A stretch of 64,000 bases of DNA from Spirochaetae bacterium HGW-Spirochaetae-1 (lineage in GTDB: Bacteria; Spirochaetota; UBA4802; UBA5550). Positions 1 through 64,000 of this stretch are shown piece by piece. The position numbers were made by a program, and so were the translations under genes. The stretch lies in assembly GCA_002839375.1 (NCBI GenBank), contig PGXY01000008.1, positions 62,001 through 126,000 on the forward strand. The letters run 5' to 3'. Position 1 is the stretch's first letter. Each line of letters begins with the position of its first letter. The notes under the pieces were generated by a model. That model saw nothing but the letters and a program-made list of their open reading frames with translations. It searched no databases and was not told where the DNA came from.

Positions 1-2
1 CG

Positions 3-335
3 ACCAACACGAAGGATGAGGGAAAGACCTGGAAGTGGTTGACCGAAACAGGATACAATTACGCCTCTTTCAATGAATACCTGGTTAATCATAAGGAGAC
101 AGTTTCTTCGGCAGGAACTGAAGATTCTGAAACCGATGCTGCTTATGTCGGCGTTGATACGGAAAGTTCCATTGCGAACGACTCCAGCGGCGGATGCGGT
201 TCTTCCGCCGGTGCATCGGTCTACGCGGGAGGGACCAGTTCCATTCTGCCGGGCATGATGAACCTTCTTGTCACCATGCTTATTCCCCTTGCTTTCATTG
301 CAGTCCATCGCCGGAGAAGACGCAGACGCGTCTGA
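3..335 (+). CDS. C-terminal end of a surface protein with a CTERM-like sorting tail
   Basis: The reading frame is open to the left edge, so this is the 3' end of a longer gene. The visible 110 residues include an acidic/Ser/Gly-rich stretch, then a small Gly-Cys-Gly motif, a hydrophobic segment of about 20 residues and a terminal cluster of seven Arg plus Val. This three-part layout (Gly/Cys motif, one TM helix, basic end) is that of CTERM sorting signals, which are cut by dedicated membrane proteases after secretion. The body of the protein lies outside the window, so its function cannot be told. An internal TTG at 39 is not needed as a start. Confidence 0.6.
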   Translation, partial: TNTKDEGKTWKWLTETGYNYASFNEYLVNHKETVSSAGTEDSETDAAYVGVDTESSIANDSSGGCGSSAGASVYAGGTSSILPGMMNLLVTMLIPLAFIAVHRRRRRRRV

Positions 336-353
336 TTTTCCCGCCACGTTCCG

Positions 354-397
354 GTCACTGAAGCGGTCCCGATCAATAAGCGGATTGCTTCAGTGAC
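354..397. terminator. Hairpin between convergent genes, probable bidirectional terminator
   Basis: An 11-bp perfect inverted repeat (GTCACTGAAGC at 354-364 and its complement at 387-397) with a 22-nt loop lies between the partial surface gene and the convergent YeiW-like gene. A T-rich stretch follows on the plus strand but no long T-run, so termination is likely rather than certain. Confidence 0.5.
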
Positions 398-409
398 ATA
401 TCTCTTTAT

Positions 410-664
410 TTATGGACGCGTCAGCGTCTCAAGTTCCGTCAGGTATGCCATGGCCTCGTCAAAATCACGGCCGCACATTTCTGCTGCCGCGTGCAGGTTC
501 CGGCAGACCGGCGGATAATCGTCCCTGTCATGGATGGCGCAGATATTGTTACCGGCAAGATGAAGGCACCGCATGCCTGCCGGTTTGCCGTCAGGCATGT
601 CCGGAATGGGAGAGGAGATTGATATGGCGATGCAGCATGCGCCGCAGCCTGGCCTGCATTTCAT
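410..664 (-). CDS. YeiW-like UPF0153 cysteine-cluster protein
   Basis: Protein of 84 residues, the same length as E. coli YeiW, which it resembles along its whole length. Eight cysteines are visible at 3, 7, 10, 11, 33, 42, 54 and 64; the N-terminal CxxxCxxCC pattern is the family signature and probably binds Zn or an Fe-S cluster. The biochemical role of the family is not established. Its ATG overlaps the stop of the upstream ROK kinase in an ATGA (661-664), so the two are translationally coupled. Confidence 0.85.
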   Translation of the reverse strand: MKCRPGCGACCIAISISSPIPDMPDGKPAGMRCLHLAGNNICAIHDRDDYPPVCRNLHAAAEMCGRDFDEAMAYLTELETLTRP

Positions 665-1614
665 AGGTTTGCATTGAGACTGTTGATGGCCAGCTTTGCC
701 GCTCCCAGGGGGGCGAATTTTTCCTGGTCCCGCAGCGCAATATACTCGATATTTTCCTTCATGCCCGGCAGCGCCCTTTCATTGACCACCTTTTTGATCC
801 GGGGGATCAGGAGTTTACAGGCCCCTGAAAGCCCGCCGCCCAGGATTACCGCTTCAGGATTGAAAATATTCACCAGGTTGGCCATGCCGATACCCAGAAA
901 TGTGGCAATTTCATTTATGGCGTTTTTTGCCAGGTCATCTCCCCCCAGGGCCTGCTCATACACAATTTCAGCCGTGAGAGTATCGTCCTTCAGGTGTTGT
1001 TTAAGAGTTGTATCTTTGTGCTTCTTTGCATGTTCCTTCACGTATTCCATCAGGGCCGTGGCCGATGCATACCGCTCAAGACAGCCCCTGTTGCCGCAGG
1101 AGCATTCCTTCCCGTCGTAGGAAATGGTCATGTGGCCAATTTCCATGGAGCTGCCTGACCGGCCAGTGTACAGGTTGTTGTCTATTACAACGCCGCCGCC
1201 TATTCCCGTACCCAGTGTGAGCAGCAACCAGTTCCGGTATTTTTTTCCCGGTCCCTGCCACCAGGTTCCCACTAGAGCGGCCGTAGCGTCGTTTTCCAGA
1301 AACACGCGCAGTCCCGTGACCTTTTCAAAGCGTTTTACCAGGGGATAATTATTCCAGGCCTTTACATTGGGGCTCAAGATGACCGTCCCTTTCTTGCGGT
1401 CTATGGAGCCGGCGGCCCCCACACCCATGGCCTTGATGTCAATCTTGGAAACCGAAGCCGAGGTGGCCAGGGTTTCGATGATGCCGTAGATGCTCTTCTC
1501 GATATTTTCAGCCTTGTCTTCCGTGGGTATTGATTTGAAAGAAAGAATTTTTCCCGATTTTTCCGTCAGCACGCCCTTGATGTTGGTGCCGCCTATGTCA
1601 ATGCCAATAAACAT
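661..1614 (-). CDS. ROK-family sugar kinase (glucokinase-like)
   Basis: Cytoplasmic kinase of 317 residues that probably phosphorylates glucose or an amino sugar with ATP. The N-terminal phosphate loop DIGGTNIKG lies at 6-14 and the catalytic Asp in LENDA at about 109. The ROK zinc signature is complete: Glu158 and His161 in EIGH, then Cys171, Cys173 and Cys178 in CSCGNRGC. Length is typical of the family. The ATG at 1614 has GAGG about 5 nt upstream. Sugar specificity cannot be told from sequence alone; glucose is the default guess. It forms a two-gene unit with the YeiW-like gene. Confidence 0.9.
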   Translation of the reverse strand: MFIGIDIGGTNIKGVLTEKSGKILSFKSIPTEDKAENIEKSIYGIIETLATSASVSKIDIKAMGVGAAGSIDRKKGTVILSPNVKAWNNYPLVKRFEKVTGLRVFLENDATAALVGTWWQGPGKKYRNWLLLTLGTGIGGGVVIDNNLYTGRSGSSMEIGHMTISYDGKECSCGNRGCLERYASATALMEYVKEHAKKHKDTTLKQHLKDDTLTAEIVYEQALGGDDLAKNAINEIATFLGIGMANLVNIFNPEAVILGGGLSGACKLLIPRIKKVVNERALPGMKENIEYIALRDQEKFAPLGAAKLAINSLNANL

Positions 1615-1861
1615 ATGATCCTCGTCTCACATAAAAACTCCAGAATAATTGAAATTACCTATATTATTCGTAAAGCTTTTTTTACCGGAATGGTCAATAA
1701 ATAGACATTCAGGTTACGACAGACTGACAAAATATTACTGAACAAAAAATAGAATATGTCTGATATGTGTGGCAGCCCATGGTCCTGGCGTACAAAAATA
1801 TAGATTGACACATGCCCGTTGAATGGCCGAGATTATTCAATTTACCTGAAAGGAAAAACGA

Positions 1862-2710
1862 ATGACTGAAAAACGAATAGACCTCCATACCCATACCACG
1901 GCTTCGGACGGAATAGTGACACCATCGGGGCTCATCGACTTTGCCCTGGAGAATCATATTGAAGTCCTTGCCATAACCGATCATGACACCGTTGCCGGCC
2001 TGCCCGAGGCCATGGAACGCTCCGTTAACAGGAACATCATTCTCATTCCCGGTATCGAATTCAGCGTGCAGTGGGACAGGGGAACATTCCATATCGTGGG
2101 TCTTTATATCGACCATGAAAACGGGCCGTTGCGAAGCAGAGTGAACTGGCTGGCGGAGCGTCGTTCTTCCAGGGCCCAGCGTATTGTCGAAGACCTGGAC
2201 GGGCATGATATCCGCATATCCTTTGACGAGGTCCTGGATGAGGCCCGCGGGGGTGTAGTGGGCAAGCCCCATATTGCCAGGGTCCTGGTTCGTCACGGCT
2301 ACGCTTCGAATACAAAGGATGTTTTTTCCCATTTTCTGGAGAAGGGGAAGCCTGGATATGTGCCAAAGGAGAAAGTAACATACGAGGAGGCCATCGCGCT
2401 GATAAAGGGTGCCGGCGGTATCCCCGTGTTGGCCCACCCGGGGTCCCTGGAGTACAGTGATTATGATGATTTTGAGAACATGCTCCGGCAGTTCATGAAG
2501 GCGGGCCTGGAGGGTGTAGAGGTGTACTCCGAAATGCACAGTGCCGGGGATGTCTCGGCTTTCCATGATATCGCCACAAGGAATAATCTCCTCATCTCAG
2601 GCGGCAGCGATTTTCACGGCGACAAAGAGGAGAAGATAGGATATTATGCACCGGAGAATCCCATTCCCTTCGGCATATATGAGGCTCTCGTCAGATACAG
2701 GATGCCGTAA
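1862..2710 (+). CDS. PHP-domain phosphoesterase, RNase AM/YciV-like
   Basis: Metal-dependent PHP hydrolase of 282 residues. Metal ligands are visible in DLHTHTTASDG (Asp7, His9, His11), ITDHDT (Asp40, His41), GIEFS (Glu66), His77, the AHPG motif and the C-terminal GSDFHGD. The GKPHIAR motif and total length fit the YciV/TrpH group, which cleaves 3',5'-nucleoside bisphosphates and trims 5' ends of RNA (RNase AM). AAGGA lies 8 nt before the ATG. It stands alone between the kinase pair and the lipoprotein gene. A long antisense frame covers it but lacks any family resemblance. Confidence 0.85.
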   Translation: MTEKRIDLHTHTTASDGIVTPSGLIDFALENHIEVLAITDHDTVAGLPEAMERSVNRNIILIPGIEFSVQWDRGTFHIVGLYIDHENGPLRSRVNWLAERRSSRAQRIVEDLDGHDIRISFDEVLDEARGGVVGKPHIARVLVRHGYASNTKDVFSHFLEKGKPGYVPKEKVTYEEAIALIKGAGGIPVLAHPGSLEYSDYDDFENMLRQFMKAGLEGVEVYSEMHSAGDVSAFHDIATRNNLLISGGSDFHGDKEEKIGYYAPENPIPFGIYEALVRYRMP

Positions 2711-2886
2711 GGGCCCGGCAGTATTATCCCCCATTATTCCATTACTTTTTTTGTCTGAATTTATCAATCCAGATGACAGAATCCTATTGTTCAATTACTA
2801 TACGTCCCGACGGTATTAAAATACGACAAATGATTGATAGCCTGGCGCTGCATGCGAAGGTATCATTATGACGGATGGAGAAGTGC

Positions 2887-4434
2887 ATGAAAACAATGAG
2901 ATTTTTTCCTCTTTTCTGGGTTCTTTTTATCCTTTCTTCTTTTATAAGTTGTGATATGGGCGCCGGCGATACTGATAAGGAAGTTCGGCAGCGTCAATCC
3001 ATAGCAACTGTCGCAGATGACGGTTATGAACCGCCCCAAAACCCCTTTCTCGCCGATTCTCCCTGGCCCATGAGCCACCGGAATCCCTACTGTCAGGCCT
3101 CTTCTCCCTATCCGGGACCGGAGAGCGCCATGTATAAAAAATTCGGCGATTATCTGCCGGGTATGCCGGGACTCATCACCATGGCCGTTTCCGGAAAATA
3201 TGTCGATGGAAGCCGCGTCATCTGGGGGAACAATGTAACGCACGTTTTTAAAATCAGCGCCGAGGGGGAAATCATTTCCTTTATAGATACACAGCTCAAG
3301 GATAGTGAGGGTAGCGCAGGCCTGGTCGAACGGGCCACTTCCGGTGCCTATACGCTCGTGGACTGCGAAAACATATTCTATGTTCCCGATTTCACGCGCA
3401 TCGTGGCCTATGGTGATTCAGTCGCAGATGATCCTCTTTCCGAAGTGGAGAAAAAGCGACACTATGAAATACCGGAAGAACATCTCCGCGGCGACGACCG
3501 CATCGTGGGACTCGTCATTACCTGGGACGGTATGCTGGCCTGGGCCACCAATACGGGGACCGTGGCTGTTGTATCGCGGAACTTTGACAGGGCCGTCTAT
3601 CTGCATCTCGGCGACGGTGAGGAAATATCCAACTCAATCGCCTGCGACGAAAAGGGCGGCATTTATGTCGTCACCGGCAAAATGATGTACCGGGTTCAGT
3701 GGACCGGATCGGAGCTTACCATCAACGATTCGAAAGGCGGCTGGAGCGCGAATTACGAAACGGGGAATGGACAGTCGGGAATAAGGCTGGGGGCCGGTTC
3801 CGGTTCAACACCGACCCTCATGGGCACGGGCAGGAAAGACTCCTTCGTGGTTATCACCGACGGCCAGGACCTGATGCACCTTGTGCTTTTCTGGCGTGAT
3901 AAAATTCCTGCAGACTGGCGGCAAATACCCGGTACAAAGGACCGTCGTATTGCCGCCCAGGTTCCCGTGACCTTCGGAAACCCCGATGCCCAGATTTCCC
4001 TGTCTGAGCAGTCCGTCTGTGTCAGGGGATACGGGGCTCTGGTAGTGAACAATCTCATGAAGGTTGACCTGGGCAGCCAGATGTTGAATATCCTCGCGTC
4101 GGGAATCCCCGGTATAGCCCCGCGTGGCGCCGAAAAATTTCAGTGGGATCCCGCGGCAAGAAAGCTGGTAAGCGTGTGGGCAAACCGGGAGATATGCCTG
4201 CCCAATGGTATTCCCGCCATGAGCGCCGCAACGGGGCTTATCTATGACGTGGGCTACCGATTTCCTTTTTGGACCATGGAGGCCCTGGACTGGGAAACGG
4301 GAGAAGAGGTCTTCCACGGTGTTCTTGGACCCACGGCCATATTCAACAGCGGATATGCCGCCACGGAAATCGGCCTCGACGGATATCTCTTTTCCGGGAC
4401 GGTACTGGGGATGGTTCGTGTCGGTGAAGAATAA
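2887..4434 (+). CDS. Lipoprotein with predicted beta-propeller fold
   Basis: The start at 2887 is preferred over 2875 because GGAG lies 6 nt upstream. The 515-residue product begins with a lipoprotein signal peptide (MKTMRFFPLFWVL, lipobox ending SFISC). The mature part has repeated segments with aromatic and Asp/Gly-rich turns, for example the stretch around GGIYVVTGKMMYRV, that resemble WD/PQQ-type propeller blades. This suggests an exported propeller with a binding or scaffolding role. No catalytic motif is recognised. It converges with the AraC gene downstream. Confidence 0.7.
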   Translation: MKTMRFFPLFWVLFILSSFISCDMGAGDTDKEVRQRQSIATVADDGYEPPQNPFLADSPWPMSHRNPYCQASSPYPGPESAMYKKFGDYLPGMPGLITMAVSGKYVDGSRVIWGNNVTHVFKISAEGEIISFIDTQLKDSEGSAGLVERATSGAYTLVDCENIFYVPDFTRIVAYGDSVADDPLSEVEKKRHYEIPEEHLRGDDRIVGLVITWDGMLAWATNTGTVAVVSRNFDRAVYLHLGDGEEISNSIACDEKGGIYVVTGKMMYRVQWTGSELTINDSKGGWSANYETGNGQSGIRLGAGSGSTPTLMGTGRKDSFVVITDGQDLMHLVLFWRDKIPADWRQIPGTKDRRIAAQVPVTFGNPDAQISLSEQSVCVRGYGALVVNNLMKVDLGSQMLNILASGIPGIAPRGAEKFQWDPAARKLVSVWANREICLPNGIPAMSAATGLIYDVGYRFPFWTMEALDWETGEEVFHGVLGPTAIFNSGYAATEIGLDGYLFSGTVLGMVRVGEE

Positions 4435-4496
4435 CGATAAACAAAAATGAGGGCCATGCCGGCGGGTACTGAAAAGACGATTGTCTGTACTGCGAA

Positions 4497-5633
4497 TTAC
4501 AATTCAAGGTTTTTCCGGTACCTGGCCGGAGACATGCCGGTATATTTTGTAAAGGCATCATAGAATACGGAGCGCGTATTGAAACCAACGCCAAAGGCAA
4601 TGGAGAGGAGGGAACGGCCGGGATGGGCCTGCATCAGCTCTTTTGCCTCCTCTATGCGATATCTGTTTATGAAGCTGTTAAAGTTTTCCTTCAGGTGATT
4701 GTTTAAAAATTCCGAGAGCTGGTGGGCAGATATAGAAAGGAGATGGGCCAGCCGGTGCAGGGTCAGGTCCTCGTCGCAGTATATCTTGTCTTCCTCCATG
4801 AGTTCCATGAGGCGCGCCTTGAGCGTGTGCATGTCGATGCCGTGCATGATCGATCTTTCATAGCTGTTTTTCCGGACGGCCCGGGAAACATCGTGCAGCA
4901 ATCCGGGATGATTTTGCATGGCAATAAAACGATACATAACATGGAAGCTCAGCAGAACAAAGGCCGCAGTGATGAGGGCGCCATTTCGCAGCACTATCCC
5001 CGAGATGAGCAGTACCAGTGTCATAATAAAAATTACCATGAGGATGAAGGCCTGCCGGTATTGCGCGCCGGTGATTTTTTTAGTCACCACCGAATATATC
5101 CTGAACTTGACGAAGAGGACTATCACATATGCCAGTATGATGACCAGGGAACTGAAGTGGAAAAATTCAAGGAAGCGGCCGGCCTGTAGTGCATGTACCG
5201 CCTCTATAAGGAGATTGTTGTCCGTCAGGGGGGCAACAAATATCAAACATGAAAAAATAACGGCAAGAAACGCCGGAATAAAATGGAAGAGGTTCTTTCT
5301 GTTCATGCTGAATCCGGGGGTAAAAGCAAGCATATAAAAAAGATATGCCGAAGGCCCCACGATGAATTTCACCCAGGTAATGGGCCGCAGACTCAGGTCC
5401 GGGACCAGCCGGGAGTAGGTAACCAGGTAGTACTGCTGCAGCAGTATGATGCCGACGCACGCATCTATAATAAAGAGCAGGATATTTCTGAGCCGCCCCT
5501 GTTGCTGCATCAGGGGCAGAATCGACTGTATCAGAGAAAGGGCTCCGCCGAAAAAGATAAACAGGCGGGGGATATCCTGTACTATGGATGCATTGTTTGT
5601 CATGATTTCCAGGCCTGTTGTTATATCCATCAT
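4497..5633 (-). CDS. Membrane-bound AraC-family transcription regulator
   Basis: The N-terminal two thirds hold about seven hydrophobic helices; the C-terminal ~100 residues are an AraC/XylS double helix-turn-helix, with the conserved SIAFGVGFNTRSVFYDAFTK recognition region and the closing SPARYRK. Such 7TM-AraC proteins sense a ligand at the membrane and bind DNA directly. The ATG at 5633 is chosen because AGGAG lies 10 nt upstream; a GTG at 5681 would add 16 residues but has no clear ribosome site. The gene is transcribed alone, divergent from the secreted protein at 5833, which may be its target. Confidence 0.85.
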   Translation of the reverse strand: MMDITTGLEIMTNNASIVQDIPRLFIFFGGALSLIQSILPLMQQQGRLRNILLFIIDACVGIILLQQYYLVTYSRLVPDLSLRPITWVKFIVGPSAYLFYMLAFTPGFSMNRKNLFHFIPAFLAVIFSCLIFVAPLTDNNLLIEAVHALQAGRFLEFFHFSSLVIILAYVIVLFVKFRIYSVVTKKITGAQYRQAFILMVIFIMTLVLLISGIVLRNGALITAAFVLLSFHVMYRFIAMQNHPGLLHDVSRAVRKNSYERSIMHGIDMHTLKARLMELMEEDKIYCDEDLTLHRLAHLLSISAHQLSEFLNNHLKENFNSFINRYRIEEAKELMQAHPGRSLLSIAFGVGFNTRSVFYDAFTKYTGMSPARYRKNLEL

Positions 5634-5832
5634 GGGAATAATACTCCTGTTCTTTGCGGCTAACCGGAATATTTTCTGCACGGATGAAATAATCTGTCAA
5701 TGCTATTCCGGGTTTGCTTGTTGAATTCAGCTCCATGTTCACTTTTGCAGGGTAAAGAAGTGATTGACTTTTAGTTCTCGGGAAAGCCATATAGACTGAT
5801 AGGATGAATAACTTTTTATCGGGGAATGACAC

Positions 5833-6828
5833 ATGAATAACAGGATCATTATCGGTATTCTTCTTTTCCTGATTCCGCAATTGCTGTTTTCTCAGAAGGC
5901 CAGTGAGTTCATGCCGGGAAAACCCGGTACCTGGAAGGTGGAGAGCACCCTGGGGAAGCTTGGCGGGACCGAGAAAGCGAACTATGAAAAAAATCTGACC
6001 GCCGTTGCCGAATGGTTTCATAAAAACAATGCCGTGATGAAGGCGCCAAAGGGGTTCGACCTGAAAGCCGTTATTTTTGGCATGTACGATGATAATTATA
6101 AAAAGCGGTCGTGCAATTACGGCCTGCGGAGTGAAATTCGTTTTGACTTTGAACTATTTCTGAAGGAAAAGGGAAAAGAAGGGAAGTGGACCGTAGAGCC
6201 TCCACACTGGACACTTCAGATCAATAATACCGCTTCGGGGCACGGTACAAACTTCTGTAATTACGAAGGATACCAGGCTCAGGTTGATGATCCATCTCGC
6301 GAGGCCCCCCTTAATAAAGCCATTGCCGATCTATGCGACCTCTTTGCCGTTTTCCCCCTGGAGCGTGAAATAGCGCCGGGAGTCAGGCTTTATGGTGACG
6401 GGAACCTCGTTGTTTTCAATCCGGACAGGCCGCCATACTGGGTACCCGTTAAGGTAAAGGAGGTGCTGGAATTGAAACTGGCCTATTACCGCATACGGCG
6501 CAACGATAAAGATCTGTATGATTATATAAAAGCTGCTTATGCCAGGATGAGTTCCGAAGAGCTGCTGGCACCGGCTTACGAAGGCAGCGAGGACGGAATT
6601 ATTAAAGTGAACGGTCAAAAAGATGGTTTGCAGATAATGCGTTTTAACAAGGAATACTGGAACCGGTCACTGCCCACGACGGCCGTGCAGTTCATGACCG
6701 CATACTATATCCCCATGTCCGACTCCGAAATGGAAGAGTCTACGGCGAACAACGGGCATCCCCCGTATTCCCGGCTGGCCATGAAGGAATTGAACCTGGC
6801 GGGACTTGCCGCATTGATTAGCCGATAG
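5833..6828 (+). CDS. Secreted protein of unknown function
   Basis: Protein of 331 residues with a clear signal peptide (MNNRIIIGILLFLIPQLLFS, cut before QKASE). The mature part has several aromatic-rich stretches, including a WTLQIN segment with following Asn/Gly/His, and no recognised catalytic motif or transmembrane segment. Upstream is TTGACT (5764-5769) and TATAGA (5790-5795) with a long 20-bp spacer, so a promoter is possible but not consensus. It is divergent from the membrane AraC regulator. I do not recognise the family. Confidence 0.7.
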   Translation: MNNRIIIGILLFLIPQLLFSQKASEFMPGKPGTWKVESTLGKLGGTEKANYEKNLTAVAEWFHKNNAVMKAPKGFDLKAVIFGMYDDNYKKRSCNYGLRSEIRFDFELFLKEKGKEGKWTVEPPHWTLQINNTASGHGTNFCNYEGYQAQVDDPSREAPLNKAIADLCDLFAVFPLEREIAPGVRLYGDGNLVVFNPDRPPYWVPVKVKEVLELKLAYYRIRRNDKDLYDYIKAAYARMSSEELLAPAYEGSEDGIIKVNGQKDGLQIMRFNKEYWNRSLPTTAVQFMTAYYIPMSDSEMEESTANNGHPPYSRLAMKELNLAGLAALISR

Positions 6829-6912
6829 TAACGCCGTAAGCGATGAACGGCATCCACAGGATCAAGCCGGAGTGAAGCATGTCGTTGACGGAAAAGTCCA
6901 TGCGTATCAGGA

Positions 6913-7281
6913 TTACCGGTAACACTCCACCATGGTTTTAAAGATTTGCAGGAACTTCGTCACCTTTCCGGCGTCTCCGTCGAGCTTCAGGGAACCGTCT
7001 TTAATGGCATGCATGATGGCTCCCGGTTTCATCTTTATCATGTAGTGATACCCGGCCCCGGCGTCCTTCCATATGAGGGAAAAATCCGGCACGGAGCCGT
7101 TCCCCTTTTTTGATGAGATGGTTCCCCCGGTCCATGCATAGTGGCGCGCGTTTTTATCGTCGGCGGTTCGTATAACCATGGACAGGTCCAGGTCCTCTAT
7201 GAGGGTCCTGAAAGACTCGTACTTCCATGCGGTAAAGCGCAGCAGGATGTAAAAACCGTATAATAGAATAGAGAATTTCAT
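6913..7281 (-). CDS. Small SCP2-like lipid-carrier protein (probable)
   Basis: Protein of 122 residues. After a short hydrophobic N-terminus, residues ~30-120 follow the pattern of an SCP2 sterol-carrier domain: a strand ending in WTGGTISSKKG, PDFSLIWKD, then a helix with MKPGAIMHAIKDGSLKLDGDAGKVTKFL, which matches the usual G-x-hydrophobic-x-G-D turn of the fold. SCP2 domains bind fatty acyl chains or sterols. GGAAGGA lies upstream of the ATG. It sits just downstream of the crotonase gene on the same strand, which fits a role with lipid substrates. Assignment is by pattern only. Confidence 0.5.
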   Translation of the reverse strand: MKFSILLYGFYILLRFTAWKYESFRTLIEDLDLSMVIRTADDKNARHYAWTGGTISSKKGNGSVPDFSLIWKDAGAGYHYMIKMKPGAIMHAIKDGSLKLDGDAGKVTKFLQIFKTMVECYR

Positions 7282-7318
7282 GATGGATTCCTTCCTTGTT
7301 TAAAAATTGTGGTATCGA

Positions 7319-8002
7319 TTATCGTATATACTGTCCTGTCCACATGGCTAGAAGGGACTGTTTGAGATCATATTTAAGACCGGTGTAGTTTTCCCTGTTT
7401 TTTCCCGCCAGATCCCGTGCCAACTGCAGAGTTGAAGGCATCAATTCTTCTTCGGGATATATGGCTGTGATCACATTGTTATTCAGGCACTCAACGCCTT
7501 TCCACTGTGCCCCGGTCAGTACTAGATGTTGAACCGCATGAGGGCTCGGTATGTTATTGATGACCGCCATGAGCGTGTCGCCCAAGGGCATGCCGTAAGT
7601 CACCTCGGGCAGGCAGAATTTTGCCCGGTCGTTTCTCATGGTTCTGAAATCCATGGATGCGGCCAGTATGGCCCCGCCGGCGAAGGCATGTCCCGTGAGA
7701 CATCCCACCGTAGGCAGGTTCAAAAGGCTGGCGCGCAGGAAGGTGCGCTTGAATTCATGGAGAAAAGTTCGCCGATCTTCATCGCCCTGGCCGGCAAGCC
7801 ACTGGAGGTTGATACCATTGCACCAGAATTTCGCACTGCTGCTGGTCAGTACCAGGGCCGCATTTCCCGGGGTTTTCTCGATTTCATCAAAGAGCAAGTT
7901 GAGTTCCTGCAGCATGCCCGTGGTGATGGTATTGGCATTCGCGTCATCGGTCATGGTGATGATGAAGACGCTCCCGTCTCTTTTAAAATCCATGTATTCC
8001 AT
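7319..8002 (-). CDS. Enoyl-CoA hydratase/isomerase (crotonase) family protein
   Basis: Crotonase-fold enzyme of 227 residues, short for the family (usually ~260). The CoA-binding/oxyanion regions are visible as SSAKFWCNGINLQWL and GHAFAGGAILAASMDFRTM. In the second, the first catalytic Glu of hydratases is replaced by Ile/Leu. The second acidic position is present in CLPEVTYGMPLG. This pattern fits a delta3-delta2 enoyl-CoA isomerase better than a hydratase. AGGA lies 8 nt before the ATG. It precedes the SCP2-like gene on the same strand, and a TetR-type palindrome (8073-8086) lies ~70 bp upstream. Confidence 0.8.
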   Translation of the reverse strand: MEYMDFKRDGSVFIITMTDDANANTITTGMLQELNLLFDEIEKTPGNAALVLTSSSAKFWCNGINLQWLAGQGDEDRRTFLHEFKRTFLRASLLNLPTVGCLTGHAFAGGAILAASMDFRTMRNDRAKFCLPEVTYGMPLGDTLMAVINNIPSPHAVQHLVLTGAQWKGVECLNNNVITAIYPEEELMPSTLQLARDLAGKNRENYTGLKYDLKQSLLAMWTGQYIR

Positions 8003-8072
8003 AATGGCATTCCTGGCTATAAGGTCTCGGATCGCCGGAAGGGTCGGGGTTGAATCGGCATCCGGTTACAGA

Positions 8073-8086
8073 ACTGACATGTCAGT
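8073..8086. promoter_or_regulatory. 14-bp palindrome, probable TetR operator
   Basis: ACTGACATGTCAGT is a perfect palindrome about 70 bp upstream of the crotonase start. Its core CTGAC-AT-GTCAG matches the core CTGAC-GC-GTCAG of the palindrome at 35169-35186 beside the second TetR gene, so the same regulator may act on both. Confidence 0.5.
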
Positions 8087-8228
8087 ACAGGGTGGTTATC
8101 TGTTTCAGTCAATGATTTTTTTCCAGCATCTTGAATAATCACGATTCGTGTGAAAGAAGAGAAACGCCCATAAAACTTGTTGCATTTCCCGGATATTTGT
8201 GTTATGACCATAAAGGTCAGCAGTATTA

Positions 8229-8257
8229 TTGCGAGCAGGTGATGCAGGTAGTATAAT
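8229..8257 (+). promoter_or_regulatory. Possible sigma70-type promoter abutting the start codon
   Basis: TTGCGA (8229-8234), a 17-bp spacer and TATAAT (8252-8257) end 3 bp before the ATG at 8261. If used, the transcript would start at or just after that ATG, so either the message is leaderless or the true start is a later ATG (8291). Confidence 0.35.
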
Positions 8258-8260
8258 AAA

Positions 8261-8944
8261 ATGAAGGCAGTGGAAAAAATAAATCAATTCATGGAGTGGA
8301 TTGCTGACTACTCTTTCCCTGAGCTCCCGGAATATTTTATCCGGTTTGCCCATGCCGGAGAATACCTGGAGGCTTACAGGGAACTCGAAGAGAAAATAGG
8401 CCTGCGGCTTCCCCGGGGATTTTTTGAACTTATAGAGAGTGTCGGCATACCTTCCTTTGATCTCGACTTCATCGATGCCATAGACGTGTTGCAGAATAGT
8501 GATGATAATTCCGCTTCAGTACAGGCATACCGGAATATGAGCGGTCCCCTGTTTAACGGACTCATTATCATGAAACCCGGTGAAATGGCCGCTGCCCATG
8601 AGGAAATTCTTTCCGTTCTCGGCAGCAGCCATCCCCGGGGCAGGTACTGGTATCCCGTCGCCACGACGCGCGGGGATCGTGACGAGGGCTGGCTCCTGGA
8701 TACCAGGTTTGCCGCGGAACACGACGAGTCACCCGTGGCGCCCTACCGGCTCGAAGATATCTACAGCTATCATGAAACTCTGGAAGAGGATGAACCGCTC
8801 GCCATGTCCATCGCCACCTTTGATGCATATATCGTTGATTACCTGGAGCGCCTCAGGAATCAGCTCATGACTGCCGATGCGGCCGCTGTAAGAAAAAATA
8901 TTAAGGAACAGATCGAGTATATGAAGAATCACGGCTTGTACTAA
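8261..8944 (+). CDS. SUKH (SMI1/KNR4)-like protein
   Basis: Acidic soluble protein of 227 residues. The stretch around residues 40-70 (EEKIGLRLPRGFFELIESVG) is the typical SUKH opening: an acidic helix, Leu-Pro, then a helix carrying aromatic residues and a Gly. SUKH proteins serve as immunity proteins to polymorphic toxins or as partner-binding modules. No toxin gene is adjacent; the next gene is an unknown on the same strand. The ribosome site is weak, and a promoter-like TATAAT lies immediately upstream, so a later start at 8291 is possible. Confidence 0.55.
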   Translation: MKAVEKINQFMEWIADYSFPELPEYFIRFAHAGEYLEAYRELEEKIGLRLPRGFFELIESVGIPSFDLDFIDAIDVLQNSDDNSASVQAYRNMSGPLFNGLIIMKPGEMAAAHEEILSVLGSSHPRGRYWYPVATTRGDRDEGWLLDTRFAAEHDESPVAPYRLEDIYSYHETLEEDEPLAMSIATFDAYIVDYLERLRNQLMTADAAAVRKNIKEQIEYMKNHGLY

Positions 8945-9061
8945 ATATCTTCTTAATGCAACCTGGGTGCATCCCCCTTTTTTTTTCAAAAACTGCTTAT
9001 GTCATTTTACGCTGCAGCCGATCTATTTAGAGATGTTATACCATCTGCAGGGAGCGATAAA

Positions 9062-9574
9062 ATGGAACAGATAATCAACGACGCATTGATTCCCATGATG
9101 AACGAAGGCATGCTCAGCATAGAGCGGATCCATGATCTTATCTATATAAAGGAACTCATTGATCGTGTATCCACAAGAAAATATATTGAATCGAGAACGG
9201 CCGAGGATCTCTTCAGAAAATACGGCGTTATGCCCAATATTATCACCTGGGGGGACTATTTCCAGACCGAAATGGCCTCGTCGCTCCTGGAGCTTGCCGA
9301 CGCCGATTTTAAACGCGCCGTTTCCACGGTAAAGTTCGATATCATTTCATGCCTGCAGATATTTTCCAACAAGGAATCGGATTTTTTCAACTGGGTCGAT
9401 ACATCATACTATGAAATAACGGCCGAAGGTCGTGAATATTTTGATGAAGATGAGGAAGAGATCATCCACCTTAAAATATTGAAAGATTATTTTGTGGACC
9501 TTGGCGTCATTGATAATTTCACCGAGGCTGAAATTCAGTGGTACGGCAGCTTCGATGAAGCAGTGGCCATGTAG
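9062..9574 (+). CDS. Hypothetical acidic protein
   Basis: The start at 9062 is chosen because AGGGAG lies 7 nt upstream; the longer frame from 8999 has no ribosome site. The 170-residue product is acidic, helix-rich and soluble, with a run of acidic residues near 128-137 (EYFDEDEEEI). No family is recognised. It follows the SUKH-like gene on the same strand and is followed by an intrinsic terminator. Confidence 0.6.
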   Translation: MEQIINDALIPMMNEGMLSIERIHDLIYIKELIDRVSTRKYIESRTAEDLFRKYGVMPNIITWGDYFQTEMASSLLELADADFKRAVSTVKFDIISCLQIFSNKESDFFNWVDTSYYEITAEGREYFDEDEEEIIHLKILKDYFVDLGVIDNFTEAEIQWYGSFDEAVAM

Positions 9575-9671
9575 CGGAATGCATAAGCGACGATAGAGCG
9601 ACAAGCCAGATTTGACATTTTCCAGACAGGCTATTCAGCACATAACAATATAATACCATACATTTCAAAGA

Positions 9672-9699
9672 AAAGGACTCCTGCGGGGGTCCTTTTTTT
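9672..9699 (+). terminator. Intrinsic terminator
   Basis: A 10-bp stem with one T-G pair (AAAGGACTCC / GGGGTCCTTT) and a 4-nt loop, followed by a run of seven T. It closes the SUKH-like/hypothetical unit. Confidence 0.85.
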
Positions 9700-9767
9700 A
9701 TAACCGGAAAGGGTTTCCGTGCCAGTGTTCACCGGTGCGGCATATAATGAGCTTTAGAAATAATTAC

Positions 9768-9796
9768 TTGTGTCGAAGCGAATCATGCGGTATACT
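9768..9796 (+). promoter_or_regulatory. Possible promoter of the diguanylate cyclase gene
   Basis: TTGTGT (9768-9773), a 17-bp spacer and TATACT (9791-9796). The -35 is weak and the -10 is good. The leader would be about ten bases, containing the AGGA ribosome site. Confidence 0.3.
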
Positions 9797-9813
9797 TTCA
9801 GCAGGATAGAAAA

Positions 9814-12465
9814 ATGGCAATGATCGATATGCTGCAAAGGGAACGGCAGGCCCGGGGACTGCGCTTTATAATTATCAATATACTTGTGGCCTTCATATAT
9901 GGCATGCTGGCGCTGGCAGGCATGTCATTCGTCATTTCCGGAACAGGAGCTTCTCCCGTATGGCCTGCCGCCGGTTTTGCCCTTGCCGCAGTCCTTCTCC
10001 TGGGTCATCGGTACTGGCCGGGGATATTCCTGGCAGCCGCTGCATTGTCTTTCATTGATTTTCTGATGAAAGGACAACTATTTTGTTCCGCTGCCCTTGT
10101 CGTTTCACTGGCTACGGGCATGGGAGCGGTTCTGGAGGCCCTGGCAGGGTTGTATCTCCTGCGGTATTTCCTGGGCAGGGGTAATCCCTTCGACACTGTC
10201 CGGGGCGCCAATATCTTTTTTGCTTCCTCCTTTATGATATCCCTGGTGAGCTGTACCATTGGGCTTGTAGCCCGCATGATGGGAGGAGCGGTATTGTCGG
10301 GTTACATGAATATCTGGTTCACCTGGTGGATGGGTGATGTAACGGGTATCCTTGTTGTTACACCTTATATTTTCAGCCTTACACAGCACCGGGAAATCAA
10401 GTGGACCGTTAAAGCTGTATTTGAGTATTTTGCCCTGACGTTTTTATTCATCGCGACCGGTTTTATTGTAATGGGAATTATTCATTCCCGGGTTGCGCAT
10501 CATGCACTCTTTTTCCTTCTCCTCCCGTTTCTCCTGTGGCATGTATTCCGTTTTTCGCAGCGGGAGGCATCACTGGCCGTTATAATCATTTCAGCCATGA
10601 GTATGTACAGTACCATTCATGGGATGGGGCCCTTTGTGTCCTTTTCGGTCAATACATCGCTGATAATGCTCCAGTCTTTTATCGGGGTCATGGCCTTTAT
10701 CGTCAATATGGTGAACGCCTACGCGGCGGAGCGCGATAGCTCCAATATTCAGCTCAATCAGATCAATGCGGCGCTGGACAGGATTATAACCGAAAGGACC
10801 GAGGAGCTGGAGCAGTCTGAAAAGAGGTTTCGTAATATATACAACCAGTCACCTCTGGGCATTATGATTTTTGACGTTAAGGGCGACCTTGTGGATTTGA
10901 ACCCGGCCAGTCTGGGGATTTTCGGTATCATGGAGATCGATGATGTGCTGGGGTTAAACCTTTTCCGGATCCGGGTCATTGATGCAAAACATAAACAGGA
11001 ACTCCTTGACGGCAAACCGGTGCATTTTACCACCTTCACGGACTTTGAGGAAATACGCGTCAGCGGACAGTATGAGCCGGCCCGTCAGGGACGGGCGTAT
11101 ATAGAAGCGGAGATATCACCCATTGAAAAACTTGGGTATCTCACTCAGGTGAAGGATATCACCGGCCAGGTTCTGGCTGAAACGGCATTGAAAGAAAATG
11201 AACAGCGTCTTCGGACCATTTTTGACAATGCGGGCATAGGCATCATGATCGTCAACGATAAGTTCCGGTGCCTCGATGCCAATAATCAATGGCTTTCCAT
11301 ATCGGGATACAGCCGGGATGAAATGATGGCACTGTCCATTCTGGATATAACCCACCCCGACGACCTGGTGATAAGCCGGGAACATCTGTATGCCCTCACC
11401 ACGGGAAACATTGACAGCTACAATATTGAGAAAAGGTATATCAAAAAAGATGGAAGCATCATGTGGGGAAACCTTTCCGTTACACCCATCATGGATTCCC
11501 GGGGCGGGGTGAGCACCATCATTGCCGTTATCGTCGATATTACGAGGCGGAAGAATATCCAGCTCCGTTTAAAGGAAAGCGAGGAATTTCTCCGCAGGGT
11601 CGTGGATACAACCCCCAATCTCATTTTCGTAAAAAACAGGAAGGGGGAATTCACCCTTGTCAATAAGGCCGTGGCCGATATATACAATATCGGCATTCAG
11701 GACATGGTGGGGAAAAAAGACACGGATTTTAACACGCACCCTTCCGAAGTGGACGGATATCTCAGGGACGACCTGGAAGTTATGGACTCCCTTAAAAATG
11801 TCTTTATTCCTGAAGAATCGATAACGGCGCCCGACGGCACCTTGCGGTGGCTCCAGACCATCAAAGTTCCCATTATTGACAGCGACGGAGTGGCACGGCA
11901 TATCCTGGGTGTCTCGGCCGATATTACCATGTTGAAAGAGGCTCAAAAAAAACTTATTGAGATGGCAACCCACGATTCCCTCACGGGTCTGCCCAACCGG
12001 CGCATGCTCAATGACAGGCTCAACGAGGTTATTGCCAGATCCAAAAGAAATGAAAGACTTATTGCCGTCCTTTTCATGGATCTCGACGGATTTAAGGAGG
12101 TTAATGATAATTTTGGCCATAATGCCGGTGATATGCTGCTGAAGCAGGTGTCGGAACGGCTCATGGAAACAGTCCGGGAGATAGACCTGGTTTCACGTAT
12201 GGGAGGCGATGAATTCACCATTATACTTGAAAGCGTGATCACGGTTCAGGACGTTATTGTCGTGGCTGACAGGATTATCGAGATAATACAGAAGCCCTTT
12301 GATATAGGGGGTACCGGCGCCCATGTCACTACCAGCGTTGGGATCAGCATTTTCCCCAATGATGGCCTTGATGCCGAGACACTGCTCAGGAAAGCTGATA
12401 ATGCCATGTATAAAGCAAAGAATTCGGGAAAAAATCACTATACTTTTTATGCTGATCTGCTATGA
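9814..12465 (+). CDS. MASE1-PAS-PAS-PAS-GGDEF diguanylate cyclase
   Basis: Membrane sensor of 883 residues that should make cyclic di-GMP from GTP. Residues ~15-310 form a MASE1 domain of about eight to ten helices with the typical SPVWPAAGFALA motif. Three PAS domains follow (about 335-450, 460-585, 590-705), then a GGDEF domain opening with DSLTGLPNRR. The signature GGDEF is intact at 797-801. An RxxD inhibitory site (REID, 788-791) lies five residues before it, so product feedback is expected. There is no EAL domain. AGGA lies 7 nt before the ATG. It is transcribed alone. Confidence 0.93.
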   Translation: MAMIDMLQRERQARGLRFIIINILVAFIYGMLALAGMSFVISGTGASPVWPAAGFALAAVLLLGHRYWPGIFLAAAALSFIDFLMKGQLFCSAALVVSLATGMGAVLEALAGLYLLRYFLGRGNPFDTVRGANIFFASSFMISLVSCTIGLVARMMGGAVLSGYMNIWFTWWMGDVTGILVVTPYIFSLTQHREIKWTVKAVFEYFALTFLFIATGFIVMGIIHSRVAHHALFFLLLPFLLWHVFRFSQREASLAVIIISAMSMYSTIHGMGPFVSFSVNTSLIMLQSFIGVMAFIVNMVNAYAAERDSSNIQLNQINAALDRIITERTEELEQSEKRFRNIYNQSPLGIMIFDVKGDLVDLNPASLGIFGIMEIDDVLGLNLFRIRVIDAKHKQELLDGKPVHFTTFTDFEEIRVSGQYEPARQGRAYIEAEISPIEKLGYLTQVKDITGQVLAETALKENEQRLRTIFDNAGIGIMIVNDKFRCLDANNQWLSISGYSRDEMMALSILDITHPDDLVISREHLYALTTGNIDSYNIEKRYIKKDGSIMWGNLSVTPIMDSRGGVSTIIAVIVDITRRKNIQLRLKESEEFLRRVVDTTPNLIFVKNRKGEFTLVNKAVADIYNIGIQDMVGKKDTDFNTHPSEVDGYLRDDLEVMDSLKNVFIPEESITAPDGTLRWLQTIKVPIIDSDGVARHILGVSADITMLKEAQKKLIEMATHDSLTGLPNRRMLNDRLNEVIARSKRNERLIAVLFMDLDGFKEVNDNFGHNAGDMLLKQVSERLMETVREIDLVSRMGGDEFTIILESVITVQDVIVVADRIIEIIQKPFDIGGTGAHVTTSVGISIFPNDGLDAETLLRKADNAMYKAKNSGKNHYTFYADLL

Positions 12466-12539
12466 TGTTCCATCGCTTTTGCCGGTTCGTGTGAGAAAAC
12501 AAGTGAAATTTTTTTTAAGTATAATATTTGTTTTTTTTC

Positions 12540-12568
12540 TTGACATTTATAGTTACGGGTTGTACCAG
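12540..12568 (+). promoter_or_regulatory. Probable promoter of the main catabolic operon
   Basis: TTGACA at 12540-12545 inside TTTTCTTGACA, with a weak -10 (TACCAG, 17-bp spacer). The same TTTTCTTGAC block precedes the palindromic operator at 27.58 kb and 37.67 kb, which supports a real promoter despite the poor -10. Confidence 0.45.
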
Positions 12569-12572
12569 TTAA

Positions 12573-12708
12573 TTGGACGTTCAACCAAAATATTGACTGT
12601 CTGTTCAGTCGGGAAAAATGGAATAGTGGTAGAAAAAATTAGCATACAATGGATAGAATTATTTGAATATTCATATTTTTTTTTACTAATATTGATTGGA
12701 CGTCCAAT
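12573..12708. promoter_or_regulatory. Operator cluster TTGGACGTYCAA
   Basis: TTGGACGTTCAA at 12573-12584 and the perfect 14-bp palindrome ATTGGACGTCCAAT at 12695-12708. Between them lies TGTTCAGTC (12602-12610), a 9-mer shared with the operator upstream of the TetR gene at 27687. The 282-bp gap here is AT-rich and otherwise empty. The sites sit downstream of the likely -35/-10, as expected for repression. Confidence 0.6.
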
Positions 12709-12747
12709 TAAATCAATCGTTCTTTTACAACAAATGCGGGAGGCGCA

Positions 12748-13296
12748 ATGATTTTAAAGGGGTGCCTTCATACGCATACAACATTTTCGGACGGCAAGCT
12801 GACACCACAACAGGTAGCAGATGCCTATGAAAGACTGGGATATGATTTTCTGGCCATAACCGATCATGATTATCTATTGAAGGAGAATTATCGTCAGAAT
12901 CTGGAGAAGGTGAGGACGAATATGCTCCTTTTGCACGGTATTGAACTGACCGTTTTTGTAAAGGGGTATATTCATGTGAATCGCATAAGCGGCGATAAGG
13001 AAGAACTTCATATTTTTAATCATATTGGTGAATATGATCTTTCCATCGATCAGGTGAGGGACAGACTGAATGAGCTGGAAAAGAGATATCCCATAGACGC
13101 CGTTGAAATCACTTCCAAGGGGTTCAGGGAAGCGGACTTTGATGAGATTGATTGGGGGCATCCCAGGATCGCATCGGACGACTCTCATGACCTGGTAAAT
13201 ATCGGAAGAGCGTGGATAGAGATGGATACCGCCAAGGACAGGGATTCTATTATCCGGGCGGTTAAAAACGGTGATTTCTGGAATTGTTACATATGA
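12748..13296 (+). CDS. PHP-domain metal-dependent phosphoesterase
   Basis: Protein of 182 residues with the PHP motifs CLHTHTTFSDG near the N-terminus, ITDHDY at about 38-43, a Glu in HGIELT, and a C-terminal ASDDSHD. This is the minimal single-domain form, shorter than the YciV group. The substrate is unknown. GGGAGG lies 4-5 nt before the ATG. It is the first gene after the operator cluster and 111 bp ahead of the thiolase-like gene, so it probably heads the catabolic operon. Why a phosphoesterase is here is unclear; removal of a phosphate-containing by-product is one guess. Confidence 0.75.
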   Translation: MILKGCLHTHTTFSDGKLTPQQVADAYERLGYDFLAITDHDYLLKENYRQNLEKVRTNMLLLHGIELTVFVKGYIHVNRISGDKEELHIFNHIGEYDLSIDQVRDRLNELEKRYPIDAVEITSKGFREADFDEIDWGHPRIASDDSHDLVNIGRAWIEMDTAKDRDSIIRAVKNGDFWNCYI

Positions 13297-13407
13297 ATTT
13301 ACGCGTAATTTCAGTGAGGGGAGTTTCGAGGCCGGAGATTCCCTGTGAAGTAAGGAATTGGAAATAGTCTTTTCTTTTATTCTAGTTTAAAAGGAGGAAT
13401 AGAAACT

Positions 13408-14553
13408 ATGGGTAATCGCGTAGCATTGTGCGCAGTTGCACAGATAAAGAATGAGGGTGATGCCTGGCATGCTCGATTTCAAAACATGCTGCATGAATGT
13501 TTTGAGTCTATTATAAGCCAGACAAAGGTTACCTTTGATATGGAAAAGGGGATACGGAACGTTATCACCTGTTCGGACGATGTTTTCGACGCCCGTACCA
13601 TTTCAGATAACGGTGTGACCGATGTTGTCGGTGCACAGTTCAGGGGTGAGGAAAAAATGGCCCAGGAAAGTATAAACGGCCTGGGATATGCCATGTCCTG
13701 CATTCTTTCCGGACATGATGATATCATCCTTTTCATGGGGCATGCCAAGGAATCGCAGACGGAAAGCAGGAATATGGTCACCAATCTGACCTTTGATCCC
13801 TTTTACTGCAGGCCCCTGGGTATGGATCACGTGAATGTGAACGCCATGCAGGCCCGATCATATATGGCGAAGGCCGGCGTGAGTGAGGAACATCTGGCAA
13901 AAGTTGTTGTCAGGTCAAGGAAAAACGCGGCGAAAAATCCTTATGCCCGCGAGAATAAAATGATAGATGAGAAGGATGTCATGAATTCGCCGCTTTTGGC
14001 CGATCCCATCCGGGAGCTTCATTACTATCCCGTTACGGACTGGGCATATGGCATGCTCCTTTGCAGTGAGGCACGGGCTAAGGAATTCACCGATAATCCC
14101 GTGTGGCTGACCGGATACGGCAGTTGCATGGACAGCTATTTTCTGGGAGACAAGGATATTACATCCAATTTTTCACTGAAAAACGCCTCGTCCAGGGCAT
14201 ACAAGATGGCTGGTATAAAGGATCCCAAGAGTGAAATCAATCTTTTCGAGCTCTGTGATCATTCAGCTTATCAGCTTCCCATGTGGGCTGAAGGCATCGG
14301 AATTGCCGATGAAGGGAAAGGTGGAAAATGGATAGAGGATGGCGGCATGGACAAGTATAATGTAAACCTGTCCGGCGGCATGCTCAATGGAAATCCCCTG
14401 CTCCTGGGCGGCGCCGCACGCGCCATAGATTGTTTTTTACAGCTGCGTGGAGAAGCCGGAGATCGTCAGGTCAAGGGCGTGAAGAAGGCTTTGGCGCAGG
14501 CGTCATATGGTCCAGCCGGTCAGCACCAGGCAGTGGTAATAATGGAGAAATAG
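13408..14553 (+). CDS. Thiolase-like protein A1 (SCP-x/Ltp2 type, no catalytic Cys)
   Basis: Thiolase-superfamily protein of 381 residues, the same length as its paralogue at 23817. The N-terminal half aligns with SCP-x/Ltp2-type thiolases, but at the nucleophile loop it reads AQESINGLGYAMS with no Cys, and the usual C-terminal GHP is NGNP (LSGGMLNGNPLLLGG), so the His is also gone. It cannot be an ordinary thiolase. Known Cys-less relatives (Ltp2 with ChsH2-DUF35) are retro-aldolases of steroid side chains; other such proteins are structural subunits. AAGGAGG lies 10 nt upstream. A 12-bp gap separates it from the next thiolase-like gene. Confidence 0.8.
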   Translation: MGNRVALCAVAQIKNEGDAWHARFQNMLHECFESIISQTKVTFDMEKGIRNVITCSDDVFDARTISDNGVTDVVGAQFRGEEKMAQESINGLGYAMSCILSGHDDIILFMGHAKESQTESRNMVTNLTFDPFYCRPLGMDHVNVNAMQARSYMAKAGVSEEHLAKVVVRSRKNAAKNPYARENKMIDEKDVMNSPLLADPIRELHYYPVTDWAYGMLLCSEARAKEFTDNPVWLTGYGSCMDSYFLGDKDITSNFSLKNASSRAYKMAGIKDPKSEINLFELCDHSAYQLPMWAEGIGIADEGKGGKWIEDGGMDKYNVNLSGGMLNGNPLLLGGAARAIDCFLQLRGEAGDRQVKGVKKALAQASYGPAGQHQAVVIMEK

Positions 14554-14565
14554 GGAGGTTGAACC

Positions 14566-15762
14566 ATGGCACATAAAAAAAATAGAAATGTCGGTATCAT
14601 TGGAATAGGCCAGACAAAATATTCCAGTCACCGCGAGGACGTTAATCAGCCTGAACTGGTTCACGAGGCGGTTAGGGCCGCCCTGGATGATGCCGGGCTG
14701 ACTATGAATGATATAGACTGTATCGTACACGGGAATATGGAGCTTTTTGAAATGGTCCATCAGCCCGATTGTTGGCATACACTTGGTTCGGGAGCACTGG
14801 GAAAAGATTCCATCAGGATAACCACGGGAGGGACCGTCGGAGCCACAACGGCTTGCGCGGCCGATAATCTCGTTGCTTCCGGTATGTATGACGTGGTAAT
14901 GGCAATCGGCTTTGAAAAACTGCAGGAAGGCCATACCACGGGCGGTATCACCAATATGGCTGATCCCCTCTGGTTCAGGAACCTGCAGACCGGTGCACTT
15001 ACGGGCTCCAAGGCCTATGATCTTATAAGGGAGTTCGGCGAAGAACGGGCAAAAAACGTGTCACTCATGTATCGTGTTATCATGGATAAGCACGCCACAA
15101 AGAATCCCCTGGCTCACCGGGCTTTCGGGCTGGAATTTGAACAGATTCCCGATCTTATCAACACATCGCCGAAACTGGTTGGTGATCTGAAGCTTATTGA
15201 AATGTGTTCCCAGTCTGATGGGGCCTGCGTGGTTATTTTTGCCTGTGAAAAGAAGGCGAAAGAGCTGTCAAAGAAACCTGTCTGGGTCCGCGACCATATA
15301 ACGGTTCACCGAGAGGAGACATTCGTAATTTTCGGTTATGATAAAAAATATCCCTTTCCGCAGACACACCGCTTCGCGGCGAAACATTTGTACGCAAGGA
15401 ATGAGATAAAGAAACCGTTGGAATATTTTGATGTATTCGAGATGTATGATCCGGCCTCGTGGTGGGCAGTAGACTGGATACGGGACTTTTTCCAGCTTGA
15501 AGGGGATGAACATCTCAAACTGGTGGAAAATAAGGAGATTATGATCGGCGGGAAGATGCCTATGAATCCTTCCGGCGGTGTTATTGCTTCGAATCCCATC
15601 GGTGCCACGGCTCTGGTTCGTGTGGCGGAGGCAGCGCTGCAGGTTCGCGGTGACGCCGGTGATCATCAGATACCCACTGAAGTAAATCACGCGCTCGCAT
15701 CCGGTTTCGGTGGAACCATGTGGACGGTGCTCATGATGCTTGAAAAGGAACTCAACTGGTAA
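14566..15762 (+). CDS. Thiolase-like protein B1 (no catalytic Cys)
   Basis: Thiolase-superfamily protein of 398 residues, opening with GIIGIGQTKYSS as in lipid-transfer thiolases. The nucleophile loop reads TTGGTVGATTACA, with Thr/Gly where the Cys should be, and the C-terminal motif is NPSGGVIASNPIGATAL, with Asn in place of the catalytic His of GHP. It is clearly closer to the protein at 24974 (shared SHRxDVN, NMExFE and DCW segments) than to its neighbour A1. It probably pairs with A1 and with a DUF35 partner. Gaps on either side are only 10-12 bp. Confidence 0.82.
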   Translation: MAHKKNRNVGIIGIGQTKYSSHREDVNQPELVHEAVRAALDDAGLTMNDIDCIVHGNMELFEMVHQPDCWHTLGSGALGKDSIRITTGGTVGATTACAADNLVASGMYDVVMAIGFEKLQEGHTTGGITNMADPLWFRNLQTGALTGSKAYDLIREFGEERAKNVSLMYRVIMDKHATKNPLAHRAFGLEFEQIPDLINTSPKLVGDLKLIEMCSQSDGACVVIFACEKKAKELSKKPVWVRDHITVHREETFVIFGYDKKYPFPQTHRFAAKHLYARNEIKKPLEYFDVFEMYDPASWWAVDWIRDFFQLEGDEHLKLVENKEIMIGGKMPMNPSGGVIASNPIGATALVRVAEAALQVRGDAGDHQIPTEVNHALASGFGGTMWTVLMMLEKELNW

Positions 15763-15772
15763 GGGGGAAATT

Positions 15773-17311
15773 ATGGCTGAATACTGGGGAGTAAAGGTAG
15801 AAGATATATTCAACACCATGCAGGAGCGTTTTCGTGTTGAAGGTGCCAAGGGAGTCGATGCCATGTTCGGTTACGACATCGCAGGCGCCGGAAAATGGAA
15901 GCTCACGGTGAAGAATGATACAATGAAGATTGAAAAGACTGACGATCTGGCCGGCTGTGCATCAACAATGATAGCCGATTCGGAAACATTCGTCGGTGTC
16001 AACATAGGCAAGGTTGATGGAACAAACGCCTTCATGTCGGGTAAAGTCAAGGTCGACGGCGACCTGGGCGCTTTCGGAAAAACATCCAAGATGTTTAAAA
16101 AGTATGTTCCGGCCAAAAAGGAAATGACTACGGCCGATTACATTCAGGATATGTTCTCCACGCTGGTAGAGCGTTTTCAGCCGAAAGCCGCTGCCGGGCT
16201 CGATGCGACCATCACCTATAATATCGGTGGTGAAGGCGGTGGAATCTGGACCGCCTACATCAAAGACGGAAAATGCGAACTGAAAACGGGAAAACCCGAC
16301 AAACCGACCACGGCACTTAATATTAATGAGGCAAAGGACTGGGTCGATGTCATGCTGGGCAAAAGTGATCCTTTTTCTCTGCTTTCTGCGGGGAAAGCTT
16401 CTATCGAAGGTGAGACTGGACTTGCACTGAAGCTCGGAGAGATTTTCGCCAAGTACGTTGCTCCCGTGCAGGAATTTAGTGTTCGCGATTACATTCTCGA
16501 TATGTTCAGCACGCTGGTGCAGCGTTTTCAGCCTGCAGCTGCTGCCGATCTCGATGTCACTATCACCTATGATATAGGTGGAAAGGACGGCGGCGTCTGG
16601 ACTGCCACGATCAAGGGCGGGAAGTGTACGCTCAAGGAAGGCCAGCCCGACAAACCAACGACCAAGCTGTGTATCAACGAAGCAAAGGACTGGGTTGATG
16701 TCATGCTGGGTAAGAGTGATCCCTTCTCATTGCTTTCGGCTGGAAAAGCTTCCATCGAGGGAGAGACGGGGCTTGCACTTAAACTGGGAGAAATATTTTC
16801 GAAATATATTCCACCCACGGGCGGCGGGACTCCGGAGCAGGAACTTCTGGTTCTTAAGAAAACCATTTCCGTAAATATGAGATATGCAACGGGCCCGGTT
16901 ATGGGCAAATTCCTCCACATGATGAAGGAAAAGAAAATCTATACGAATAAATGCCCGAAGTGCGGCAGGGTTCACCTTCCCGCCAGGGAAGTATGCGCCG
17001 AGTGCCGCATCCCGGCAACGGAATGGCTTGAAGTGGGACCCAAGGGACAGGTCAGGTACATGGAATATGTATACTATGCCAGTCCGGACCCGCTGACCGG
17101 TGAAACAAGGGAGACGCCTTACGGTATGCTCAATATCCTCCTCGATGGCTGTGTCGGTAATGATACTTTCGCTCATTATATCCGTCGGGATCAGATTGAC
17201 CGGATTAAGAATGGCAGTAACGACGTATCGGGCACCCGCGTAAGGCCGGTCTGGAGTGACAAGCCTACGGGCAGTGTTTTTGATATCAAGTATTTCGAGA
17301 TAGACGAATAA
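15773..17311 (+). CDS. Triple SCP2 sterol-carrier domain fused to a DUF35 Zn-ribbon/OB domain
   Basis: The ATG at 15773 follows AAGGGGG closely and is preferred to the frame opening at 15740. The 512-residue product has three SCP2 lipid-binding domains (about 1-115, 116-232, 233-350) and a C-terminal DUF35 domain (about 365-512) with an intact Cys4 ribbon (KCPKCG ... VCAEC) and OB fold. Domains 2 and 3 are nearly identical. DUF35 proteins bind thiolase-like partners and hand over acyl-CoA. The fusion thus puts lipid carriers onto the partner of A1/B1. I know of SCP2 fused to thiolase (SCP-x), but not of this arrangement. Confidence 0.88.
   Translation: MAEYWGVKVEDIFNTMQERFRVEGAKGVDAMFGYDIAGAGKWKLTVKNDTMKIEKTDDLAGCASTMIADSETFVGVNIGKVDGTNAFMSGKVKVDGDLGAFGKTSKMFKKYVPAKKEMTTADYIQDMFSTLVERFQPKAAAGLDATITYNIGGEGGGIWTAYIKDGKCELKTGKPDKPTTALNINEAKDWVDVMLGKSDPFSLLSAGKASIEGETGLALKLGEIFAKYVAPVQEFSVRDYILDMFSTLVQRFQPAAAADLDVTITYDIGGKDGGVWTATIKGGKCTLKEGQPDKPTTKLCINEAKDWVDVMLGKSDPFSLLSAGKASIEGETGLALKLGEIFSKYIPPTGGGTPEQELLVLKKTISVNMRYATGPVMGKFLHMMKEKKIYTNKCPKCGRVHLPAREVCAECRIPATEWLEVGPKGQVRYMEYVYYASPDPLTGETRETPYGMLNILLDGCVGNDTFAHYIRRDQIDRIKNGSNDVSGTRVRPVWSDKPTGSVFDIKYFEIDE
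16130..16831 (+). repeat. Tandem in-frame duplication of an SCP2 domain
   Basis: Two 351-bp units (117 codons, about 16130-16480 and 16481-16831) encode nearly the same domain. The segment INEAKDWVDVMLGKSDPF and the 28 residues after it are identical in both before the units diverge, while third-codon positions differ in places. This shows a fairly recent duplication or continuing gene conversion. Confidence 0.85.
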
Positions 17312-17322
17312 GGAGGGGAACG

Positions 17323-18747
17323 ATGAGTCTTAATTATGATAAGAAAGATTGTTTCGTAGTGGATGGGAAACTCGCACTCCCCTATTCATACTTCGCCGGC
17401 AGGGTGGGCAGTAAATTTATTACTACCATCCGTGACCAGAAGAAGATTATGGGTGTGAAGTGCCCCAAATGCAATAAAGTCTATGTTCCGCCGAAGCAGG
17501 TATGTGAAAAGGACTTTACTGATATACGTGATAACTGGGTTGACCTGGGAAATGAGGGCACAGTGACCAATTTCACAGTGGTCCGCTACAATGATAAGCA
17601 TCTGCCCAGGAAGGCTCCATTCATCATGGCGCTGATAAAACTCGACGGAGCAGACTCACCATTCATGCATATACTGGAAGAGGTCGAGCCTTCGGAAGTA
17701 AAAATAGGTATGCGTGTTGAAGCGGTTTTCGCAAAACAGCCTACCAATACAATACTGGATATCGATCATTTCAAACCCGGTAAACCGGGCAAGGTTGAGG
17801 TTAGGGACAGGTCTGAATCAGCAAGTTCAGGTCCGCGTACGGGTTCCGCTCCGCAGCCAAAAAAACAAGCAGGAGGGCGTGGGGACATGTCACAAAAAGT
17901 AATTATTACTGCGGCTCTAACCGGGGCCGCCACCATGAAAAATCAGAACGAAAACGTACCTTATGAACCGGAAGATTTTGCAAAAGAAGCGGAAAAATGC
18001 TATAAAGCCGGTGCTGCCATGGTACACGTTCATGCCAGGGAATCGAGCGGTTTCGCAACGCACGATCATGCCAGGATCAAGGCAACGCATGACGCGATCA
18101 AGGACAAGTGTCCTGACCTGATTGTGAACCTGAGTTCGGCTGTTGGTATGGGGAAAACCGCAGAGCAGCGCATTTCCCAGATAGTTGCCATCAAGCCAGA
18201 AATGGCTTCATTGAACACAAACACGATGAACTTCAGTATCATCGACCGTAAGACCGGGAAAATATTCATCGATTTCGTTTTTGAGAACACCTTCACCATG
18301 CTCCAGGATTTTGGTAAGGCTATGGAAGAGAACGGTGTCAAACCCGAAATAGAAGTTTATGACATGGGCGGTCTGGACAACTGGATGCTCATAGCCAAGC
18401 AGGGAATTTTCAGCGCTCCGTACAATTTTAACTTTGTATGGGGTGTAGCCGGCGGCCAGTCCTTCAGGGCGGAATCCTTTATAGCACTGAAGAATGCCAT
18501 TCCGGACCAGGCAAATTTTACGACATGCGGCGTAGGAATCGATCAGTTTCCGGCCATTACCCAGTCATGTCTCCTGGGCGGACACATGAGGGTGGGTCTT
18601 GAGGACAACATCCGTGTTCCGACCGGTGAACTTGCCAAGGGAAGCTATGAACAGGTTGAATGGGCCGTGAGAATTGCCGAGGCCTTAGGCCGTGTTCCTG
18701 CCACTCCCGATGAGGCGCGGGAAGTCATGGGATTGAATAAAAAATAG
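17323..18747 (+). CDS. DUF35 domain fused to a beta-keto acid cleavage enzyme (BKACE)
   Basis: Protein of 474 residues. Residues ~1-155 are a DUF35 domain whose ribbon has Cys47, Cys50 and Cys61, but Asp64 replaces the fourth Cys. A Ser/Gly/Pro/Lys linker (about 160-188) leads to a complete BKACE (DUF849) domain, 189-474. BKACE enzymes use Zn to join a beta-keto acid with acetyl-CoA, giving acetoacetate and a new acyl-CoA. The metal pair HVH (His235, His237) and following ARE are present. AGGAGG lies ten bases before an internal ATG at 17887, so the BKACE part may also be made alone. Confidence 0.88.
   Translation: MSLNYDKKDCFVVDGKLALPYSYFAGRVGSKFITTIRDQKKIMGVKCPKCNKVYVPPKQVCEKDFTDIRDNWVDLGNEGTVTNFTVVRYNDKHLPRKAPFIMALIKLDGADSPFMHILEEVEPSEVKIGMRVEAVFAKQPTNTILDIDHFKPGKPGKVEVRDRSESASSGPRTGSAPQPKKQAGGRGDMSQKVIITAALTGAATMKNQNENVPYEPEDFAKEAEKCYKAGAAMVHVHARESSGFATHDHARIKATHDAIKDKCPDLIVNLSSAVGMGKTAEQRISQIVAIKPEMASLNTNTMNFSIIDRKTGKIFIDFVFENTFTMLQDFGKAMEENGVKPEIEVYDMGGLDNWMLIAKQGIFSAPYNFNFVWGVAGGQSFRAESFIALKNAIPDQANFTTCGVGIDQFPAITQSCLLGGHMRVGLEDNIRVPTGELAKGSYEQVEWAVRIAEALGRVPATPDEAREVMGLNKK
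17871..17889 (+). promoter_or_regulatory. Internal ribosome site and start codon for stand-alone BKACE
   Basis: AGGAGG at 17871-17876, a 10-nt spacer and ATG at 17887-17889. The ATG encodes the Met that opens the normal BKACE domain (MSQKVIITAALTG). Two products from one gene are likely; alternatively this is the relic of a recent gene fusion. Confidence 0.5.
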
Positions 18748-18760
18748 AATTATACAGACA

Positions 18761-18795
18761 TTCATGCAGGGGAGCCCGGTGCTTCCCTGCATGAA
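18761..18795. other. 15-bp stem hairpin between BKACE and crotonase genes
   Basis: TTCATGCAGGGGAGC (18761-18775) pairs with 18781-18795 except for one G-T, around a 5-nt loop CCGGT. No T-run follows, so it is unlikely to be a full terminator. It could stabilise or process the operon message. Confidence 0.55.
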
Positions 18796-18822
18796 TACAT
18801 GGAATATGTTAGAGGTACGAAG

Positions 18823-19602
18823 ATGGGACAGAAAGTCAATTATGAGGTAAACGAAAAAGGGGTTGCCACCCTGACTATAAGCAATCCGCCAATGAATGCC
18901 CTGGATGAGCTGACAATGCTGGAACTGGAATTTTCCATGCATCAGATCGAGGTTGATGAGCGGGTGAAAGTTATTATAATAACCGCAGCGGGACCTACGT
19001 TTGTCGTGGGCGCTGATGTTAACAAGGTTCAGAAAGTGGATACCGCCGAGGAAGGGGAACGGTTGTCAGGCCGGGCCCATGAAATAACCAGGCTTATTGA
19101 AAACTCCAGGAAACCTGTTATTGCAGCCATAAACGGCGCAGCATTGGGAGGAGGAACGGAATTGGCTCTGGCATGTCATATGAGGATAGCAAGCGAGGGG
19201 GCCCAGATGGGACTTCCCGAGGTAGCACTTGGCATTATGCCCGCTTTCGGCGGCGTGGTCAGGATGACCCGTCTGCTGGGCACTGCCAGGGCACTGGAAT
19301 ATATGCTTACGGCGAAATTTATCGGCATGGAAGAGGCAGCCAGGGTCGGTCTTGTGAACAAGGTAGTACCTCAGGACAAATTGATGGAAGAGGCAATGAA
19401 ACTGGCAAAAGATATATCATACAAAGGACAGCTTGCCGTTGCAACAATACTCGAAGCTGTTATGCAGGGTATAGAACTTTCAAAAGAAGATGCTTTAATA
19501 CAGGAAAGAAAACTATTCGGGAGACTTGCAGAAAGCGAAGATAAGAAAGAAGGAATAACCGCTTTTCTTGAAAAGCGTAAACCAAATTTTAAAGGCAGAT
19601 AG
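18823..19602 (+). CDS. Enoyl-CoA hydratase
   Basis: Crotonase of 259 residues, normal length. The start at 18823 is preferred (AGAGG 7 nt upstream) over 18799. The CoA loop is FVVGADVNKV. Both catalytic glutamates are present: one in ALGGGTELALACHMRIAS and one in GLPEVALGIMPAFGG. The enzyme should add water across trans-2-enoyl-CoA to give (S)-3-hydroxyacyl-CoA. It follows the BKACE fusion after a hairpin and precedes the acyl-CoA synthetase by 31 bp, in the main operon. Confidence 0.9.
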   Translation: MGQKVNYEVNEKGVATLTISNPPMNALDELTMLELEFSMHQIEVDERVKVIIITAAGPTFVVGADVNKVQKVDTAEEGERLSGRAHEITRLIENSRKPVIAAINGAALGGGTELALACHMRIASEGAQMGLPEVALGIMPAFGGVVRMTRLLGTARALEYMLTAKFIGMEEAARVGLVNKVVPQDKLMEEAMKLAKDISYKGQLAVATILEAVMQGIELSKEDALIQERKLFGRLAESEDKKEGITAFLEKRKPNFKGR

Positions 19603-19633
19603 CTTAAACGCAGAAGTCTGCCAGGGGGGGTGG

Positions 19634-21454
19634 ATGGAAGAGAAAACGATTAATCAGGTCTTCAGGAACCGTACAAAAAAATACGGAGACAGGCTTGCTA
19701 TCGAGAAAAAGCTTAACGGAAAATGGGAAAGTGCTACCTGGAATGAATACTATGAGCGGGCCCGGGCTGCCGGTCTTGCGCTGCATTCAATGGGAGTAAG
19801 CAGGGGGGACAGAATTATTATCCTCTCCGAGAACAGACTGGAATGGCTTTATTCGGATATGGGAGCTCTGGGAATTGGAGCCTGTGTTGTTCCTATCTAT
19901 CCAACATTGACAGACGAAGAGGCAGAATATATAGTCGGTAATTCCGACGCAAAAGTCATGATTGTTGAGAATACTGTTCAGCTGAAGAAGGCATTATATG
20001 CCAAGGAACGCTGTGCCGGTCTCACTCACATCATTGTTATGAAAAACGAGGATTCCGCCAATACTCCAGATTATGTGTTGAGCTATAAAGAATTTCTTGA
20101 TATAGGACGCAGGGAATTTGAAAAATCTCCAACTCTGTTTGAAACACTGGCGGATCAGGTTGAACTGGAAGATTATGCTACATTCGTTTATACATCGGGT
20201 ACTACCGGTGTTCCCAAGGGAGCTATGATAACGCACAACAATGTAATTTCTGTTATTAAAGCTCTTGACGCTGTAGAGCCTCATTATGCTTACGATACGG
20301 ATCAGACTGTGCCGTTTCTTCCGCTCAGTCATGTTTTTGAAAGGGTTGCCGGGCACTGGTATGGCATGTATGTGGGGATAACCTCCTCGTATGCCGAAAG
20401 CATCGACTCTCTTCTTTCAGACCTGGCTGAAAAACGCCCCACGGTCGTCCTGGCAGTTCCCCGGGTATGCGAAAAGGTGTATCAGAAAATAATTGCCAAG
20501 GTGGAAGAAGCCTCTCCATTTAAACAAAAAGTTTTCTACTGGGGACAGAAGGTCGGAAGCCGTATCAGCGAGTTTCGTGAAGCCAGAAAGAGAATTCCTC
20601 TTTTGCTCAGAATAAAATATAAAATCGCCTATAAAATGATTTTCGCAAATGTGCAGAACGCACTCGGCGGGCGGGTTAGATGGATGACAGCTTCAGGTGC
20701 GCCAACGGCCAAGGAAATCATCCAGTTTTTTAATGCTGCGGGGATTATGGTAATATCGGGATACGGAATGACCGAGACCTGTGCGCCGGCCACAATGCAG
20801 AACATATCGCATTACCGGATTGGAACCACGGGAGCGCCGATTCCCTGTACGGAAATAAAAATTGCCGATGATGGTGAAATTCTTATGAAGGGCGGCAACG
20901 TCTGCAAGGGCTACTGGAAAATGCCTGAAGAGACAAAAGAAGCATTTACCGAGGATGGGTATCTCATGTCCGGTGATATAGGCTACTTCGATGAAGACGG
21001 GTTTCTCCTCATCACCGACAGGAAAAAGGACCTTATCATAACCTCGGGCGGAAAGAACGTGGCTCCACAGAAGATCGAGAACCTTTATAAGGCAGATCCT
21101 CTGTTCACCCAGTTTATTGTAATCGGCGATCAGAAGAAATATCTTACCGCTCTTTGCAATATCAACCCGGATCAGGCTGTAAAGATTGCCCAGGAAAAAA
21201 ACATTTCGTATACAAGCCTGGCAGAACTTATGGCCAATGAGGCTTTTCTTAAAGTTCTTCAGGAGCATATTGATGAGAGGAATACGAATCTGGCCCGTTA
21301 TGAAACGATCAAGCAGGTTAAAATTGTTGATCATGAATTTTCACAGGAAACGGGTGAGCTGACGCCTTCTTTAAAAGTAAAAAGAAACGTCGTGAAGCAG
21401 AAGTACAAGGATCTTATTGATTCAATGTATGAAGATGAGATAAAAGTTAAATAG
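19634..21454 (+). CDS. Long-chain acyl-CoA synthetase (FadD/ACSL type)
   Basis: AMP-forming ligase of 606 residues that activates a carboxylic acid with ATP and CoA. The start at 19634 directly follows a G-rich ribosome site; the longer frame from 19568 overlaps the hydratase. Signature motifs are complete: P-loop YTSGTTGVPKGAMITH, GYGMTETCAP, and ITDRKKDLIITSGGKNVAPQ with the hinge Asp and gate Lys region. Size and sequence fit the ACSL/FadD15 group, which accepts long or bulky acyl chains; HIP-CoA ligase FadD3 is shorter. It likely feeds the substrate into this pathway. Confidence 0.9.
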   Translation: MEEKTINQVFRNRTKKYGDRLAIEKKLNGKWESATWNEYYERARAAGLALHSMGVSRGDRIIILSENRLEWLYSDMGALGIGACVVPIYPTLTDEEAEYIVGNSDAKVMIVENTVQLKKALYAKERCAGLTHIIVMKNEDSANTPDYVLSYKEFLDIGRREFEKSPTLFETLADQVELEDYATFVYTSGTTGVPKGAMITHNNVISVIKALDAVEPHYAYDTDQTVPFLPLSHVFERVAGHWYGMYVGITSSYAESIDSLLSDLAEKRPTVVLAVPRVCEKVYQKIIAKVEEASPFKQKVFYWGQKVGSRISEFREARKRIPLLLRIKYKIAYKMIFANVQNALGGRVRWMTASGAPTAKEIIQFFNAAGIMVISGYGMTETCAPATMQNISHYRIGTTGAPIPCTEIKIADDGEILMKGGNVCKGYWKMPEETKEAFTEDGYLMSGDIGYFDEDGFLLITDRKKDLIITSGGKNVAPQKIENLYKADPLFTQFIVIGDQKKYLTALCNINPDQAVKIAQEKNISYTSLAELMANEAFLKVLQEHIDERNTNLARYETIKQVKIVDHEFSQETGELTPSLKVKRNVVKQKYKDLIDSMYEDEIKVK

Positions 21455-21509
21455 AGAAGTATCACATAGCCAAATAAAAATGCTAAATTAAAGTAGCAGG
21501 GGGAAAGGT

Positions 21510-22520
21510 ATGAATATGAGCGTACAATTAAAATCGGGAAGGAACGAATTGTTCACAGATCCGGATCCCGATAAGGCAAGGGAGTTTTTCAGACATAAAT
21601 CCCGTGCGATGAAATCAAAACTTTCAACACCGGAAGAGGTCGTTAAGACCATGGTTAATGACGGTGACTACATTGCCATCGGCGGCTTCGGTGCAAACAG
21701 AATACCGACAGCAATAGTACATGAAATAGCACGTCAGAAGAAGAAAAACCTTGGATTTGCCGGACATACGGCGACCCACGACTTCCAGATACTGGTGGGC
21801 GGGGAATGCATCGACAGGTGCGACATAGCCTATATCATCGGTCTCGAGGCACGCGGTCTTTCGCCCAACGCGAGGCGTGCGGTACAGGACGGAAAGATCA
21901 AACTTACGGAATGGACCAATGCAACGCTGTCGTGGAGGCTGAAGGCCGCAGCTATGGGATTGTCATTTATGCCGGCAAGAAACATTCTCGGCACCTCGAC
22001 ATTTGAATACAGCGCGGCGAAAGAGATAGAGTGCCCCTTTACGGGTAAAAAGTTCGCGGCATTTCCCGCACTTTATCCCGATTTTGCGGCGATTCATGTT
22101 CATGAATGCGATATCTACGGAAACGCCCATGTGTATGGAGCGTCAGTATCCGATCAGGATCTGGCTAAGGCTGCAAAAAGGGTTGTTATAACCACGGAGA
22201 AGTTGATCCATACCGATAAGATCCGGCAGAAACCTGAAGAAACATTTATTCCCTTCTGGTGTGTTGATGCCGTCATAGAGGTTCCTTACGGCAGTTATCC
22301 GGGCAACATGCCCTATGAGTATTTCTCCGATGAAGGACATATCAAGGAGTGGCTCACGGCGGAAAAGGACCCCGAAGAATTTAAGAAGTTTTATGATAAA
22401 CAAATATACAGTACGAAAAATTTCAATGAGTACCTGGAACTGAACGGGGGAATAGAAAAAATCAAGAAGCTGAGAGCTCAGGAATTGTTGTTAGATATGG
22501 GCAATGGAGGGAAAAAGTAA
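21510..22520 (+). CDS. CoA-transferase family I subunit A (GctA/IpdA type)
   Basis: Protein of 336 residues in the glutaconate CoA-transferase alpha family. It carries the opening DGDYIAIGGFGANRIPTAIVHEIARQ and the ILGTSTFEYSAA segment. IpdA, the closest functional analogue in steroid ring degradation, is shorter (~290) but shares this fold. IpdAB opens the last steroid ring by hydrolysis rather than transferring CoA. Sequence reading alone does not decide between transferase and ring hydrolase. A GGGGG/AAAGG block precedes the ATG, and its last base overlaps the start of subunit B. Confidence 0.85.
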   Translation: MNMSVQLKSGRNELFTDPDPDKAREFFRHKSRAMKSKLSTPEEVVKTMVNDGDYIAIGGFGANRIPTAIVHEIARQKKKNLGFAGHTATHDFQILVGGECIDRCDIAYIIGLEARGLSPNARRAVQDGKIKLTEWTNATLSWRLKAAAMGLSFMPARNILGTSTFEYSAAKEIECPFTGKKFAAFPALYPDFAAIHVHECDIYGNAHVYGASVSDQDLAKAAKRVVITTEKLIHTDKIRQKPEETFIPFWCVDAVIEVPYGSYPGNMPYEYFSDEGHIKEWLTAEKDPEEFKKFYDKQIYSTKNFNEYLELNGGIEKIKKLRAQELLLDMGNGGKK

Positions 22521-23290
22521 TGGCTGATTATAATACAATGGAATTGATGATCTGTATCTCCGCCAGAAATCTTGAAGACGGCGCGATAGTAGTCGTGGGA
22601 ACCGGTGCTCCCTGCGCAGCGGCGATGCTTGCGCAAAAAACCAAATCTCCCAACCTCTGCGTAATGTTCGAGGCCGGCGGAGTAGCTCCAATTCTGCCTT
22701 CAATGCCGATCTCCGTTGGTGACTCAAGGACATTCCATAAGGCAATTATGGCAAGTTCCATGCCGGAAATTATGGAAACATGCCAGCGTGGTATGGTGGA
22801 TTATACATTCCTGGGCGGCGCTCAGATAGACATGTACGGGAACATCAACTCCACCATGATAGGCGACAATCACGCGAAACCGAAAGTAAGGTTTCCCGGA
22901 TCAGGCGGAGCCAATGATCTTGCTTCCCTGTGCTGGAGAACCATGATGATGACTCCCCAGGATTCAAAGCGTTTTACCGAGAAGTGTGATTTCATAACTT
23001 CTCCGGGTTACCTCCAGGGAGGCAATTCACGGTATGAAGCAGGTCTTCCCCTGGGAACAGGCCCTTACCGGATTATAACCAATATGGCCATCATGGGTTT
23101 TGATGATGAATCGAAACGGATGAAAGTCGTTTCCATCAATCCCGGTTACAGCAGAAAGGATGTTCAGGATAATTGTGGATTTGAACTTCTTTGGGCGGAC
23201 AAAATCAGCGATACGGATCCTCCTCATGCTGATGAGCTGCGAATTCTCAGAGAAGATGTCGATCCCTATAAATATGTTATTGGCCGTTGA
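22520..23290 (+). CDS. CoA-transferase family I subunit B (GctB/IpdB type)
   Basis: Protein of 256 residues, the usual length for GctB. Glu51 in FEAGG aligns with the catalytic Glu54 of glutaconate CoA-transferase, so a Glu-CoA thioester mechanism is possible. The stretch GNINSTMIGDNHAKPKVRFP followed by GSGGANDLAS is typical of the family. Start and stop share one base (TAATG at 22518-22522) with subunit A, so the heterodimer is made in balance. In the steroid context it would be IpdB-like; a plain CoA-transferase remains possible. Confidence 0.87.
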   Translation: MADYNTMELMICISARNLEDGAIVVVGTGAPCAAAMLAQKTKSPNLCVMFEAGGVAPILPSMPISVGDSRTFHKAIMASSMPEIMETCQRGMVDYTFLGGAQIDMYGNINSTMIGDNHAKPKVRFPGSGGANDLASLCWRTMMMTPQDSKRFTEKCDFITSPGYLQGGNSRYEAGLPLGTGPYRIITNMAIMGFDDESKRMKVVSINPGYSRKDVQDNCGFELLWADKISDTDPPHADELRILREDVDPYKYVIGR

Positions 23291-23318
23291 TGGATACTGA
23301 AAAGGGGAGGCTGAATAA

Positions 23319-23801
23319 ATGAAAGATAATGAAAGGACCGCGCTTGAGCAGGGATTCGACGGAATCGAGCCCATGGTGTATGAGAGCAAAATAAGTGTTC
23401 CCTACAGCTGGTGGGCCGGAGAGACGGCGACGCATTTCCTGAAATCACTGCGTGATGATAAAAAAATACTGGCCCTCAAGTGCTCAAAATGCGGGAAGAC
23501 ATTTGTTCCTCCGCGGAAGGTGTGTCCCACATGCTTTGTTAAGAATACTGAATGGGTTGAGTTGTCGGGCAAAGGGACGCTGCAGTCATTCACTGTTGCG
23601 CGACGGCAGCTTGCGGCAATTCAGAAGAAAGTGCCGGTGATTTACGGACTCATAAAACTGGATGGTGCTGACACGGCAATGCTCCATTATCTGGAGGGTA
23701 TTGCTCCCGAAAAAGTTAAAATCGGGATGAGGGTCGAGGCTCAGTTTGCCTCTGATCGCAATGGCACCATTCAGGACATTGAATTTTTTAGACCGGTATA
23801 A
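23319..23801 (+). CDS. DUF35 Zn-ribbon/OB-fold protein
   Basis: Protein of 160 residues: N-terminal helices, a Cys4 rubredoxin-like ribbon (Cys55, Cys58, Cys69, Cys72) and an OB fold ending IQDIEFFRPV. DUF35 proteins bind CoA-linked intermediates and dock on thiolase-like or acyl-CoA dehydrogenase/hydratase partners. It opens the second thiolase-like module, 15 bp before A2. It is the most likely partner of A2 and is closest in layout to the DUF35 part of the protein at 17323. Confidence 0.88.
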   Translation: MKDNERTALEQGFDGIEPMVYESKISVPYSWWAGETATHFLKSLRDDKKILALKCSKCGKTFVPPRKVCPTCFVKNTEWVELSGKGTLQSFTVARRQLAAIQKKVPVIYGLIKLDGADTAMLHYLEGIAPEKVKIGMRVEAQFASDRNGTIQDIEFFRPV

Positions 23802-23816
23802 GTGAGGTGGATGACA

Positions 23817-24962
23817 ATGAATAATGCCGCAATAATTGGTATTGGAATGACTTCTATCGAGGGCAATAAAGTCCGTGATACCTTTGCTGACATGGCATGG
23901 GAAGCGGTCAACAAGGCCCTTGATGATGCCGGAATGACAATTGATGATATTGATAATGTAGTAACCACGTCAAATGATTTCTGGGACGGCAGGACCATAT
24001 CCTGCATGGCTGTCGGAGACGCCAGCGGTGCCGCTCATAAGAACGTTTCCTGCGTAGAGGGAGACGGGACGTTCGGCGCATTTTACGGACTGACCAGGGT
24101 TCTTTCCGGGTCTTATGGGACCACTCTGGTAACTGCCCATACGAAGGGATCACAGAGCATTTCGAGTCTCATAACGAACGGCGCGTTTGATCCCATCTAT
24201 GAGAGGAGTATGGGGATGGATATGATCACGGCCTGTGCCATGCAGGCAAACGCATATATGCACAGGACGGGAGCGACGGCGGAACAGCTTGCCATGGTAT
24301 CGGTGAAGAATCATGGAAATGCTAAAAAAAATCCGCTGGCCCAGCTTCCCATGGACATAACCGTTCAGGATGTTTTAAAGTCAGAAATGATTGCGGACCC
24401 TCTTCATAAGCTGGATTGCTCTCCCGTGTCCGATGCATGCTGTGCCATTATAATCGCCAATGGTGATAGAGCCGGCAAGTACAAGGGAAAGCCGGTCTGG
24501 GTTAAGGGAGTATCCTTCTATTCCGACGCTTTCTTTTTCGGTGACAGGGATCTGTCAAAAGCTCCTTCGCTGGAGAAAGCCGCACAGAAGGCTTATGCAA
24601 TGGCCGGGATAAAAAATCCCGGGAAAGAAATTGATGTTGCCGAGCTTTATGACGCCTTCACATACCAGGAACTCTTGTGGCTTGAAGCCATGGGACTCTG
24701 CGGCGACGGAGAGGCCGGAAAGCTCCTGGAAAAAGGGGAATTCAATGTGGGTGGAAGACTGCCCGTCAATGCTTCGGGAGGCCTCCTGAGTGGTCACCCC
24801 GTCATCGCCGCCGGTCTTATTCGTATGGCCGAGGTCGTAAAACAGCTTCGCGGCGAAGCCGGAGCCTACCAGGTTGCAAAAGCCCGGACGGGTGTTGCCC
24901 AGGGAGTCAACGGACTCTGCGGGCAGTCGCACTGCGTATGGGTTCTCGGGAAGGATAAATAG
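23817..24962 (+). CDS. Thiolase-like protein A2 (no catalytic Cys)
   Basis: The ATG at 23817 is used (GAGGTGG 6-7 nt upstream), giving 381 residues, exactly the length of A1. The nucleophile loop reads SCVEGDGTFGAFYG: Gly/Asp occupies the catalytic Cys position. The C-terminal motif is ASGGLLSGHPVIAAG, so unlike the other three thiolase-like proteins here it keeps the His of GHP. This makes it the best candidate for an active aldolase/lyase of the Ltp2 kind. It lies between a DUF35 gene and B2. Confidence 0.82.
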   Translation: MNNAAIIGIGMTSIEGNKVRDTFADMAWEAVNKALDDAGMTIDDIDNVVTTSNDFWDGRTISCMAVGDASGAAHKNVSCVEGDGTFGAFYGLTRVLSGSYGTTLVTAHTKGSQSISSLITNGAFDPIYERSMGMDMITACAMQANAYMHRTGATAEQLAMVSVKNHGNAKKNPLAQLPMDITVQDVLKSEMIADPLHKLDCSPVSDACCAIIIANGDRAGKYKGKPVWVKGVSFYSDAFFFGDRDLSKAPSLEKAAQKAYAMAGIKNPGKEIDVAELYDAFTYQELLWLEAMGLCGDGEAGKLLEKGEFNVGGRLPVNASGGLLSGHPVIAAGLIRMAEVVKQLRGEAGAYQVAKARTGVAQGVNGLCGQSHCVWVLGKDK

Positions 24963-24973
24963 GAGGATATGAT

Positions 24974-26134
24974 ATGGCAAAAAGAGTAGCAATCGTAGGC
25001 ACCGGGCAGACCTATCATAAGAGCCACCGTCCCGATGTCAACGGGCAGGAACTGATTAATGAAGCGGTACAGGCCGCTTTGAAAGATGCGGACATGACCA
25101 TAAACGATATTGATGCCATTATCATCGGCAACATGGATCATTTTGAAGGTATCAATTACGTGGATTGCTGGAGCGTCGACGGATCGGGCGGAACCATGAA
25201 GCCCATAATAAAGATTACCACCGGTGGAACCACGGGATGTACTATCGCTATCGGCGGCTATCATATGGTTGCTTCGGGTCTGTTTGATAAAGTCCTGGTC
25301 ATCGGCTGGGAAAAAAATTCCGAATCCGATACGACCGGCGCTATTACAACGGCCTTTGATCCTGTCTGGGACCGCCTGGTATTTGCCGGCGCCATCTCGG
25401 GTCTGGCCGTTGAGGCACAGGCGTATATAGCCAGGTATGGGGCAACTGACCGAGACGGTGCAAGGGTTTCCGTCAGGGACAGAAAACATGCTATGAACAA
25501 TCCGCATGCACAGCTTAGGAAAGAAGTATCAATTGAAGATGTACTCGCTTCTCCCATGCTTGCCGATCCCATTCACCTTCTCGATGTATGTCCCAGGACA
25601 GACGGGGCAGCGGCGGTGATTATGGCCAGCGAGGATTTTGCGGAGAAAATAACGTCAAAACCTGACTGGATATGGAGTACATCCAACAGGCACAGTTATT
25701 CATATCTTGGTGATGCCGACTATGGAAGACTTACCAGCATGAGGGAGTGTTCACAGGAGATATTCAAAAAAGTTGGAATCAAAGAACCCCGGAAGGAAAT
25801 CGGCGTCATAGAGCTGTATCAGCCCTATTCCTTCGCCGGCATCATCTGGATAGAGGATATGGGGATCGTGGGACCCGGAGAAGGCCCTCAGTATATCTGG
25901 GACGGAAATACGGACATGGGCGGCGAGCTGCCCGTAAATCCCTCGGGCGGCGTTATATCCTGTAATCCCATCGGCGCGACGGGACTTATCAGGTGCTGTG
26001 AAGCGGCCATGCAGGTCATGGGTAAAGCGGAAGGAAGGCAGGTCCCCGATGTCAACTTCGCTGTCAGCACCGGCTTTGGCGGATGCTGGTGGACCGATAT
26101 GATACTTCACGGCAAAAAGAAACCGAATTTTTAA
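24974..26134 (+). CDS. Thiolase-like protein B2 (no catalytic Cys)
   Basis: Thiolase-superfamily protein of 386 residues, paralogue of B1 (shared SHRPDVNGQELINEAVQ and DCW segments). The nucleophile loop is TTGGTTGCTIAIGG, with Thr at the Cys position, and the C-terminal motif is NPSGGVISCNPIGATGL, with Asn for His. AGGAGG lies 7 nt before the ATG. It probably forms a hetero-oligomer with A2 and the two flanking DUF35 proteins. Confidence 0.82.
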   Translation: MAKRVAIVGTGQTYHKSHRPDVNGQELINEAVQAALKDADMTINDIDAIIIGNMDHFEGINYVDCWSVDGSGGTMKPIIKITTGGTTGCTIAIGGYHMVASGLFDKVLVIGWEKNSESDTTGAITTAFDPVWDRLVFAGAISGLAVEAQAYIARYGATDRDGARVSVRDRKHAMNNPHAQLRKEVSIEDVLASPMLADPIHLLDVCPRTDGAAAVIMASEDFAEKITSKPDWIWSTSNRHSYSYLGDADYGRLTSMRECSQEIFKKVGIKEPRKEIGVIELYQPYSFAGIIWIEDMGIVGPGEGPQYIWDGNTDMGGELPVNPSGGVISCNPIGATGLIRCCEAAMQVMGKAEGRQVPDVNFAVSTGFGGCWWTDMILHGKKKPNF

Positions 26135-26143
26135 GGGGGAACC

Positions 26144-26608
26144 ATGAGTGATAAAGATTATATCATAATTGAATCGGGAAAAGCTGTACAGCCCTTCCAT
26201 TACGCCGTGGGCATGCATGGCAGCAAATTTTTTAAAGAAATTAAAGATAACAAACGTTTCGTCGGGCTCAAATGTCCGAAGTGCGGCAAGGTTTATATTC
26301 CTCCCCGCGGTGTCTGCGGACAGTGCTTCGTGGAGATGAAGGAATGGGTTGAAGTGGGACCCGGCGGAACTATCGGTTCCTTCACCATCCTCCGTTATGC
26401 TTTTATTGATCCTGAAACGGGTCAGCAGAAGCCGGTGCCCTATGGCTACGGTTTTATCAAACTGGATGGGGCCGATACGCTGTTTCAGCACTATATCAAC
26501 ATCGAGGATGAATCAAAAATCAAGGTCGGTGCGCGTGTTGAACCCGTATTTTCAGAAGTGAGAAAAGGGACCATCAGAGACATCGAATACTTCAGGGTTG
26601 TAGACTGA
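26144..26608 (+). CDS. DUF35 Zn-ribbon/OB-fold protein
   Basis: Protein of 154 residues with Cys44, Cys47, Cys58 and Cys61 forming the Zn ribbon, followed by an OB fold that ends TIRDIEYFRVVD. The YGYGFIKLDGADTLFQHYI stretch is the typical DUF35 core. It is 9 bp after B2 and resembles the DUF35 part of the three-SCP2 fusion in the first module, where that part follows B1. The order A-B-DUF35 is thus the same in both modules. Confidence 0.88.
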   Translation: MSDKDYIIIESGKAVQPFHYAVGMHGSKFFKEIKDNKRFVGLKCPKCGKVYIPPRGVCGQCFVEMKEWVEVGPGGTIGSFTILRYAFIDPETGQQKPVPYGYGFIKLDGADTLFQHYINIEDESKIKVGARVEPVFSEVRKGTIRDIEYFRVVD

Positions 26609-26613
26609 TCGCC

Positions 26614-27507
26614 ATGTCGTCCAATGGACCAATACTGATAAATGCCTCGAGGCGTTCCCTGAAGATGGAACAATATTTTTCAGGATTCATCGCCACGGGT
26701 ACAGAGAAGGTGCGGTGTGGTTTCGGAAATGGAGACTGCCTGCTCTTTGATTTCGGACGGCGTGTTTTCGCCGCCGCCGACGGTACCGAGCGGTTTCCCT
26801 GGGCTTCCAGGGAACTGCTGGTGCGTTATCAGCATTTACTATCCGGGGGGCCGGCAGTTCCCGGTGTGGATGATCTGCGTGAGTATGTTAAAAAGATTTA
26901 TTCAGATCAGGAATACAATCACAAGACAACCTTCAGTTCGGTCTGTATTGATCGGGACGGTGATATATTAAATCTCCATATCGCCAACGGTGGCGACAGT
27001 ATGGTGATGGTCATCAACACCGAAACTAAAGCAGTCGTTTACCAGACGGTTGTTGATATGAATTTTGCGGGCCGGAGCATTATGGAAGCAGCTGTCCAGA
27101 CAATAAGCCTGTCGGATGATGTTTACAGGGTTGTACTGGCAACGGACGGTTATGCGGATCTCATCAAAGAGTTGGACCGCTCCGTTGGCGGCGCGCTGCA
27201 GGAAATATTGTTTTCAGTGCCGGTCCATGAAGTAGCCGACAGGCTTCTCAATGAACTTGATATGCTGAACGAGGGCATTGAATATGATGATGTGGGATTT
27301 GTAATATTCAATCCCTTTCATCAGCATGAATATTGTCCCATGAGTATTATATCGGGAGGAACTACTTCCAGGGAAGAGAAACTCTTTAATAAAAGCAGTA
27401 TTGGTGATGTGCCTGATGAATGGCATGAAACCGGTTACTGGCAAGAAAATGAGGAAATCATCAAAACCGCGGGAATCGGATTTTACTGGGATGGGAACCG
27501 GTCATGA
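26614..27507 (+). CDS. PP2C-like (PPM/SpoIIE-fold) protein
   Basis: Protein of 297 residues. Metal-binding regions of the PPM fold are recognisable: FAAADGTERFP (early Asp-Gly), TTFSSVCID then LHIANGGDSMVMV (usual GDSR with Ser), and VLATDGYADL. Some key Asp residues may be missing, so activity is uncertain. The C-terminal ~60 residues are specific to this protein. It is last in the catabolic operon, 5 bp after the DUF35 gene, and has only a weak ribosome site, suggesting coupled translation. Its target is unknown. Confidence 0.6.
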   Translation: MSSNGPILINASRRSLKMEQYFSGFIATGTEKVRCGFGNGDCLLFDFGRRVFAAADGTERFPWASRELLVRYQHLLSGGPAVPGVDDLREYVKKIYSDQEYNHKTTFSSVCIDRDGDILNLHIANGGDSMVMVINTETKAVVYQTVVDMNFAGRSIMEAAVQTISLSDDVYRVVLATDGYADLIKELDRSVGGALQEILFSVPVHEVADRLLNELDMLNEGIEYDDVGFVIFNPFHQHEYCPMSIISGGTTSREEKLFNKSSIGDVPDEWHETGYWQENEEIIKTAGIGFYWDGNRS

Positions 27508-27577
27508 ACAGGCAAAAGACATTAAACGTTATTGTCCCGGGAAAGCCCACTATAATAAAGGTATTTTGGAAATTTTC

Positions 27578-27623
27578 TTGACCGGAAAAGGCGCCTGAAT
27601 AGTTTGGTTGGATGTTCAGTCAA
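27578..27623. promoter_or_regulatory. Promoter and operator of the first TetR gene
   Basis: TTGACC (27578-27583) in TTTTCTTGACC, with a weak -10 (TAGTTT, 27600-27605, 16-bp spacer), followed by TTGGATGTTCAGTCAA (27608-27623). The arrangement is the same as at 12.54 and 37.67 kb, so the TetR protein probably represses itself and both other units. Confidence 0.55.
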
Positions 27624-27683
27624 TAGTTTTTATACTACATACACAAGAAACATGACTGAGAAATAAAATCAAGAGGTTTATGA

Positions 27684-28307
27684 GTGATGAACGAAAAAAG
27701 TAAGAGCGAGATAATCAATATCAGGCGCTCGCAGCTGATTAAGGCCGCCTATAGGGTACTCAGTAAGAAAGGTTACCATGATTTTACCATACGGGATATA
27801 GCCAAAGAGGCAAACCTTTCCACGGGCCTGGTTCATTATTATTTCAAAAATAAGCAGGATCTTCTTGTTTCAGTTTTGAAGGATATCAACGAAAACCTGC
27901 GCCGTTTCCTGGACAAAAGTTTTGAACAACTGGACAGCCCCGTTGAAAAGCTCAGAGTTTTTATGACTCACGCCTTTGAGCTCGCAAAGGACGAGGAGTA
28001 TTTTTCCGTAATATTTGATTTCTGGACACTGTCAAACAACAACGACCGGATGCACCGGGCTAATATGAAGCTTCTGAAGAGCTATCGCGACGAATGTCGG
28101 AGAATAATCGAAGAGGGTATCAGGCAGGGTGTGTTTAACACTATAGATGTGGAATACACAACGGCAATTATCATTTCAGTTATTCAGGGTATGATAATAC
28201 AGTACGTGATTGATAAAGGTGCCTTTGATTATGATGAATATGCTGAAAAGGTTACGAAACAGATATTTGTTCTGCTCGTGAAAAAGGACGGTAATAAAAA
28301 GAGCTGA
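27684..28307 (+). CDS. TetR-family regulator (probable master regulator of the catabolic locus)
   Basis: Protein of 207 residues. Residues ~15-62 form the TetR helix-turn-helix (FTIRDIAKEANLSTGLVHYYFKNK). The C-terminal domain is of the TetR_C_6/BetI-like type seen in fatty-acid regulators. The start may be GTG 27684 (AGAGG 7 nt upstream) or ATG 27687. The operator at 27608 upstream suggests autoregulation, and similar sites lie before the main operon and the large acyl-CoA dehydrogenase gene. The ligand is probably a pathway acyl-CoA. Confidence 0.88.
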   Translation: MMNEKSKSEIINIRRSQLIKAAYRVLSKKGYHDFTIRDIAKEANLSTGLVHYYFKNKQDLLVSVLKDINENLRRFLDKSFEQLDSPVEKLRVFMTHAFELAKDEEYFSVIFDFWTLSNNNDRMHRANMKLLKSYRDECRRIIEEGIRQGVFNTIDVEYTTAIIISVIQGMIIQYVIDKGAFDYDEYAEKVTKQIFVLLVKKDGNKKS

Positions 28308-28487
28308 AAGGTGTTTATCCGGTTCGTCCTGCAGTTACAATACTCTGTCGGCAAAGGTTGCGGTACATTCGGTATAGCAGCGAAGTTTGTGAATTAACGT
28401 GTTATCATTCGGTAAGATGCCGGATGATAATACCGGTAAAATAAAAATCAGCCTTGCTGAATTAAAAAAAATCTAAGGAGTAAAACT

Positions 28488-28922
28488 ATGGAATACGAAC
28501 TGGGTAAATCATATGATGAAATTCAGGTCGGTGATAAGGCATCATTTTCAAAAACAGTCACAGAAACTGACATTGCATTATTTGCCGCAATCACAGGGGA
28601 TTTTAATCCCATGCACATGAATGAAGAGTTTGCTAAAATGACACCCTTCAAGACCAGGATAGCTCACGGAGGAATTCCTCACAGCCTGATCGCCCCTGTA
28701 TGGGGAACAAAACTTCCCGGTCTTGGAACTGTAGCCCTGGAAATCAAAACACGGTTTAAGGCTCCTACGTATCCCGGTGATACTATCACCGCTACCACTG
28801 AAGTTGTTGAAAAGATGGAAGAACGAAAATGGATAAAAATGAAGCTCACCTGGACAAACCAGAAGGGTGAGATCGTTGGTGTCGGTGAAGGTCTTGTCAT
28901 TCCTCCACCCAAAATGAAGTAG
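28488..28922 (+). CDS. MaoC-family (R)-specific enoyl-CoA hydratase
   Basis: Single hot-dog domain of 144 residues with the hydratase-2 motif: Asp and His in ITGDFNPMHMNEEFA, then TRIAHGGIPHSLIA. Such PhaJ-like enzymes hydrate trans-2-enoyl-CoA to (R)-3-hydroxyacyl-CoA. They usually work with an (R)-specific dehydrogenase; the MFE2-type SDR at 50786 could be that partner. AAGGAG precedes the ATG. It begins a run with two acyl-CoA dehydrogenase genes, 44 bp and 13 bp apart. Confidence 0.9.
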   Translation: MEYELGKSYDEIQVGDKASFSKTVTETDIALFAAITGDFNPMHMNEEFAKMTPFKTRIAHGGIPHSLIAPVWGTKLPGLGTVALEIKTRFKAPTYPGDTITATTEVVEKMEERKWIKMKLTWTNQKGEIVGVGEGLVIPPPKMK

Positions 28923-28966
28923 CCTAAGTAGCTGAATATACCTGCAACTTAAAAAGGAGGAAACGT

Positions 28967-30118
28967 ATGGAATTCGGATTTACAGAAGAACAATTGATGT
29001 TTCGTGAAACAGTATATAAATTCGCGAAAAATGAGATCGTCGATCTTTGCGAGCAGGCGGACCTCAAGAGCGAGTTTTCATTTGAATTGTGGAAAAAACT
29101 TGGAGCGATGGGCCTGCTGGGGCTTCCCTTTCCCGAAGAGCTGGGCGGTTCAGGCGCTGATGTCGTAACCTGCTGTGTGGCCGCTGAAGCACTGGGGCAC
29201 GCCGGAGTAGACCAGGGACACTTGCTTGCCCTGGGAGCCCACACCTACCTGGGAACGGACACGCTGTACAAAAACGGTACCGATGCTCAGAGGAAAAAGT
29301 ATATTCCTAAACTGGCCAGCGGTGAATGGATATGCTGTATGGGACTTACCGAGCCGGGTTCTGGTTCTGATGCAGCTTCCATGGCAACGACAGCTGTTAA
29401 AAAAGGCAATAAATGGATCCTCAACGGATCGAAGACCTTTATCACCAATGCCCCCATATGCAATGTGTGCATTGTTTTTGCTACAGTAGATAAAAATCTC
29501 GGCAATGCAGGCATCACTGCGTTTATAGTTGAAAATACTTTCCCGGGATTTTCAACGGGTGAGCCTTTTCACAAGATGGGTGTACGTGCTTCCACGACGT
29601 CGGAAGTATTTTTTGATAATTGTGAAGTCCCTGAAGAAAACCTGTTGGGTGAAGTGGGTAAAGGATTCAGCTATACTCATGAAACACTCTCATGGGATCG
29701 CAGCGCCCTTTTGGCTCCCTTTGTGGGCGGACTGAGATACATGATGGAAGAGGCCGCGAAGTATGCCACGGAACGCGTTCAGTTCGGCAAACCTATAAAG
29801 AGTTTTCAGGCCATTCAGCACAAACTGGCCGACATCAAAGTCACCATGGAAGCGGCGAAGCTGCTGGTTTATCAGGTGGCTCACGACAAGGATACGAATA
29901 AGCCTCTCAATCATCGGCATCTTTCAACGGCCAAGGCCTTTGTGGGTGACATGGGTCTTCAGGCGGCTTCCGAGGCTATCCAAGTGTTCGGCGGTTATGG
30001 TTATATACACGACTATCCAATAGAGAGAATGCTCCGCGACGCTAAGCTGGCTCAGATAGGCGGCGGTACATCGGAGATTCAGAGATTTATCATCTCTCGA
30101 TTGCTGAGTTTCGGTTGA
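28967..30118 (+). CDS. Acyl-CoA dehydrogenase without the standard catalytic Glu
   Basis: FAD-dependent acyl-CoA dehydrogenase of 383 residues with the FAD/acyl motifs CMGLTEPGSGSDAASM and NGSKTFITNA. The C-terminal motif reads IGGGTSEIQ, so Gly366 takes the place of the Glu of the usual YEGT. At the alternative isovaleryl-CoA-dehydrogenase position it has Asp244 (LSWDRSALLA) in place of Glu. It may use Asp, or be the non-catalytic partner of the next gene, as in the alpha2-beta2 ChsE enzymes of steroid breakdown. Confidence 0.9.
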   Translation: MEFGFTEEQLMFRETVYKFAKNEIVDLCEQADLKSEFSFELWKKLGAMGLLGLPFPEELGGSGADVVTCCVAAEALGHAGVDQGHLLALGAHTYLGTDTLYKNGTDAQRKKYIPKLASGEWICCMGLTEPGSGSDAASMATTAVKKGNKWILNGSKTFITNAPICNVCIVFATVDKNLGNAGITAFIVENTFPGFSTGEPFHKMGVRASTTSEVFFDNCEVPEENLLGEVGKGFSYTHETLSWDRSALLAPFVGGLRYMMEEAAKYATERVQFGKPIKSFQAIQHKLADIKVTMEAAKLLVYQVAHDKDTNKPLNHRHLSTAKAFVGDMGLQAASEAIQVFGGYGYIHDYPIERMLRDAKLAQIGGGTSEIQRFIISRLLSFG

Positions 30119-30131
30119 TAAGGAGGCAGAT

Positions 30132-31304
30132 ATGAATTACGATTACAATGAAGAACAATGGATGATTGCCGGAAATTTTAAGAATTTCTGTCAGAAAGAA
30201 CTGGAGCCGCGGGCCCATCAGCTCGATACGGCTTCCAAAGAAGAAGTCGATGTCCTGATCAAGGAAAACATAAAAAAACTGGCCTCCATCGGATACCTGG
30301 GGATGCTCCATGAGGAAAAATACGGCGGATCAAACAATGATCTGGTCAGCCATGTGATCGCCAGTGAACAGGTTGCCAAGGCCTGCGCGTCATCTTTTCT
30401 GTCGGCCGGCGCCAGCTGCGGACTTTTCGGTATGCCTCTGAAGCTTTTCGGATCCGAGGCACAGAAGCAGAAATATCTTCCCGGGATTATCAAGGGAGAT
30501 ATTATCGGCGCATTCGGCCTCACGGAACCGGAAGCCGGTTCCGACGCCGTCTCTATTAAGACGACGGCTGTTAAAAAAGGAGATAAATGGGTCCTTAACG
30601 GATCAAAGACGTTTATCACCAACGCCACCATATGCGATGTGGCCCTTATTTTCGCCTATAATGACAAGGCGGCGGGTCCCGGCGGCGGAGTAACATGCTT
30701 TATCGTTGATAAAGGTACAAAAGGATTCAACGTGGGGAAAGCCTTTGATAAAATGGGTTTCCGTGGATCACCCACGGCTGAAATATTTCTTGAGGACTGT
30801 GAAGTTCCAGAAAGCGCCGTGCTCGGCGAGGTAGGCAAGGGATTCATCCAGGCTATGAAAACTCTGGAATATGGACGTATCGGTATGGCTACGGTGTCTC
30901 TGGGTATTGCTACTGCATGTCTTGACTATGCCAATGCCTATTCCAAGGAGCGCAAGGTTTTTGGAAAATTTCTCAACAGGTTCCAGGAAATAAGCTTCAA
31001 ACTGGCCGATATGGTCATTCTAATCGATACGGCGAGGCTTCTCATTTTCCAGGCAGCCTGGGCAAAAGAAACCGAACAGGCCGACGCGCAGATTCTGGCC
31101 TCGTGTGCAAAACTTTTTGCCAGCGAGAGCGCGGTGAAGATTTCTAATATGGCTGTACAGATATTTGGTGGATATGGATATATAAAAGAGTTCCCCGTCG
31201 AGCGGCTCTATCGTGACGCGAAACTGGGGGATATCGGGGAAGGTACCTCGGAAATTCAGCGTGTGCTGATTGCCAGGGACGTTCTCAGCAAATTTGCTTC
31301 ATAA
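30132..31304 (+). CDS. Acyl-CoA dehydrogenase
   Basis: Acyl-CoA dehydrogenase of 390 residues with FGLTEPEAGSDAVSI, NGSKTFITNA and the C-terminal IGEGTSEIQRVLIARD, in which the catalytic Glu of the EGT motif is present. It begins 13 bp after the Glu-less dehydrogenase with GGAGG before the ATG, so a heteromer with that protein is plausible. It would introduce the 2,3-double bond into an acyl-CoA and pass electrons to ETF. No ETF genes are in the window. Confidence 0.92.
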   Translation: MNYDYNEEQWMIAGNFKNFCQKELEPRAHQLDTASKEEVDVLIKENIKKLASIGYLGMLHEEKYGGSNNDLVSHVIASEQVAKACASSFLSAGASCGLFGMPLKLFGSEAQKQKYLPGIIKGDIIGAFGLTEPEAGSDAVSIKTTAVKKGDKWVLNGSKTFITNATICDVALIFAYNDKAAGPGGGVTCFIVDKGTKGFNVGKAFDKMGFRGSPTAEIFLEDCEVPESAVLGEVGKGFIQAMKTLEYGRIGMATVSLGIATACLDYANAYSKERKVFGKFLNRFQEISFKLADMVILIDTARLLIFQAAWAKETEQADAQILASCAKLFASESAVKISNMAVQIFGGYGYIKEFPVERLYRDAKLGDIGEGTSEIQRVLIARDVLSKFAS

Positions 31305-31327
31305 CCTTTTGTGTAAATCTTAATTAG

Positions 31328-31435
31328 ACATTGGGGATGTCCCTGGAGATTTTTAAAAGTCAGGTGAAATCGTTGAACCCCGTTTTTCCAGGGAGAAGAC
31401 ATTTTTTGCTTGCATCTGAGGGGCAGCCCCAATGT
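31328..31435 (+). other. Structured leader or terminator before the nitronate-monooxygenase-like gene
   Basis: ACATTGGGG (31328-31336) pairs perfectly with CCCCAATGT (31427-31435), and inside it CCCTGG (31341-31346) with CCAGGG (31388-31393). A short local hairpin GGGGCAGCCCC (31420-31430) competes with the outer stem and is followed by a T-rich stretch. The next gene has no ribosome site. This looks like a regulated leader or read-through terminator; no known riboswitch class is recognised. Confidence 0.4.
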
Positions 31436-31446
31436 AATTTTTTATT

Positions 31447-32406
31447 ATGCTACAAACACGACTGTGCCACATATTCAATATACAATACCCTATAATCCTG
31501 GGCGGGATGGCCTTTGCTGGAGATTACCGTCTTGCCGCCGCTGTCAGCGAAGCCGGAGGGCTCGGCGTTATCGCCTCGGGCAACCTTGCTATTGATGAGC
31601 TTGCGGAACAAATAACAGCATACAGAAAAAAAACGGATAAGCCTCTGGGTGTTAACTGTTTTATTAAAGATACGGAGTGCCGGGAAAAGGCGGACCTGGC
31701 GTGCCGCATGGGCGTCAGCGCTATTTTTACCGGCATCGGCAATCCCGCTCCGGTAATGGAGTTTGGGAAAAAGGCGGGAATACCGGTTATTCCCACGGTT
31801 GCCACGGTTCGGCACGCCCTTGCTGCCATTGAAGCGGGTTCGGGGATCATTGTTGCTGAAGGGCAGGAGGGGGGCGGTCATATCGGCCGAATCGGAACAC
31901 TGCCCCTTATTTCACAGGTCAGGAAGGCTGTAGGTGACCGGGTCCCCATTATCGCCGCGGGAGGAATCGGCGACGGTTCGCAGATGATTGCATGCCTGGT
32001 GCTGGGCGCCACGGGAATCATGATGGGAACACGTTTTCTTACTGCACTGGAATGCCCCATTCATGACAATGTAAAAGAAGCGCTTATTCGCTCCGGTGTA
32101 GATGATACTACGGTGACCGGGCAGTTTACGGGTCTTCCCATGCGATGCCTCAAAAATCAATTTACAAGCGAGTATCAGAAGAAGGAAAAGGCAGTTCCCA
32201 GCTATGAGATGCTCATGTTCGGCAAGGGAAAGATCCGCGAGGGTCTTATGGGCGGCGACGTGAGCAATGGGTCGCTGCCGGCGGGGCAGGTGATCGGTCA
32301 GCTGGAAAAGATACAGAGCGCCGGAGAGATTATCAGGTCGATTGTCGCTGAGGCTGAAGATATCAGTCGTAAAATAACGGAAAATGCCGGGTTCAAAAAC
32401 TGGTAA
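31447..32406 (+). CDS. Nitronate-monooxygenase/FabK/IpdC-family flavoprotein
   Basis: TIM-barrel FMN enzyme of 319 residues. The N-terminus (TRLCHIFNIQYPIILGGMA) matches the family start, so ATG 31447 is kept although there is no ribosome site. FMN/phosphate regions are visible in AEGQEGGGHIGRIGTLPL and IIAAGGIGDGSQM, with the catalytic His in GGGH. The family includes nitronate monooxygenases, FabK enoyl reductases and IpdC (ScdK), an NAD(P)H-dependent enzyme of steroid C/D-ring breakdown. In this locus the IpdC role is the more attractive. Confidence 0.85.
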   Translation: MLQTRLCHIFNIQYPIILGGMAFAGDYRLAAAVSEAGGLGVIASGNLAIDELAEQITAYRKKTDKPLGVNCFIKDTECREKADLACRMGVSAIFTGIGNPAPVMEFGKKAGIPVIPTVATVRHALAAIEAGSGIIVAEGQEGGGHIGRIGTLPLISQVRKAVGDRVPIIAAGGIGDGSQMIACLVLGATGIMMGTRFLTALECPIHDNVKEALIRSGVDDTTVTGQFTGLPMRCLKNQFTSEYQKKEKAVPSYEMLMFGKGKIREGLMGGDVSNGSLPAGQVIGQLEKIQSAGEIIRSIVAEAEDISRKITENAGFKNW

Positions 32407-32414
32407 GACGGTAA

Positions 32415-32615
32415 ATGCAGATAATCGATGGTAAAATATGCCAGGAGTGCGGCAAGGTTGAGTCTGCCGTTATCTGCGACGGCTGTGGTAAGATTTTGTG
32501 CGTCGAGTGTCGTACCTATGATATATGGTGCTATGGCTGCGGCCATGGCGACACAAAAGCCTTCTGTAAAAAATGTCATAATGATCCTGAAATCAATGTC
32601 TGGCGTCTCGCATGA
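32415..32615 (+). CDS. Small Cys-rich (five CxxC) zinc-finger protein
   Basis: Protein of 66 residues beginning 8 bp after the flavoprotein stop. It has ten cysteines in five CxxC pairs (9/12, 21/24, 29/32, 39/42, 51/54) plus His44 and His55. The spacing fits cross-braced or treble-clef zinc fingers. No family is recognised. The dense Cys pattern and tight coupling to the upstream gene support a real protein. It could be an adaptor or regulatory subunit. Confidence 0.6.
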   Translation: MQIIDGKICQECGKVESAVICDGCGKILCVECRTYDIWCYGCGHGDTKAFCKKCHNDPEINVWRLA

Positions 32616-32770
32616 ACTTCCATTCGCTTCCAGCGGTCCCTGTTATTAATCCTCTGTATCCCTGATGAGTATCTCCATCTCTCCCGGCTGGTCGCAGAAC
32701 CAGGAGGTGCAATCCGGGTGGTATCTCCCGCAATATGCATCCCCTGGTCAGCGTATGAGGTTTCTGCCGG

Positions 32771-34066
32771 TTATACCTTCACAGTATCGAGATGTTTAGC
32801 CAGACGTTTGCCCAGTGACGCAGCGGTCCATACCACGGGGAGTCCCAGTGACGATGGGAATACACTGGCATCACAACAGTACAGGTTCTTGATGCTTGTT
32901 TCCAGGTTTGTATCCACAACGTCTCCTATCCTGCAAGTTGAAGAGGGGTGAGCCCCCGATGGTTTGAGCGCCAGAATACTGCTTTCATCGGCACCGGCCT
33001 TCACGAGTATTTTCTTGATAATCCCCACACCCTTATCGAGTTTTTTCTGATCCGCAACAGTAACGGGTTTGGAAAATCTGTTACCCTTGTAAAGCTCTCC
33101 CACGGTTTCGTCACGTATCTTGACCATGATACCCGTGTATTTCCAGAAATCAAAGAAACGGGGAAGATACTTCGGTCCCATCATGCCCATGATCACCAGG
33201 AACTGTGACCAGTTGGGGAAAACGGGCACGATAGCTATCCCGTCCGATTCATAATGCTCCAGGGTGCCTACTGACATGGGAGTTGCCTTTGATGTACTCA
33301 TTCCCGGCACAATGCCGCCTACGAACTGGAGCCAGTCACAGCAGAATCCCCTGCCTGCCTCTTCAATACCGGCCCTGCGCAGGATATGGGCATTGCTGAC
33401 ACCCGAGGACAATACCACGATCTTGCCACGGTACGTGACGGGTTTTCCAAAACTTGTTCCCCTGACTCCCGTGACTTTTCCATTTTCCACGATAACTTCT
33501 TTAATGTTTGTATGCAGCTTCAGTATGGCTCCATTGGCAATGGCTTCATCTCCATAGGTTCTCGCCGTGAATTTCGCGCCGGTTTTGCATCCAAGCATGC
33601 AGTTTCCACTTCCGGAGCATTTATCACAGTCGATAAACTTTTCCATCTTGCCCCAGTTATATCCCAGATCGTTGGCAACCTCGATCAGCCGAAGGTTTTC
33701 TTTGCCTACCAGATGGTCGGGCTGAACCTGGATCTTCATGTCAACACGTGCTTCTGCCGTCTCTTTTGTAAGGTCAATGCCCACCGCGTCAAACACGGTC
33801 TTAGGCGGGGGGGCAGCGCAGCCCGCTGAAAGATTAGAAAGCCCTCCGTAGTTGTCTCCTACAGTCACAACATATTTTTCCTCACTTCTCAGCAGCCCGA
33901 AATTTTTTAATATGAAAGCCATGGTGAGAGTGTTCCCCATCATTTCGGTTCTTCCGCCTTTTTCGAGGATGAGCACCTTCTTTCCGCGCCGGGTCATCTC
34001 CCGGGCTACCGTGGTCCCTCCAATGCCGGAACCGACAACGATGACGTCAAATTCTTGATTCTTCAT
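32771..34066 (-). CDS. GMC-type FAD oxidoreductase (cholesterol-oxidase-like)
   Basis: The ATG at 34066 follows AAGGAGA by 5 nt, giving 431 residues; the longer frame is not used. FAD binding is by VGSGIGGTTVAREM and LILEKGG. A Cys-rich stretch CDKCSGSGNCMLGC lies near residue 165, and the C-terminal motif GAHPSSTCRIG carries the probable catalytic His. The group includes cholesterol-oxidase-like alcohol dehydrogenases. It follows the ferredoxin gene by 62 bp on the same strand, which suggests electrons leave to ferredoxin, not to oxygen. Confidence 0.87.
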   Translation of the reverse strand: MKNQEFDVIVVGSGIGGTTVAREMTRRGKKVLILEKGGRTEMMGNTLTMAFILKNFGLLRSEEKYVVTVGDNYGGLSNLSAGCAAPPPKTVFDAVGIDLTKETAEARVDMKIQVQPDHLVGKENLRLIEVANDLGYNWGKMEKFIDCDKCSGSGNCMLGCKTGAKFTARTYGDEAIANGAILKLHTNIKEVIVENGKVTGVRGTSFGKPVTYRGKIVVLSSGVSNAHILRRAGIEEAGRGFCCDWLQFVGGIVPGMSTSKATPMSVGTLEHYESDGIAIVPVFPNWSQFLVIMGMMGPKYLPRFFDFWKYTGIMVKIRDETVGELYKGNRFSKPVTVADQKKLDKGVGIIKKILVKAGADESSILALKPSGAHPSSTCRIGDVVDTNLETSIKNLYCCDASVFPSSLGLPVVWTAASLGKRLAKHLDTVKV

Positions 34067-34128
34067 AAAAGTCTCCTTTTCGGTAATGCTGCATTGCCGA
34101 TTTTGATTAAACAAGATATTTGGAATTT

Positions 34129-35034
34129 CTAATTTTTCAATTCCGTTTCTTTTATTTTCACTTTTACATAATCCATGTCCAGGGGCAGGGGCTTCGCTTT
34201 ATCAATAAACAATGTCAGCGCGCCATTGGGACAGTGTTCAACGCATAGCTCGCATCCCATGCATTCCTTCTGATCATAAATGCGGCCGTTTTTATCCAGC
34301 TTGATATTTCCGAAGTTACATGTTTTGATACAGGTACCGCATTTTTTGCATTTCTTCTCATCCCATTTCACCGAGTAGCCTGATTTCATGGTCATGGTCG
34401 TGTCGGGATGTATTTTTCTGGTCAGTTTTGATGCACGGAGACTGACGCAGTAATCGGGATGGCATGTGCAGATAACTCCCGTGCTACCGCCAGTGGCGAC
34501 CTTGAAAAATGCCTGCGTTATGTAACCTTCTTTTCGGAAGTCCTTGATAATTTGCAGCGCCTCCTCGCGTTTTACCTGTCGGGGATTGTATTTTTGGCAG
34601 GAATCAAGCCAGAATTTACCGGTACCGCTTCCCACAACAAAACATGAGTTGATTTTTTCCTTGGGGGCATTAAATGTTTTTTTGCACGGGCAGTCCATTA
34701 CAACGATAAATTCGTGATCTTTAAACAGTATCTTATGTGCGTATTTATAGGGTACAATTTTTTTGTTTTCATCAGATACAAGGTTTATATCTTCGTTGAG
34801 CGTGAATATTTTAGTTGTGTCTTCACTGGACAATACCTTACTGTGATATCTGTTAAAGACGAAATTACCGGCATATTTCAGCGGCTTGAACCAGGTCAGG
34901 TATCCAAGTGGAATGAATATCTTTGAAAGTATGCTCACATAGGGGTAGTAAAATTTGAAATAAAGGTAATTATGGATGGCCTTATCCCATCGCCATCCAT
35001 GTTTTTTCATTAGTACTTTTGTCGATTCTTTCAC
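34129..35034 (-). CDS. Ferredoxin-type protein with two 4Fe-4S clusters
   Basis: Protein of 301 residues. The C-terminal ~80 residues carry two classical cluster motifs, CKKCGTCIKTC and CMGCELCVEHCP. The middle part has further Cys pairs (DCPCKKT, CTCHPDYC) that could hold another cofactor. N-terminal residues ~20-65 are hydrophobic and aromatic-rich, suggesting membrane contact. It is the first gene of a two-gene unit with the GMC oxidoreductase and is related in layout to the protein at 40419. It likely carries electrons between the GMC enzyme and the quinone pool. Confidence 0.82.
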   Translation of the reverse strand: MKESTKVLMKKHGWRWDKAIHNYLYFKFYYPYVSILSKIFIPLGYLTWFKPLKYAGNFVFNRYHSKVLSSEDTTKIFTLNEDINLVSDENKKIVPYKYAHKILFKDHEFIVVMDCPCKKTFNAPKEKINSCFVVGSGTGKFWLDSCQKYNPRQVKREEALQIIKDFRKEGYITQAFFKVATGGSTGVICTCHPDYCVSLRASKLTRKIHPDTTMTMKSGYSVKWDEKKCKKCGTCIKTCNFGNIKLDKNGRIYDQKECMGCELCVEHCPNGALTLFIDKAKPLPLDMDYVKVKIKETELKN

Positions 35035-35168
35035 GTTATAGACCTCCTCTCTGATTTATTTGTTTTAAAGCAAGGTTATTAACCTTATGTTTGTCACCAG
35101 ATACAGCCAAATGAATAGTAGGAATAAAAAAGTACTTCCTTTATAATGAATTAACTTTTATATTAATA

Positions 35169-35186
35169 GACCTGACGCGTCAGGTC
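35169..35186. promoter_or_regulatory. 18-bp perfect palindrome, TetR operator
   Basis: GACCTGACGCGTCAGGTC lies in the 363-bp gap (35035-35397) between the divergent ferredoxin/GMC unit and the second TetR gene. A TTGACG block at 35341 may be the TetR promoter. Apart from these, the gap is AT-rich and shows nothing else. This is the classic layout of a local TetR switch. Confidence 0.7.
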
Positions 35187-35397
35187 CATATCTATATTCC
35201 GGCAAATTAAATGTCAAGAAGAAATGGATAAAAATATATTTTTAAACGTGGAGATACTACGGATGTTTTTCATTGGGGTATAAAACAGACTGCATATATT
35301 AAAAAATCATGAGTAGAAAAGACTATCCTTAAATATATTATTGACGTTATCCATAGAAATATAGTAGATATGGGAAAAAATCAACCGGGTAAAAGGC

Positions 35398-36015
35398 ATG
35401 ACCAGTAAAGGAGAACAGAGGAAAGAAGAGCTGCTTGAAAGCGCAAAAAAGATATTTGCGCAGAAAGGATACTATGAAACCTACGTGGAGGAAATCATAC
35501 GTGATGCAGCCATTGGGAAGGGGACCTTCTATCGTTATTTTAAAAATAAAGAAGAAATATTCGTTGCTCTGCTTCACCGTTTTCTTGATCAGTGGGAGGT
35601 GCAGGTGCTCTTTGATACGGAGGAGCAGAGGCAGAAGAATCTGCTTGGCTATTTCAAGATATTGATACGCCGGAGCCTGACTTTTTTTATGAACAACGAG
35701 GACCTCTGCAATATCTATCTGCGTGTGGGACCGGGTCTCAATACCATCTATGAACCATTTCTGGGCAAATTCGAGAACCGTATGCTGCGTTATATTGTCA
35801 ATGAACTGGAAGCTGCGGAAAAGAAAGGCATTCTCACGATCAATCTGGATATCGAGCTTGCATCCAATATGATAGCCGGCGCTTTTCTCCGCGTTGATTA
35901 CTATTATTTTGTCCTGAAAAAAAATAACCGTAAGTCAATAGATTTGGACAGGCTCACCGATGATTTTTATACTATCATCATGAACGGGATTCTCGGTTCT
36001 CTGGCCCGGGCATGA
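35398..36015 (+). CDS. TetR-family regulator (second)
   Basis: Protein of 205 residues. The helix-turn-helix spans about 10-58 with the signature AAIGKGTFYRYFKNKEEIF. The C-terminal ligand domain is helical and hydrophobic. It is divergent from the ferredoxin/GMC unit across a perfect 18-bp palindrome, which is its likely operator. A similar palindrome lies upstream of the crotonase at 8 kb. Its stop is one base from the end of the convergent cyclase gene. The ligand is unknown. Confidence 0.87.
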   Translation: MTSKGEQRKEELLESAKKIFAQKGYYETYVEEIIRDAAIGKGTFYRYFKNKEEIFVALLHRFLDQWEVQVLFDTEEQRQKNLLGYFKILIRRSLTFFMNNEDLCNIYLRVGPGLNTIYEPFLGKFENRMLRYIVNELEAAEKKGILTINLDIELASNMIAGAFLRVDYYYFVLKKNNRKSIDLDRLTDDFYTIIMNGILGSLARA

Positions 36016-36016
36016 C

Positions 36017-36793
36017 TCAATCGTCCACGAGGGCAACGGCTCGTATCCAGCCGGCGCTTGCTTTCCGTATCTTGACGGGAAAACAGAAAAAGGTGAACCC
36101 CGAGGCCGGAAGGCTTTCCAGGTTTGTCAGCTTTTCTATATGACAGTATCCTTTTTCTATGCCGGCGAAATGACCTTCCCAGATGATTGAATTGTCCTTT
36201 GTCTTCGCGTATTCCCCGGCGATGATGGGTAGCGGCCGGTCCCAGCTCCAGGCATCGGTGCCCACGACTTTTACTCCCTGTGAACAGAGCCAGAGTGTGG
36301 CTTCTTTTCCCATGCCGCATCCCTTCATGAGATATTCCGGCTTGCCCCAGTATTTGTCCGCCCCGGTATTTACGAGTACGATATCGCCCTGCTGTAATTC
36401 ATAGCTCATGTCGGAAAATGACTTTTCAATATCCCGTGCCGTGACAAGGTACCCGTCGGGAAAGTGCCTGAAATCCAGTTTGACCCCCCTGCCCATGCAC
36501 CATTCCAGGGGTATTTCGTCGATTGTCAGCGCCCGTGCCCCCCCATCCATGGTGGGATGGTAGTGCCAGGGGGCATCGAGGTGCGTGCCCGAATGGGTGC
36601 TGAGCGAGACAAGCTCCATGGCCCAGCCTTTTCCGTCAGGCAGATCCTTCTCCGGGTCTATGCCGGGGAAAAAAAGTTTCATCTGCCCGGCCCCCTCGCT
36701 GTGATCCACATATTGAATTTTGGGGATCATCATGGGAGGGTCTGAAGGCAGGTCGTTTTCAACGGCAATACTGAGGTCGATGAGATGCGCCAT
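36017..36793 (-). CDS. Cyclase/kynurenine-formamidase-like metal hydrolase
   Basis: Protein of 258 residues in the cyclase (PF04199-type) family. The metal motif HSGTHLDAPWHYHP near residue 67 is complete (HxGTHxDxPxH), and a second region VVGTDAWSWDRP is also typical. Members hydrolyse amides, lactones or cyclic esters. Here the substrate is unknown, but a ring-lactone in the same pathway is possible. It begins 29 bp after the START-domain gene on the same strand, so the two form an operon. Confidence 0.85.
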   Translation of the reverse strand: MAHLIDLSIAVENDLPSDPPMMIPKIQYVDHSEGAGQMKLFFPGIDPEKDLPDGKGWAMELVSLSTHSGTHLDAPWHYHPTMDGGARALTIDEIPLEWCMGRGVKLDFRHFPDGYLVTARDIEKSFSDMSYELQQGDIVLVNTGADKYWGKPEYLMKGCGMGKEATLWLCSQGVKVVGTDAWSWDRPLPIIAGEYAKTKDNSIIWEGHFAGIEKGYCHIEKLTNLESLPASGFTFFCFPVKIRKASAGWIRAVALVDD

Positions 36794-36822
36794 GTGTGCC
36801 TCCTTCCGGTTTGAATTTTGTT

Positions 36823-37482
36823 CTACAGGCCGGCCCTTTTTTTATAGATATCCTTGCCTACTTCACTCTGAAGTTTTTTAAGGGTATTGAAGGGCTGTGC
36901 TGTAGCGAACATGTTCAGTACCCATGCGGGAAGTGCCACTCCAGGCTCTGCGTGAGCATTATAGATGAATTTTGTCTTGTCAGGTCCCTGTCGTGTGGCG
37001 GTGAAAATAGCGAACATTTTAGGCATGCGTACCCGGTTATTGTCTTTGGTCTTTTTTTCCATATTGTACTGTTCAACATCGGGGGATGATATGTTCCTGA
37101 CGCTGACCGTGATAGTCCCCTTGGCGAAATCTTTGTTGTAATCACATACGGCGACAGTGTCACGGTCGCTGATGGGCCAGGGGACGTCTACGACATGATA
37201 TACGACTTTCTTCGATGGATTGATCATCTTGATCACCGTCTGTTCAATGCAATCGGCGAACCAGAGTTTCCAACGGGAGTTGTCGTACAGCACTTCCCAA
37301 ACGACTTCAAGCGGGGCGTTGAGGGTACATTCGGCTTTCAATTCTTTCATGGGAGAGCCGGGAACCGGTTTGTTGAGCACCAGAATACCATCACCCTGTT
37401 TTGCGGTCTGCCATTCCGAGCTTGCAAACAGTGTGATCGAAGAAAGAAGAATAACGGCTGTTAGTAAATTATTTATTTTCAC
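36823..37482 (-). CDS. Secreted START-domain lipid-binding protein
   Basis: The GTG at 37482 (AGGAGG 5 nt upstream) gives 219 residues beginning with a signal peptide (MKINNLLTAVILLSSITLFA, cut near SSEWQ). The mature protein is a START/polyketide-cyclase-like domain: NAPLEVVWEVLYDNSRWKLW, the HVVDVPWPISDRD segment, and a C-terminal helix with LPAWVLNMFATAQPFNTLKKLQ. START proteins bind sterols or phospholipids in a deep pocket. It probably works in the periplasm on the substrate of this locus. First gene of a unit with the cyclase. Confidence 0.85.
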   Translation of the reverse strand: MKINNLLTAVILLSSITLFASSEWQTAKQGDGILVLNKPVPGSPMKELKAECTLNAPLEVVWEVLYDNSRWKLWFADCIEQTVIKMINPSKKVVYHVVDVPWPISDRDTVAVCDYNKDFAKGTITVSVRNISSPDVEQYNMEKKTKDNNRVRMPKMFAIFTATRQGPDKTKFIYNAHAEPGVALPAWVLNMFATAQPFNTLKKLQSEVGKDIYKKRAGL

Positions 37483-37672
37483 GGGAACCTCCTGATATAT
37501 GATTGTGCGGTGATTGCTCATGCAGCATGTTGGACTTGTATTACAGACACCACGTTACTTTTATATGGTCACGATTTGTAAATGGCAATAAAAATTTTCC
37601 GGAAGCGCGTTTTCTCTTGCGAATCCGGTTCAGCACACTATCCCCGGTTACCCGCATCAGCCTAATTTTTTC

Positions 37673-37746
37673 TTGACTAAAATAAAACGCTTTATAGCAT
37701 CGGAGAAAATTGGTTGGATGTCCAATCATTTATTGGATGTCGGAAT
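37673..37746. promoter_or_regulatory. Promoter and tandem operators of the large acyl-CoA dehydrogenase gene
   Basis: TTGACT (37673-37678) in TTTTCTTGACT, a 16-bp spacer and TAGCAT (37695-37700), then TTGGATGTCCAA (37714-37725) and a partial copy TTGGATGTCGGA (37733-37744). These match the sites at 12.57, 12.70 and 27.61 kb. Confidence 0.6.
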
Positions 37747-37772
37747 AAAAACAGGGCTGTTAGGAGGTGACT

Positions 37773-39647
37773 ATGGCCATAAATCCCATTATTGATTCAC
37801 GAGATGTGAGGTTTGTTCTTTTTGAAATGCTTGAAACAGACAAACTCAAAGACAGATACCCGCAGTATGCTGAGCATGACCGGGACGTATATGAAGAAAT
37901 ACTCGAGTTGGCGGAGAGGATAGCCGTAGAGAAAAATTATCCCGCCAGTGCAGAAGCCGACAAGATCGGCTGCTCCTATGACCCGGCTACCAAATCGGTG
38001 AAGATTCCCCAGTGCTACAAGGAGCCCATCAGCGCTTTTTACGAAGCGGGATTTCTCGCCCTGGGAGAATCGGAAGAGATTGGCGGCATGGGAATGCCTC
38101 AGAACATCACACAGGCCTGCAACGAAATGTTCATGGCCGGCAGCATGCCCATGATGATGTATCCGGGTCTGGGACATGGTTCCATGATGCTCATACACAA
38201 CTTCGGCACAGAAGAACAGAAGAAAATATATACCGGGAAAATGCTTGAGGGAAAATGGGGAGGCACGATGTGTCTGACCGAGCCCGAAGCCGGTTCCGAT
38301 GTTGGTGCCCTTAAGACAAAGGCCGTTAAACAGGCCGACGGATCATATCTTGTCACGGGACAGAAGATATTCATCACCGCCGGAGACAATGATTACTATG
38401 AAAATATAATTCATCCCGTTCTTGCCAGAATAGAAGGGGACCCTGTGGGAACCAAGGGAATATCCATATTCCTGGTTCCGAAATATCATGTTAAAGCCGA
38501 CGGCTCTCTGGGCGATAAAAATGATGTTGTCTGTGCCGGTATCGAACATAAAATGGGCATAAAAGGGTCTGCGACCTGTACCATGAGTTTCGGTGAAAAC
38601 GGCAAGTGTGTCGGTTATCTTCTCGGTGAGGAACGTCAGGGAATGAAGATCATGTTTCAGATGATGAACGAGGCCCGCCTGGGTGTGGGCGTACAGGCCC
38701 TGGCTCTTTCTTCATCGGCTTACATGCATTCGATTACCTTCGCCAGAAACCGTGTGCAGAGCGTGCACGTGACACAGATGATGAATCCCGAGGCGAAGCC
38801 GGTGCCCATCATACAGCACCCCGACGTCAAGCGCATGCTGATGTGGATGAAGTCCCATGTGGAAGGCATGCGGATGCTCTGCTACCTTATGGCTGACTGT
38901 CTCACGGTCGAGCATGTGGATAAGGGTGATACAGGCAAGGAAGCACGCGCGCTTGCCGAGTTCGTACTTCCTATCTGCAAGGCGGGGAACACCGATACAT
39001 CGGTGCTGGTTACTTCCGAAGCGGTACAGGTCTACGGCGGTTCGGGATACTGCTCAGATTATCCCGTGGAGCAGCTCATGAGGGATTCCAAGATCACAGC
39101 TATATACGAGGGAACTAACGGTATCCAGTCTCTCGACCTCATGATGAGAAAACTTCTCATGAACAAAGAGCAGTACAATTATTCCATTTTTGTGAAAAAT
39201 GTGAAGGGAGTCATTGAAAAAGCCCGCGGTATCGTTGATGATAAATACATCACCTCGGTGGAGCGCGGACTGGCTAAAGTTGATGAAATAGTAAATAAGA
39301 AGAAGGAACTCATGGCCGGCATGAAGATAATGCAGATTCTCATGAATGCCAAGCCATTTCTGGATATGATGTTCGTTATGACCCTGGGGTGGCTCCATCT
39401 CTGGTCGCTTACCGTGGCCCAGCCGAAAATGGCGCAGCTTATCGGTGATAAGAAGGGAGAGGAACTGGACAAACTGCTCATGGACAACCAGGAAGCCGCC
39501 TACTACCGTGGACGTGTTCTTTCCTCACAGTATTACATCGGCGCACTGTTTCCGGAGCTTTTTGGTAAAGCCGAAGCCATTCTCAATCTGGAATCGGCTG
39601 TTGTCAAAGCAAATGAATACATTTTCACGGGTGCTCCGGCAGAGTAA
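37773..39647 (+). CDS. Large acyl-CoA dehydrogenase (DmdC/FadE5-like)
   Basis: The ATG at 37773 with AGGAGG 5 nt upstream is used. The 624-residue protein has an extra N-terminal helical part, the usual core (MCLTEPEAGSDVGAL, VTGQKIFITAGD) and the C-terminal catalytic motif IYEGTNGIQSLDL with its Glu, followed by ~150 residues of extension. Members of this long group accept bulky or thioether acyl-CoAs. It has its own operator copies of the TetR regulon and probably starts the beta-oxidation of the substrate. It is followed by coaE. Confidence 0.92.
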   Translation: MAINPIIDSRDVRFVLFEMLETDKLKDRYPQYAEHDRDVYEEILELAERIAVEKNYPASAEADKIGCSYDPATKSVKIPQCYKEPISAFYEAGFLALGESEEIGGMGMPQNITQACNEMFMAGSMPMMMYPGLGHGSMMLIHNFGTEEQKKIYTGKMLEGKWGGTMCLTEPEAGSDVGALKTKAVKQADGSYLVTGQKIFITAGDNDYYENIIHPVLARIEGDPVGTKGISIFLVPKYHVKADGSLGDKNDVVCAGIEHKMGIKGSATCTMSFGENGKCVGYLLGEERQGMKIMFQMMNEARLGVGVQALALSSSAYMHSITFARNRVQSVHVTQMMNPEAKPVPIIQHPDVKRMLMWMKSHVEGMRMLCYLMADCLTVEHVDKGDTGKEARALAEFVLPICKAGNTDTSVLVTSEAVQVYGGSGYCSDYPVEQLMRDSKITAIYEGTNGIQSLDLMMRKLLMNKEQYNYSIFVKNVKGVIEKARGIVDDKYITSVERGLAKVDEIVNKKKELMAGMKIMQILMNAKPFLDMMFVMTLGWLHLWSLTVAQPKMAQLIGDKKGEELDKLLMDNQEAAYYRGRVLSSQYYIGALFPELFGKAEAILNLESAVVKANEYIFTGAPAE

Positions 39648-39680
39648 GTAAATTAAACTGAATTTTTGATACGGGGAAGC

Positions 39681-39722
39681 ATTTCCGGGCGTGGGGAACG
39701 TTAATCTCCTCCGCCCGGAAAT
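39681..39722. other. 11-bp perfect hairpin between acyl-CoA dehydrogenase and coaE
   Basis: ATTTCCGGGCG (39681-39691) and its complement (39712-39722) with a 20-nt loop, ending 16 bp before the coaE start. No T-run follows. It may weaken read-through into coaE or protect the upstream message. Confidence 0.5.
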
Positions 39723-39737
39723 TGCAGGAGAATCATC

Positions 39738-40367
39738 ATGAACCAGGAAACTATTGCTTTTATACGAAAGTGCCCGGCATTAACGGGAAGCATCGCCACG
39801 GGAAAATCAACAGTGGCGCGTGTTTTCATGAACCGGGGAGGGCATGTGATCGATACGGATATCATCGCCAGGGAGGTTGTGGAGCCGGGGCAGCCGGGAC
39901 TGGAAGAGCTTCGGCAGGCCTTCGGTGAAACGATAATCAATAGCGACGGCACGCTGAACCGGGAGGCTCTTCGTGCAATAATGATCAGTGACGGGTCAAA
40001 GCGCAGGCTCCTGGACAGTATCCTCCATCCTCATATCAACAACAGGGTTTTGCAGCGTATTGAATATCACCGGAACAACGATGACGGCAAGCCCGTCATT
40101 ATTGATGTCCCGCTTCTTTTCGAAGCGGGGTGGGACAAGCTCTTCGGAAAGGTCATAGTCGTGCACGTATCACGGGAAGCCCAGATTGAGCGGCTCATGA
40201 AAAGGGACAGGGTCGACCGGGTCACGGCTGAGGCTACCATTGCCACGCAGATGAGCGTTGATGTAAAGAAGGAAAAGGCCGGTATTATCATTGATAATTC
40301 AGGAACATTGAAAGAAACGGAAATCCTGGCGGAAAAAGTGTTTGATATGCTGTGCAGTGAGTGGTAA
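39738..40367 (+). CDS. coaE: Dephospho-CoA kinase
   Basis: Protein of 209 residues that adds the 3'-phosphate to dephospho-CoA in the last step of CoA synthesis. The P-loop LTGSIATGKST is at about 16-26; the conserved DTD/IAREVVEPG region and the IDVPLLFEAGWDKLF lid segment are typical. Its placement just after an acyl-CoA dehydrogenase and before a ferredoxin may reflect CoA demand or mere neighbourhood. GCAGGAG lies 10 nt upstream of the ATG. Confidence 0.93.
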   Translation: MNQETIAFIRKCPALTGSIATGKSTVARVFMNRGGHVIDTDIIAREVVEPGQPGLEELRQAFGETIINSDGTLNREALRAIMISDGSKRRLLDSILHPHINNRVLQRIEYHRNNDDGKPVIIDVPLLFEAGWDKLFGKVIVVHVSREAQIERLMKRDRVDRVTAEATIATQMSVDVKKEKAGIIIDNSGTLKETEILAEKVFDMLCSEW

Positions 40368-40418
40368 AACCCTTTTCGTACGGGCTCAATAATATTTTTC
40401 TCCCGGGAGGTGGCCTCC

Positions 40419-41261
40419 GTGAAGTATTTCGGCAGGTATGGAACATCAAAGAGATTTGCCAGGATTCTCGTTGCCTCCTCGTGGCCCGTCATTATTGCCG
40501 GAAAAAGACTCAGCAACGTACCTCTCCTTCGTTGGATAATCAATCCTTTTTTTAAGCGGCCCCACAATGAACTCACCGTCATACCTATTCAGGCCGCGGT
40601 GGAAAAACCAGAATCGGCCCTGATCCCGCGGCGTGTAATGGAAGGTCTTCTGTCCATGATCGATGATATATTTATTTTTGATGAATGTGTCTGTCGCAGT
40701 ATATGCGGGTGCTCGGAAAAACCGAAGAACATCGGCTGCATGGCCCTGGGCCCCTCTGCTAGGCGGATTCACCCGAGCCATGGACGGTGGGCCTCGCAGG
40801 AAGAAGCCTTTGCTCACGTGGACAGGGCGGCCCGGGCCGGGCTTGTCGCCAATGTGGCTCATACCTGGATAGATTCCGTCGCGTTCGGTCTCTCGGATTT
40901 CCGATCACTCATGTTCATCTGTTTCTGTGACGACTGCTGCTGTATTTTCCGCAGGCATATGAAGAGCCGGGGGCCTAACCTCGATAAAGCCTACCGGAAA
41001 CTGCCTGGCATCGGAATAACGGTGAATGGGGAGCTTTGCACGGGGTGCGGTTCCTGCGTGGATGGGTGTTTTCTTCATGCCATTGACCTGCGGGATGGGA
41101 CTGCATATATAACTGGAGACTGTGCCGGATGCGGCCGGTGTCTCGACGCATGCGCACAGGGAGCTCTTGCTCTGCACATGGACAGTGAGGGTGAGCTGCT
41201 GGACCAACTGGTGAGAAGAATTAAAAGCTTATCAACCATACCTCTCAACAATCCACGATAA
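40419..41261 (+). CDS. Ferredoxin-type protein with two 4Fe-4S clusters
   Basis: GTG 40419 is preferred (GGGAGG 8 nt upstream) to GTG 40410. The 280-residue protein ends with two cluster motifs, CTGCGSCVDGCFLHAI and CAGCGRCLDACAQGAL. The middle has a Cys-rich region (CVCRSICGC, CFCDDCCC) that could bind further metal. The architecture parallels the ferredoxin next to the GMC oxidoreductase. Its direct partner is unknown. Confidence 0.82.
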   Translation: MKYFGRYGTSKRFARILVASSWPVIIAGKRLSNVPLLRWIINPFFKRPHNELTVIPIQAAVEKPESALIPRRVMEGLLSMIDDIFIFDECVCRSICGCSEKPKNIGCMALGPSARRIHPSHGRWASQEEAFAHVDRAARAGLVANVAHTWIDSVAFGLSDFRSLMFICFCDDCCCIFRRHMKSRGPNLDKAYRKLPGIGITVNGELCTGCGSCVDGCFLHAIDLRDGTAYITGDCAGCGRCLDACAQGALALHMDSEGELLDQLVRRIKSLSTIPLNNPR

Positions 41262-41306
41262 AATTCGGTTCTTTCGTCGCCCGGTATCTATTTTTAACAA
41301 TCCATC

Positions 41307-41334
41307 TTGACACGTGGCGCGGAAGTGATATAAT
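41307..41334 (+). promoter_or_regulatory. Consensus sigma70-type promoter
   Basis: TTGACA (41307-41312), a 16-bp spacer and TATAAT (41329-41334). Both boxes match the consensus exactly. It serves the first STAS gene with a leader of about 84 nt. Confidence 0.8.
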
Positions 41335-41424
41335 CAAAAACCGGCGTGTCTGAAAAAATCCGTCGCTGTGTACATTGTGCTCCACAGTTATGTTGTTATT
41401 GTAGAAACAGCGGTAATATAGAAC

Positions 41425-41808
41425 ATGATTTTTAATATAATCGATAAAAGTGCCAGGCAGCGGGAAGATCTCGACTATACTTTTGTTGTTTTCAAAGCGG
41501 CAGCCGCAGATGTTTTTGATATGGACAGGGCCTTGGATTTCGGGCTCATTGTGAGAACCCTCATAAAGGGTGGTGCTGTGAAGATGATTATTGATATGTG
41601 CGATCTCCAGTTTATCGACAGTCAGGGGATCGGTATTGTCATCAACGCGGCCAAACTTATACGCGCCGGTCATGGCGATCTGGTGATGATAAACGTCGAT
41701 GAAAATATCCAGAATATCTTCAGACCTCTCAATCTTCATAAATTCATAAAGATCTTTGACACTGAAGAAGAGGCCATGAATTATCTGAGGTTTGCCTGGC
41801 GTAAATAG
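41425..41808 (+). CDS. STAS-domain anti-sigma factor antagonist
   Basis: Protein of 127 residues, a single STAS domain. The phosphorylatable Ser lies in FIDSQGIGIVIN, as in SpoIIAA/RsbV. Such proteins release partners from an anti-sigma kinase when unphosphorylated. The PP2C-ended hybrid kinase at 44501 is a natural candidate phosphatase. The gene has its own consensus promoter, and a paralogue follows 77 bp downstream. No RsbW-type kinase gene is seen in the window. Confidence 0.85.
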   Translation: MIFNIIDKSARQREDLDYTFVVFKAAAADVFDMDRALDFGLIVRTLIKGGAVKMIIDMCDLQFIDSQGIGIVINAAKLIRAGHGDLVMINVDENIQNIFRPLNLHKFIKIFDTEEEAMNYLRFAWRK

Positions 41809-41831
41809 ATACATGCCGGTCCCTTATGTTA

Positions 41832-41860
41832 TAGACAGGCAGCAACGGGGATAGTATAAT
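41832..41860 (+). promoter_or_regulatory. Near-consensus sigma70-type promoter
   Basis: TAGACA (41832-41837), a 17-bp spacer and TATAAT (41855-41860), 26 bp before the second STAS start. Confidence 0.75.
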
Positions 41861-41885
41861 AATACAGACTGCAACGGGAGAATGC

Positions 41886-42269
41886 ATGAACGTCAATATC
41901 GAAGTTGTTAAAGTGTCCCCCATAGTAAAGGATGTTATTGATTACAGTACTATCATTTTTAAAATACGATTTCCTAAAAGGGTTGATTTTGAGAACTCCA
42001 GGGATTTCTGGATATTTTTTAATGCACTCATTGAGGGCGGGGCTTTGAAATTGCTGCTGGATCTTCATGATCTTGAATATATCGACAGTTCAGGTATAGG
42101 TGTTCTGATCTCAACTGCAAAAGCCCTGCGGAAAAATTCCGGTGATGTTGTTCTCGCCAATGCCTCTTCGGATGTCCGGAATGTTTTCAAGGTGGTTAAT
42201 CTTCAGAGTTTTATCAAGCTATTCAATACCGATGGTGAGGCCTTCAATCATTTTCGTCTTGTAACATGA
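41886..42269 (+). CDS. STAS-domain anti-sigma factor antagonist (paralogue)
   Basis: Protein of 127 residues, same length as the preceding STAS protein. The Ser motif is EYIDSSGIGVLIST and the fold pattern is the same, with a shared ending (IKLFNTDGEAFNHF versus IKIFDTEEEAMNYL). It probably arose by tandem duplication of the neighbour, but it has its own promoter, so the two can be produced separately. A GGGAG ribosome site lies close to the ATG. Confidence 0.85.
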   Translation: MNVNIEVVKVSPIVKDVIDYSTIIFKIRFPKRVDFENSRDFWIFFNALIEGGALKLLLDLHDLEYIDSSGIGVLISTAKALRKNSGDVVLANASSDVRNVFKVVNLQSFIKLFNTDGEAFNHFRLVT

Positions 42270-42445
42270 TGAATTCGTCGATAGTAAACTCTATTTAGGT
42301 GTAATATCAACCTGTTGTTTTTATAACCGCCGGTTTTTTATTGATTGCTCATGTGTATCATAATAGTTATATTGAATGTAACCGGGACGTTCCGGCCATG
42401 ATTAATCCATTATGTGCGCGGGAGGATGACGCCAAATTTTACTAT

Positions 42446-43357
42446 ATGAAACAGTGCTGTTCCATTCGGAAGGCGGGGTACAAAAAAATTATTTCGGGAA
42501 GCGTTTTGCTCGGGAATATTCGTTCTATTGTAATAATTATTCTGGCATGCATAACCGTATTCTGTCAGGGATGCAGCGATGATTTTGACCGGCTGATTGT
42601 TGAAGAGGTTGAGGCCGGCGGCGGAGTTGTTCCCGGCGGCCCTGATGACACCCTGGCGCCGGTAACGGGAGGCTCGGGCCTATTGACCATAGCCGATACA
42701 AGGACTGATTCCATCACCGTGGAATGGGTGCGAGCCTCTGATAACGAAACAGTGAGTGCGGAGCTTCTTTATAAAGTAATTATGTCCGACAATTCAGACA
42801 TAGCTAACTATGCGGAAATTGTTGAAAATGGAATTGAATATACCACGGGTTGGAACCTCGATATACAGACCATAACTCTGCGCGGACTTGAACCGGACAG
42901 AACCTATTATTTCAATGTGCTGGTCAGTGACAGGGCTGGGAATGTTTCCGCATATGTTATGAACTCAGCCGTGACCGATGAGATTCCCGCCATCGACACT
43001 GAGCCGCCCGTTCTGGTGAACGACGGTGAACTGACTATATTTCAGCCCCAGACCAACTCCGTGAAGATAAAATGGCAGAAGCCCAGTGATAATGTAACCG
43101 CTTCCGATGACCTGGAATACCAGATATATTATTCCTTGTTGCCCAATATTGAAACTTATACCGATATAATGAACAACGGGACCTATGCCTCGCTGCTTAA
43201 TGGAATAAGCTACACGGTCGGTGAATGGATCCCGGGCCTTAACAATGAACTTATCGGGGGCCTTGCTCCGGGAACGACATATTATTTCAATGTTATGGTC
43301 CGTGATGAGTACGAAAATATCGCCGTTTTTACCATGGAAGAGGGTGCAACCGAATAA
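42446..43357 (+). CDS. Lipoprotein with two fibronectin type III domains
   Basis: The start is uncertain: ATG 42446 is given, but TTG 42506 (GGGAAG just upstream) would leave a compact lipoprotein signal with hydrophobic core SIVIIILACITVF and a Cys. After a Gly-rich linker, two Fn3 domains follow, each with the W-x-x-S/P-D-N pattern and the closing LxPxTTYYFNVxVxD. Fn3 repeats serve as spacers or binding modules in exported proteins. It opens a run with a barrel/TPR protein and a hybrid kinase. Confidence 0.7.
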   Translation: MKQCCSIRKAGYKKIISGSVLLGNIRSIVIIILACITVFCQGCSDDFDRLIVEEVEAGGGVVPGGPDDTLAPVTGGSGLLTIADTRTDSITVEWVRASDNETVSAELLYKVIMSDNSDIANYAEIVENGIEYTTGWNLDIQTITLRGLEPDRTYYFNVLVSDRAGNVSAYVMNSAVTDEIPAIDTEPPVLVNDGELTIFQPQTNSVKIKWQKPSDNVTASDDLEYQIYYSLLPNIETYTDIMNNGTYASLLNGISYTVGEWIPGLNNELIGGLAPGTTYYFNVMVRDEYENIAVFTMEEGATE

Positions 43358-43435
43358 TTGCCGCCGTTAGCGGGGCGATGGCGTTGTGCGAAATATTTCC
43401 ACTTCGCCCTAATACGAGTGAGAGTGGAAGAAACA

Positions 43436-44491
43436 TTGAGAAAGATTTTATTGATAGCGGCGGTTCTTTTTCTTTTTTCCGGCCGGGATGCACGGTCTGA
43501 ATGGGCAGGGAATAATGATCCGATGAATCCCCTTATGCTCGGTGTTTCCGGGGGATACGGTATGCTCTCGGGATATTATGACGCCACTCTGACAGGGGCA
43601 TACTCCCTCGGTGTTTTTATCATTCCCTATGCCGGTGAATTTCTAATGGGCGAAGCTGATATGACTTTCGCACGATACGGTATCAGGAATACGGAATCAT
43701 CATCCCTCATGTCTTTTTCTGCCAATATCGGGCCGGTTCTTTACTATTCTCCGTGGTCGTTTTTTCGCGTATATGCATCAGTTTCCTTCAGGGGGAGCGT
43801 CTTTCATATAGACGCAAGAAATACCGGGAAGCAGGACAGCACATTCAAGGCGGGATTTTCTTTTGGGACCGGTTTTTATATTCCTGTTATGCAAAAAATC
43901 CAGGCGCGCTTCTCATACCGGTTTTCAGAAAATGATCTTTCCGACAGGGCATTCATGAGCCATGAATTCAGCATGGGCATGGTATACAGCTTCGGCAGGG
44001 CAGGTATCAACGGCCGTGAAGGGAAAATTCCTTATTCCGAACTGAAGGGACACTATGACGAGGGCGTGGTCCGCTTCGAAGAAGGAGATTTCGCCTCAGC
44101 CGGGGATAGTTTTCAGAAAGTGCTGGCGCTCGATTCGGGTCACCGAGACGCGCAAAATTATCTCAGGATTATCGGGGAATCGGAAAAGGCCTATGGAGAA
44201 GCCAGGGTGCTTATGGAACGCCGGGATTATTACGGGGCTATCACAATACTCGAGAGTATACATCCGAAAATGAACGCGGCCAGGGAGAGCCTGGCCGGTG
44301 TTCGTCAATTACTTGCTGATCGTGTAGAAGGCATGGAGGGTCAGTGCGTTAAAGCTTATGATGATAAGAATTATGAAATGTGCATTGCCGTGTGCAGAAA
44401 ACTGCTGCTTATCGATCGGGAAAACCAGATAGCAGGGCTGTATCTTGAAAGGGCGGAAAAACGGCTCAGAACCATGAGAAAACTGAAATAG
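43436..44491 (+). CDS. Secreted beta-barrel/TPR protein
   Basis: TTG 43436 with GGAAG just upstream gives a good signal peptide (MRKILLIAAVLFLFS, cut near ARSEW). About residues 25-190 alternate aromatic and polar residues, as in an eight-strand outer-membrane barrel. The C-terminal part (~205-350) has TPR-like helices (VRFEEGDFASAGDSFQKVL and two weaker copies). A GTG upstream is also possible. It is 9 bp ahead of the hybrid kinase gene and may be a periplasmic or outer-membrane partner of it. Confidence 0.65.
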   Translation: MRKILLIAAVLFLFSGRDARSEWAGNNDPMNPLMLGVSGGYGMLSGYYDATLTGAYSLGVFIIPYAGEFLMGEADMTFARYGIRNTESSSLMSFSANIGPVLYYSPWSFFRVYASVSFRGSVFHIDARNTGKQDSTFKAGFSFGTGFYIPVMQKIQARFSYRFSENDLSDRAFMSHEFSMGMVYSFGRAGINGREGKIPYSELKGHYDEGVVRFEEGDFASAGDSFQKVLALDSGHRDAQNYLRIIGESEKAYGEARVLMERRDYYGAITILESIHPKMNAARESLAGVRQLLADRVEGMEGQCVKAYDDKNYEMCIAVCRKLLLIDRENQIAGLYLERAEKRLRTMRKLK

Positions 44492-44500
44492 GTCCTGCCC

Positions 44501-47281
44501 ATGAAGCTGAAGTATAAGCAGATCATCATATTCATAGTCATTATAATCGCATCGTCGCTTCCATTATCGCTTTTTATATTGAACCGCCAGGAGGCCGATA
44601 GCATTGATATTCTCAAACACCGCGGTGTGATTGACGCCCGGATGCTTGCGCGCTCTACGACGAACATACTTTTCATAAATGGCGGCGATATCATGAGTTC
44701 GCGGATTGACGCTGCTGAAATGATCACCATGTTCTCTCCTCTGAATGAAGATGGCCTTGTCTATGCCGACTCCATCCTTATTTCTTCGCGGAAAAAGTAT
44801 AACGGACTCATCCTTGCCTCCTATGTGAACGAAAATATTCTCAGGCCCGGATTCGTTGATTCCCTCAGGGTCGACGATGAAACCATTGAAAGGCTTCTCC
44901 GGCAGGAAAGCGTATCGGAACGGTACATGAAGGGCCTGAATGATATATGCTATGAGTTTGCAGCCACTGATTCGTTGCCTGGAAAGGCCCCCCTGTGCAT
45001 TAGCCGCCTTGTGTTTTCAAAAAGTGCAGTCCAGGCCCCCATAAGAAAAATGAAAAGTATTGTTTATGGTGTTACTGCCGCGGCCATAATCATTGTCACT
45101 ATAATCGGTTATTTCCTGGGGCAGATAATTTCCAGGCCGGTGGAAAGCCTGATCAGCGGCGTTGAGCATCTTGGAGGAGGCGACTTCAGCTATCGGATTC
45201 CCGTGAGATCCGGTGATGAGTTCGGGCGACTGGCCACCACATTCAACCATCTTGCCCATGTCGTAAGCCTGGAAATTTCGGAAATGCGGAAAAAAAATGA
45301 AGAGCTGAAAAGACTCGATATCCTGAAGGATGAATTCCTGGCTAATATATCGCATGAACTGAGAACACCTCTTTACGGAATCATCGGGCTCACCGAATCC
45401 CTCATTGAGAGCGTCAGGGGTGAATATGGAGATGACGCCATAAGGGAATTGACTCTCATCGCCGTCAGCGGCAGAAGGCTTTCCCAGCTGATCAATAATA
45501 TTCTGGATTTCTCAAAGCTGAAACACAGCGATCTCGAACTCCAGGTTAAGTCCGTGGATATGTACTCCGTAACCCAAATGGTCATCTCCATCCTCTATCC
45601 CCTGGTTCTGGAAAAGGGTCTCATCGTGGAGAACCGTATCGCCGTTGAATCGGTGTATGTATGGGGCGATGAATACAGGCTGCAGCAGATTATGCTGAAT
45701 CTTCTGGGCAATGCTGTTAAATTCACTGAGAAGGGAACTATTATCATTACATCGGCAATAACAGTCAACGATGAAGGCAAATCTTGTACCGTGATAACCG
45801 TGGAGGATAGCGGTATCGGTGTACCGGAAGACAAACGGGAATCTATATTCGAATCCTTCGAACAGGCAGACGGGTCCATTGACAGAATGTATTCCGGTTC
45901 GGGACTTGGCCTGGCCATAACAAAAAAGCTTGTGGAGCTTCACGGGGGCAGGATATGGATGGAGGAGGTGCCGCAGGGCGGTTCGCGTTTCAGCTTTACC
46001 ATGAGGACAAGCACTGTCATGCCTCTGTACCTTGCCAGTGAACGGCAGGGCGTAACCATGGAGGCTCAATACTATTTTGACGGTGATGCCGGGGTCCCTG
46101 GGAAGGATGAGACGAATGTTGATTCCATGCCGGACCTGGAGAACAGCGGAAAATCCCGCCTTCTCGTGATTGATGATGAGCACGTGATTCTGCAGGTCCT
46201 GAAAAAGAATCTGCAGCTCGCCGGGTACCGCGTCGATACCGTCATATACGGGTCCGATGCACTGGAATATATCGAGCGCCAGGGCCCGCCTGACCTTATA
46301 ATCCTGGATTTAATGCTGCCGCGCATGTCGGGCTATGAGATATGCCGAAAGGTCCGGGAGCGGTATTCGTCCTATGAGCTTCCCATATTGATGCTCACGG
46401 CAAGGAATAAACAGGAAGACCTTATGGCGGGTTTCGAAGCCGGCGCAAATGATTACATAGGGAAGCCCGTGGAACGGCAGGAGCTGCTTGCCAGGGTCAA
46501 CAGCCTCCTTTCTTTTAAACAATCCGCAGCGCTTGCCGCAAGGCTTGGCGTCATAAACCGCGATATCGAGATTGCCCATGAAATACAGCAGACCGTTCTC
46601 CTGAAGGAAATTCCCCGGATCGAGGGTCTTGATATCGCCGTTAGCTACAGGCCCATGGAAAAGCTGGGCGGTGATTTTTACGACATACAAAGGCTTGCTG
46701 ACGGACGAATTGCCGTGCTCATTGCCGATGTCTCAGGTCATGGGATCCCGGCCGCCTTTATCTGCGCAATGTTGAAGGTCGCCTATTCATTTTACCTGGA
46801 GCTTGAGGAGGACCCGGCGCTGATCTTCGCCCGGGTAAACCGGATCATGTGTTCTTATCTGAAAGACCAGTATATCACGGCGGCCATGGCGATCCTCGAT
46901 ATGGAGAAAAACATCGCCCATATGACAAATGGCGGACACTGGCCTGTCCTGATCGCGAAAAAAACAGGGGGAGAGATACAGTCCCGGGAAATAAAGGGAT
47001 TCCCCTTTGGCTGGGTCGAGGATGTCGCGTATAAGACCATGGAGGTGAGTCTGGAAAAGGGCGATCGCCTCATTTTTTACACCGACGGTATTGTCGAAGT
47101 CAGGAATTCCGCGAACGAGATGTTTTTTACGGACAATTTCAATATTTATATCGGAAGTACATTGCATCTTTCCGCCGGCGAATTTGTGAACGGTGTCATG
47201 GAGACTGTGGCTTTATGGGGAGATGCGGTGCAGGGTATGCTGGACGACGACGCGACAATTATCGCCGTGGATATACTGTAA
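44501..47281 (+). CDS. HAMP sensor histidine kinase with receiver and PP2C (SpoIIE) output
   Basis: Protein of 926 residues. Two TM helices (about 7-28 and 187-211) flank a periplasmic sensor. Then come HAMP (to ~255), a kinase with His285 in ANISHELRTP, an ATPase (to ~500), a receiver with Asp603 (ILDLMLPRMS) and Lys655, and a PP2C/SpoIIE phosphatase with GGDFYD (723-728) and ADVSGHG (742-748). A kinase, receiver and Ser-phosphatase in one chain is unusual. The two STAS proteins upstream are likely targets of the phosphatase in a partner-switching system. Confidence 0.9.
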   Translation: MKLKYKQIIIFIVIIIASSLPLSLFILNRQEADSIDILKHRGVIDARMLARSTTNILFINGGDIMSSRIDAAEMITMFSPLNEDGLVYADSILISSRKKYNGLILASYVNENILRPGFVDSLRVDDETIERLLRQESVSERYMKGLNDICYEFAATDSLPGKAPLCISRLVFSKSAVQAPIRKMKSIVYGVTAAAIIIVTIIGYFLGQIISRPVESLISGVEHLGGGDFSYRIPVRSGDEFGRLATTFNHLAHVVSLEISEMRKKNEELKRLDILKDEFLANISHELRTPLYGIIGLTESLIESVRGEYGDDAIRELTLIAVSGRRLSQLINNILDFSKLKHSDLELQVKSVDMYSVTQMVISILYPLVLEKGLIVENRIAVESVYVWGDEYRLQQIMLNLLGNAVKFTEKGTIIITSAITVNDEGKSCTVITVEDSGIGVPEDKRESIFESFEQADGSIDRMYSGSGLGLAITKKLVELHGGRIWMEEVPQGGSRFSFTMRTSTVMPLYLASERQGVTMEAQYYFDGDAGVPGKDETNVDSMPDLENSGKSRLLVIDDEHVILQVLKKNLQLAGYRVDTVIYGSDALEYIERQGPPDLIILDLMLPRMSGYEICRKVRERYSSYELPILMLTARNKQEDLMAGFEAGANDYIGKPVERQELLARVNSLLSFKQSAALAARLGVINRDIEIAHEIQQTVLLKEIPRIEGLDIAVSYRPMEKLGGDFYDIQRLADGRIAVLIADVSGHGIPAAFICAMLKVAYSFYLELEEDPALIFARVNRIMCSYLKDQYITAAMAILDMEKNIAHMTNGGHWPVLIAKKTGGEIQSREIKGFPFGWVEDVAYKTMEVSLEKGDRLIFYTDGIVEVRNSANEMFFTDNFNIYIGSTLHLSAGEFVNGVMETVALWGDAVQGMLDDDATIIAVDIL

Positions 47282-47283
47282 CA

Positions 47284-47820
47284 CTATTTTTTCTTATCTG
47301 TGAAGCCGTAATGTTTCCGGGCGCAATCGGGGCATACACCGTGGGAGAACCGGGCCTGGGAATGATCGGAAATATACTCCTCCATCTGATGCCAGTTGTT
47401 GTCTTTATCGCGGATCTTTTTACAGAAACTGCATACGGGAAGAAATCCCTCGAGAACCTTGATTTCTTTTTTAAGTTCCATTGTCATCCGGGAAATCCGG
47501 TCAATTAAAAAGGCGATGAGGATAAAAACAGATAGTTGAATAAAGGCGTTTGTCCCGTTTTCAATCACGTCAAATTCTTTGAACCATAAATAATGAAAGA
47601 GAAGTCCCGAAACCGCGACGCTCAGTATGGACAGGAACATGCTGAAGGCTTTGCCATTGTACCAGGCTGCCAGGGCAACGGGAAGGACAACGAATACGGG
47701 GAACGAAATGGCCGGTCCGGTAATGAAATCCACATACAATACAATGGCCGTCAGGATGAGCCAGCACACCGCTGATATTGTATGAGATTGTAAAAGGGTT
47801 TCAATTTTGGTAAACCACAT
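47284..47820 (-). CDS. Membrane protein with C-terminal zinc-knuckle
   Basis: The ATG at 47820 is chosen because a consensus promoter (47845-47873) lies inside the longer TTG-start frame. The 178-residue product has about four TM helices, then a cytoplasmic tail with LPVCSFCKKIRDKDNNWHQM and HGVCPDCARKHYG. This Cys4 tail is common at the ends of bacterial receivers and sensors. It converges with the hybrid kinase, 2 bp apart. The leader is short (~19 nt) with no clear ribosome site. Confidence 0.75.
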   Translation of the reverse strand: MWFTKIETLLQSHTISAVCWLILTAIVLYVDFITGPAISFPVFVVLPVALAAWYNGKAFSMFLSILSVAVSGLLFHYLWFKEFDVIENGTNAFIQLSVFILIAFLIDRISRMTMELKKEIKVLEGFLPVCSFCKKIRDKDNNWHQMEEYISDHSQARFSHGVCPDCARKHYGFTDKKK

Positions 47821-47844
47821 AAATACTACACTACGCGAGATCAA

Positions 47845-47873
47845 ATAATATAACGAATTATGGATTTTGTCAA
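47845..47873 (-). promoter_or_regulatory. Consensus sigma70-type promoter
   Basis: On the minus strand: TTGACA (47873-47868), a 17-bp spacer and TATTAT (47850-47845). It fixes the start of the membrane protein gene at or after about 47838. Confidence 0.75.
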
Positions 47874-48071
47874 GAATATTCAAGCATGTAAATCATCACA
47901 GTTATAGTTTAATAAAGGGAACTATTGTACGGAAAAAACTTGATTTCAGGAGCACCGATGTTATACTTTTAAACATACGGGCCGCATTCCAGGCTGGATT
48001 GACGTTTGAATATTATTGTCGGGAACGATAAAAGGTCTGAGACTGTTCGTGGCATACTGGAGGGGGAAGAT

Positions 48072-48476
48072 ATGGGTACATGGGGACCGGGAGTTTTTGA
48101 GGACGACTGTACACTGGAATGTTTTACCGATTTGCGTGATTCAGAATCCATCGAGTATATCAGCAATGCCCTGGAGGATGCCGTGGATTCCATTTATCTC
48201 GATTACGAAACCTCGTGTGCCGCTGTGGTTGCCGCGGCGGTCATAGATGCCCTTGTCAATGATATGGATTATGATTCCGGGAACGGACAATTTATGGAGT
48301 GGGTGAACCAAAACCGTAAGATGCCCGTGGTGCGCTTTAAGAACGAGGCCGTGAAGGCATTGCGGAGGGTACTCTCCGAGGATTCTGAACTCTATGAGCA
48401 GTGGCTGGAAAATGACAGCAGCTTTATGGAATGGAAAGCGGGCCTGGAAAATATTATCATGAGACTTGCCGAATAA
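48072..48476 (+). CDS. DUF4259-family protein
   Basis: The ATG at 48072 follows a strong GGAGGGGGA site; the frame from 48006 is longer but has no ribosome site. The 134-residue product opens with MGTWGPGVFEDD, the signature of the DUF4259 family, which is acidic and soluble and of unknown role. It stands alone between the membrane protein and the nucleotidyltransferase-like gene. Confidence 0.8.
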   Translation: MGTWGPGVFEDDCTLECFTDLRDSESIEYISNALEDAVDSIYLDYETSCAAVVAAAVIDALVNDMDYDSGNGQFMEWVNQNRKMPVVRFKNEAVKALRRVLSEDSELYEQWLENDSSFMEWKAGLENIIMRLAE

Positions 48477-48644
48477 TGTTATAAAAAAATAGAACGGGCA
48501 AAGAAAATATCCCCACCCATCATACAAAATATATTCAATTCAGTATTTGCCGTGCTTTCATTATCCCTTGACAGGGGCGGGCCCTCGTGAGAGATATGCC
48601 CGTGATGTATTAATATTGCCTGATGATGCGGAGGAACATTGACT

Positions 48645-49913
48645 ATGGATCTGTGGTCTGATATTTCGCTGGGTGAAGTGACCCATGATTATAATTCGTT
48701 TTCGGCGGAGCAGCGCGAATCGCTTATCGGGTATATGAACCGGCATTTTCCCCCGGCGGTTTTTTCTCTGCACCTGCAGCATCGTAGAAAGGCCCTGGCC
48801 AACATGGAAGGAGAGAAGAACGTCCTGGACGGGGCAGTTCAGGAATTTCCTCCTTTTGTTCCTGCAGCGGGAATCGATGCATCCCCCGCCAATCTTCGCG
48901 GGCATGCCCTGGTGTTGACCGCGGGAGGCGAAGGTGAGAGGCTTCGCCTGAGTCTTATCAGTGAGGGGGTGCCGGCCCGCGAACTGGAGAATTTCACCAA
49001 GGCAACATATTCGCTTCCCGGATTCTACGGGGATTTCGGCACGCTACAGACAAACCTGGCCATGATTGCTTTTTTTTGTGCTGAATATGGTATGGATATT
49101 CCCGTGATTGTAACCACGGGATCAGAAGGGTCCGACACGGCCCGGGTTATCCCCGGCCTGCTGGAGAGGTACGAAAATTTCGGACTGGCCAATATTCGTG
49201 TGGTCATGCAGGACGAAAGGCTTCACTTTACCGTGGATGAAAAGATTGTCTGCCGTGCCGACGGAGGGAATATAATACCGGTTACTCAGCCCGATGAAAC
49301 GGGCGGCCCGCTCATGAAACTCAGGGAAAAGACAGGCGCAGGCGGCCCATCTGCGCTGGAGTGGCTTGAGACCCTGGGCTGTGATAAAATAATTGTTGTA
49401 CAGGCAACGGCGCTCTATGATCAGCGCCTTCTTCCCCTCATAGCAGGGGCCCTGCGGGGACATGACTGCATCGGCGCGGGTATTCTCCGTGAAGGCTTTC
49501 CCGTCGATGATCCCTACGGGACCTTTGTTTCGCTGAAGCGTGGAGGTGAAAGCAGGACGGTTATAATCGAGCAGCATACCAGGAACGATGCGACACGGGC
49601 TGTCAGGGACGGATCGGGGAAATATCATCTTCCCTATAACACGGGATTCTATGCCTTTGAGAACTCTCTGCTGGCCGGGCAGGGCCTTCCCGATTATGCC
49701 ACGTCTCCCAAGGAAATACTGCCGGGACTTCCCCGTTCACCCAAGGCGGGCTATGCTGCCACGGCCCTTCTGCCCCTGGCGAAAAACCCACAGGTGCTGA
49801 CTATTGATCCGGACATGTTCCATGTACTGAAAACCACCGAAGACCTGGGGCCGCTGGCAAAACTGGGGAAACGCAGGGGCCTCGATGAGATATGCAGAAA
49901 AATGGTAAAATAA
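48645..49913 (+). CDS. Nucleotidyltransferase-like protein (UDP-sugar pyrophosphorylase fold)
   Basis: Protein of 422 residues (ATG 48645, GGAGG 10 nt upstream; TTG 48639 is also possible). Near residue 87 it has ALVLTAGGEGERL, close to the LxxGxGxR loop of GT-A nucleotidyltransferases, then KATYSLPGFYGDFGTLQTNLA, as in sugar-1-phosphate uridylyltransferases. The central IVVTTGSEGSDTARV and YGTFVSL parts also fit. The substrate is not evident, and catalytic lysine assignment is uncertain. GlgX at 61.8 kb gives a general link to glycan metabolism. Confidence 0.6.
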   Translation: MDLWSDISLGEVTHDYNSFSAEQRESLIGYMNRHFPPAVFSLHLQHRRKALANMEGEKNVLDGAVQEFPPFVPAAGIDASPANLRGHALVLTAGGEGERLRLSLISEGVPARELENFTKATYSLPGFYGDFGTLQTNLAMIAFFCAEYGMDIPVIVTTGSEGSDTARVIPGLLERYENFGLANIRVVMQDERLHFTVDEKIVCRADGGNIIPVTQPDETGGPLMKLREKTGAGGPSALEWLETLGCDKIIVVQATALYDQRLLPLIAGALRGHDCIGAGILREGFPVDDPYGTFVSLKRGGESRTVIIEQHTRNDATRAVRDGSGKYHLPYNTGFYAFENSLLAGQGLPDYATSPKEILPGLPRSPKAGYAATALLPLAKNPQVLTIDPDMFHVLKTTEDLGPLAKLGKRRGLDEICRKMVK

Positions 49914-49919
49914 GACGCC

Positions 49920-50357
49920 TTATTTTACATTCGAGAATTTTAGATTATCAATGCCATGGGCCGATGTTTCCCTGTCGTATTTTTCAATGAAGGCATCTTC
50001 TTTCTCGTCCCTTTCAGCGGGCTTCATCTTTTTAACGGCTGCCTCACCGAATTTGCCGAGAAAATCCCTGCGGGCCATGCGGTGCACCAGCTCATCCCAG
50101 AAACATTCATCTTCAAAATCAGTCATGATAAGATCCAGCTCATCGGCCAGTCCCTTGCCCGGTACAAGAATATCATCGTCCTTTTCCACCAGTTCTTTAA
50201 AGCCGAAATCCCCTGCCAGGGACAGGAGGTACTGTTCGGCTTTATCAAGCTCTTCGATCCGCTCATCCTCGTCGCGGATGTCGTTGGCTACGGTGTTTCC
50301 CAGACATGCCAGTTTCACCAGGGCAAGATACTGTTCTCTGGTCAGTTCAATTTTCAT
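49920..50357 (-). CDS. Hypothetical acidic protein
   Basis: Protein of 145 residues, helix-rich, acidic in the first half (NDIRDEDERIEELDKAE) and charged at the end. No family is recognised. It begins one base after the stop of the NfeD-like gene, whose 3' end supplies GGAG for its ribosome site, so it is cotranslated with that protein. Confidence 0.6.
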   Translation of the reverse strand: MKIELTREQYLALVKLACLGNTVANDIRDEDERIEELDKAEQYLLSLAGDFGFKELVEKDDDILVPGKGLADELDLIMTDFEDECFWDELVHRMARRDFLGKFGEAAVKKMKPAERDEKEDAFIEKYDRETSAHGIDNLKFSNVK

Positions 50358-50358
50358 G

Positions 50359-50778
50359 TTACATCTCCTTGTGTGATTTCACCATAAGGGTGAGCCCTTC
50401 CATGTCAACAACAATGATTTTTCCGCCACTTATTATGGTGTCATGGTCTGCGGTGGAATAGGCCTGCCACACTTCATTGCTCACGAGCACGCGGCCACGG
50501 GGAGCCAGGGTATCCACGGCCGTTCCGGTTTTTCCGATCATGGAATGAACCGTGTCGTGGGGCCTCGTGGAATAGGAGCGCCACACAAAAGGAAACATGA
50601 TGATGTCCTTCAGGGCCCAGGCAGAGATGATGATCAGTTTCCAGTACCAGGCCAGGTTTGTCCGTCCGCCGAAAAAAAGAACGAGAGCCGTAACCAGGCC
50701 CAGGGCCGGCAATTGCAGCAGCGTGTAGCGGATGATAACGGGCGCCGCAATTTTTCCCCGGCCTGGTGTATTCATCAC
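50359..50778 (-). CDS. NfeD-like membrane protein
   Basis: Protein of 139 residues. Two TM helices (about 15-37 and 44-62) are followed by an OB-fold domain of the NfeD C-terminal type (MIGKTGTAVDTLAPRGRVLVS up to the closing LMVKSHKEM). NfeD proteins usually pair with a flotillin-like protein or a membrane protease; neither is in this window. It lies between the SDR gene upstream (7-bp gap) and a hypothetical gene one base downstream, forming a three-gene unit. Confidence 0.75.
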   Translation of the reverse strand: MMNTPGRGKIAAPVIIRYTLLQLPALGLVTALVLFFGGRTNLAWYWKLIIISAWALKDIIMFPFVWRSYSTRPHDTVHSMIGKTGTAVDTLAPRGRVLVSNEVWQAYSTADHDTIISGGKIIVVDMEGLTLMVKSHKEM

Positions 50779-50785
50779 GTTGCCG

Positions 50786-51697
50786 TCACTTGTTCAGAAG
50801 GGGGGCGATATAGCCGAAGCTTTCCACGATGGAACCGAGGGTTTTCGGTTCCTCCAGGGCCGTTATTTCATTCCAGTGACTGCGTATTTCCTCCGGCGAT
50901 ATATTCGTCTTTCCGTCACCCAGGAGTACTCCTTTTGAGCAGACAATGGCGGTCCGGCTGTAGTACCCGCTGAAGCAGTTAAAAATCATGCCGTTGTCAT
51001 TATTCTCTTCAGAGGCAAGGTAGAGCAGGAGAGGCGTGATGTATTCCGGTTTTAAAAGCTCGGCCAGGTTCGGCGGGAAAATGCTGCTGGTCATGCGGGT
51101 CACGGCATTGGGAGCGATGGTATTTATCCTGATATTGTTTTTCGCCGTTTCGAGTTTCAGCACATTCATGAGGCCGATGAGTCCCATCTTGGCCGATGCA
51201 TAATTGGCCTGGCCGAAATTGCCGTAGAGCCCCACACCCGATGAGGTGAAAATAATTCTTCCGTAGTTGCGCTCCTTCATGGCAGCGAGTGCCGGCCGTG
51301 TGACGCAGTAGGCCCCCTTCAGGTGGACCGTTAGCACGGCGTCCCATTCATCTTCGGTCATTTTGGTGAAGGAGTGGTCGCGCACAATACCGGCGTTGTT
51401 GACGAGGATGTCGAGGCTGCCGAAGGTATCCAGGGCGCAAGCCGTGATGTTTTCACCGCCCTGCACCGTTGAGACACTGTCGTAGTTGGAAACGGCTTTC
51501 CCTCCGTCTTTGATTATTTCTTCGACAACGGAGTCAGCGGCTTTTTGTGTCTGTCCGGAACCGTCCAAAGCGCTGCCCAGGTCATTGACCACTATCATGG
51601 CTCCCCTGCGGGCAAGCTCAAGGGCATGGATTCTTCCCAGACCGGCACCGGCGCCGGTTATAACCGCTACTTTCCCATCAAATCGTATGTCTGACAT
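50786..51697 (-). CDS. MFE2-type short-chain (R)-3-hydroxyacyl-CoA dehydrogenase
   Basis: SDR of 303 residues. The cofactor loop VAVITGAGAGLGRIHALEL and the following VVNDLG are typical of the dehydrogenase part of peroxisomal MFE-2/HSD17B4. The catalytic Ser, Tyr and Lys are present in IIFTSSGVG and GQANYASAKMG. It should oxidise (R)-3-hydroxyacyl-CoA with NAD and is the natural partner of the MaoC hydratase at 28488, or may act on a hydroxysteroid. It is about 10 kb from the catabolic cluster and heads a unit with the NfeD-like gene. GAGG precedes the ATG. Confidence 0.87.
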   Translation of the reverse strand: MSDIRFDGKVAVITGAGAGLGRIHALELARRGAMIVVNDLGSALDGSGQTQKAADSVVEEIIKDGGKAVSNYDSVSTVQGGENITACALDTFGSLDILVNNAGIVRDHSFTKMTEDEWDAVLTVHLKGAYCVTRPALAAMKERNYGRIIFTSSGVGLYGNFGQANYASAKMGLIGLMNVLKLETAKNNIRINTIAPNAVTRMTSSIFPPNLAELLKPEYITPLLLYLASEENNDNGMIFNCFSGYYSRTAIVCSKGVLLGDGKTNISPEEIRSHWNEITALEEPKTLGSIVESFGYIAPLLNK

Positions 51698-52008
51698 GGA
51701 GCCTCCTGATCATTTTTGCCATATACTATTATCCGGTTTTTCAGTTGTCGACCGATTTTATCCTGGGATTGTAAAAAAAACGCTATTGCAGCTTTTTTAG
51801 CTCCATTGAAACGACTTATGCAAGACTGAGAAGATACTATATGCGGTCATGTTAAAATAAGGAATAGGGATAATTTTTATTATTGTTCTTCCATCTTTCT
51901 GATGGTATAATCATAGGTCAAACCAAGCGCTTTTCAGCGATAAGATTTCGTAGATGAATACTATTTAAACAATTTAATAAGATCGTGCTGAATAAAGAGC
52001 GATTCAAT
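51698..52008. other. Intergenic stretch, nothing firm
   Basis: The 311-bp gap between the divergent SDR and hybrid kinase genes is AT-rich. I see no strong promoter, hairpin or palindrome in it beyond poor matches. Confidence 0.5.
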
Positions 52009-54780
52009 ATGAAAAGTGACATGAACTGGGAATCGGTTTTAAAACATCATCCGGATGCTATGTTTATAATATCACGGAGTGGAGCATGCAAAACCTTAAA
52101 TAATGGTCACCGCAGCTTAAGTGAGTATGCCGGCGTCCCGCTGCATGAGATAAAGGGAAAAGAGGGGGTGGAGAATTTACTGCCGTTGTCAATTAATGAA
52201 GATGTGCTTGAGGTTTTATCACGCGGGGCAATAAAGAAATATGAATATGACCTTGAGTTGAATGAGTCCGTGATGCACCTGGAGGCCCGTCTAATTCCCT
52301 GTGATGAGGATGAAGTCCTGGTCATTGTCCGTGATTATATGGAGGAGTATGCCGGCATAAAGAAAATTATGCGTGAGAGCGACTTGAACAGTACTATACT
52401 CCTTGCAAGTCCCACTCTGTTTGTTGCGATTGATGCGCAGGGAAAAATTATTTCAATGAATGAGAGCATGCTCACACTGCTGGGTTATGAACGGCATGAG
52501 GTTGAAGGCCGGGATTACCTGGAAAACCTGGTGCCGAAAAGCGACTGGGAAAAGCTGAATGCTGTATTCCGGACGCTTGTGGAGAAGAACGAACCGACCA
52601 TCAATGAAAACAGGATACTGGCAAAGGATGGAAGGGAATTCCTGGTGGAATGGCATGGCCGTCCCATTTTTAAGGATAACGGCGAGTTTGATTATTTTTT
52701 CGGCATTGGTATGGAAATAAGCGACCGGAGACGTGCTGAAGAGACACTTCAGCAGAACCGAGATATGCTGAATGGGACCTTAAATTCAACGGCCGACGGT
52801 ATTCTGGTGGTCGATGAAGATGGAAATGTCATCACCAGCAACAGGCAGTTCAGTGACATGTGGCGCATTCCCCGGAATGTTGTAGCAAAGGGCAGTGACG
52901 AGGAACTTCTCAGGTATGTGATCGACGGCCTTGAAAATCCGGGACAGTTTCTTGCAAGGGTCGAGGAGTTATACAGGACCAGGGAGGAAAGCAATGAGGA
53001 AATTCATCTTAGGGACGGTCGTGTCTTTGAACGTTATACATGTCCTCTTGCCAGCCGTGGAAAAATAATTGGCCGTGTCTGGAATTTCCGGGACATAACG
53101 GGCAGGAAACTTGTAGAGGAAGAGATAAAAGGGAAGAATAGAGAATTGGAAAATCTGAACCGGCAGTTGATTGCCTCCCGGAATGAACTGGAAACGGCAA
53201 ACATCCTGCTCAGGAAAAGCGAGCGGCGGCTGACAAATTTTCTCGACAACCTGCCGGGCCTGGCATTCCGCTGCGCCAATGACATCCAGTGGAGCATGGA
53301 GTATGTTAGTAATGGATGTTACGTTCTGACAGGTTATAACCCTGAAGACTTGATTGGCAACCGTCTTCTGTCATATAATGATCTTATTCATCCCAACGAC
53401 AGGAAGTATGTGAGGGACAATGTTCAGGCGGCAATAGATGAAGAACGGCAATATGAAATCCAGTATCGGATAATAAGAAAGGACGGCGCCATACGGTGGG
53501 TATTTGAGAAGGGGGGGAAAGTCTCAGATATTAACGAAGATGTTTACCTGGAAGGCTTTATTAATGACATTACTGAAATTGTTTATAAAGATGAACAGCT
53601 GAGGCAGGTCCAGAAAATGGAAACAATAGGCACGCTTGCCGGGGGACTGGCCCATGACTTCAACAATGTTCTGGGGGGTATTATCGGGAGCCTGTCCCTT
53701 CTTGAACATACCTTTGATGAAGGTGCTAAAAATAAGGAAAAAATTTTTAGTTATCTCCATACAGCCAGGAACTCCGCTGATCGTGCTGCAGATATGGTAA
53801 AACGGCTTCTGGCCATTTCGAGAAAGCACACTCTTGAATTTGTCCGGATGGATATCAATAATTCCATGGAGAATGTCCTGAAGATATGTAAAAATAGCTT
53901 CTCAAAAAGCATTAAACTGGAATTTTTCATACCGGATTTACCCTCGATTACCATGGCCGATCCCACGCTGATTGAACAAGTGATCCTCAACCTGTGTGTT
54001 AACGCCTCACATGCCATGACGGTGATGCGCGAACCTTATGAGAAGGAGGGGGGGACACTCTGTGTATGCAGAGAGAAGGTAACGGCCGATAAGGCCTTTT
54101 CGATGTATCATCCCGAAGCGACGGATGGGACAAAATACTGGATGATTGAGATCAGTGATACCGGTGTTGGCATTGACGGAGAGACACGGCAGAAAATATT
54201 TGAACCATTTTTTTCCACCAAGAAAAAGGAATTGGGAACGGGATTGGGACTATCAATGGTTTATTCAATTATAAAAGAACATAACGGGTTTGTTGATGTT
54301 TATTCAGAGCTTGGAAAGGGGGCAACATTTCGGATATACCTGCCAATCATTGATATGGATGCTTTGATAAAAGATGAAAAATATGTTCCTGATGAGTTTT
54401 CAAGGGGAAGGGGAATCATACTGGTTATTGACGATGAAGAAGTCATACGAAACATTACCCGGTATATGCTGGAGGAGGCCGGCTATGAGGTTATCACAGC
54501 TTCAAATGGAGAGGGGGGTATCGAAGAATATAATAAAAACAGCAGCAAGATCAGGGCTGTTATACTTGATTTGTCCATGCCTGGCATGTCAGGCAAAGAA
54601 GTCTACTCCAGATTGCGAACAATCAATCCTCATGTCAAAGCGATCTTGACTTCGGGCTTTCGGCAAGACGACCGGGTTAAGGAGACTCTTGATATGGGAA
54701 TAAACGGCTTTCTTCAGAAGCCCTTTGACCTGGAGAGCCTGGTGGTGAAACTCAGGGAAATTCTTGAAGAGCGGGGATGA
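52009..54780 (+). CDS. Soluble multi-PAS hybrid histidine kinase with receiver
   Basis: ATG 52009 is preferred to GTG 51985. The 923-residue protein has no TM helix. Four PAS domains follow one another (about 6-115, 120-240, 250-365, 405-525), then a kinase with its His in LAGGLAHDFNNVLGG (about 549), an ATPase with ISDTGVGIDG and GTGLGLSMVY, and a C-terminal receiver (IDDEE, VILDLSMPGMSG, QKPFD). It senses intracellular signals, perhaps redox. The end of the phosphorelay is not adjacent. It is transcribed alone. Confidence 0.92.
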   Translation: MKSDMNWESVLKHHPDAMFIISRSGACKTLNNGHRSLSEYAGVPLHEIKGKEGVENLLPLSINEDVLEVLSRGAIKKYEYDLELNESVMHLEARLIPCDEDEVLVIVRDYMEEYAGIKKIMRESDLNSTILLASPTLFVAIDAQGKIISMNESMLTLLGYERHEVEGRDYLENLVPKSDWEKLNAVFRTLVEKNEPTINENRILAKDGREFLVEWHGRPIFKDNGEFDYFFGIGMEISDRRRAEETLQQNRDMLNGTLNSTADGILVVDEDGNVITSNRQFSDMWRIPRNVVAKGSDEELLRYVIDGLENPGQFLARVEELYRTREESNEEIHLRDGRVFERYTCPLASRGKIIGRVWNFRDITGRKLVEEEIKGKNRELENLNRQLIASRNELETANILLRKSERRLTNFLDNLPGLAFRCANDIQWSMEYVSNGCYVLTGYNPEDLIGNRLLSYNDLIHPNDRKYVRDNVQAAIDEERQYEIQYRIIRKDGAIRWVFEKGGKVSDINEDVYLEGFINDITEIVYKDEQLRQVQKMETIGTLAGGLAHDFNNVLGGIIGSLSLLEHTFDEGAKNKEKIFSYLHTARNSADRAADMVKRLLAISRKHTLEFVRMDINNSMENVLKICKNSFSKSIKLEFFIPDLPSITMADPTLIEQVILNLCVNASHAMTVMREPYEKEGGTLCVCREKVTADKAFSMYHPEATDGTKYWMIEISDTGVGIDGETRQKIFEPFFSTKKKELGTGLGLSMVYSIIKEHNGFVDVYSELGKGATFRIYLPIIDMDALIKDEKYVPDEFSRGRGIILVIDDEEVIRNITRYMLEEAGYEVITASNGEGGIEEYNKNSSKIRAVILDLSMPGMSGKEVYSRLRTINPHVKAILTSGFRQDDRVKETLDMGINGFLQKPFDLESLVVKLREILEERG

Positions 54781-54832
54781 ATAGTGTGGGACATAAAGTG
54801 AAGCTGAAGTCAATCTGTCGTGGAGGGTATTA

Positions 54833-55684
54833 ATGAAGTTTACTAGATATCGCACAATAATTTTACTTGTTGTCGTCCATGCCTTTTTTACTGCCGGCTG
54901 CGGGCCCAAGGAAATGGATCCGCCCTGTATCGGGATTGTTACGGCTTCGAAACTCTCGTGCCGGCAGGCGCCCCGGGTTGATGCGCCGGTGATAAAATAT
55001 TTCTCTTTCGGGACGCCCCTGGAGCTTACTGAAAAAAGTTATGTTAAAAGTGAAATTGGCGGCATCAAGGGTTCCTGGTACCGGGAAAAGGCGACAAAAG
55101 GATGGGTTTTCGGAGGCTACCTTTTAACAACGGCACACAATACGGAAAAAAATGCCCGTTTTGAACTGGAACGGATACGATGCAATGTCGTCTGCGGCGG
55201 CCTGTCATGTTTTGCCGAATTCAATCCCCTGCTGGTGGGGGATTATTATGTAGCCGCGGTGTTTCTCAACGATTACCCCCAGGACAATGAACCGGAAACG
55301 GGCATCATCATCGGCCGCTATAAGGTAACAGGCGAAACCATAAAGTTCATGAATCCGGTAAAGGTGGCCGGTTATGACGGCAGGGCGCGCTATATCGACG
55401 ATATTCTCTCGCGGAACTTTGATACAAAAGAATGGATTACGAAGGAATTTGAAAGGATGTATATAAAATCCACCGATGGCGAGGGAACCTTTTATTGTGA
55501 CGAAGGCGGAAAAAAAATAAACCGGAAGGAATTGAGAAATCAGTGCCAGGATAAAACCTACTCGGAAGAGACCTGGGCCGATGTTTATACCTGGAGAAAG
55601 GTTCCGCTGGATGTACTGCAAAAATCATTCCCTCTGGTTTCCGTCAGGTCCAATGCTTCTGCTGCAAAGGCTGATGGAAAATAG
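54833..55684 (+). CDS. SH3-domain lipoprotein
   Basis: Protein of 283 residues with a lipoprotein signal (lipobox FTAGC, mature Cys at about 23). Residues ~30-100 form a bacterial SH3 domain (ASKLSCRQAPRVDAPVIKYF through GWVFGGYL). The rest is Cys-containing and of unknown fold. SH3 lipoproteins bind peptidoglycan or other envelope parts and are common in spirochaetes. It lies 52 bp downstream of the hybrid kinase. Confidence 0.8.
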   Translation: MKFTRYRTIILLVVVHAFFTAGCGPKEMDPPCIGIVTASKLSCRQAPRVDAPVIKYFSFGTPLELTEKSYVKSEIGGIKGSWYREKATKGWVFGGYLLTTAHNTEKNARFELERIRCNVVCGGLSCFAEFNPLLVGDYYVAAVFLNDYPQDNEPETGIIIGRYKVTGETIKFMNPVKVAGYDGRARYIDDILSRNFDTKEWITKEFERMYIKSTDGEGTFYCDEGGKKINRKELRNQCQDKTYSEETWADVYTWRKVPLDVLQKSFPLVSVRSNASAAKADGK

Positions 55685-55796
55685 CAGCGGCATGAACAGG
55701 TTAAAGAATTATTTTCTCGCCGGTCTGGGTGAAGAATCCTATGTTTTAAAAAAGAAAACCGGGTAAACGCAGGGAGTTGATACTCTCCGGGATGCA

Positions 55797-57407
55797 TCAG
55801 TCTCCCGTAAGATATTTCTCCAGGTATTCCGTCAGGTCGCTGATATTTCTGCGGATCATGGCCTTGAATTCCGGCGGGATGTTCTGGCCCAGGACCACCT
55901 TGTAGTAGTTGATGGCGTCGCGCACCTGGCGTTTCTGGATGAATTCGTGGGCTTTTTCCAGCATGGGCTTGTACTTGTAGAAGGAGTATTCCATGAGATT
56001 TTTTTCCCGCGAAAGGCTTACCTCGTCGGGAAGCTTGTTGAAGTCATAGCTCACCTTGAGAATGGGGAGCTCTTTTTTATATCTTTTTTCCGTGGCCAGG
56101 AGGTTGCGGTAGAAGCGTTCATCCTCGCGGCGCTCGTTTTTCGTGTCCTTGTTCAGAATATCGAATTCGCTGATATCCTCTTTCTTCTCCCCCAGGATCT
56201 CTATATCGTCTTCAATTGATTTATCCCTGTTTTCACGGATCAGCTTTTCAAATATTTCTTCATCGGTGAGCTGATCCTGATCTTTAGGGTGCACAACATC
56301 CTGAAGGAGTTCCAGTTCCTCTTCATCATCCTCGCTGTATTTTTCCTTTATCTCTTTTTTCTCTTCCAGGGAGCGGGACTCATCGGGAGCGCCTTTACCT
56401 TGCGGGGATTCCACGCCCCGTTCCTTGCTGAGGGCCTTCTCCATATCGTCTTTGTCGGGGATTTTACTCAGGAGGTCCATGATGGGTTTGGGATCAAAGG
56501 GCTTATCAAAACGGGCTTCGGAGAGCAGGCGGTTCCGGTCAGTTTCGGGAATTTTACTCAGGCCGTCGTTGAGGCGATCGCCCAGCTTGTTGAGATTGTC
56601 TTTTAATGCATTGAGCTCATCAATTTCCTTCTTAATGCGGCTGCTGTCATCTCCGACTTCCCCTTTCTGGAGCTGCTCAAGCTCTTTCAATCGGCGCGAA
56701 TTTTCATCCTTGAAGAGTTCGATGCTCTCGCGGATTTTTTTCATCTCCTCTTTCTGCTCTGAGGCCAGCTCCTGTTTCAGTTGTTCCGAAACCTTCTGGG
56801 CGATCTGGTCTGCCGTTATTTTTTCCTTGGGATCGAGTACGCCGATGTTGAGGGTCTGGGGTCCGTCCAGGGTGAAGCGGAATTCCTGTTTCTTCCCGTG
56901 TTCCTGGAGCATCTTCTCACGGTCCATGCGCCGGTTGTCTTTTTCCTTTTTCACCTTGTAGTTTCGGAGGTACTCGATGTCGGCATCGATTTTGAACCGG
57001 ACATCGGTGTCCCTGGTCCGCGCATGGACCCCTTCGTAAAGGGATATGGCCGTGGTGAAATCCCCCTTGCCGGCATATATCTCCGAATTTATGAGAGTTC
57101 TTTTATACACCCGCAGCCGCGATGAATCGCTGATGATGTCGTCGGCCAGGTAGGGGAGGCGGAACGTCTCGTCAGGCTCATTCACGTTGGGAACGGTCTG
57201 ACGGTCCGATTTCCTGCGGTGCTTGAAAGCATCCTCGGGGAATTCCTCCTCGATTTCCCGGTCCGCGGCCCTTTTGCGGAACATCTGTTCCGGTGGCGTG
57301 GCAGTGCTGCCCCTGCCGGTGGTATCAGCCTCCTTTTCTCCGCCGAAGAGAGCCCAGATGAGGATGACGATAATGAGAAACAGTATGATTATTAAAAGGG
57401 TGTTCAT
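55797..57407 (-). CDS. TM-anchored coiled-coil/TPR protein
   Basis: Protein of 536 residues. One N-terminal TM helix (about 4-20) is followed by a charged linker. TPR-like helices lie at ~105-145, a long coiled coil at ~205-300, an acidic region at ~340-430, and a C-terminal helical repeat with QVRDAINYYKVVLGQNIPPEF. No enzyme motif is seen. The layout recalls spirochaete proteins that build periplasmic flagellar collars, but I cannot assign it firmly. The ATG is 316 bp from the divergent DUF1858 gene. Confidence 0.7.
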   Translation of the reverse strand: MNTLLIIILFLIIVILIWALFGGEKEADTTGRGSTATPPEQMFRKRAADREIEEEFPEDAFKHRRKSDRQTVPNVNEPDETFRLPYLADDIISDSSRLRVYKRTLINSEIYAGKGDFTTAISLYEGVHARTRDTDVRFKIDADIEYLRNYKVKKEKDNRRMDREKMLQEHGKKQEFRFTLDGPQTLNIGVLDPKEKITADQIAQKVSEQLKQELASEQKEEMKKIRESIELFKDENSRRLKELEQLQKGEVGDDSSRIKKEIDELNALKDNLNKLGDRLNDGLSKIPETDRNRLLSEARFDKPFDPKPIMDLLSKIPDKDDMEKALSKERGVESPQGKGAPDESRSLEEKKEIKEKYSEDDEEELELLQDVVHPKDQDQLTDEEIFEKLIRENRDKSIEDDIEILGEKKEDISEFDILNKDTKNERREDERFYRNLLATEKRYKKELPILKVSYDFNKLPDEVSLSREKNLMEYSFYKYKPMLEKAHEFIQKRQVRDAINYYKVVLGQNIPPEFKAMIRRNISDLTEYLEKYLTGD

Positions 57408-57604
57408 ATAGGGATTACCTGGAATTCCTCATTAAATATATATAAAATATCACATATTGACCATACAATTATGGGCACTGTATCGATGCCGCAAACCTGC
57501 CCGGAAGAATATGCCGGTCCTTCTATAATTCTCGGCATATTTATTCCATATTTACAGCATTTGTACCGGAGTGAAATCGGAAAACAAACTGAATCATATT
57601 ACAC

Positions 57605-57633
57605 TTGACGTTTTTATGATAATTCTATATCAT
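57605..57633 (+). promoter_or_regulatory. Good sigma70-type promoter of the DUF1858 gene
   Basis: TTGACG (57605-57610), a 17-bp spacer and TATCAT (57628-57633), each box one base off consensus. The leader is ~85 nt. The rest of the 316-bp gap (57408-57723) is AT-rich and holds nothing else clear. Confidence 0.7.
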
Positions 57634-57723
57634 TTGCTATAGACTATAGGTAGTAAAAAAAATAGTAGACAGGATTATCAGTACTTTCTACATACATTAG
57701 AAATTATTTCAGGGGGGCTGACT

Positions 57724-57930
57724 ATGTCACAGGCTATTACGAAGGATATGACCTTCGGTGAACTTATCCAGAGATTTCCCAAGGCGGCGCCGGTTCTCGG
57801 CAGATACGGGCTTCACTGTATCGGATGCCATATCGGCGTCATGGAGACCATTGAGCAGGGCGTCAAGGCTCATGGTATGGATGATGATACCGTGGTAAAA
57901 ATTATCAATGAACTGAATGAGAATGCGTAA
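57724..57930 (+). CDS. DUF1858 redox-disulfide protein
   Basis: Protein of 68 residues of the DUF1858 family, associated with hybrid-cluster proteins. The CxxC motif is in GLHCIGCHIG (residues 32-35). The fold is a four-helix domain (ITKDMTFGELIQRFPKAAPVL ... MDDDTVVKIINELN). It may carry electrons or sense NO/redox. GGGGGG precedes the ATG and a terminator follows. Confidence 0.9.
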   Translation: MSQAITKDMTFGELIQRFPKAAPVLGRYGLHCIGCHIGVMETIEQGVKAHGMDDDTVVKIINELNENA

Positions 57931-57965
57931 AAGCATGACTGCGGCATTCTTTATAGGTAGGAAGA

Positions 57966-57992
57966 GGGAGGCCCGATGGGCCTCTTTTTTTT
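57966..57992 (+). terminator. Intrinsic terminator of the DUF1858 gene
   Basis: GAGGCCC (57968-57974), loop GAT, GGGCCTC (57978-57984), then eight T. Confidence 0.9.
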
Positions 57993-58013
57993 ATATCGGG
58001 ATAGTGATGTATA

Positions 58014-58360
58014 TTGGCCGGAATCACCGGCCGGGTGATTGAGTGTTCCGACATGCCGGAACGGGGTGAGAATTGCGGCAGGGTCCCTCTGCCGGTGCGG
58101 GGAGGCCCGAGTGGGCCTTGGACTTTCCAGGAGGGGCGCGACGCGGCGCCCCTCCTGGACCACCCCCGGCCGGCTCACGGCATCCGTGCCTACGCCGGCA
58201 CTTCCAACGTCGTGTTGGTCGCGCTCTCTCAAGCGCTGGCGGTGGCTAAGACACACTGTATCAGGTAACTCACTCTGAGCGGCCTGCGGAGGCACGTCGT
58301 GTGCCATCCTCAGCCGCATCCCAGGCGGAGAGCACATCCTTGTGCTCTCCGCCTTGAGGT
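58014..58360. ncRNA. GC-rich hairpin-dense non-coding region (candidate structured RNA or repeat element)
   Basis: No protein is recognised, although overlapping frames exist on both strands. Perfect stems are: AGGCCC/GGGCCT (58103-58118), CCAGGAGGGGCGC with its complement (58127-58139/58146-58158), GGCAC/GTGCC, GCGCT/AGCGC, and a 14-bp stem at 58323-58336/58341-58354 followed by a T-run. The composition is far more GC-rich than the surroundings. The first stem repeats the sequence of the terminator at 57968. It could be a structured RNA ending in a terminator, or a cluster of palindromic repeats. Confidence 0.4.
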
Positions 58361-58868
58361 TTTTGGAGCGGTAAATATTTATCTTCCTCGGGATATATAT
58401 GTTTTCAAAGATCATATTTGAGCGCAAAAAATATTTGATTATAGCCCCTGCTGGGCCCCTTATTATTTAATACGATTGCAGCGTGATGAAATTGAATTTT
58501 TTTACGGGACTCAGACGGTTTTTTCAACATAAAAGGAGCAACGAAGGAACAACGGAGCATCAACGGAAGAAGAACGGCGAAGTATGGACGGTATTGCTGT
58601 CTCGTTAGATTGTTGTTATATAGCTGTTGTATGGGAAATTGCTGGATCTGCAGGAATTATTTTTAATAATTGAATGTGAGCATCGTATTTACTATCAGGG
58701 AGGTTGTTTTACCGGGTGCCGGAGTCAGGGGCTATTTTTCATGGGTACTGCTCTATAGTGATTGACTTTTTACGGTGATACCCGTGTTATAAATAACAGC
58801 GGGCGCGAAAATTTTTCAGAAATTGATTTGTTGAAATGGGAAGGACTGAAAAGCGTGGAGCAAAACAC
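58361..58868. other. Non-coding stretch before the HEPN/MNT pair
   Basis: About 500 bp, AT-rich after the hairpin region, with one purine-rich run (58535-58590) of repeated AACGG-like words. TTGACT at 58762-58767 and TATAAA at 58788-58793 are 20 bp apart, so a promoter for the pair downstream is possible but not consensus. No gene is seen. Confidence 0.45.
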
Positions 58869-59282
58869 ATGAAAGATCCGGATATTAGATGGCAACAACG
58901 TTTTCGTAACTTCGAAAAGGCATTTTTATTGCTGGAAGAGGCGGTGATCCTGAATAAGGAACGACCACTGACTGATCTTGAAAAGCAGGGGTTGATACAA
59001 AGATTTGAGTTCACCCATGAATTGGCATGGAAAGTTATAAAGGACTATTTTGAATATCAAGGGGATAGTTCCATTACGGGTTCCAGAGATGCCACAAGGG
59101 AGGCTTTTAATAAGGGGCTTGTTGAAAATGGTGAAGGCTGGATGGATATGTTGCAAAGTCGCAATAAGTCTTCACACACGTATAGCCAGGAAACGGCCGA
59201 TGCAATAGCGGAAAAAATTATTCATGAGTACTATGACCTGTTCAATATGTTTAAAACTAAAATGGGAACTATGCCAACATGA
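58869..59282 (+). CDS. HEPN-like (HI0074 type) nucleotidyltransferase-partner protein
   Basis: ATG 58869 (GGAG 8 nt upstream) gives 137 residues, all-helical. The stretch LIQRFEFTHELAWKVIKDYFEYQG and the later LQSRNKSSHTYSQETA are hallmarks of the HI0074/HEPN substrate-binding family; RNxxxH is the HEPN active-site pattern (here RNKSSH). Such proteins form toxin-antitoxin or RNA-modifying pairs with MNT nucleotidyltransferases. The next gene overlaps it by ATGA (59279-59282) and is that partner. Confidence 0.88.
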   Translation: MKDPDIRWQQRFRNFEKAFLLLEEAVILNKERPLTDLEKQGLIQRFEFTHELAWKVIKDYFEYQGDSSITGSRDATREAFNKGLVENGEGWMDMLQSRNKSSHTYSQETADAIAEKIIHEYYDLFNMFKTKMGTMPT

Positions 59283-59632
59283 AAAAGTATGGCCTGAAGC
59301 AGGAACATATCGACGCTATCTGCCGATGTTTTATCCCGTATCCCGCCATCGAACAGGTAATTTTATACGGCTCACGGGCGAAGGGCAACTTTAAAAACGG
59401 TTCGGATATTGATCTGGCTATTATCGGTGCAGATATGACATTTACGGATCTGCTCAACCTTGAAACCATGCTGGATGATTTACTCTTACCGTATAAAATC
59501 GATGTATCTCTGAAAAAGAATATTGATAATGCAGACCTTCTTGATCATATAGAGAGGGTGGGCAAACTTTTTTATCAACGCGATGCCGTTTCAGTTGTTA
59601 AAGAGACGGGCGGCAAATATCAATCCGAATAA
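59279..59632 (+). CDS. MNT-type minimal nucleotidyltransferase
   Basis: Protein of 117 residues with the signature VILYGSRAKGNFKNGSDIDLAI: Gly-Ser of the nucleotide loop and the Asp-x-Asp metal pair are present. In type VII toxin-antitoxin systems the MNT protein adenylylates the HEPN RNase and blocks it. Start overlaps the HEPN stop, so the pair is co-translated. A 59-nt palindrome follows directly after its stop. Confidence 0.9.
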   Translation: MKKYGLKQEHIDAICRCFIPYPAIEQVILYGSRAKGNFKNGSDIDLAIIGADMTFTDLLNLETMLDDLLLPYKIDVSLKKNIDNADLLDHIERVGKLFYQRDAVSVVKETGGKYQSE

Positions 59633-59636
59633 AAAT

Positions 59637-59695
59637 AATAACATGCACGTAGTAGAGAACGGTTTCAAACCGTTCTCTACTACGTGCATGTTATT
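59637..59695. repeat. 59-nt perfect palindrome (REP/MITE-like or strong bidirectional terminator)
   Basis: Bases 59637-59665 are the exact complement of 59667-59695, centred on C59666, with no mismatch: two 29-bp arms with a 1-bp centre. The core reads GAACGGTTTCAAACCGTTC. It fills almost the whole gap between the convergent MNT and glgX genes (69 bp), so it may end both transcripts. Perfect arms of this length also suit a short mobile palindromic repeat. Confidence 0.75.
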
Positions 59696-59701
59696 TCCCC
59701 T

Positions 59702-61849
59702 TTAAGTGCCACTCACCAGCACCACCGTGGATAACTTCTTCACATAATACCGGTTCTCCGTCAGGGGCTCTTCCCTGCCGGCCCCGGCAATATCATGGGG
59801 CGCGGAAAGCGATGTATCCATGGCAATCTTCCATGGTGCGCCCGACGGGGCAGGGGGAATCTCGTAGAATTGGCTTTCATCCGAGGCGTTGAATATAAGA
59901 TACAGGTCCGCATCGCAGGCCCCGTATTCGGTCTTGGCGTACTTGCCGCAGAGGAGCGCGGCTATGGTCCGGCTCTCCTCGGTCCAGTCGGGCTCATTGG
60001 ATTTTACGCCGTGCCAGGTGATGTCCGGGACGGAAAATCCGTCGTGGGCGTTGCCGGAAAAAAATTCGCGTTTGCGCAGCAACGGGTGTTCCTTCCTGAA
60101 TCGCATTATTTCCCGGGTAAAGCGGAATACCTCGTCGTTTTTGTCGCGGAAACTCCAGTCTATCCATGAGAGCTCATTGTCCTGGCAGTAGGTATTGTTG
60201 TTCCCCTGCTGGGTTCTGCGGAACTCGTCGCCGGCCAGGAGCATGGGGATGCCCTGGGAGAGAAAGAGCGTGGCCAGGAAGTTCTTTATCTGCCGCAGGC
60301 GCAGTTCCTCCACGTCGGGGTCCGAAGAGGGGCCTTCCACACCAAAATTGTCGCTCAGGTTGTAATTTTCTCCGTCGCGGTTTTCTTCTCCATTGGCCTC
60401 ATTGTGCTTTTCGCGGTAGCTCACCAGGTCGTTCAGGGTGAAGCCGTCATGGCAGGTGATGAAGTTGATGCTGCGGCAGGGCCCCTTTTCGGATTTTTCG
60501 TAGAGATCCGAGCTCCCGCAGAGCCTCGTGGCGAAGGCCCCGACGCAGTTGGGATCGCCGCGCCAGAAACGGCGCACGTCGTCGCGGTACCGGCCGTTCC
60601 ACTCCTGCCAGCGGCCGGGAAAGTCGCCGACCTGGTAGGCACCGGCGGCGTCCCAGGCCTCGGCGATGATCTTGGTATTCCGCAGAATGGGGTCCTCCTC
60701 AATGTGTTCAATAAGAGGGGGATTGCTCAGGATATTTCCGGCCTGGTCTCGCCCCAGTATGGAGGCCAGGTCAAAGCGGAACCCGTCGATGTTCATCTCC
60801 ACGGCCCAGTACCGCAGGCAGTCCAGGATGAAGTTCCTTACCAGGGGGTGGTTGCAGTTGAAGGTATTGCCGCAGCCGGAGTAGTTCCTGTAAAGCTGCT
60901 TTTCGTCATCGAGCATGTAATAGATGCTGTTGTCGATACCCCTGAATGATATGGTGGGTCCCCGGTGGTCCCCTTCGGCCGTGTGGTTGAAGACCACGTC
61001 GAGTATGACTTCGATTCCGGCATCGTGCAGTGCCTTTACCATCTCCTTGAATTCCACGATCTGCAGGCCCATGGCCTCTGTCGAGGAGTAGGCCGCCTTG
61101 GGCGCAAAAAAGGCCATGGTGCTGTATCCCCAGTAGTTCCTCAGCCGTTCCCCTGTCTCGGGATTTACATTGATGTTCTCGAACCCGTCGAACTCCTGCA
61201 CGGGAAGAAGTTCAACGGCAGTGACGCCCAGTTCTTTGAGGTAGGGAATTTTTTCCGTTATGCCCTTGTATGTGCCGGGATATTCCGTATCCGACGATGA
61301 ATGAACGGTGAAGCCCCGGACATGCATCTCGTATATGATCGTATCGTGGGGCGGCGTGATGAGCTGACGGTCCTCGATGATGTTCTTGTTATCGATGACG
61401 ATGCTCCGGGGCACATAATATACACTGTCCTCGTCGGAGATAGACAACTCCGGATTCTCCGTGTTGATATCGCATCCCCGTGCCTTAGTCAGGTCCCAGA
61501 TGAAATTATCGGTGACGGCCCGGGCGTAGGGGTCCAGGAGCAGCTTGTTTTTGTTAAACCGGTGTCCCCGGAGGGGATCATGGGGCCCGTCGATCCGGTA
61601 TCCGTACTGTTGTCCTTCCCGCAATCCTTCTATCCAGATATGCCATATATCGCCGGTCTTGTTCAGGAACGGATCAAGTTCGATTTCTATATACGGCGCT
61701 TTATGCTCCTTGCCGGAGAAGAGGACCAGTGTTACTGACGTGGCATTCCTGCTGAAAATTGAGAACTGAACGCCGTTCGAAACGGTATCGGCACCCAGGG
61801 GAAGGGGTGAGCCGGGGCTTGTTATTAATGTTGCTCGGTCCAACAGCAT
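59702..61849 (-). CDS. glgX: Glycogen debranching enzyme / isoamylase
   Basis: GH13 enzyme of 715 residues that cuts alpha-1,6 branches of glycogen. An N-terminal CBM48 domain (SPLPLGADTVSNGVQFSIFS and the following strands) precedes the barrel. Catalytic residues are the Asp in NIDGFRFDLAS, the Glu in KIIAEAWDAAG and the Asp in ITCHDGFTLNDL; VILDVVFNHTAEG is also conserved. Length is typical. It is 30 bp downstream of the DUF1573 gene on the same strand. The ribosome site is modest. Confidence 0.95.
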   Translation of the reverse strand: MLLDRATLITSPGSPLPLGADTVSNGVQFSIFSRNATSVTLVLFSGKEHKAPYIEIELDPFLNKTGDIWHIWIEGLREGQQYGYRIDGPHDPLRGHRFNKNKLLLDPYARAVTDNFIWDLTKARGCDINTENPELSISDEDSVYYVPRSIVIDNKNIIEDRQLITPPHDTIIYEMHVRGFTVHSSSDTEYPGTYKGITEKIPYLKELGVTAVELLPVQEFDGFENINVNPETGERLRNYWGYSTMAFFAPKAAYSSTEAMGLQIVEFKEMVKALHDAGIEVILDVVFNHTAEGDHRGPTISFRGIDNSIYYMLDDEKQLYRNYSGCGNTFNCNHPLVRNFILDCLRYWAVEMNIDGFRFDLASILGRDQAGNILSNPPLIEHIEEDPILRNTKIIAEAWDAAGAYQVGDFPGRWQEWNGRYRDDVRRFWRGDPNCVGAFATRLCGSSDLYEKSEKGPCRSINFITCHDGFTLNDLVSYREKHNEANGEENRDGENYNLSDNFGVEGPSSDPDVEELRLRQIKNFLATLFLSQGIPMLLAGDEFRRTQQGNNNTYCQDNELSWIDWSFRDKNDEVFRFTREIMRFRKEHPLLRKREFFSGNAHDGFSVPDITWHGVKSNEPDWTEESRTIAALLCGKYAKTEYGACDADLYLIFNASDESQFYEIPPAPSGAPWKIAMDTSLSAPHDIAGAGREEPLTENRYYVKKLSTVVLVSGT

Positions 61850-61879
61850 AGATTAATCCATCCCCGCCATTGCCGGGAC

Positions 61880-62347
61880 TCAGGGCTTCACGCCCAGTAA
61901 ATCAAGCATGAGGTCCTCCGATTCAGGGAGGCTCTCCTTTCTGCTACGCCGGGCATCCCCGGGATTTTTCTCCGGATTTCCGTCATGAACAGCGGCTGTA
62001 ACGGTCAGTACCACTATATTCCTGGACGGGTCATTGCAGTAGACATAAATACTTTTATGCAACATGTTATCGCCGTGGCCTGTTTTTAGCGTAATCTCGA
62101 TTTCCCCCCTGCCGCCGGCAGGGATTACACTCTCGGAAAGGAGAGTGCCGGTGCAGCCTCAACCGGCCCTGACTTTCTGTACTATCAGGGTTGCCTCTCC
62201 CGTGTTGGAAAATCCAAAGACATGGACCAGTTCGCTTTCGGGCTCAACTATGCCGAAATCATGGCTCGTCTGATCAAAATTAATTTTTGGTGTTCCTGCA
62301 CAGGATACGAGAATCAATGCTGCTAAGATAAAAAAAAGTCTGTTCAT
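61880..62347 (-). CDS. DUF1573 lipoprotein with in-frame TGA at the conserved Cys (candidate selenoprotein)
   Basis: Read through TGA 62161-62159, this gives 155 residues. A lipoprotein signal (lipobox LVSC, Cys16) leads to a DUF1573 Ig-like domain: INFDQTSHDFGIVEPESE, GFSNTGEATLIVQKVRAG, then TGA, then GCTGTLLSES, VIPAGGRGEIEITL and the KSIYVYCNDPSRNIVVLTV strand. The family motif is Cys-Gly-Cys-Thr; here the TGA takes exactly the first Cys (U63-G-C-T). The 31 codons after it stay open and on family. A 7-bp stem-loop begins 11 nt after the TGA. Either selenocysteine, or a point nonsense mutation. Confidence 0.6.
62128..62147 (-). promoter_or_regulatory. Stem-loop after the TGA, possible bacterial SECIS
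   Basis: On the minus strand: CACTCTC, loop CTTTCC, GAGAGTG, a 7-bp perfect stem whose loop begins 18 nt after the TGA, within the usual distance for bacterial SECIS elements. The loop lacks the G expected in its first two bases, so the match is partial. Confidence 0.4.
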
Positions 62348-62575
62348 CCCTGTATTACCTCTGATGCTCTATGATTTGCTGCAGCATGTTTCGCTGCAAT
62401 CGGAACTGAAAGTATATTGTAATACAACAAGTCTAATACACCCTTTTAAAATCTGTCCAGACAATAATTAACCCCCATATTGAAAATATCATATTTTAAC
62501 ACAGGATTATAAAAAAATTACATGATCATGATTTTTTTTAATAAATGAATAAAATATATTAATGGGAATCCACTT

Positions 62576-62675
62576 TTGACCGATTATAGTAACGATTAAT
62601 AATTATTTACACTCCTAATTATATTTACCAGGTTAAAGGCTTTTGCAGGACGCACCCCTGCAAAAGCTTTTTTTA
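62576..62675 (+). ncRNA. Candidate small RNA
   Basis: TTGACC (62576-62581) and AATAAT (62598-62603, 16-bp spacer) precede a stretch of about 65 bases that ends in a strong terminator, with no gene on the plus strand upstream. The would-be RNA begins near ACTCCTAATT, which could pair with ribosome sites (CUCCU). The rest of the 550-bp gap (62348-62897) is very AT-rich and otherwise empty. Confidence 0.4.
62639..62675 (+). terminator. Strong intrinsic terminator
   Basis: GCTTTTGCAGG (62639-62649), a 7-nt loop, perfect complement CCTGCAAAAGC (62657-62667) and eight T-rich bases. Confidence 0.85.
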
Positions 62676-62897
62676 TTTGAAGAACATAAAATATTTCTCC
62701 ATTCCGGGATAAAGGCTGTTCCGGCTGCGATAGATAAGGAAAAGAAATTATAAAGACGAACCCTGAAGTAGTAATTTTTTATCGGGCCGGTAACGATAAT
62801 AGTAGTGAGAAGAGCCGATTTGATTTGGATGCGGGAAAATACCAAAACCGGTGATTGAATTGTGATCAATTTGACGGCACAGACAGGATCAGTAAAT

Positions 62898-63509
62898 ATG
62901 ATATTCGTGATTCATGAAGTAAATCCTCAGGGGAGGCTCATAGAAAAGGCCTGTGAAATCCTTGAAGAGGGCGGGGTAATTATCTACCCCACGGACACGG
63001 TTTATGCCTATGGCTGTGATATCAAGAGCAAGCATGCCATTGAAAAGATTTATCACATAAAAAAAATTCCAAAGAAAAAACCCCTGAGCTTTATTTTTCC
63101 CGATATATCCAGTATTAACGAGTATGTGCGCAATATTTCAAATGATGCATTCAAAATAATGAAGAAGGCCTTCCCGGGGCCCTATACTTTCATTTTCCAT
63201 GCTTCGAAACTGGTGCCGAGAATTGTGACAACGGAACAAAAAACGATTGGCGTAAGGATGCCTGATAATAATATTGCCCTTGAACTGGTCCGTACCCTGG
63301 GGAGACCGGTTTTGTCCACGAGTGTGAGCACCGGGACCGGGGAGTATATCGTCGATCCCCGTGACCTGGAAAAGGTTTACCGCAATGAAGTTGACCTGGT
63401 TATAGACGCGGGACCGAAGGTGTCGGACCCGTCGACGGTAGTGGATATGACCAGCGGATATCCCGTGGTCCTGAGAAAAGGCAAGGGTGAGCTCTTTTTT
63501 CTGTCATGA
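62898..63509 (+). CDS. YciO/Sua5/YrdC-family protein
   Basis: ATG 62898 (AGGA 9 nt upstream) gives 203 residues and lines up with the start of E. coli YciO. The family motifs VIIYPTDTVYAYGCDI, KKIPKKKPLSFIF, PGPYTFIF and IGVRMPDN are all visible. TsaC/Sua5 proteins make threonylcarbamoyl-AMP for tRNA; the YciO branch is related but its role is less clear. The KxR/SxN nucleotide residues appear in part (KKKPL; STSVS). Confidence 0.9.
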   Translation: MIFVIHEVNPQGRLIEKACEILEEGGVIIYPTDTVYAYGCDIKSKHAIEKIYHIKKIPKKKPLSFIFPDISSINEYVRNISNDAFKIMKKAFPGPYTFIFHASKLVPRIVTTEQKTIGVRMPDNNIALELVRTLGRPVLSTSVSTGTGEYIVDPRDLEKVYRNEVDLVIDAGPKVSDPSTVVDMTSGYPVVLRKGKGELFFLS

Positions 63510-63789
63510 ATGGATACGGGAATAAAAGAGGGAGGCGTACTCGCGGGTATGGCCCCCGGCGGATAAAGGACATCAAGAGTCCATTACGCGCTTTCGCCGC
63601 CCCCGAAGGGGGCTTGAATCCATTGTTCTGCGCAGCGAAGTATTTTTAAATGAATTGCCGGGCAGGTGATTCATCGACCCCTCACAGGGGTGGCGAAATA
63701 AAGTTTTTCACCGGTGAGATTGTGTTCGCCGGGGTCAAAGATCAGAAGTAGTTTTCAACACAATATTTACACAATAGAGAGAGGTTACG
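63510..63789. other. Intergenic stretch with short hairpins
   Basis: About 280 bp. A GCCCCC-GAA-GGGGGC hairpin (63599-63613) follows the YciO-like gene without a T-run; a few smaller inverted repeats lie around it. No gene or promoter is clear. Confidence 0.45.
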
Positions 63790-64000
63790 ATGTCACCGGA
63801 AATAAGAAGTTTTTTACTCATGATGAAGGCCATTGCAATTATTCTGGCCATTGGAGCCGCTGTAGCGTTTATTTTTTATAATGTCAGGAAACGAGACCTC
63901 TTTGGCGGCTATATAGGCGGTTTAGTGGTGGGTGTTATCGGGGCGCTGGTGGGAGGTTTTCTTCTGGATTATCTCTTCTATGATATTATGGTGCAGCTTC
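63790..64000 (+). CDS. Membrane protein, truncated by the window end
   Basis: ATG 63790 with GAGAGAGG 5 nt upstream opens a frame that runs to the right edge (70 residues). Two hydrophobic segments are visible (about 12-30 and 41-60), the second Gly-rich (FGGYIGGLVVGVIGALVGGF). It resembles small Gly-rich membrane proteins such as the GlsB/YeaQ type, but the C-terminus is missing. Confidence 0.65.
   Translation, partial: MSPEIRSFLLMMKAIAIILAIGAAVAFIFYNVRKRDLFGGYIGGLVVGVIGALVGGFLLDYLFYDIMVQL

Follow-up and report, generated by a model that had tools for sequence, protein, structure and literature searches.

The window, that is, the whole 64-kb stretch of spirochaete DNA analysed here, carries on its minus strand a gene (61880–62347) whose product is, by our reading, a selenocysteine (Sec)-containing DUF1573 lipoprotein. 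The frame opens with an ATG at 62347, runs for 62 codons to a TGA at 62161–62159 and continues in the same frame to a TGA stop at 61882–61880. With the internal TGA, its sole interruption, translated as U, the protein reads MNRLFFILAALILVSCAGTPKINFDQTSHDFGIVEPESELVHVFGFSNTGEATLIVQKVRAG-U-GCTGTLLSE... The original prediction had described two minus-strand frames of one phase split by a single TGA, and this was confirmed, read-through giving 155 residues including the putative Sec at position 63 (U63). The read-through protein matches Pfam DUF1573 (PF07610) over residues 22–119 with an E-value of 2.7e-20, above the gathering cut-off (72.6 versus 26.1 bits), and the TGA lies inside the match. By inspection, its N terminus is that of a lipoprotein: a signal peptide (MNRLFFILAALILVS; 62303–62347, minus strand) precedes an LVS-C lipobox, with Cys16 (62300–62302, minus strand) as the predicted lipidation site. 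The domain match and the lipobox thus uphold the proposal of a complete, lipid-anchored DUF1573 protein, and the lipobox is looser or missing in several relatives.

Alignment with 30 relatives places the TGA (62159–62161, minus strand) in the column of the invariant first Cys of CGC, just as had been proposed for the first Cys of a CGCT motif; the putative Sec is therefore position 1 of UGCT. Its partner in the U-G-C pair, Cys65 (62153–62155, minus strand), two residues past the TGA, is likewise invariant in these relatives. Directly downstream of the Sec gene lies a glgX-like glycogen-debranching gene (59702–61849, minus strand), identified by sequence inspection. In five families, 28 genomes in all, the Sec gene directly precedes glgX, and we treat this linkage as conserved synteny without a mechanistic reason. 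Elsewhere in the window, a small ORF on the plus strand (57724–57930) looks DUF1858-like by eye and contains Cys residues (CIGC). Since DUF1858 also figures among the listed selenoprotein families (with CxxU), this ORF would be a Cys form of it.

We then followed the codon through a main sample of 46 genomes belonging to one order of Spirochaetota. The TGA form of the gene is present in 32 of them, always with TGA at exactly this codon, and neither TAA nor TAG was found there among the 35 intact genes; orthologues of the Cys form at the same glgX locus (G001, G008 and G031) have a Cys codon instead. Downstream of the UGA, pairwise dN/dS ranges from 0.16 to 0.38, indicating purifying selection, and dS is lower downstream than upstream in 10 of 10 pairs, the pattern to be expected under additional constraint on the RNA. 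The original prediction had argued that random nonsense mutation would rarely strike just this codon, and had named other stop codons or downstream decay in relatives as signs against it; the recurrence of one TGA in 35 intact genes goes beyond chance, and the intact genes show neither sign. The idea that the TGA reflects an error of sequencing or a pseudogene created by nonsense mutation has a negligible probability. Decay does occur, for example in a copy of G045 that has gained an extra in-frame TGA and lost the second Cys, but the same TGA in 32 genomes and the purifying selection behind it speak against this idea, and conservation of the TGA rules it out for the family.

A tree of 35 Sec and seven Cys rows requires four changes between the two forms, two of which are forced by well-supported branches, so Sec/Cys exchange likely occurred more than once. 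Outside the order, no TGA form was found in a wider sample of 393 Spirochaetota genomes. Scans for further relatives returned only one spirochaete locus and one Cyclobacteriaceae locus from genome contigs, nothing from viral contigs, and, from plasmids, no more than DUF1573-like sequences of 27–37% identity in Bacteroidetes records.

The machinery for Sec decoding is complete in the genome of the window. All of selA, selB, selC and selD, whose presence the original prediction had named as something to check, were found: tRNA-Sec (anticodon TCA), selA and selB are clustered within 3.5 kb, and selD, like fdhA, itself carries an in-frame TGA (Sec-selD and Sec-fdhA). Within the 64-kb window as a whole, ARAGORN and Rfam detected no tRNA or RNA family. 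All 32 genomes with the TGA gene have tRNA-Sec, and none of the seven members of the order without a convincing tRNA-Sec has the TGA form; among these seven, G008 has the Cys form and the other six have no gene. One of them, G039, probably decodes Sec, since its selD and fdhA contain in-frame TGA and it is only 69% complete, which leaves six members apparently unable to decode Sec. With G039 counted as a decoder, the TGA gene occurs in 32 of 40 decoding genomes and 0 of 6 others (Fisher p about 3e-4, uncorrected for relatedness).

That a suppressor tRNA inserts a different residue (Cys or Trp) at the UGA, or that read-through is regulated, appears very improbable. Cys is indeed accepted at the same position in the Cys orthologues, but the tRNA-Sec/selA/selB cluster is canonical, the UGA of selD and of fdhA are each followed by a SECIS hairpin, and many genes of the same genome end in TGA. 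Reassignment of the code was also considered and ruled out, for TGA is an ordinary stop here that ends 15 of 40 long frames in the window. Moreover, the UGA of the DUF1573 gene is accompanied by hairpins that are absent from the Cys homologues tested.

Two hairpins follow the UGA. Hairpin 1 (62127–62148, minus strand) has 8 bp, the G-less loop CUUUCC and a folding energy of −12.1 kcal/mol; it corresponds to the stem-loop noticed originally, and the remark that its apical loop lacks the usual early G proved correct. Hairpin 2 (62106–62124, minus strand), which was missed at that time, also has 8 bp, with the loop GGC in the apex GCC-GGC-GGC and a folding energy of −13.7 kcal/mol, and is proposed as the SelB-binding part of the SECIS. 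Hairpin 1 formed shortly past the UGA in 28 of the 28 sequences first folded, starting 10–14 nt after it in most genes, as do the selD and fdhA hairpins. Its register varies between relatives, mostly in 3-nt (whole-codon) steps, its stem sequence is wholly different in L015 (GATCTGTTG-tatc-CAGCAGATC), and its loop is mostly G-less (UUUC-like). Hairpin 2 keeps a fixed place (loop at nt 46–48) with a pattern like CCYGCC-GGN-GGCRG, and its loop begins 42 nt after the UGA.

An RNAalifold consensus of the ungapped 66-nt alignment gave only weak structure and did not recover hairpin 1, owing to the register shifts between genes. On account of these shifts, we relied on synonymous-codon shuffles and on counts made per register. 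Compared with the shuffles, hairpin 1 is more stable than expected, with a mean z of −2.8 and p<0.05 in 28 of 35 genes, and so is hairpin 2 (mean z −1.9; p<0.05 in 19 of 35). The same shuffles showed no excess stability of either hairpin in three Cys homologues. In the main register of hairpin 1 (18 sequences), there is little variation in most pairs, and covariation is accordingly weak. In hairpin 2, base pairing between columns 42 (third position of a Pro codon) and 52 (first position of a variable codon) is kept in 33 of 35 genes (UA in 16, CG in 13, GC in three and UG in one, with two failures); this covariation partly tracks clade boundaries, and the GG bases of the hairpin are also dictated by a conserved Gly codon. 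Two exceptions are L026, which has kept the UGA and lost hairpin 2, and L034, whose hairpin 1 is only weak.

In the published bSECIS model, a G stands within the first two loop positions and the UGA-to-loop distance is 16–37 nt (PMC13188914). Both hairpins resemble this model in being stem-loops in the coding region right after the UGA, and hairpin 2 has the early loop G. However, neither hairpin combines the G and the distance: the required G is usually missing from hairpin 1, and the hairpin 2 loop, at 42 nt, lies beyond the range. The SECIS match is thus imperfect, as was originally suspected. The SelD SECIS of these genomes has the apex UCC-GGN-GGA with the loop GGN 17 nt after the UGA, and the FdhA SECIS has GCC-GGUCU-GGC with the loop GGUCU at 18 nt. 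The CC-GG apex is common to hairpin 2 and these two elements and is absent from hairpin 1. If hairpin 1 is folded out, the hairpin 2 loop lies about 20–22 nt from the UGA. From the shared apex and this distance, we infer that the SelB-binding loop is most likely the one on hairpin 2 (apex GCC-GGN-GGC) and that hairpin 1 would act as a spacer, absorbing about 20 nt and leaving an effective UGA-to-loop distance near 20 nt, close to the 17–18 nt of selD and fdhA. We give about even odds to such a bipartite SECIS, in which the spacer hairpin folds some 20 nt away and brings the distant GG loop to working distance.

A second way to read the RNA keeps the selenoprotein and makes hairpin 1 alone the SECIS, with a lineage-specific G-less loop, hairpin 2 being a secondary pausing element or a reflection of coding constraint. 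Hairpin 1 could be the real element, for it occupies the position of the selD and fdhA SECIS, beginning 10–14 nt past the UGA in most genes, and its selection signal is stronger than that of hairpin 2. But its mostly G-less loop differs from the loops of selD and fdhA, which carry GG in these same genomes, and its sliding register and, in L015, its wholly different sequence are easier to reconcile with a spacer than with a site recognised by its sequence; we regard this arrangement as possible, at somewhat less than even chances.

Under either arrangement of the RNA, the selenoprotein reading is strongly supported by the conservation of the UGA, the complete Sec machinery, the selected RNA structure and the purifying selection downstream. 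Those refuting conditions of the original prediction that computation can address also turned out in its favour. The sequence evidence is strong that SelB and tRNA-Sec would decode the UGA at 62161–62159 as Sec, and the lipid-anchored spirochaete DUF1573 protein very probably carries selenocysteine there. The original prediction had proposed a new selenoprotein; the selenoprotein part holds, but the family has been published. Sec-DUF1573 corresponds to OS_HP2, listed with pfam07610, the motif UxC and two sequences (PMC2398784), and its Sec motif is given as UGC in later work (PMC9312934, PMC13188914). In PMC9312934, OS_HP2 is referred to a paper on a deltaproteobacterial symbiont of Olavius algarvensis (its ref. 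63).

NCBIfam also holds a model for this family, NF041425 (“OS_HP2 family (seleno)protein”). It matches all 30 aligned members with E-values up to 1e-5, and the window protein with 5.7e-21 and 74.7 bits, below the curated cut-off of 100. Judged by this sub-threshold match, the window protein is a divergent spirochaete branch of the known OS_HP2-like family. The branch shares with OS_HP2 and NF041425 the DUF1573 domain and Sec at position 1 of UGC (UxC/UGC), and differs in belonging to Spirochaetota, in standing directly before glgX and in its lower score. It also has two hairpins after the UGA, an arrangement that, on computational grounds, would mark it as a variant of OS_HP2. In the literature examined, we found no description of the spirochaete clade, its hairpin arrangement or its genomic contexts.

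The mature protein is predicted to be an Ig-like beta domain held at the membrane and facing the periplasm. The predicted fold (core pLDDT near 80 in the best model, mean 63.7, built from two aligned sequences only) is not that of thioredoxin, and in the model U63 and C65 stand at the start of a strand. The closest folds are 2qsv and PapD-like domains of the HYDIN/VesB type. PDB 2qsv, an uncharacterised protein of Porphyromonas gingivalis, is the closest solved fold (Foldseek E 2.9e-6, TMq 0.51) and also a profile match (E 0.0053), but is only 19% identical to the window protein over the aligned part. U63 and C65 would probably form a selenenylsulfide or dithiol-like pair, and this pair would probably exchange electrons or hold a soft metal or metalloid ion. 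A redox role of the U-G-C pair, as originally suggested, is plausible.

Six genomes possess a second Sec-DUF1573 paralogue (L036, L116, L117, L118, L120 and L121; in the wider sample L162–L167), which is monophyletic on the tree (100/100) and is not at glgX. Pooled over these genomes, not every one of which has every gene, its neighbours include ArsR-type regulators, an ArsP_1 permease, VKOR-DsbA fusions, DGC proteins, DsbD_TM and thioredoxin-like genes. Some genomes also have SBF-family (ACR3-like) or LMWPc (ArsC-like) genes beside it, the names ACR3 and ArsC being readings of the Pfam matches plus context. G045, whose glgX-locus copy (L123, G045:C234) is the decayed one with UGR for UGC, still has an intact ars-linked Sec paralogue. 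Two further copies off glgX (L033 in G007 and L115 in G004) share another context, a protein without a Pfam match and a lipoprotein-like ORF.

The arsenic-type and disulfide-exchange neighbours of the second paralogue are consistent with a role of the family in periplasmic selenol exchange or in metalloid handling. Binding of soft metal or metalloid ions, As(III) for example, is rather unlikely to be the main task of the U-G-C pair in place of redox cycling: the ArsR-type regulators, the ArsP_1 permease, the DGC proteins and, in some genomes, the ACR3-like transporter or the ArsC-like protein point to binding, but the VKOR-DsbA, DsbD_TM and thioredoxin-like genes of the same clusters favour thiol/selenol exchange, and the window copy adjoins glgX, not an ars-type cluster.

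Taken as a whole, the explanation that we hold with high confidence is an OS_HP2-like Sec lipoprotein with a SelB-decoded UGA, a proposed two-hairpin SECIS and a U63–C65 pair that would probably exchange electrons or hold a metal or metalloid ion. It extends the range of a little-known selenoprotein family, Sec-DUF1573, into an order of Spirochaetota; there, standard annotation would probably cut the gene short at the UGA. Sec and Cys orthologues at one locus offer a well-sampled natural test of how far from the UGA the SelB hairpin may lie, and the same genes are a case for testing whether an inserted hairpin shortens the path between the two. Genes of this kind would escape published one-hairpin models if the bipartite SECIS is true. 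For the function of Sec-DUF1573 proteins, a testable lead comes from the paralogue with its arsenic-type and disulfide-exchange neighbours.
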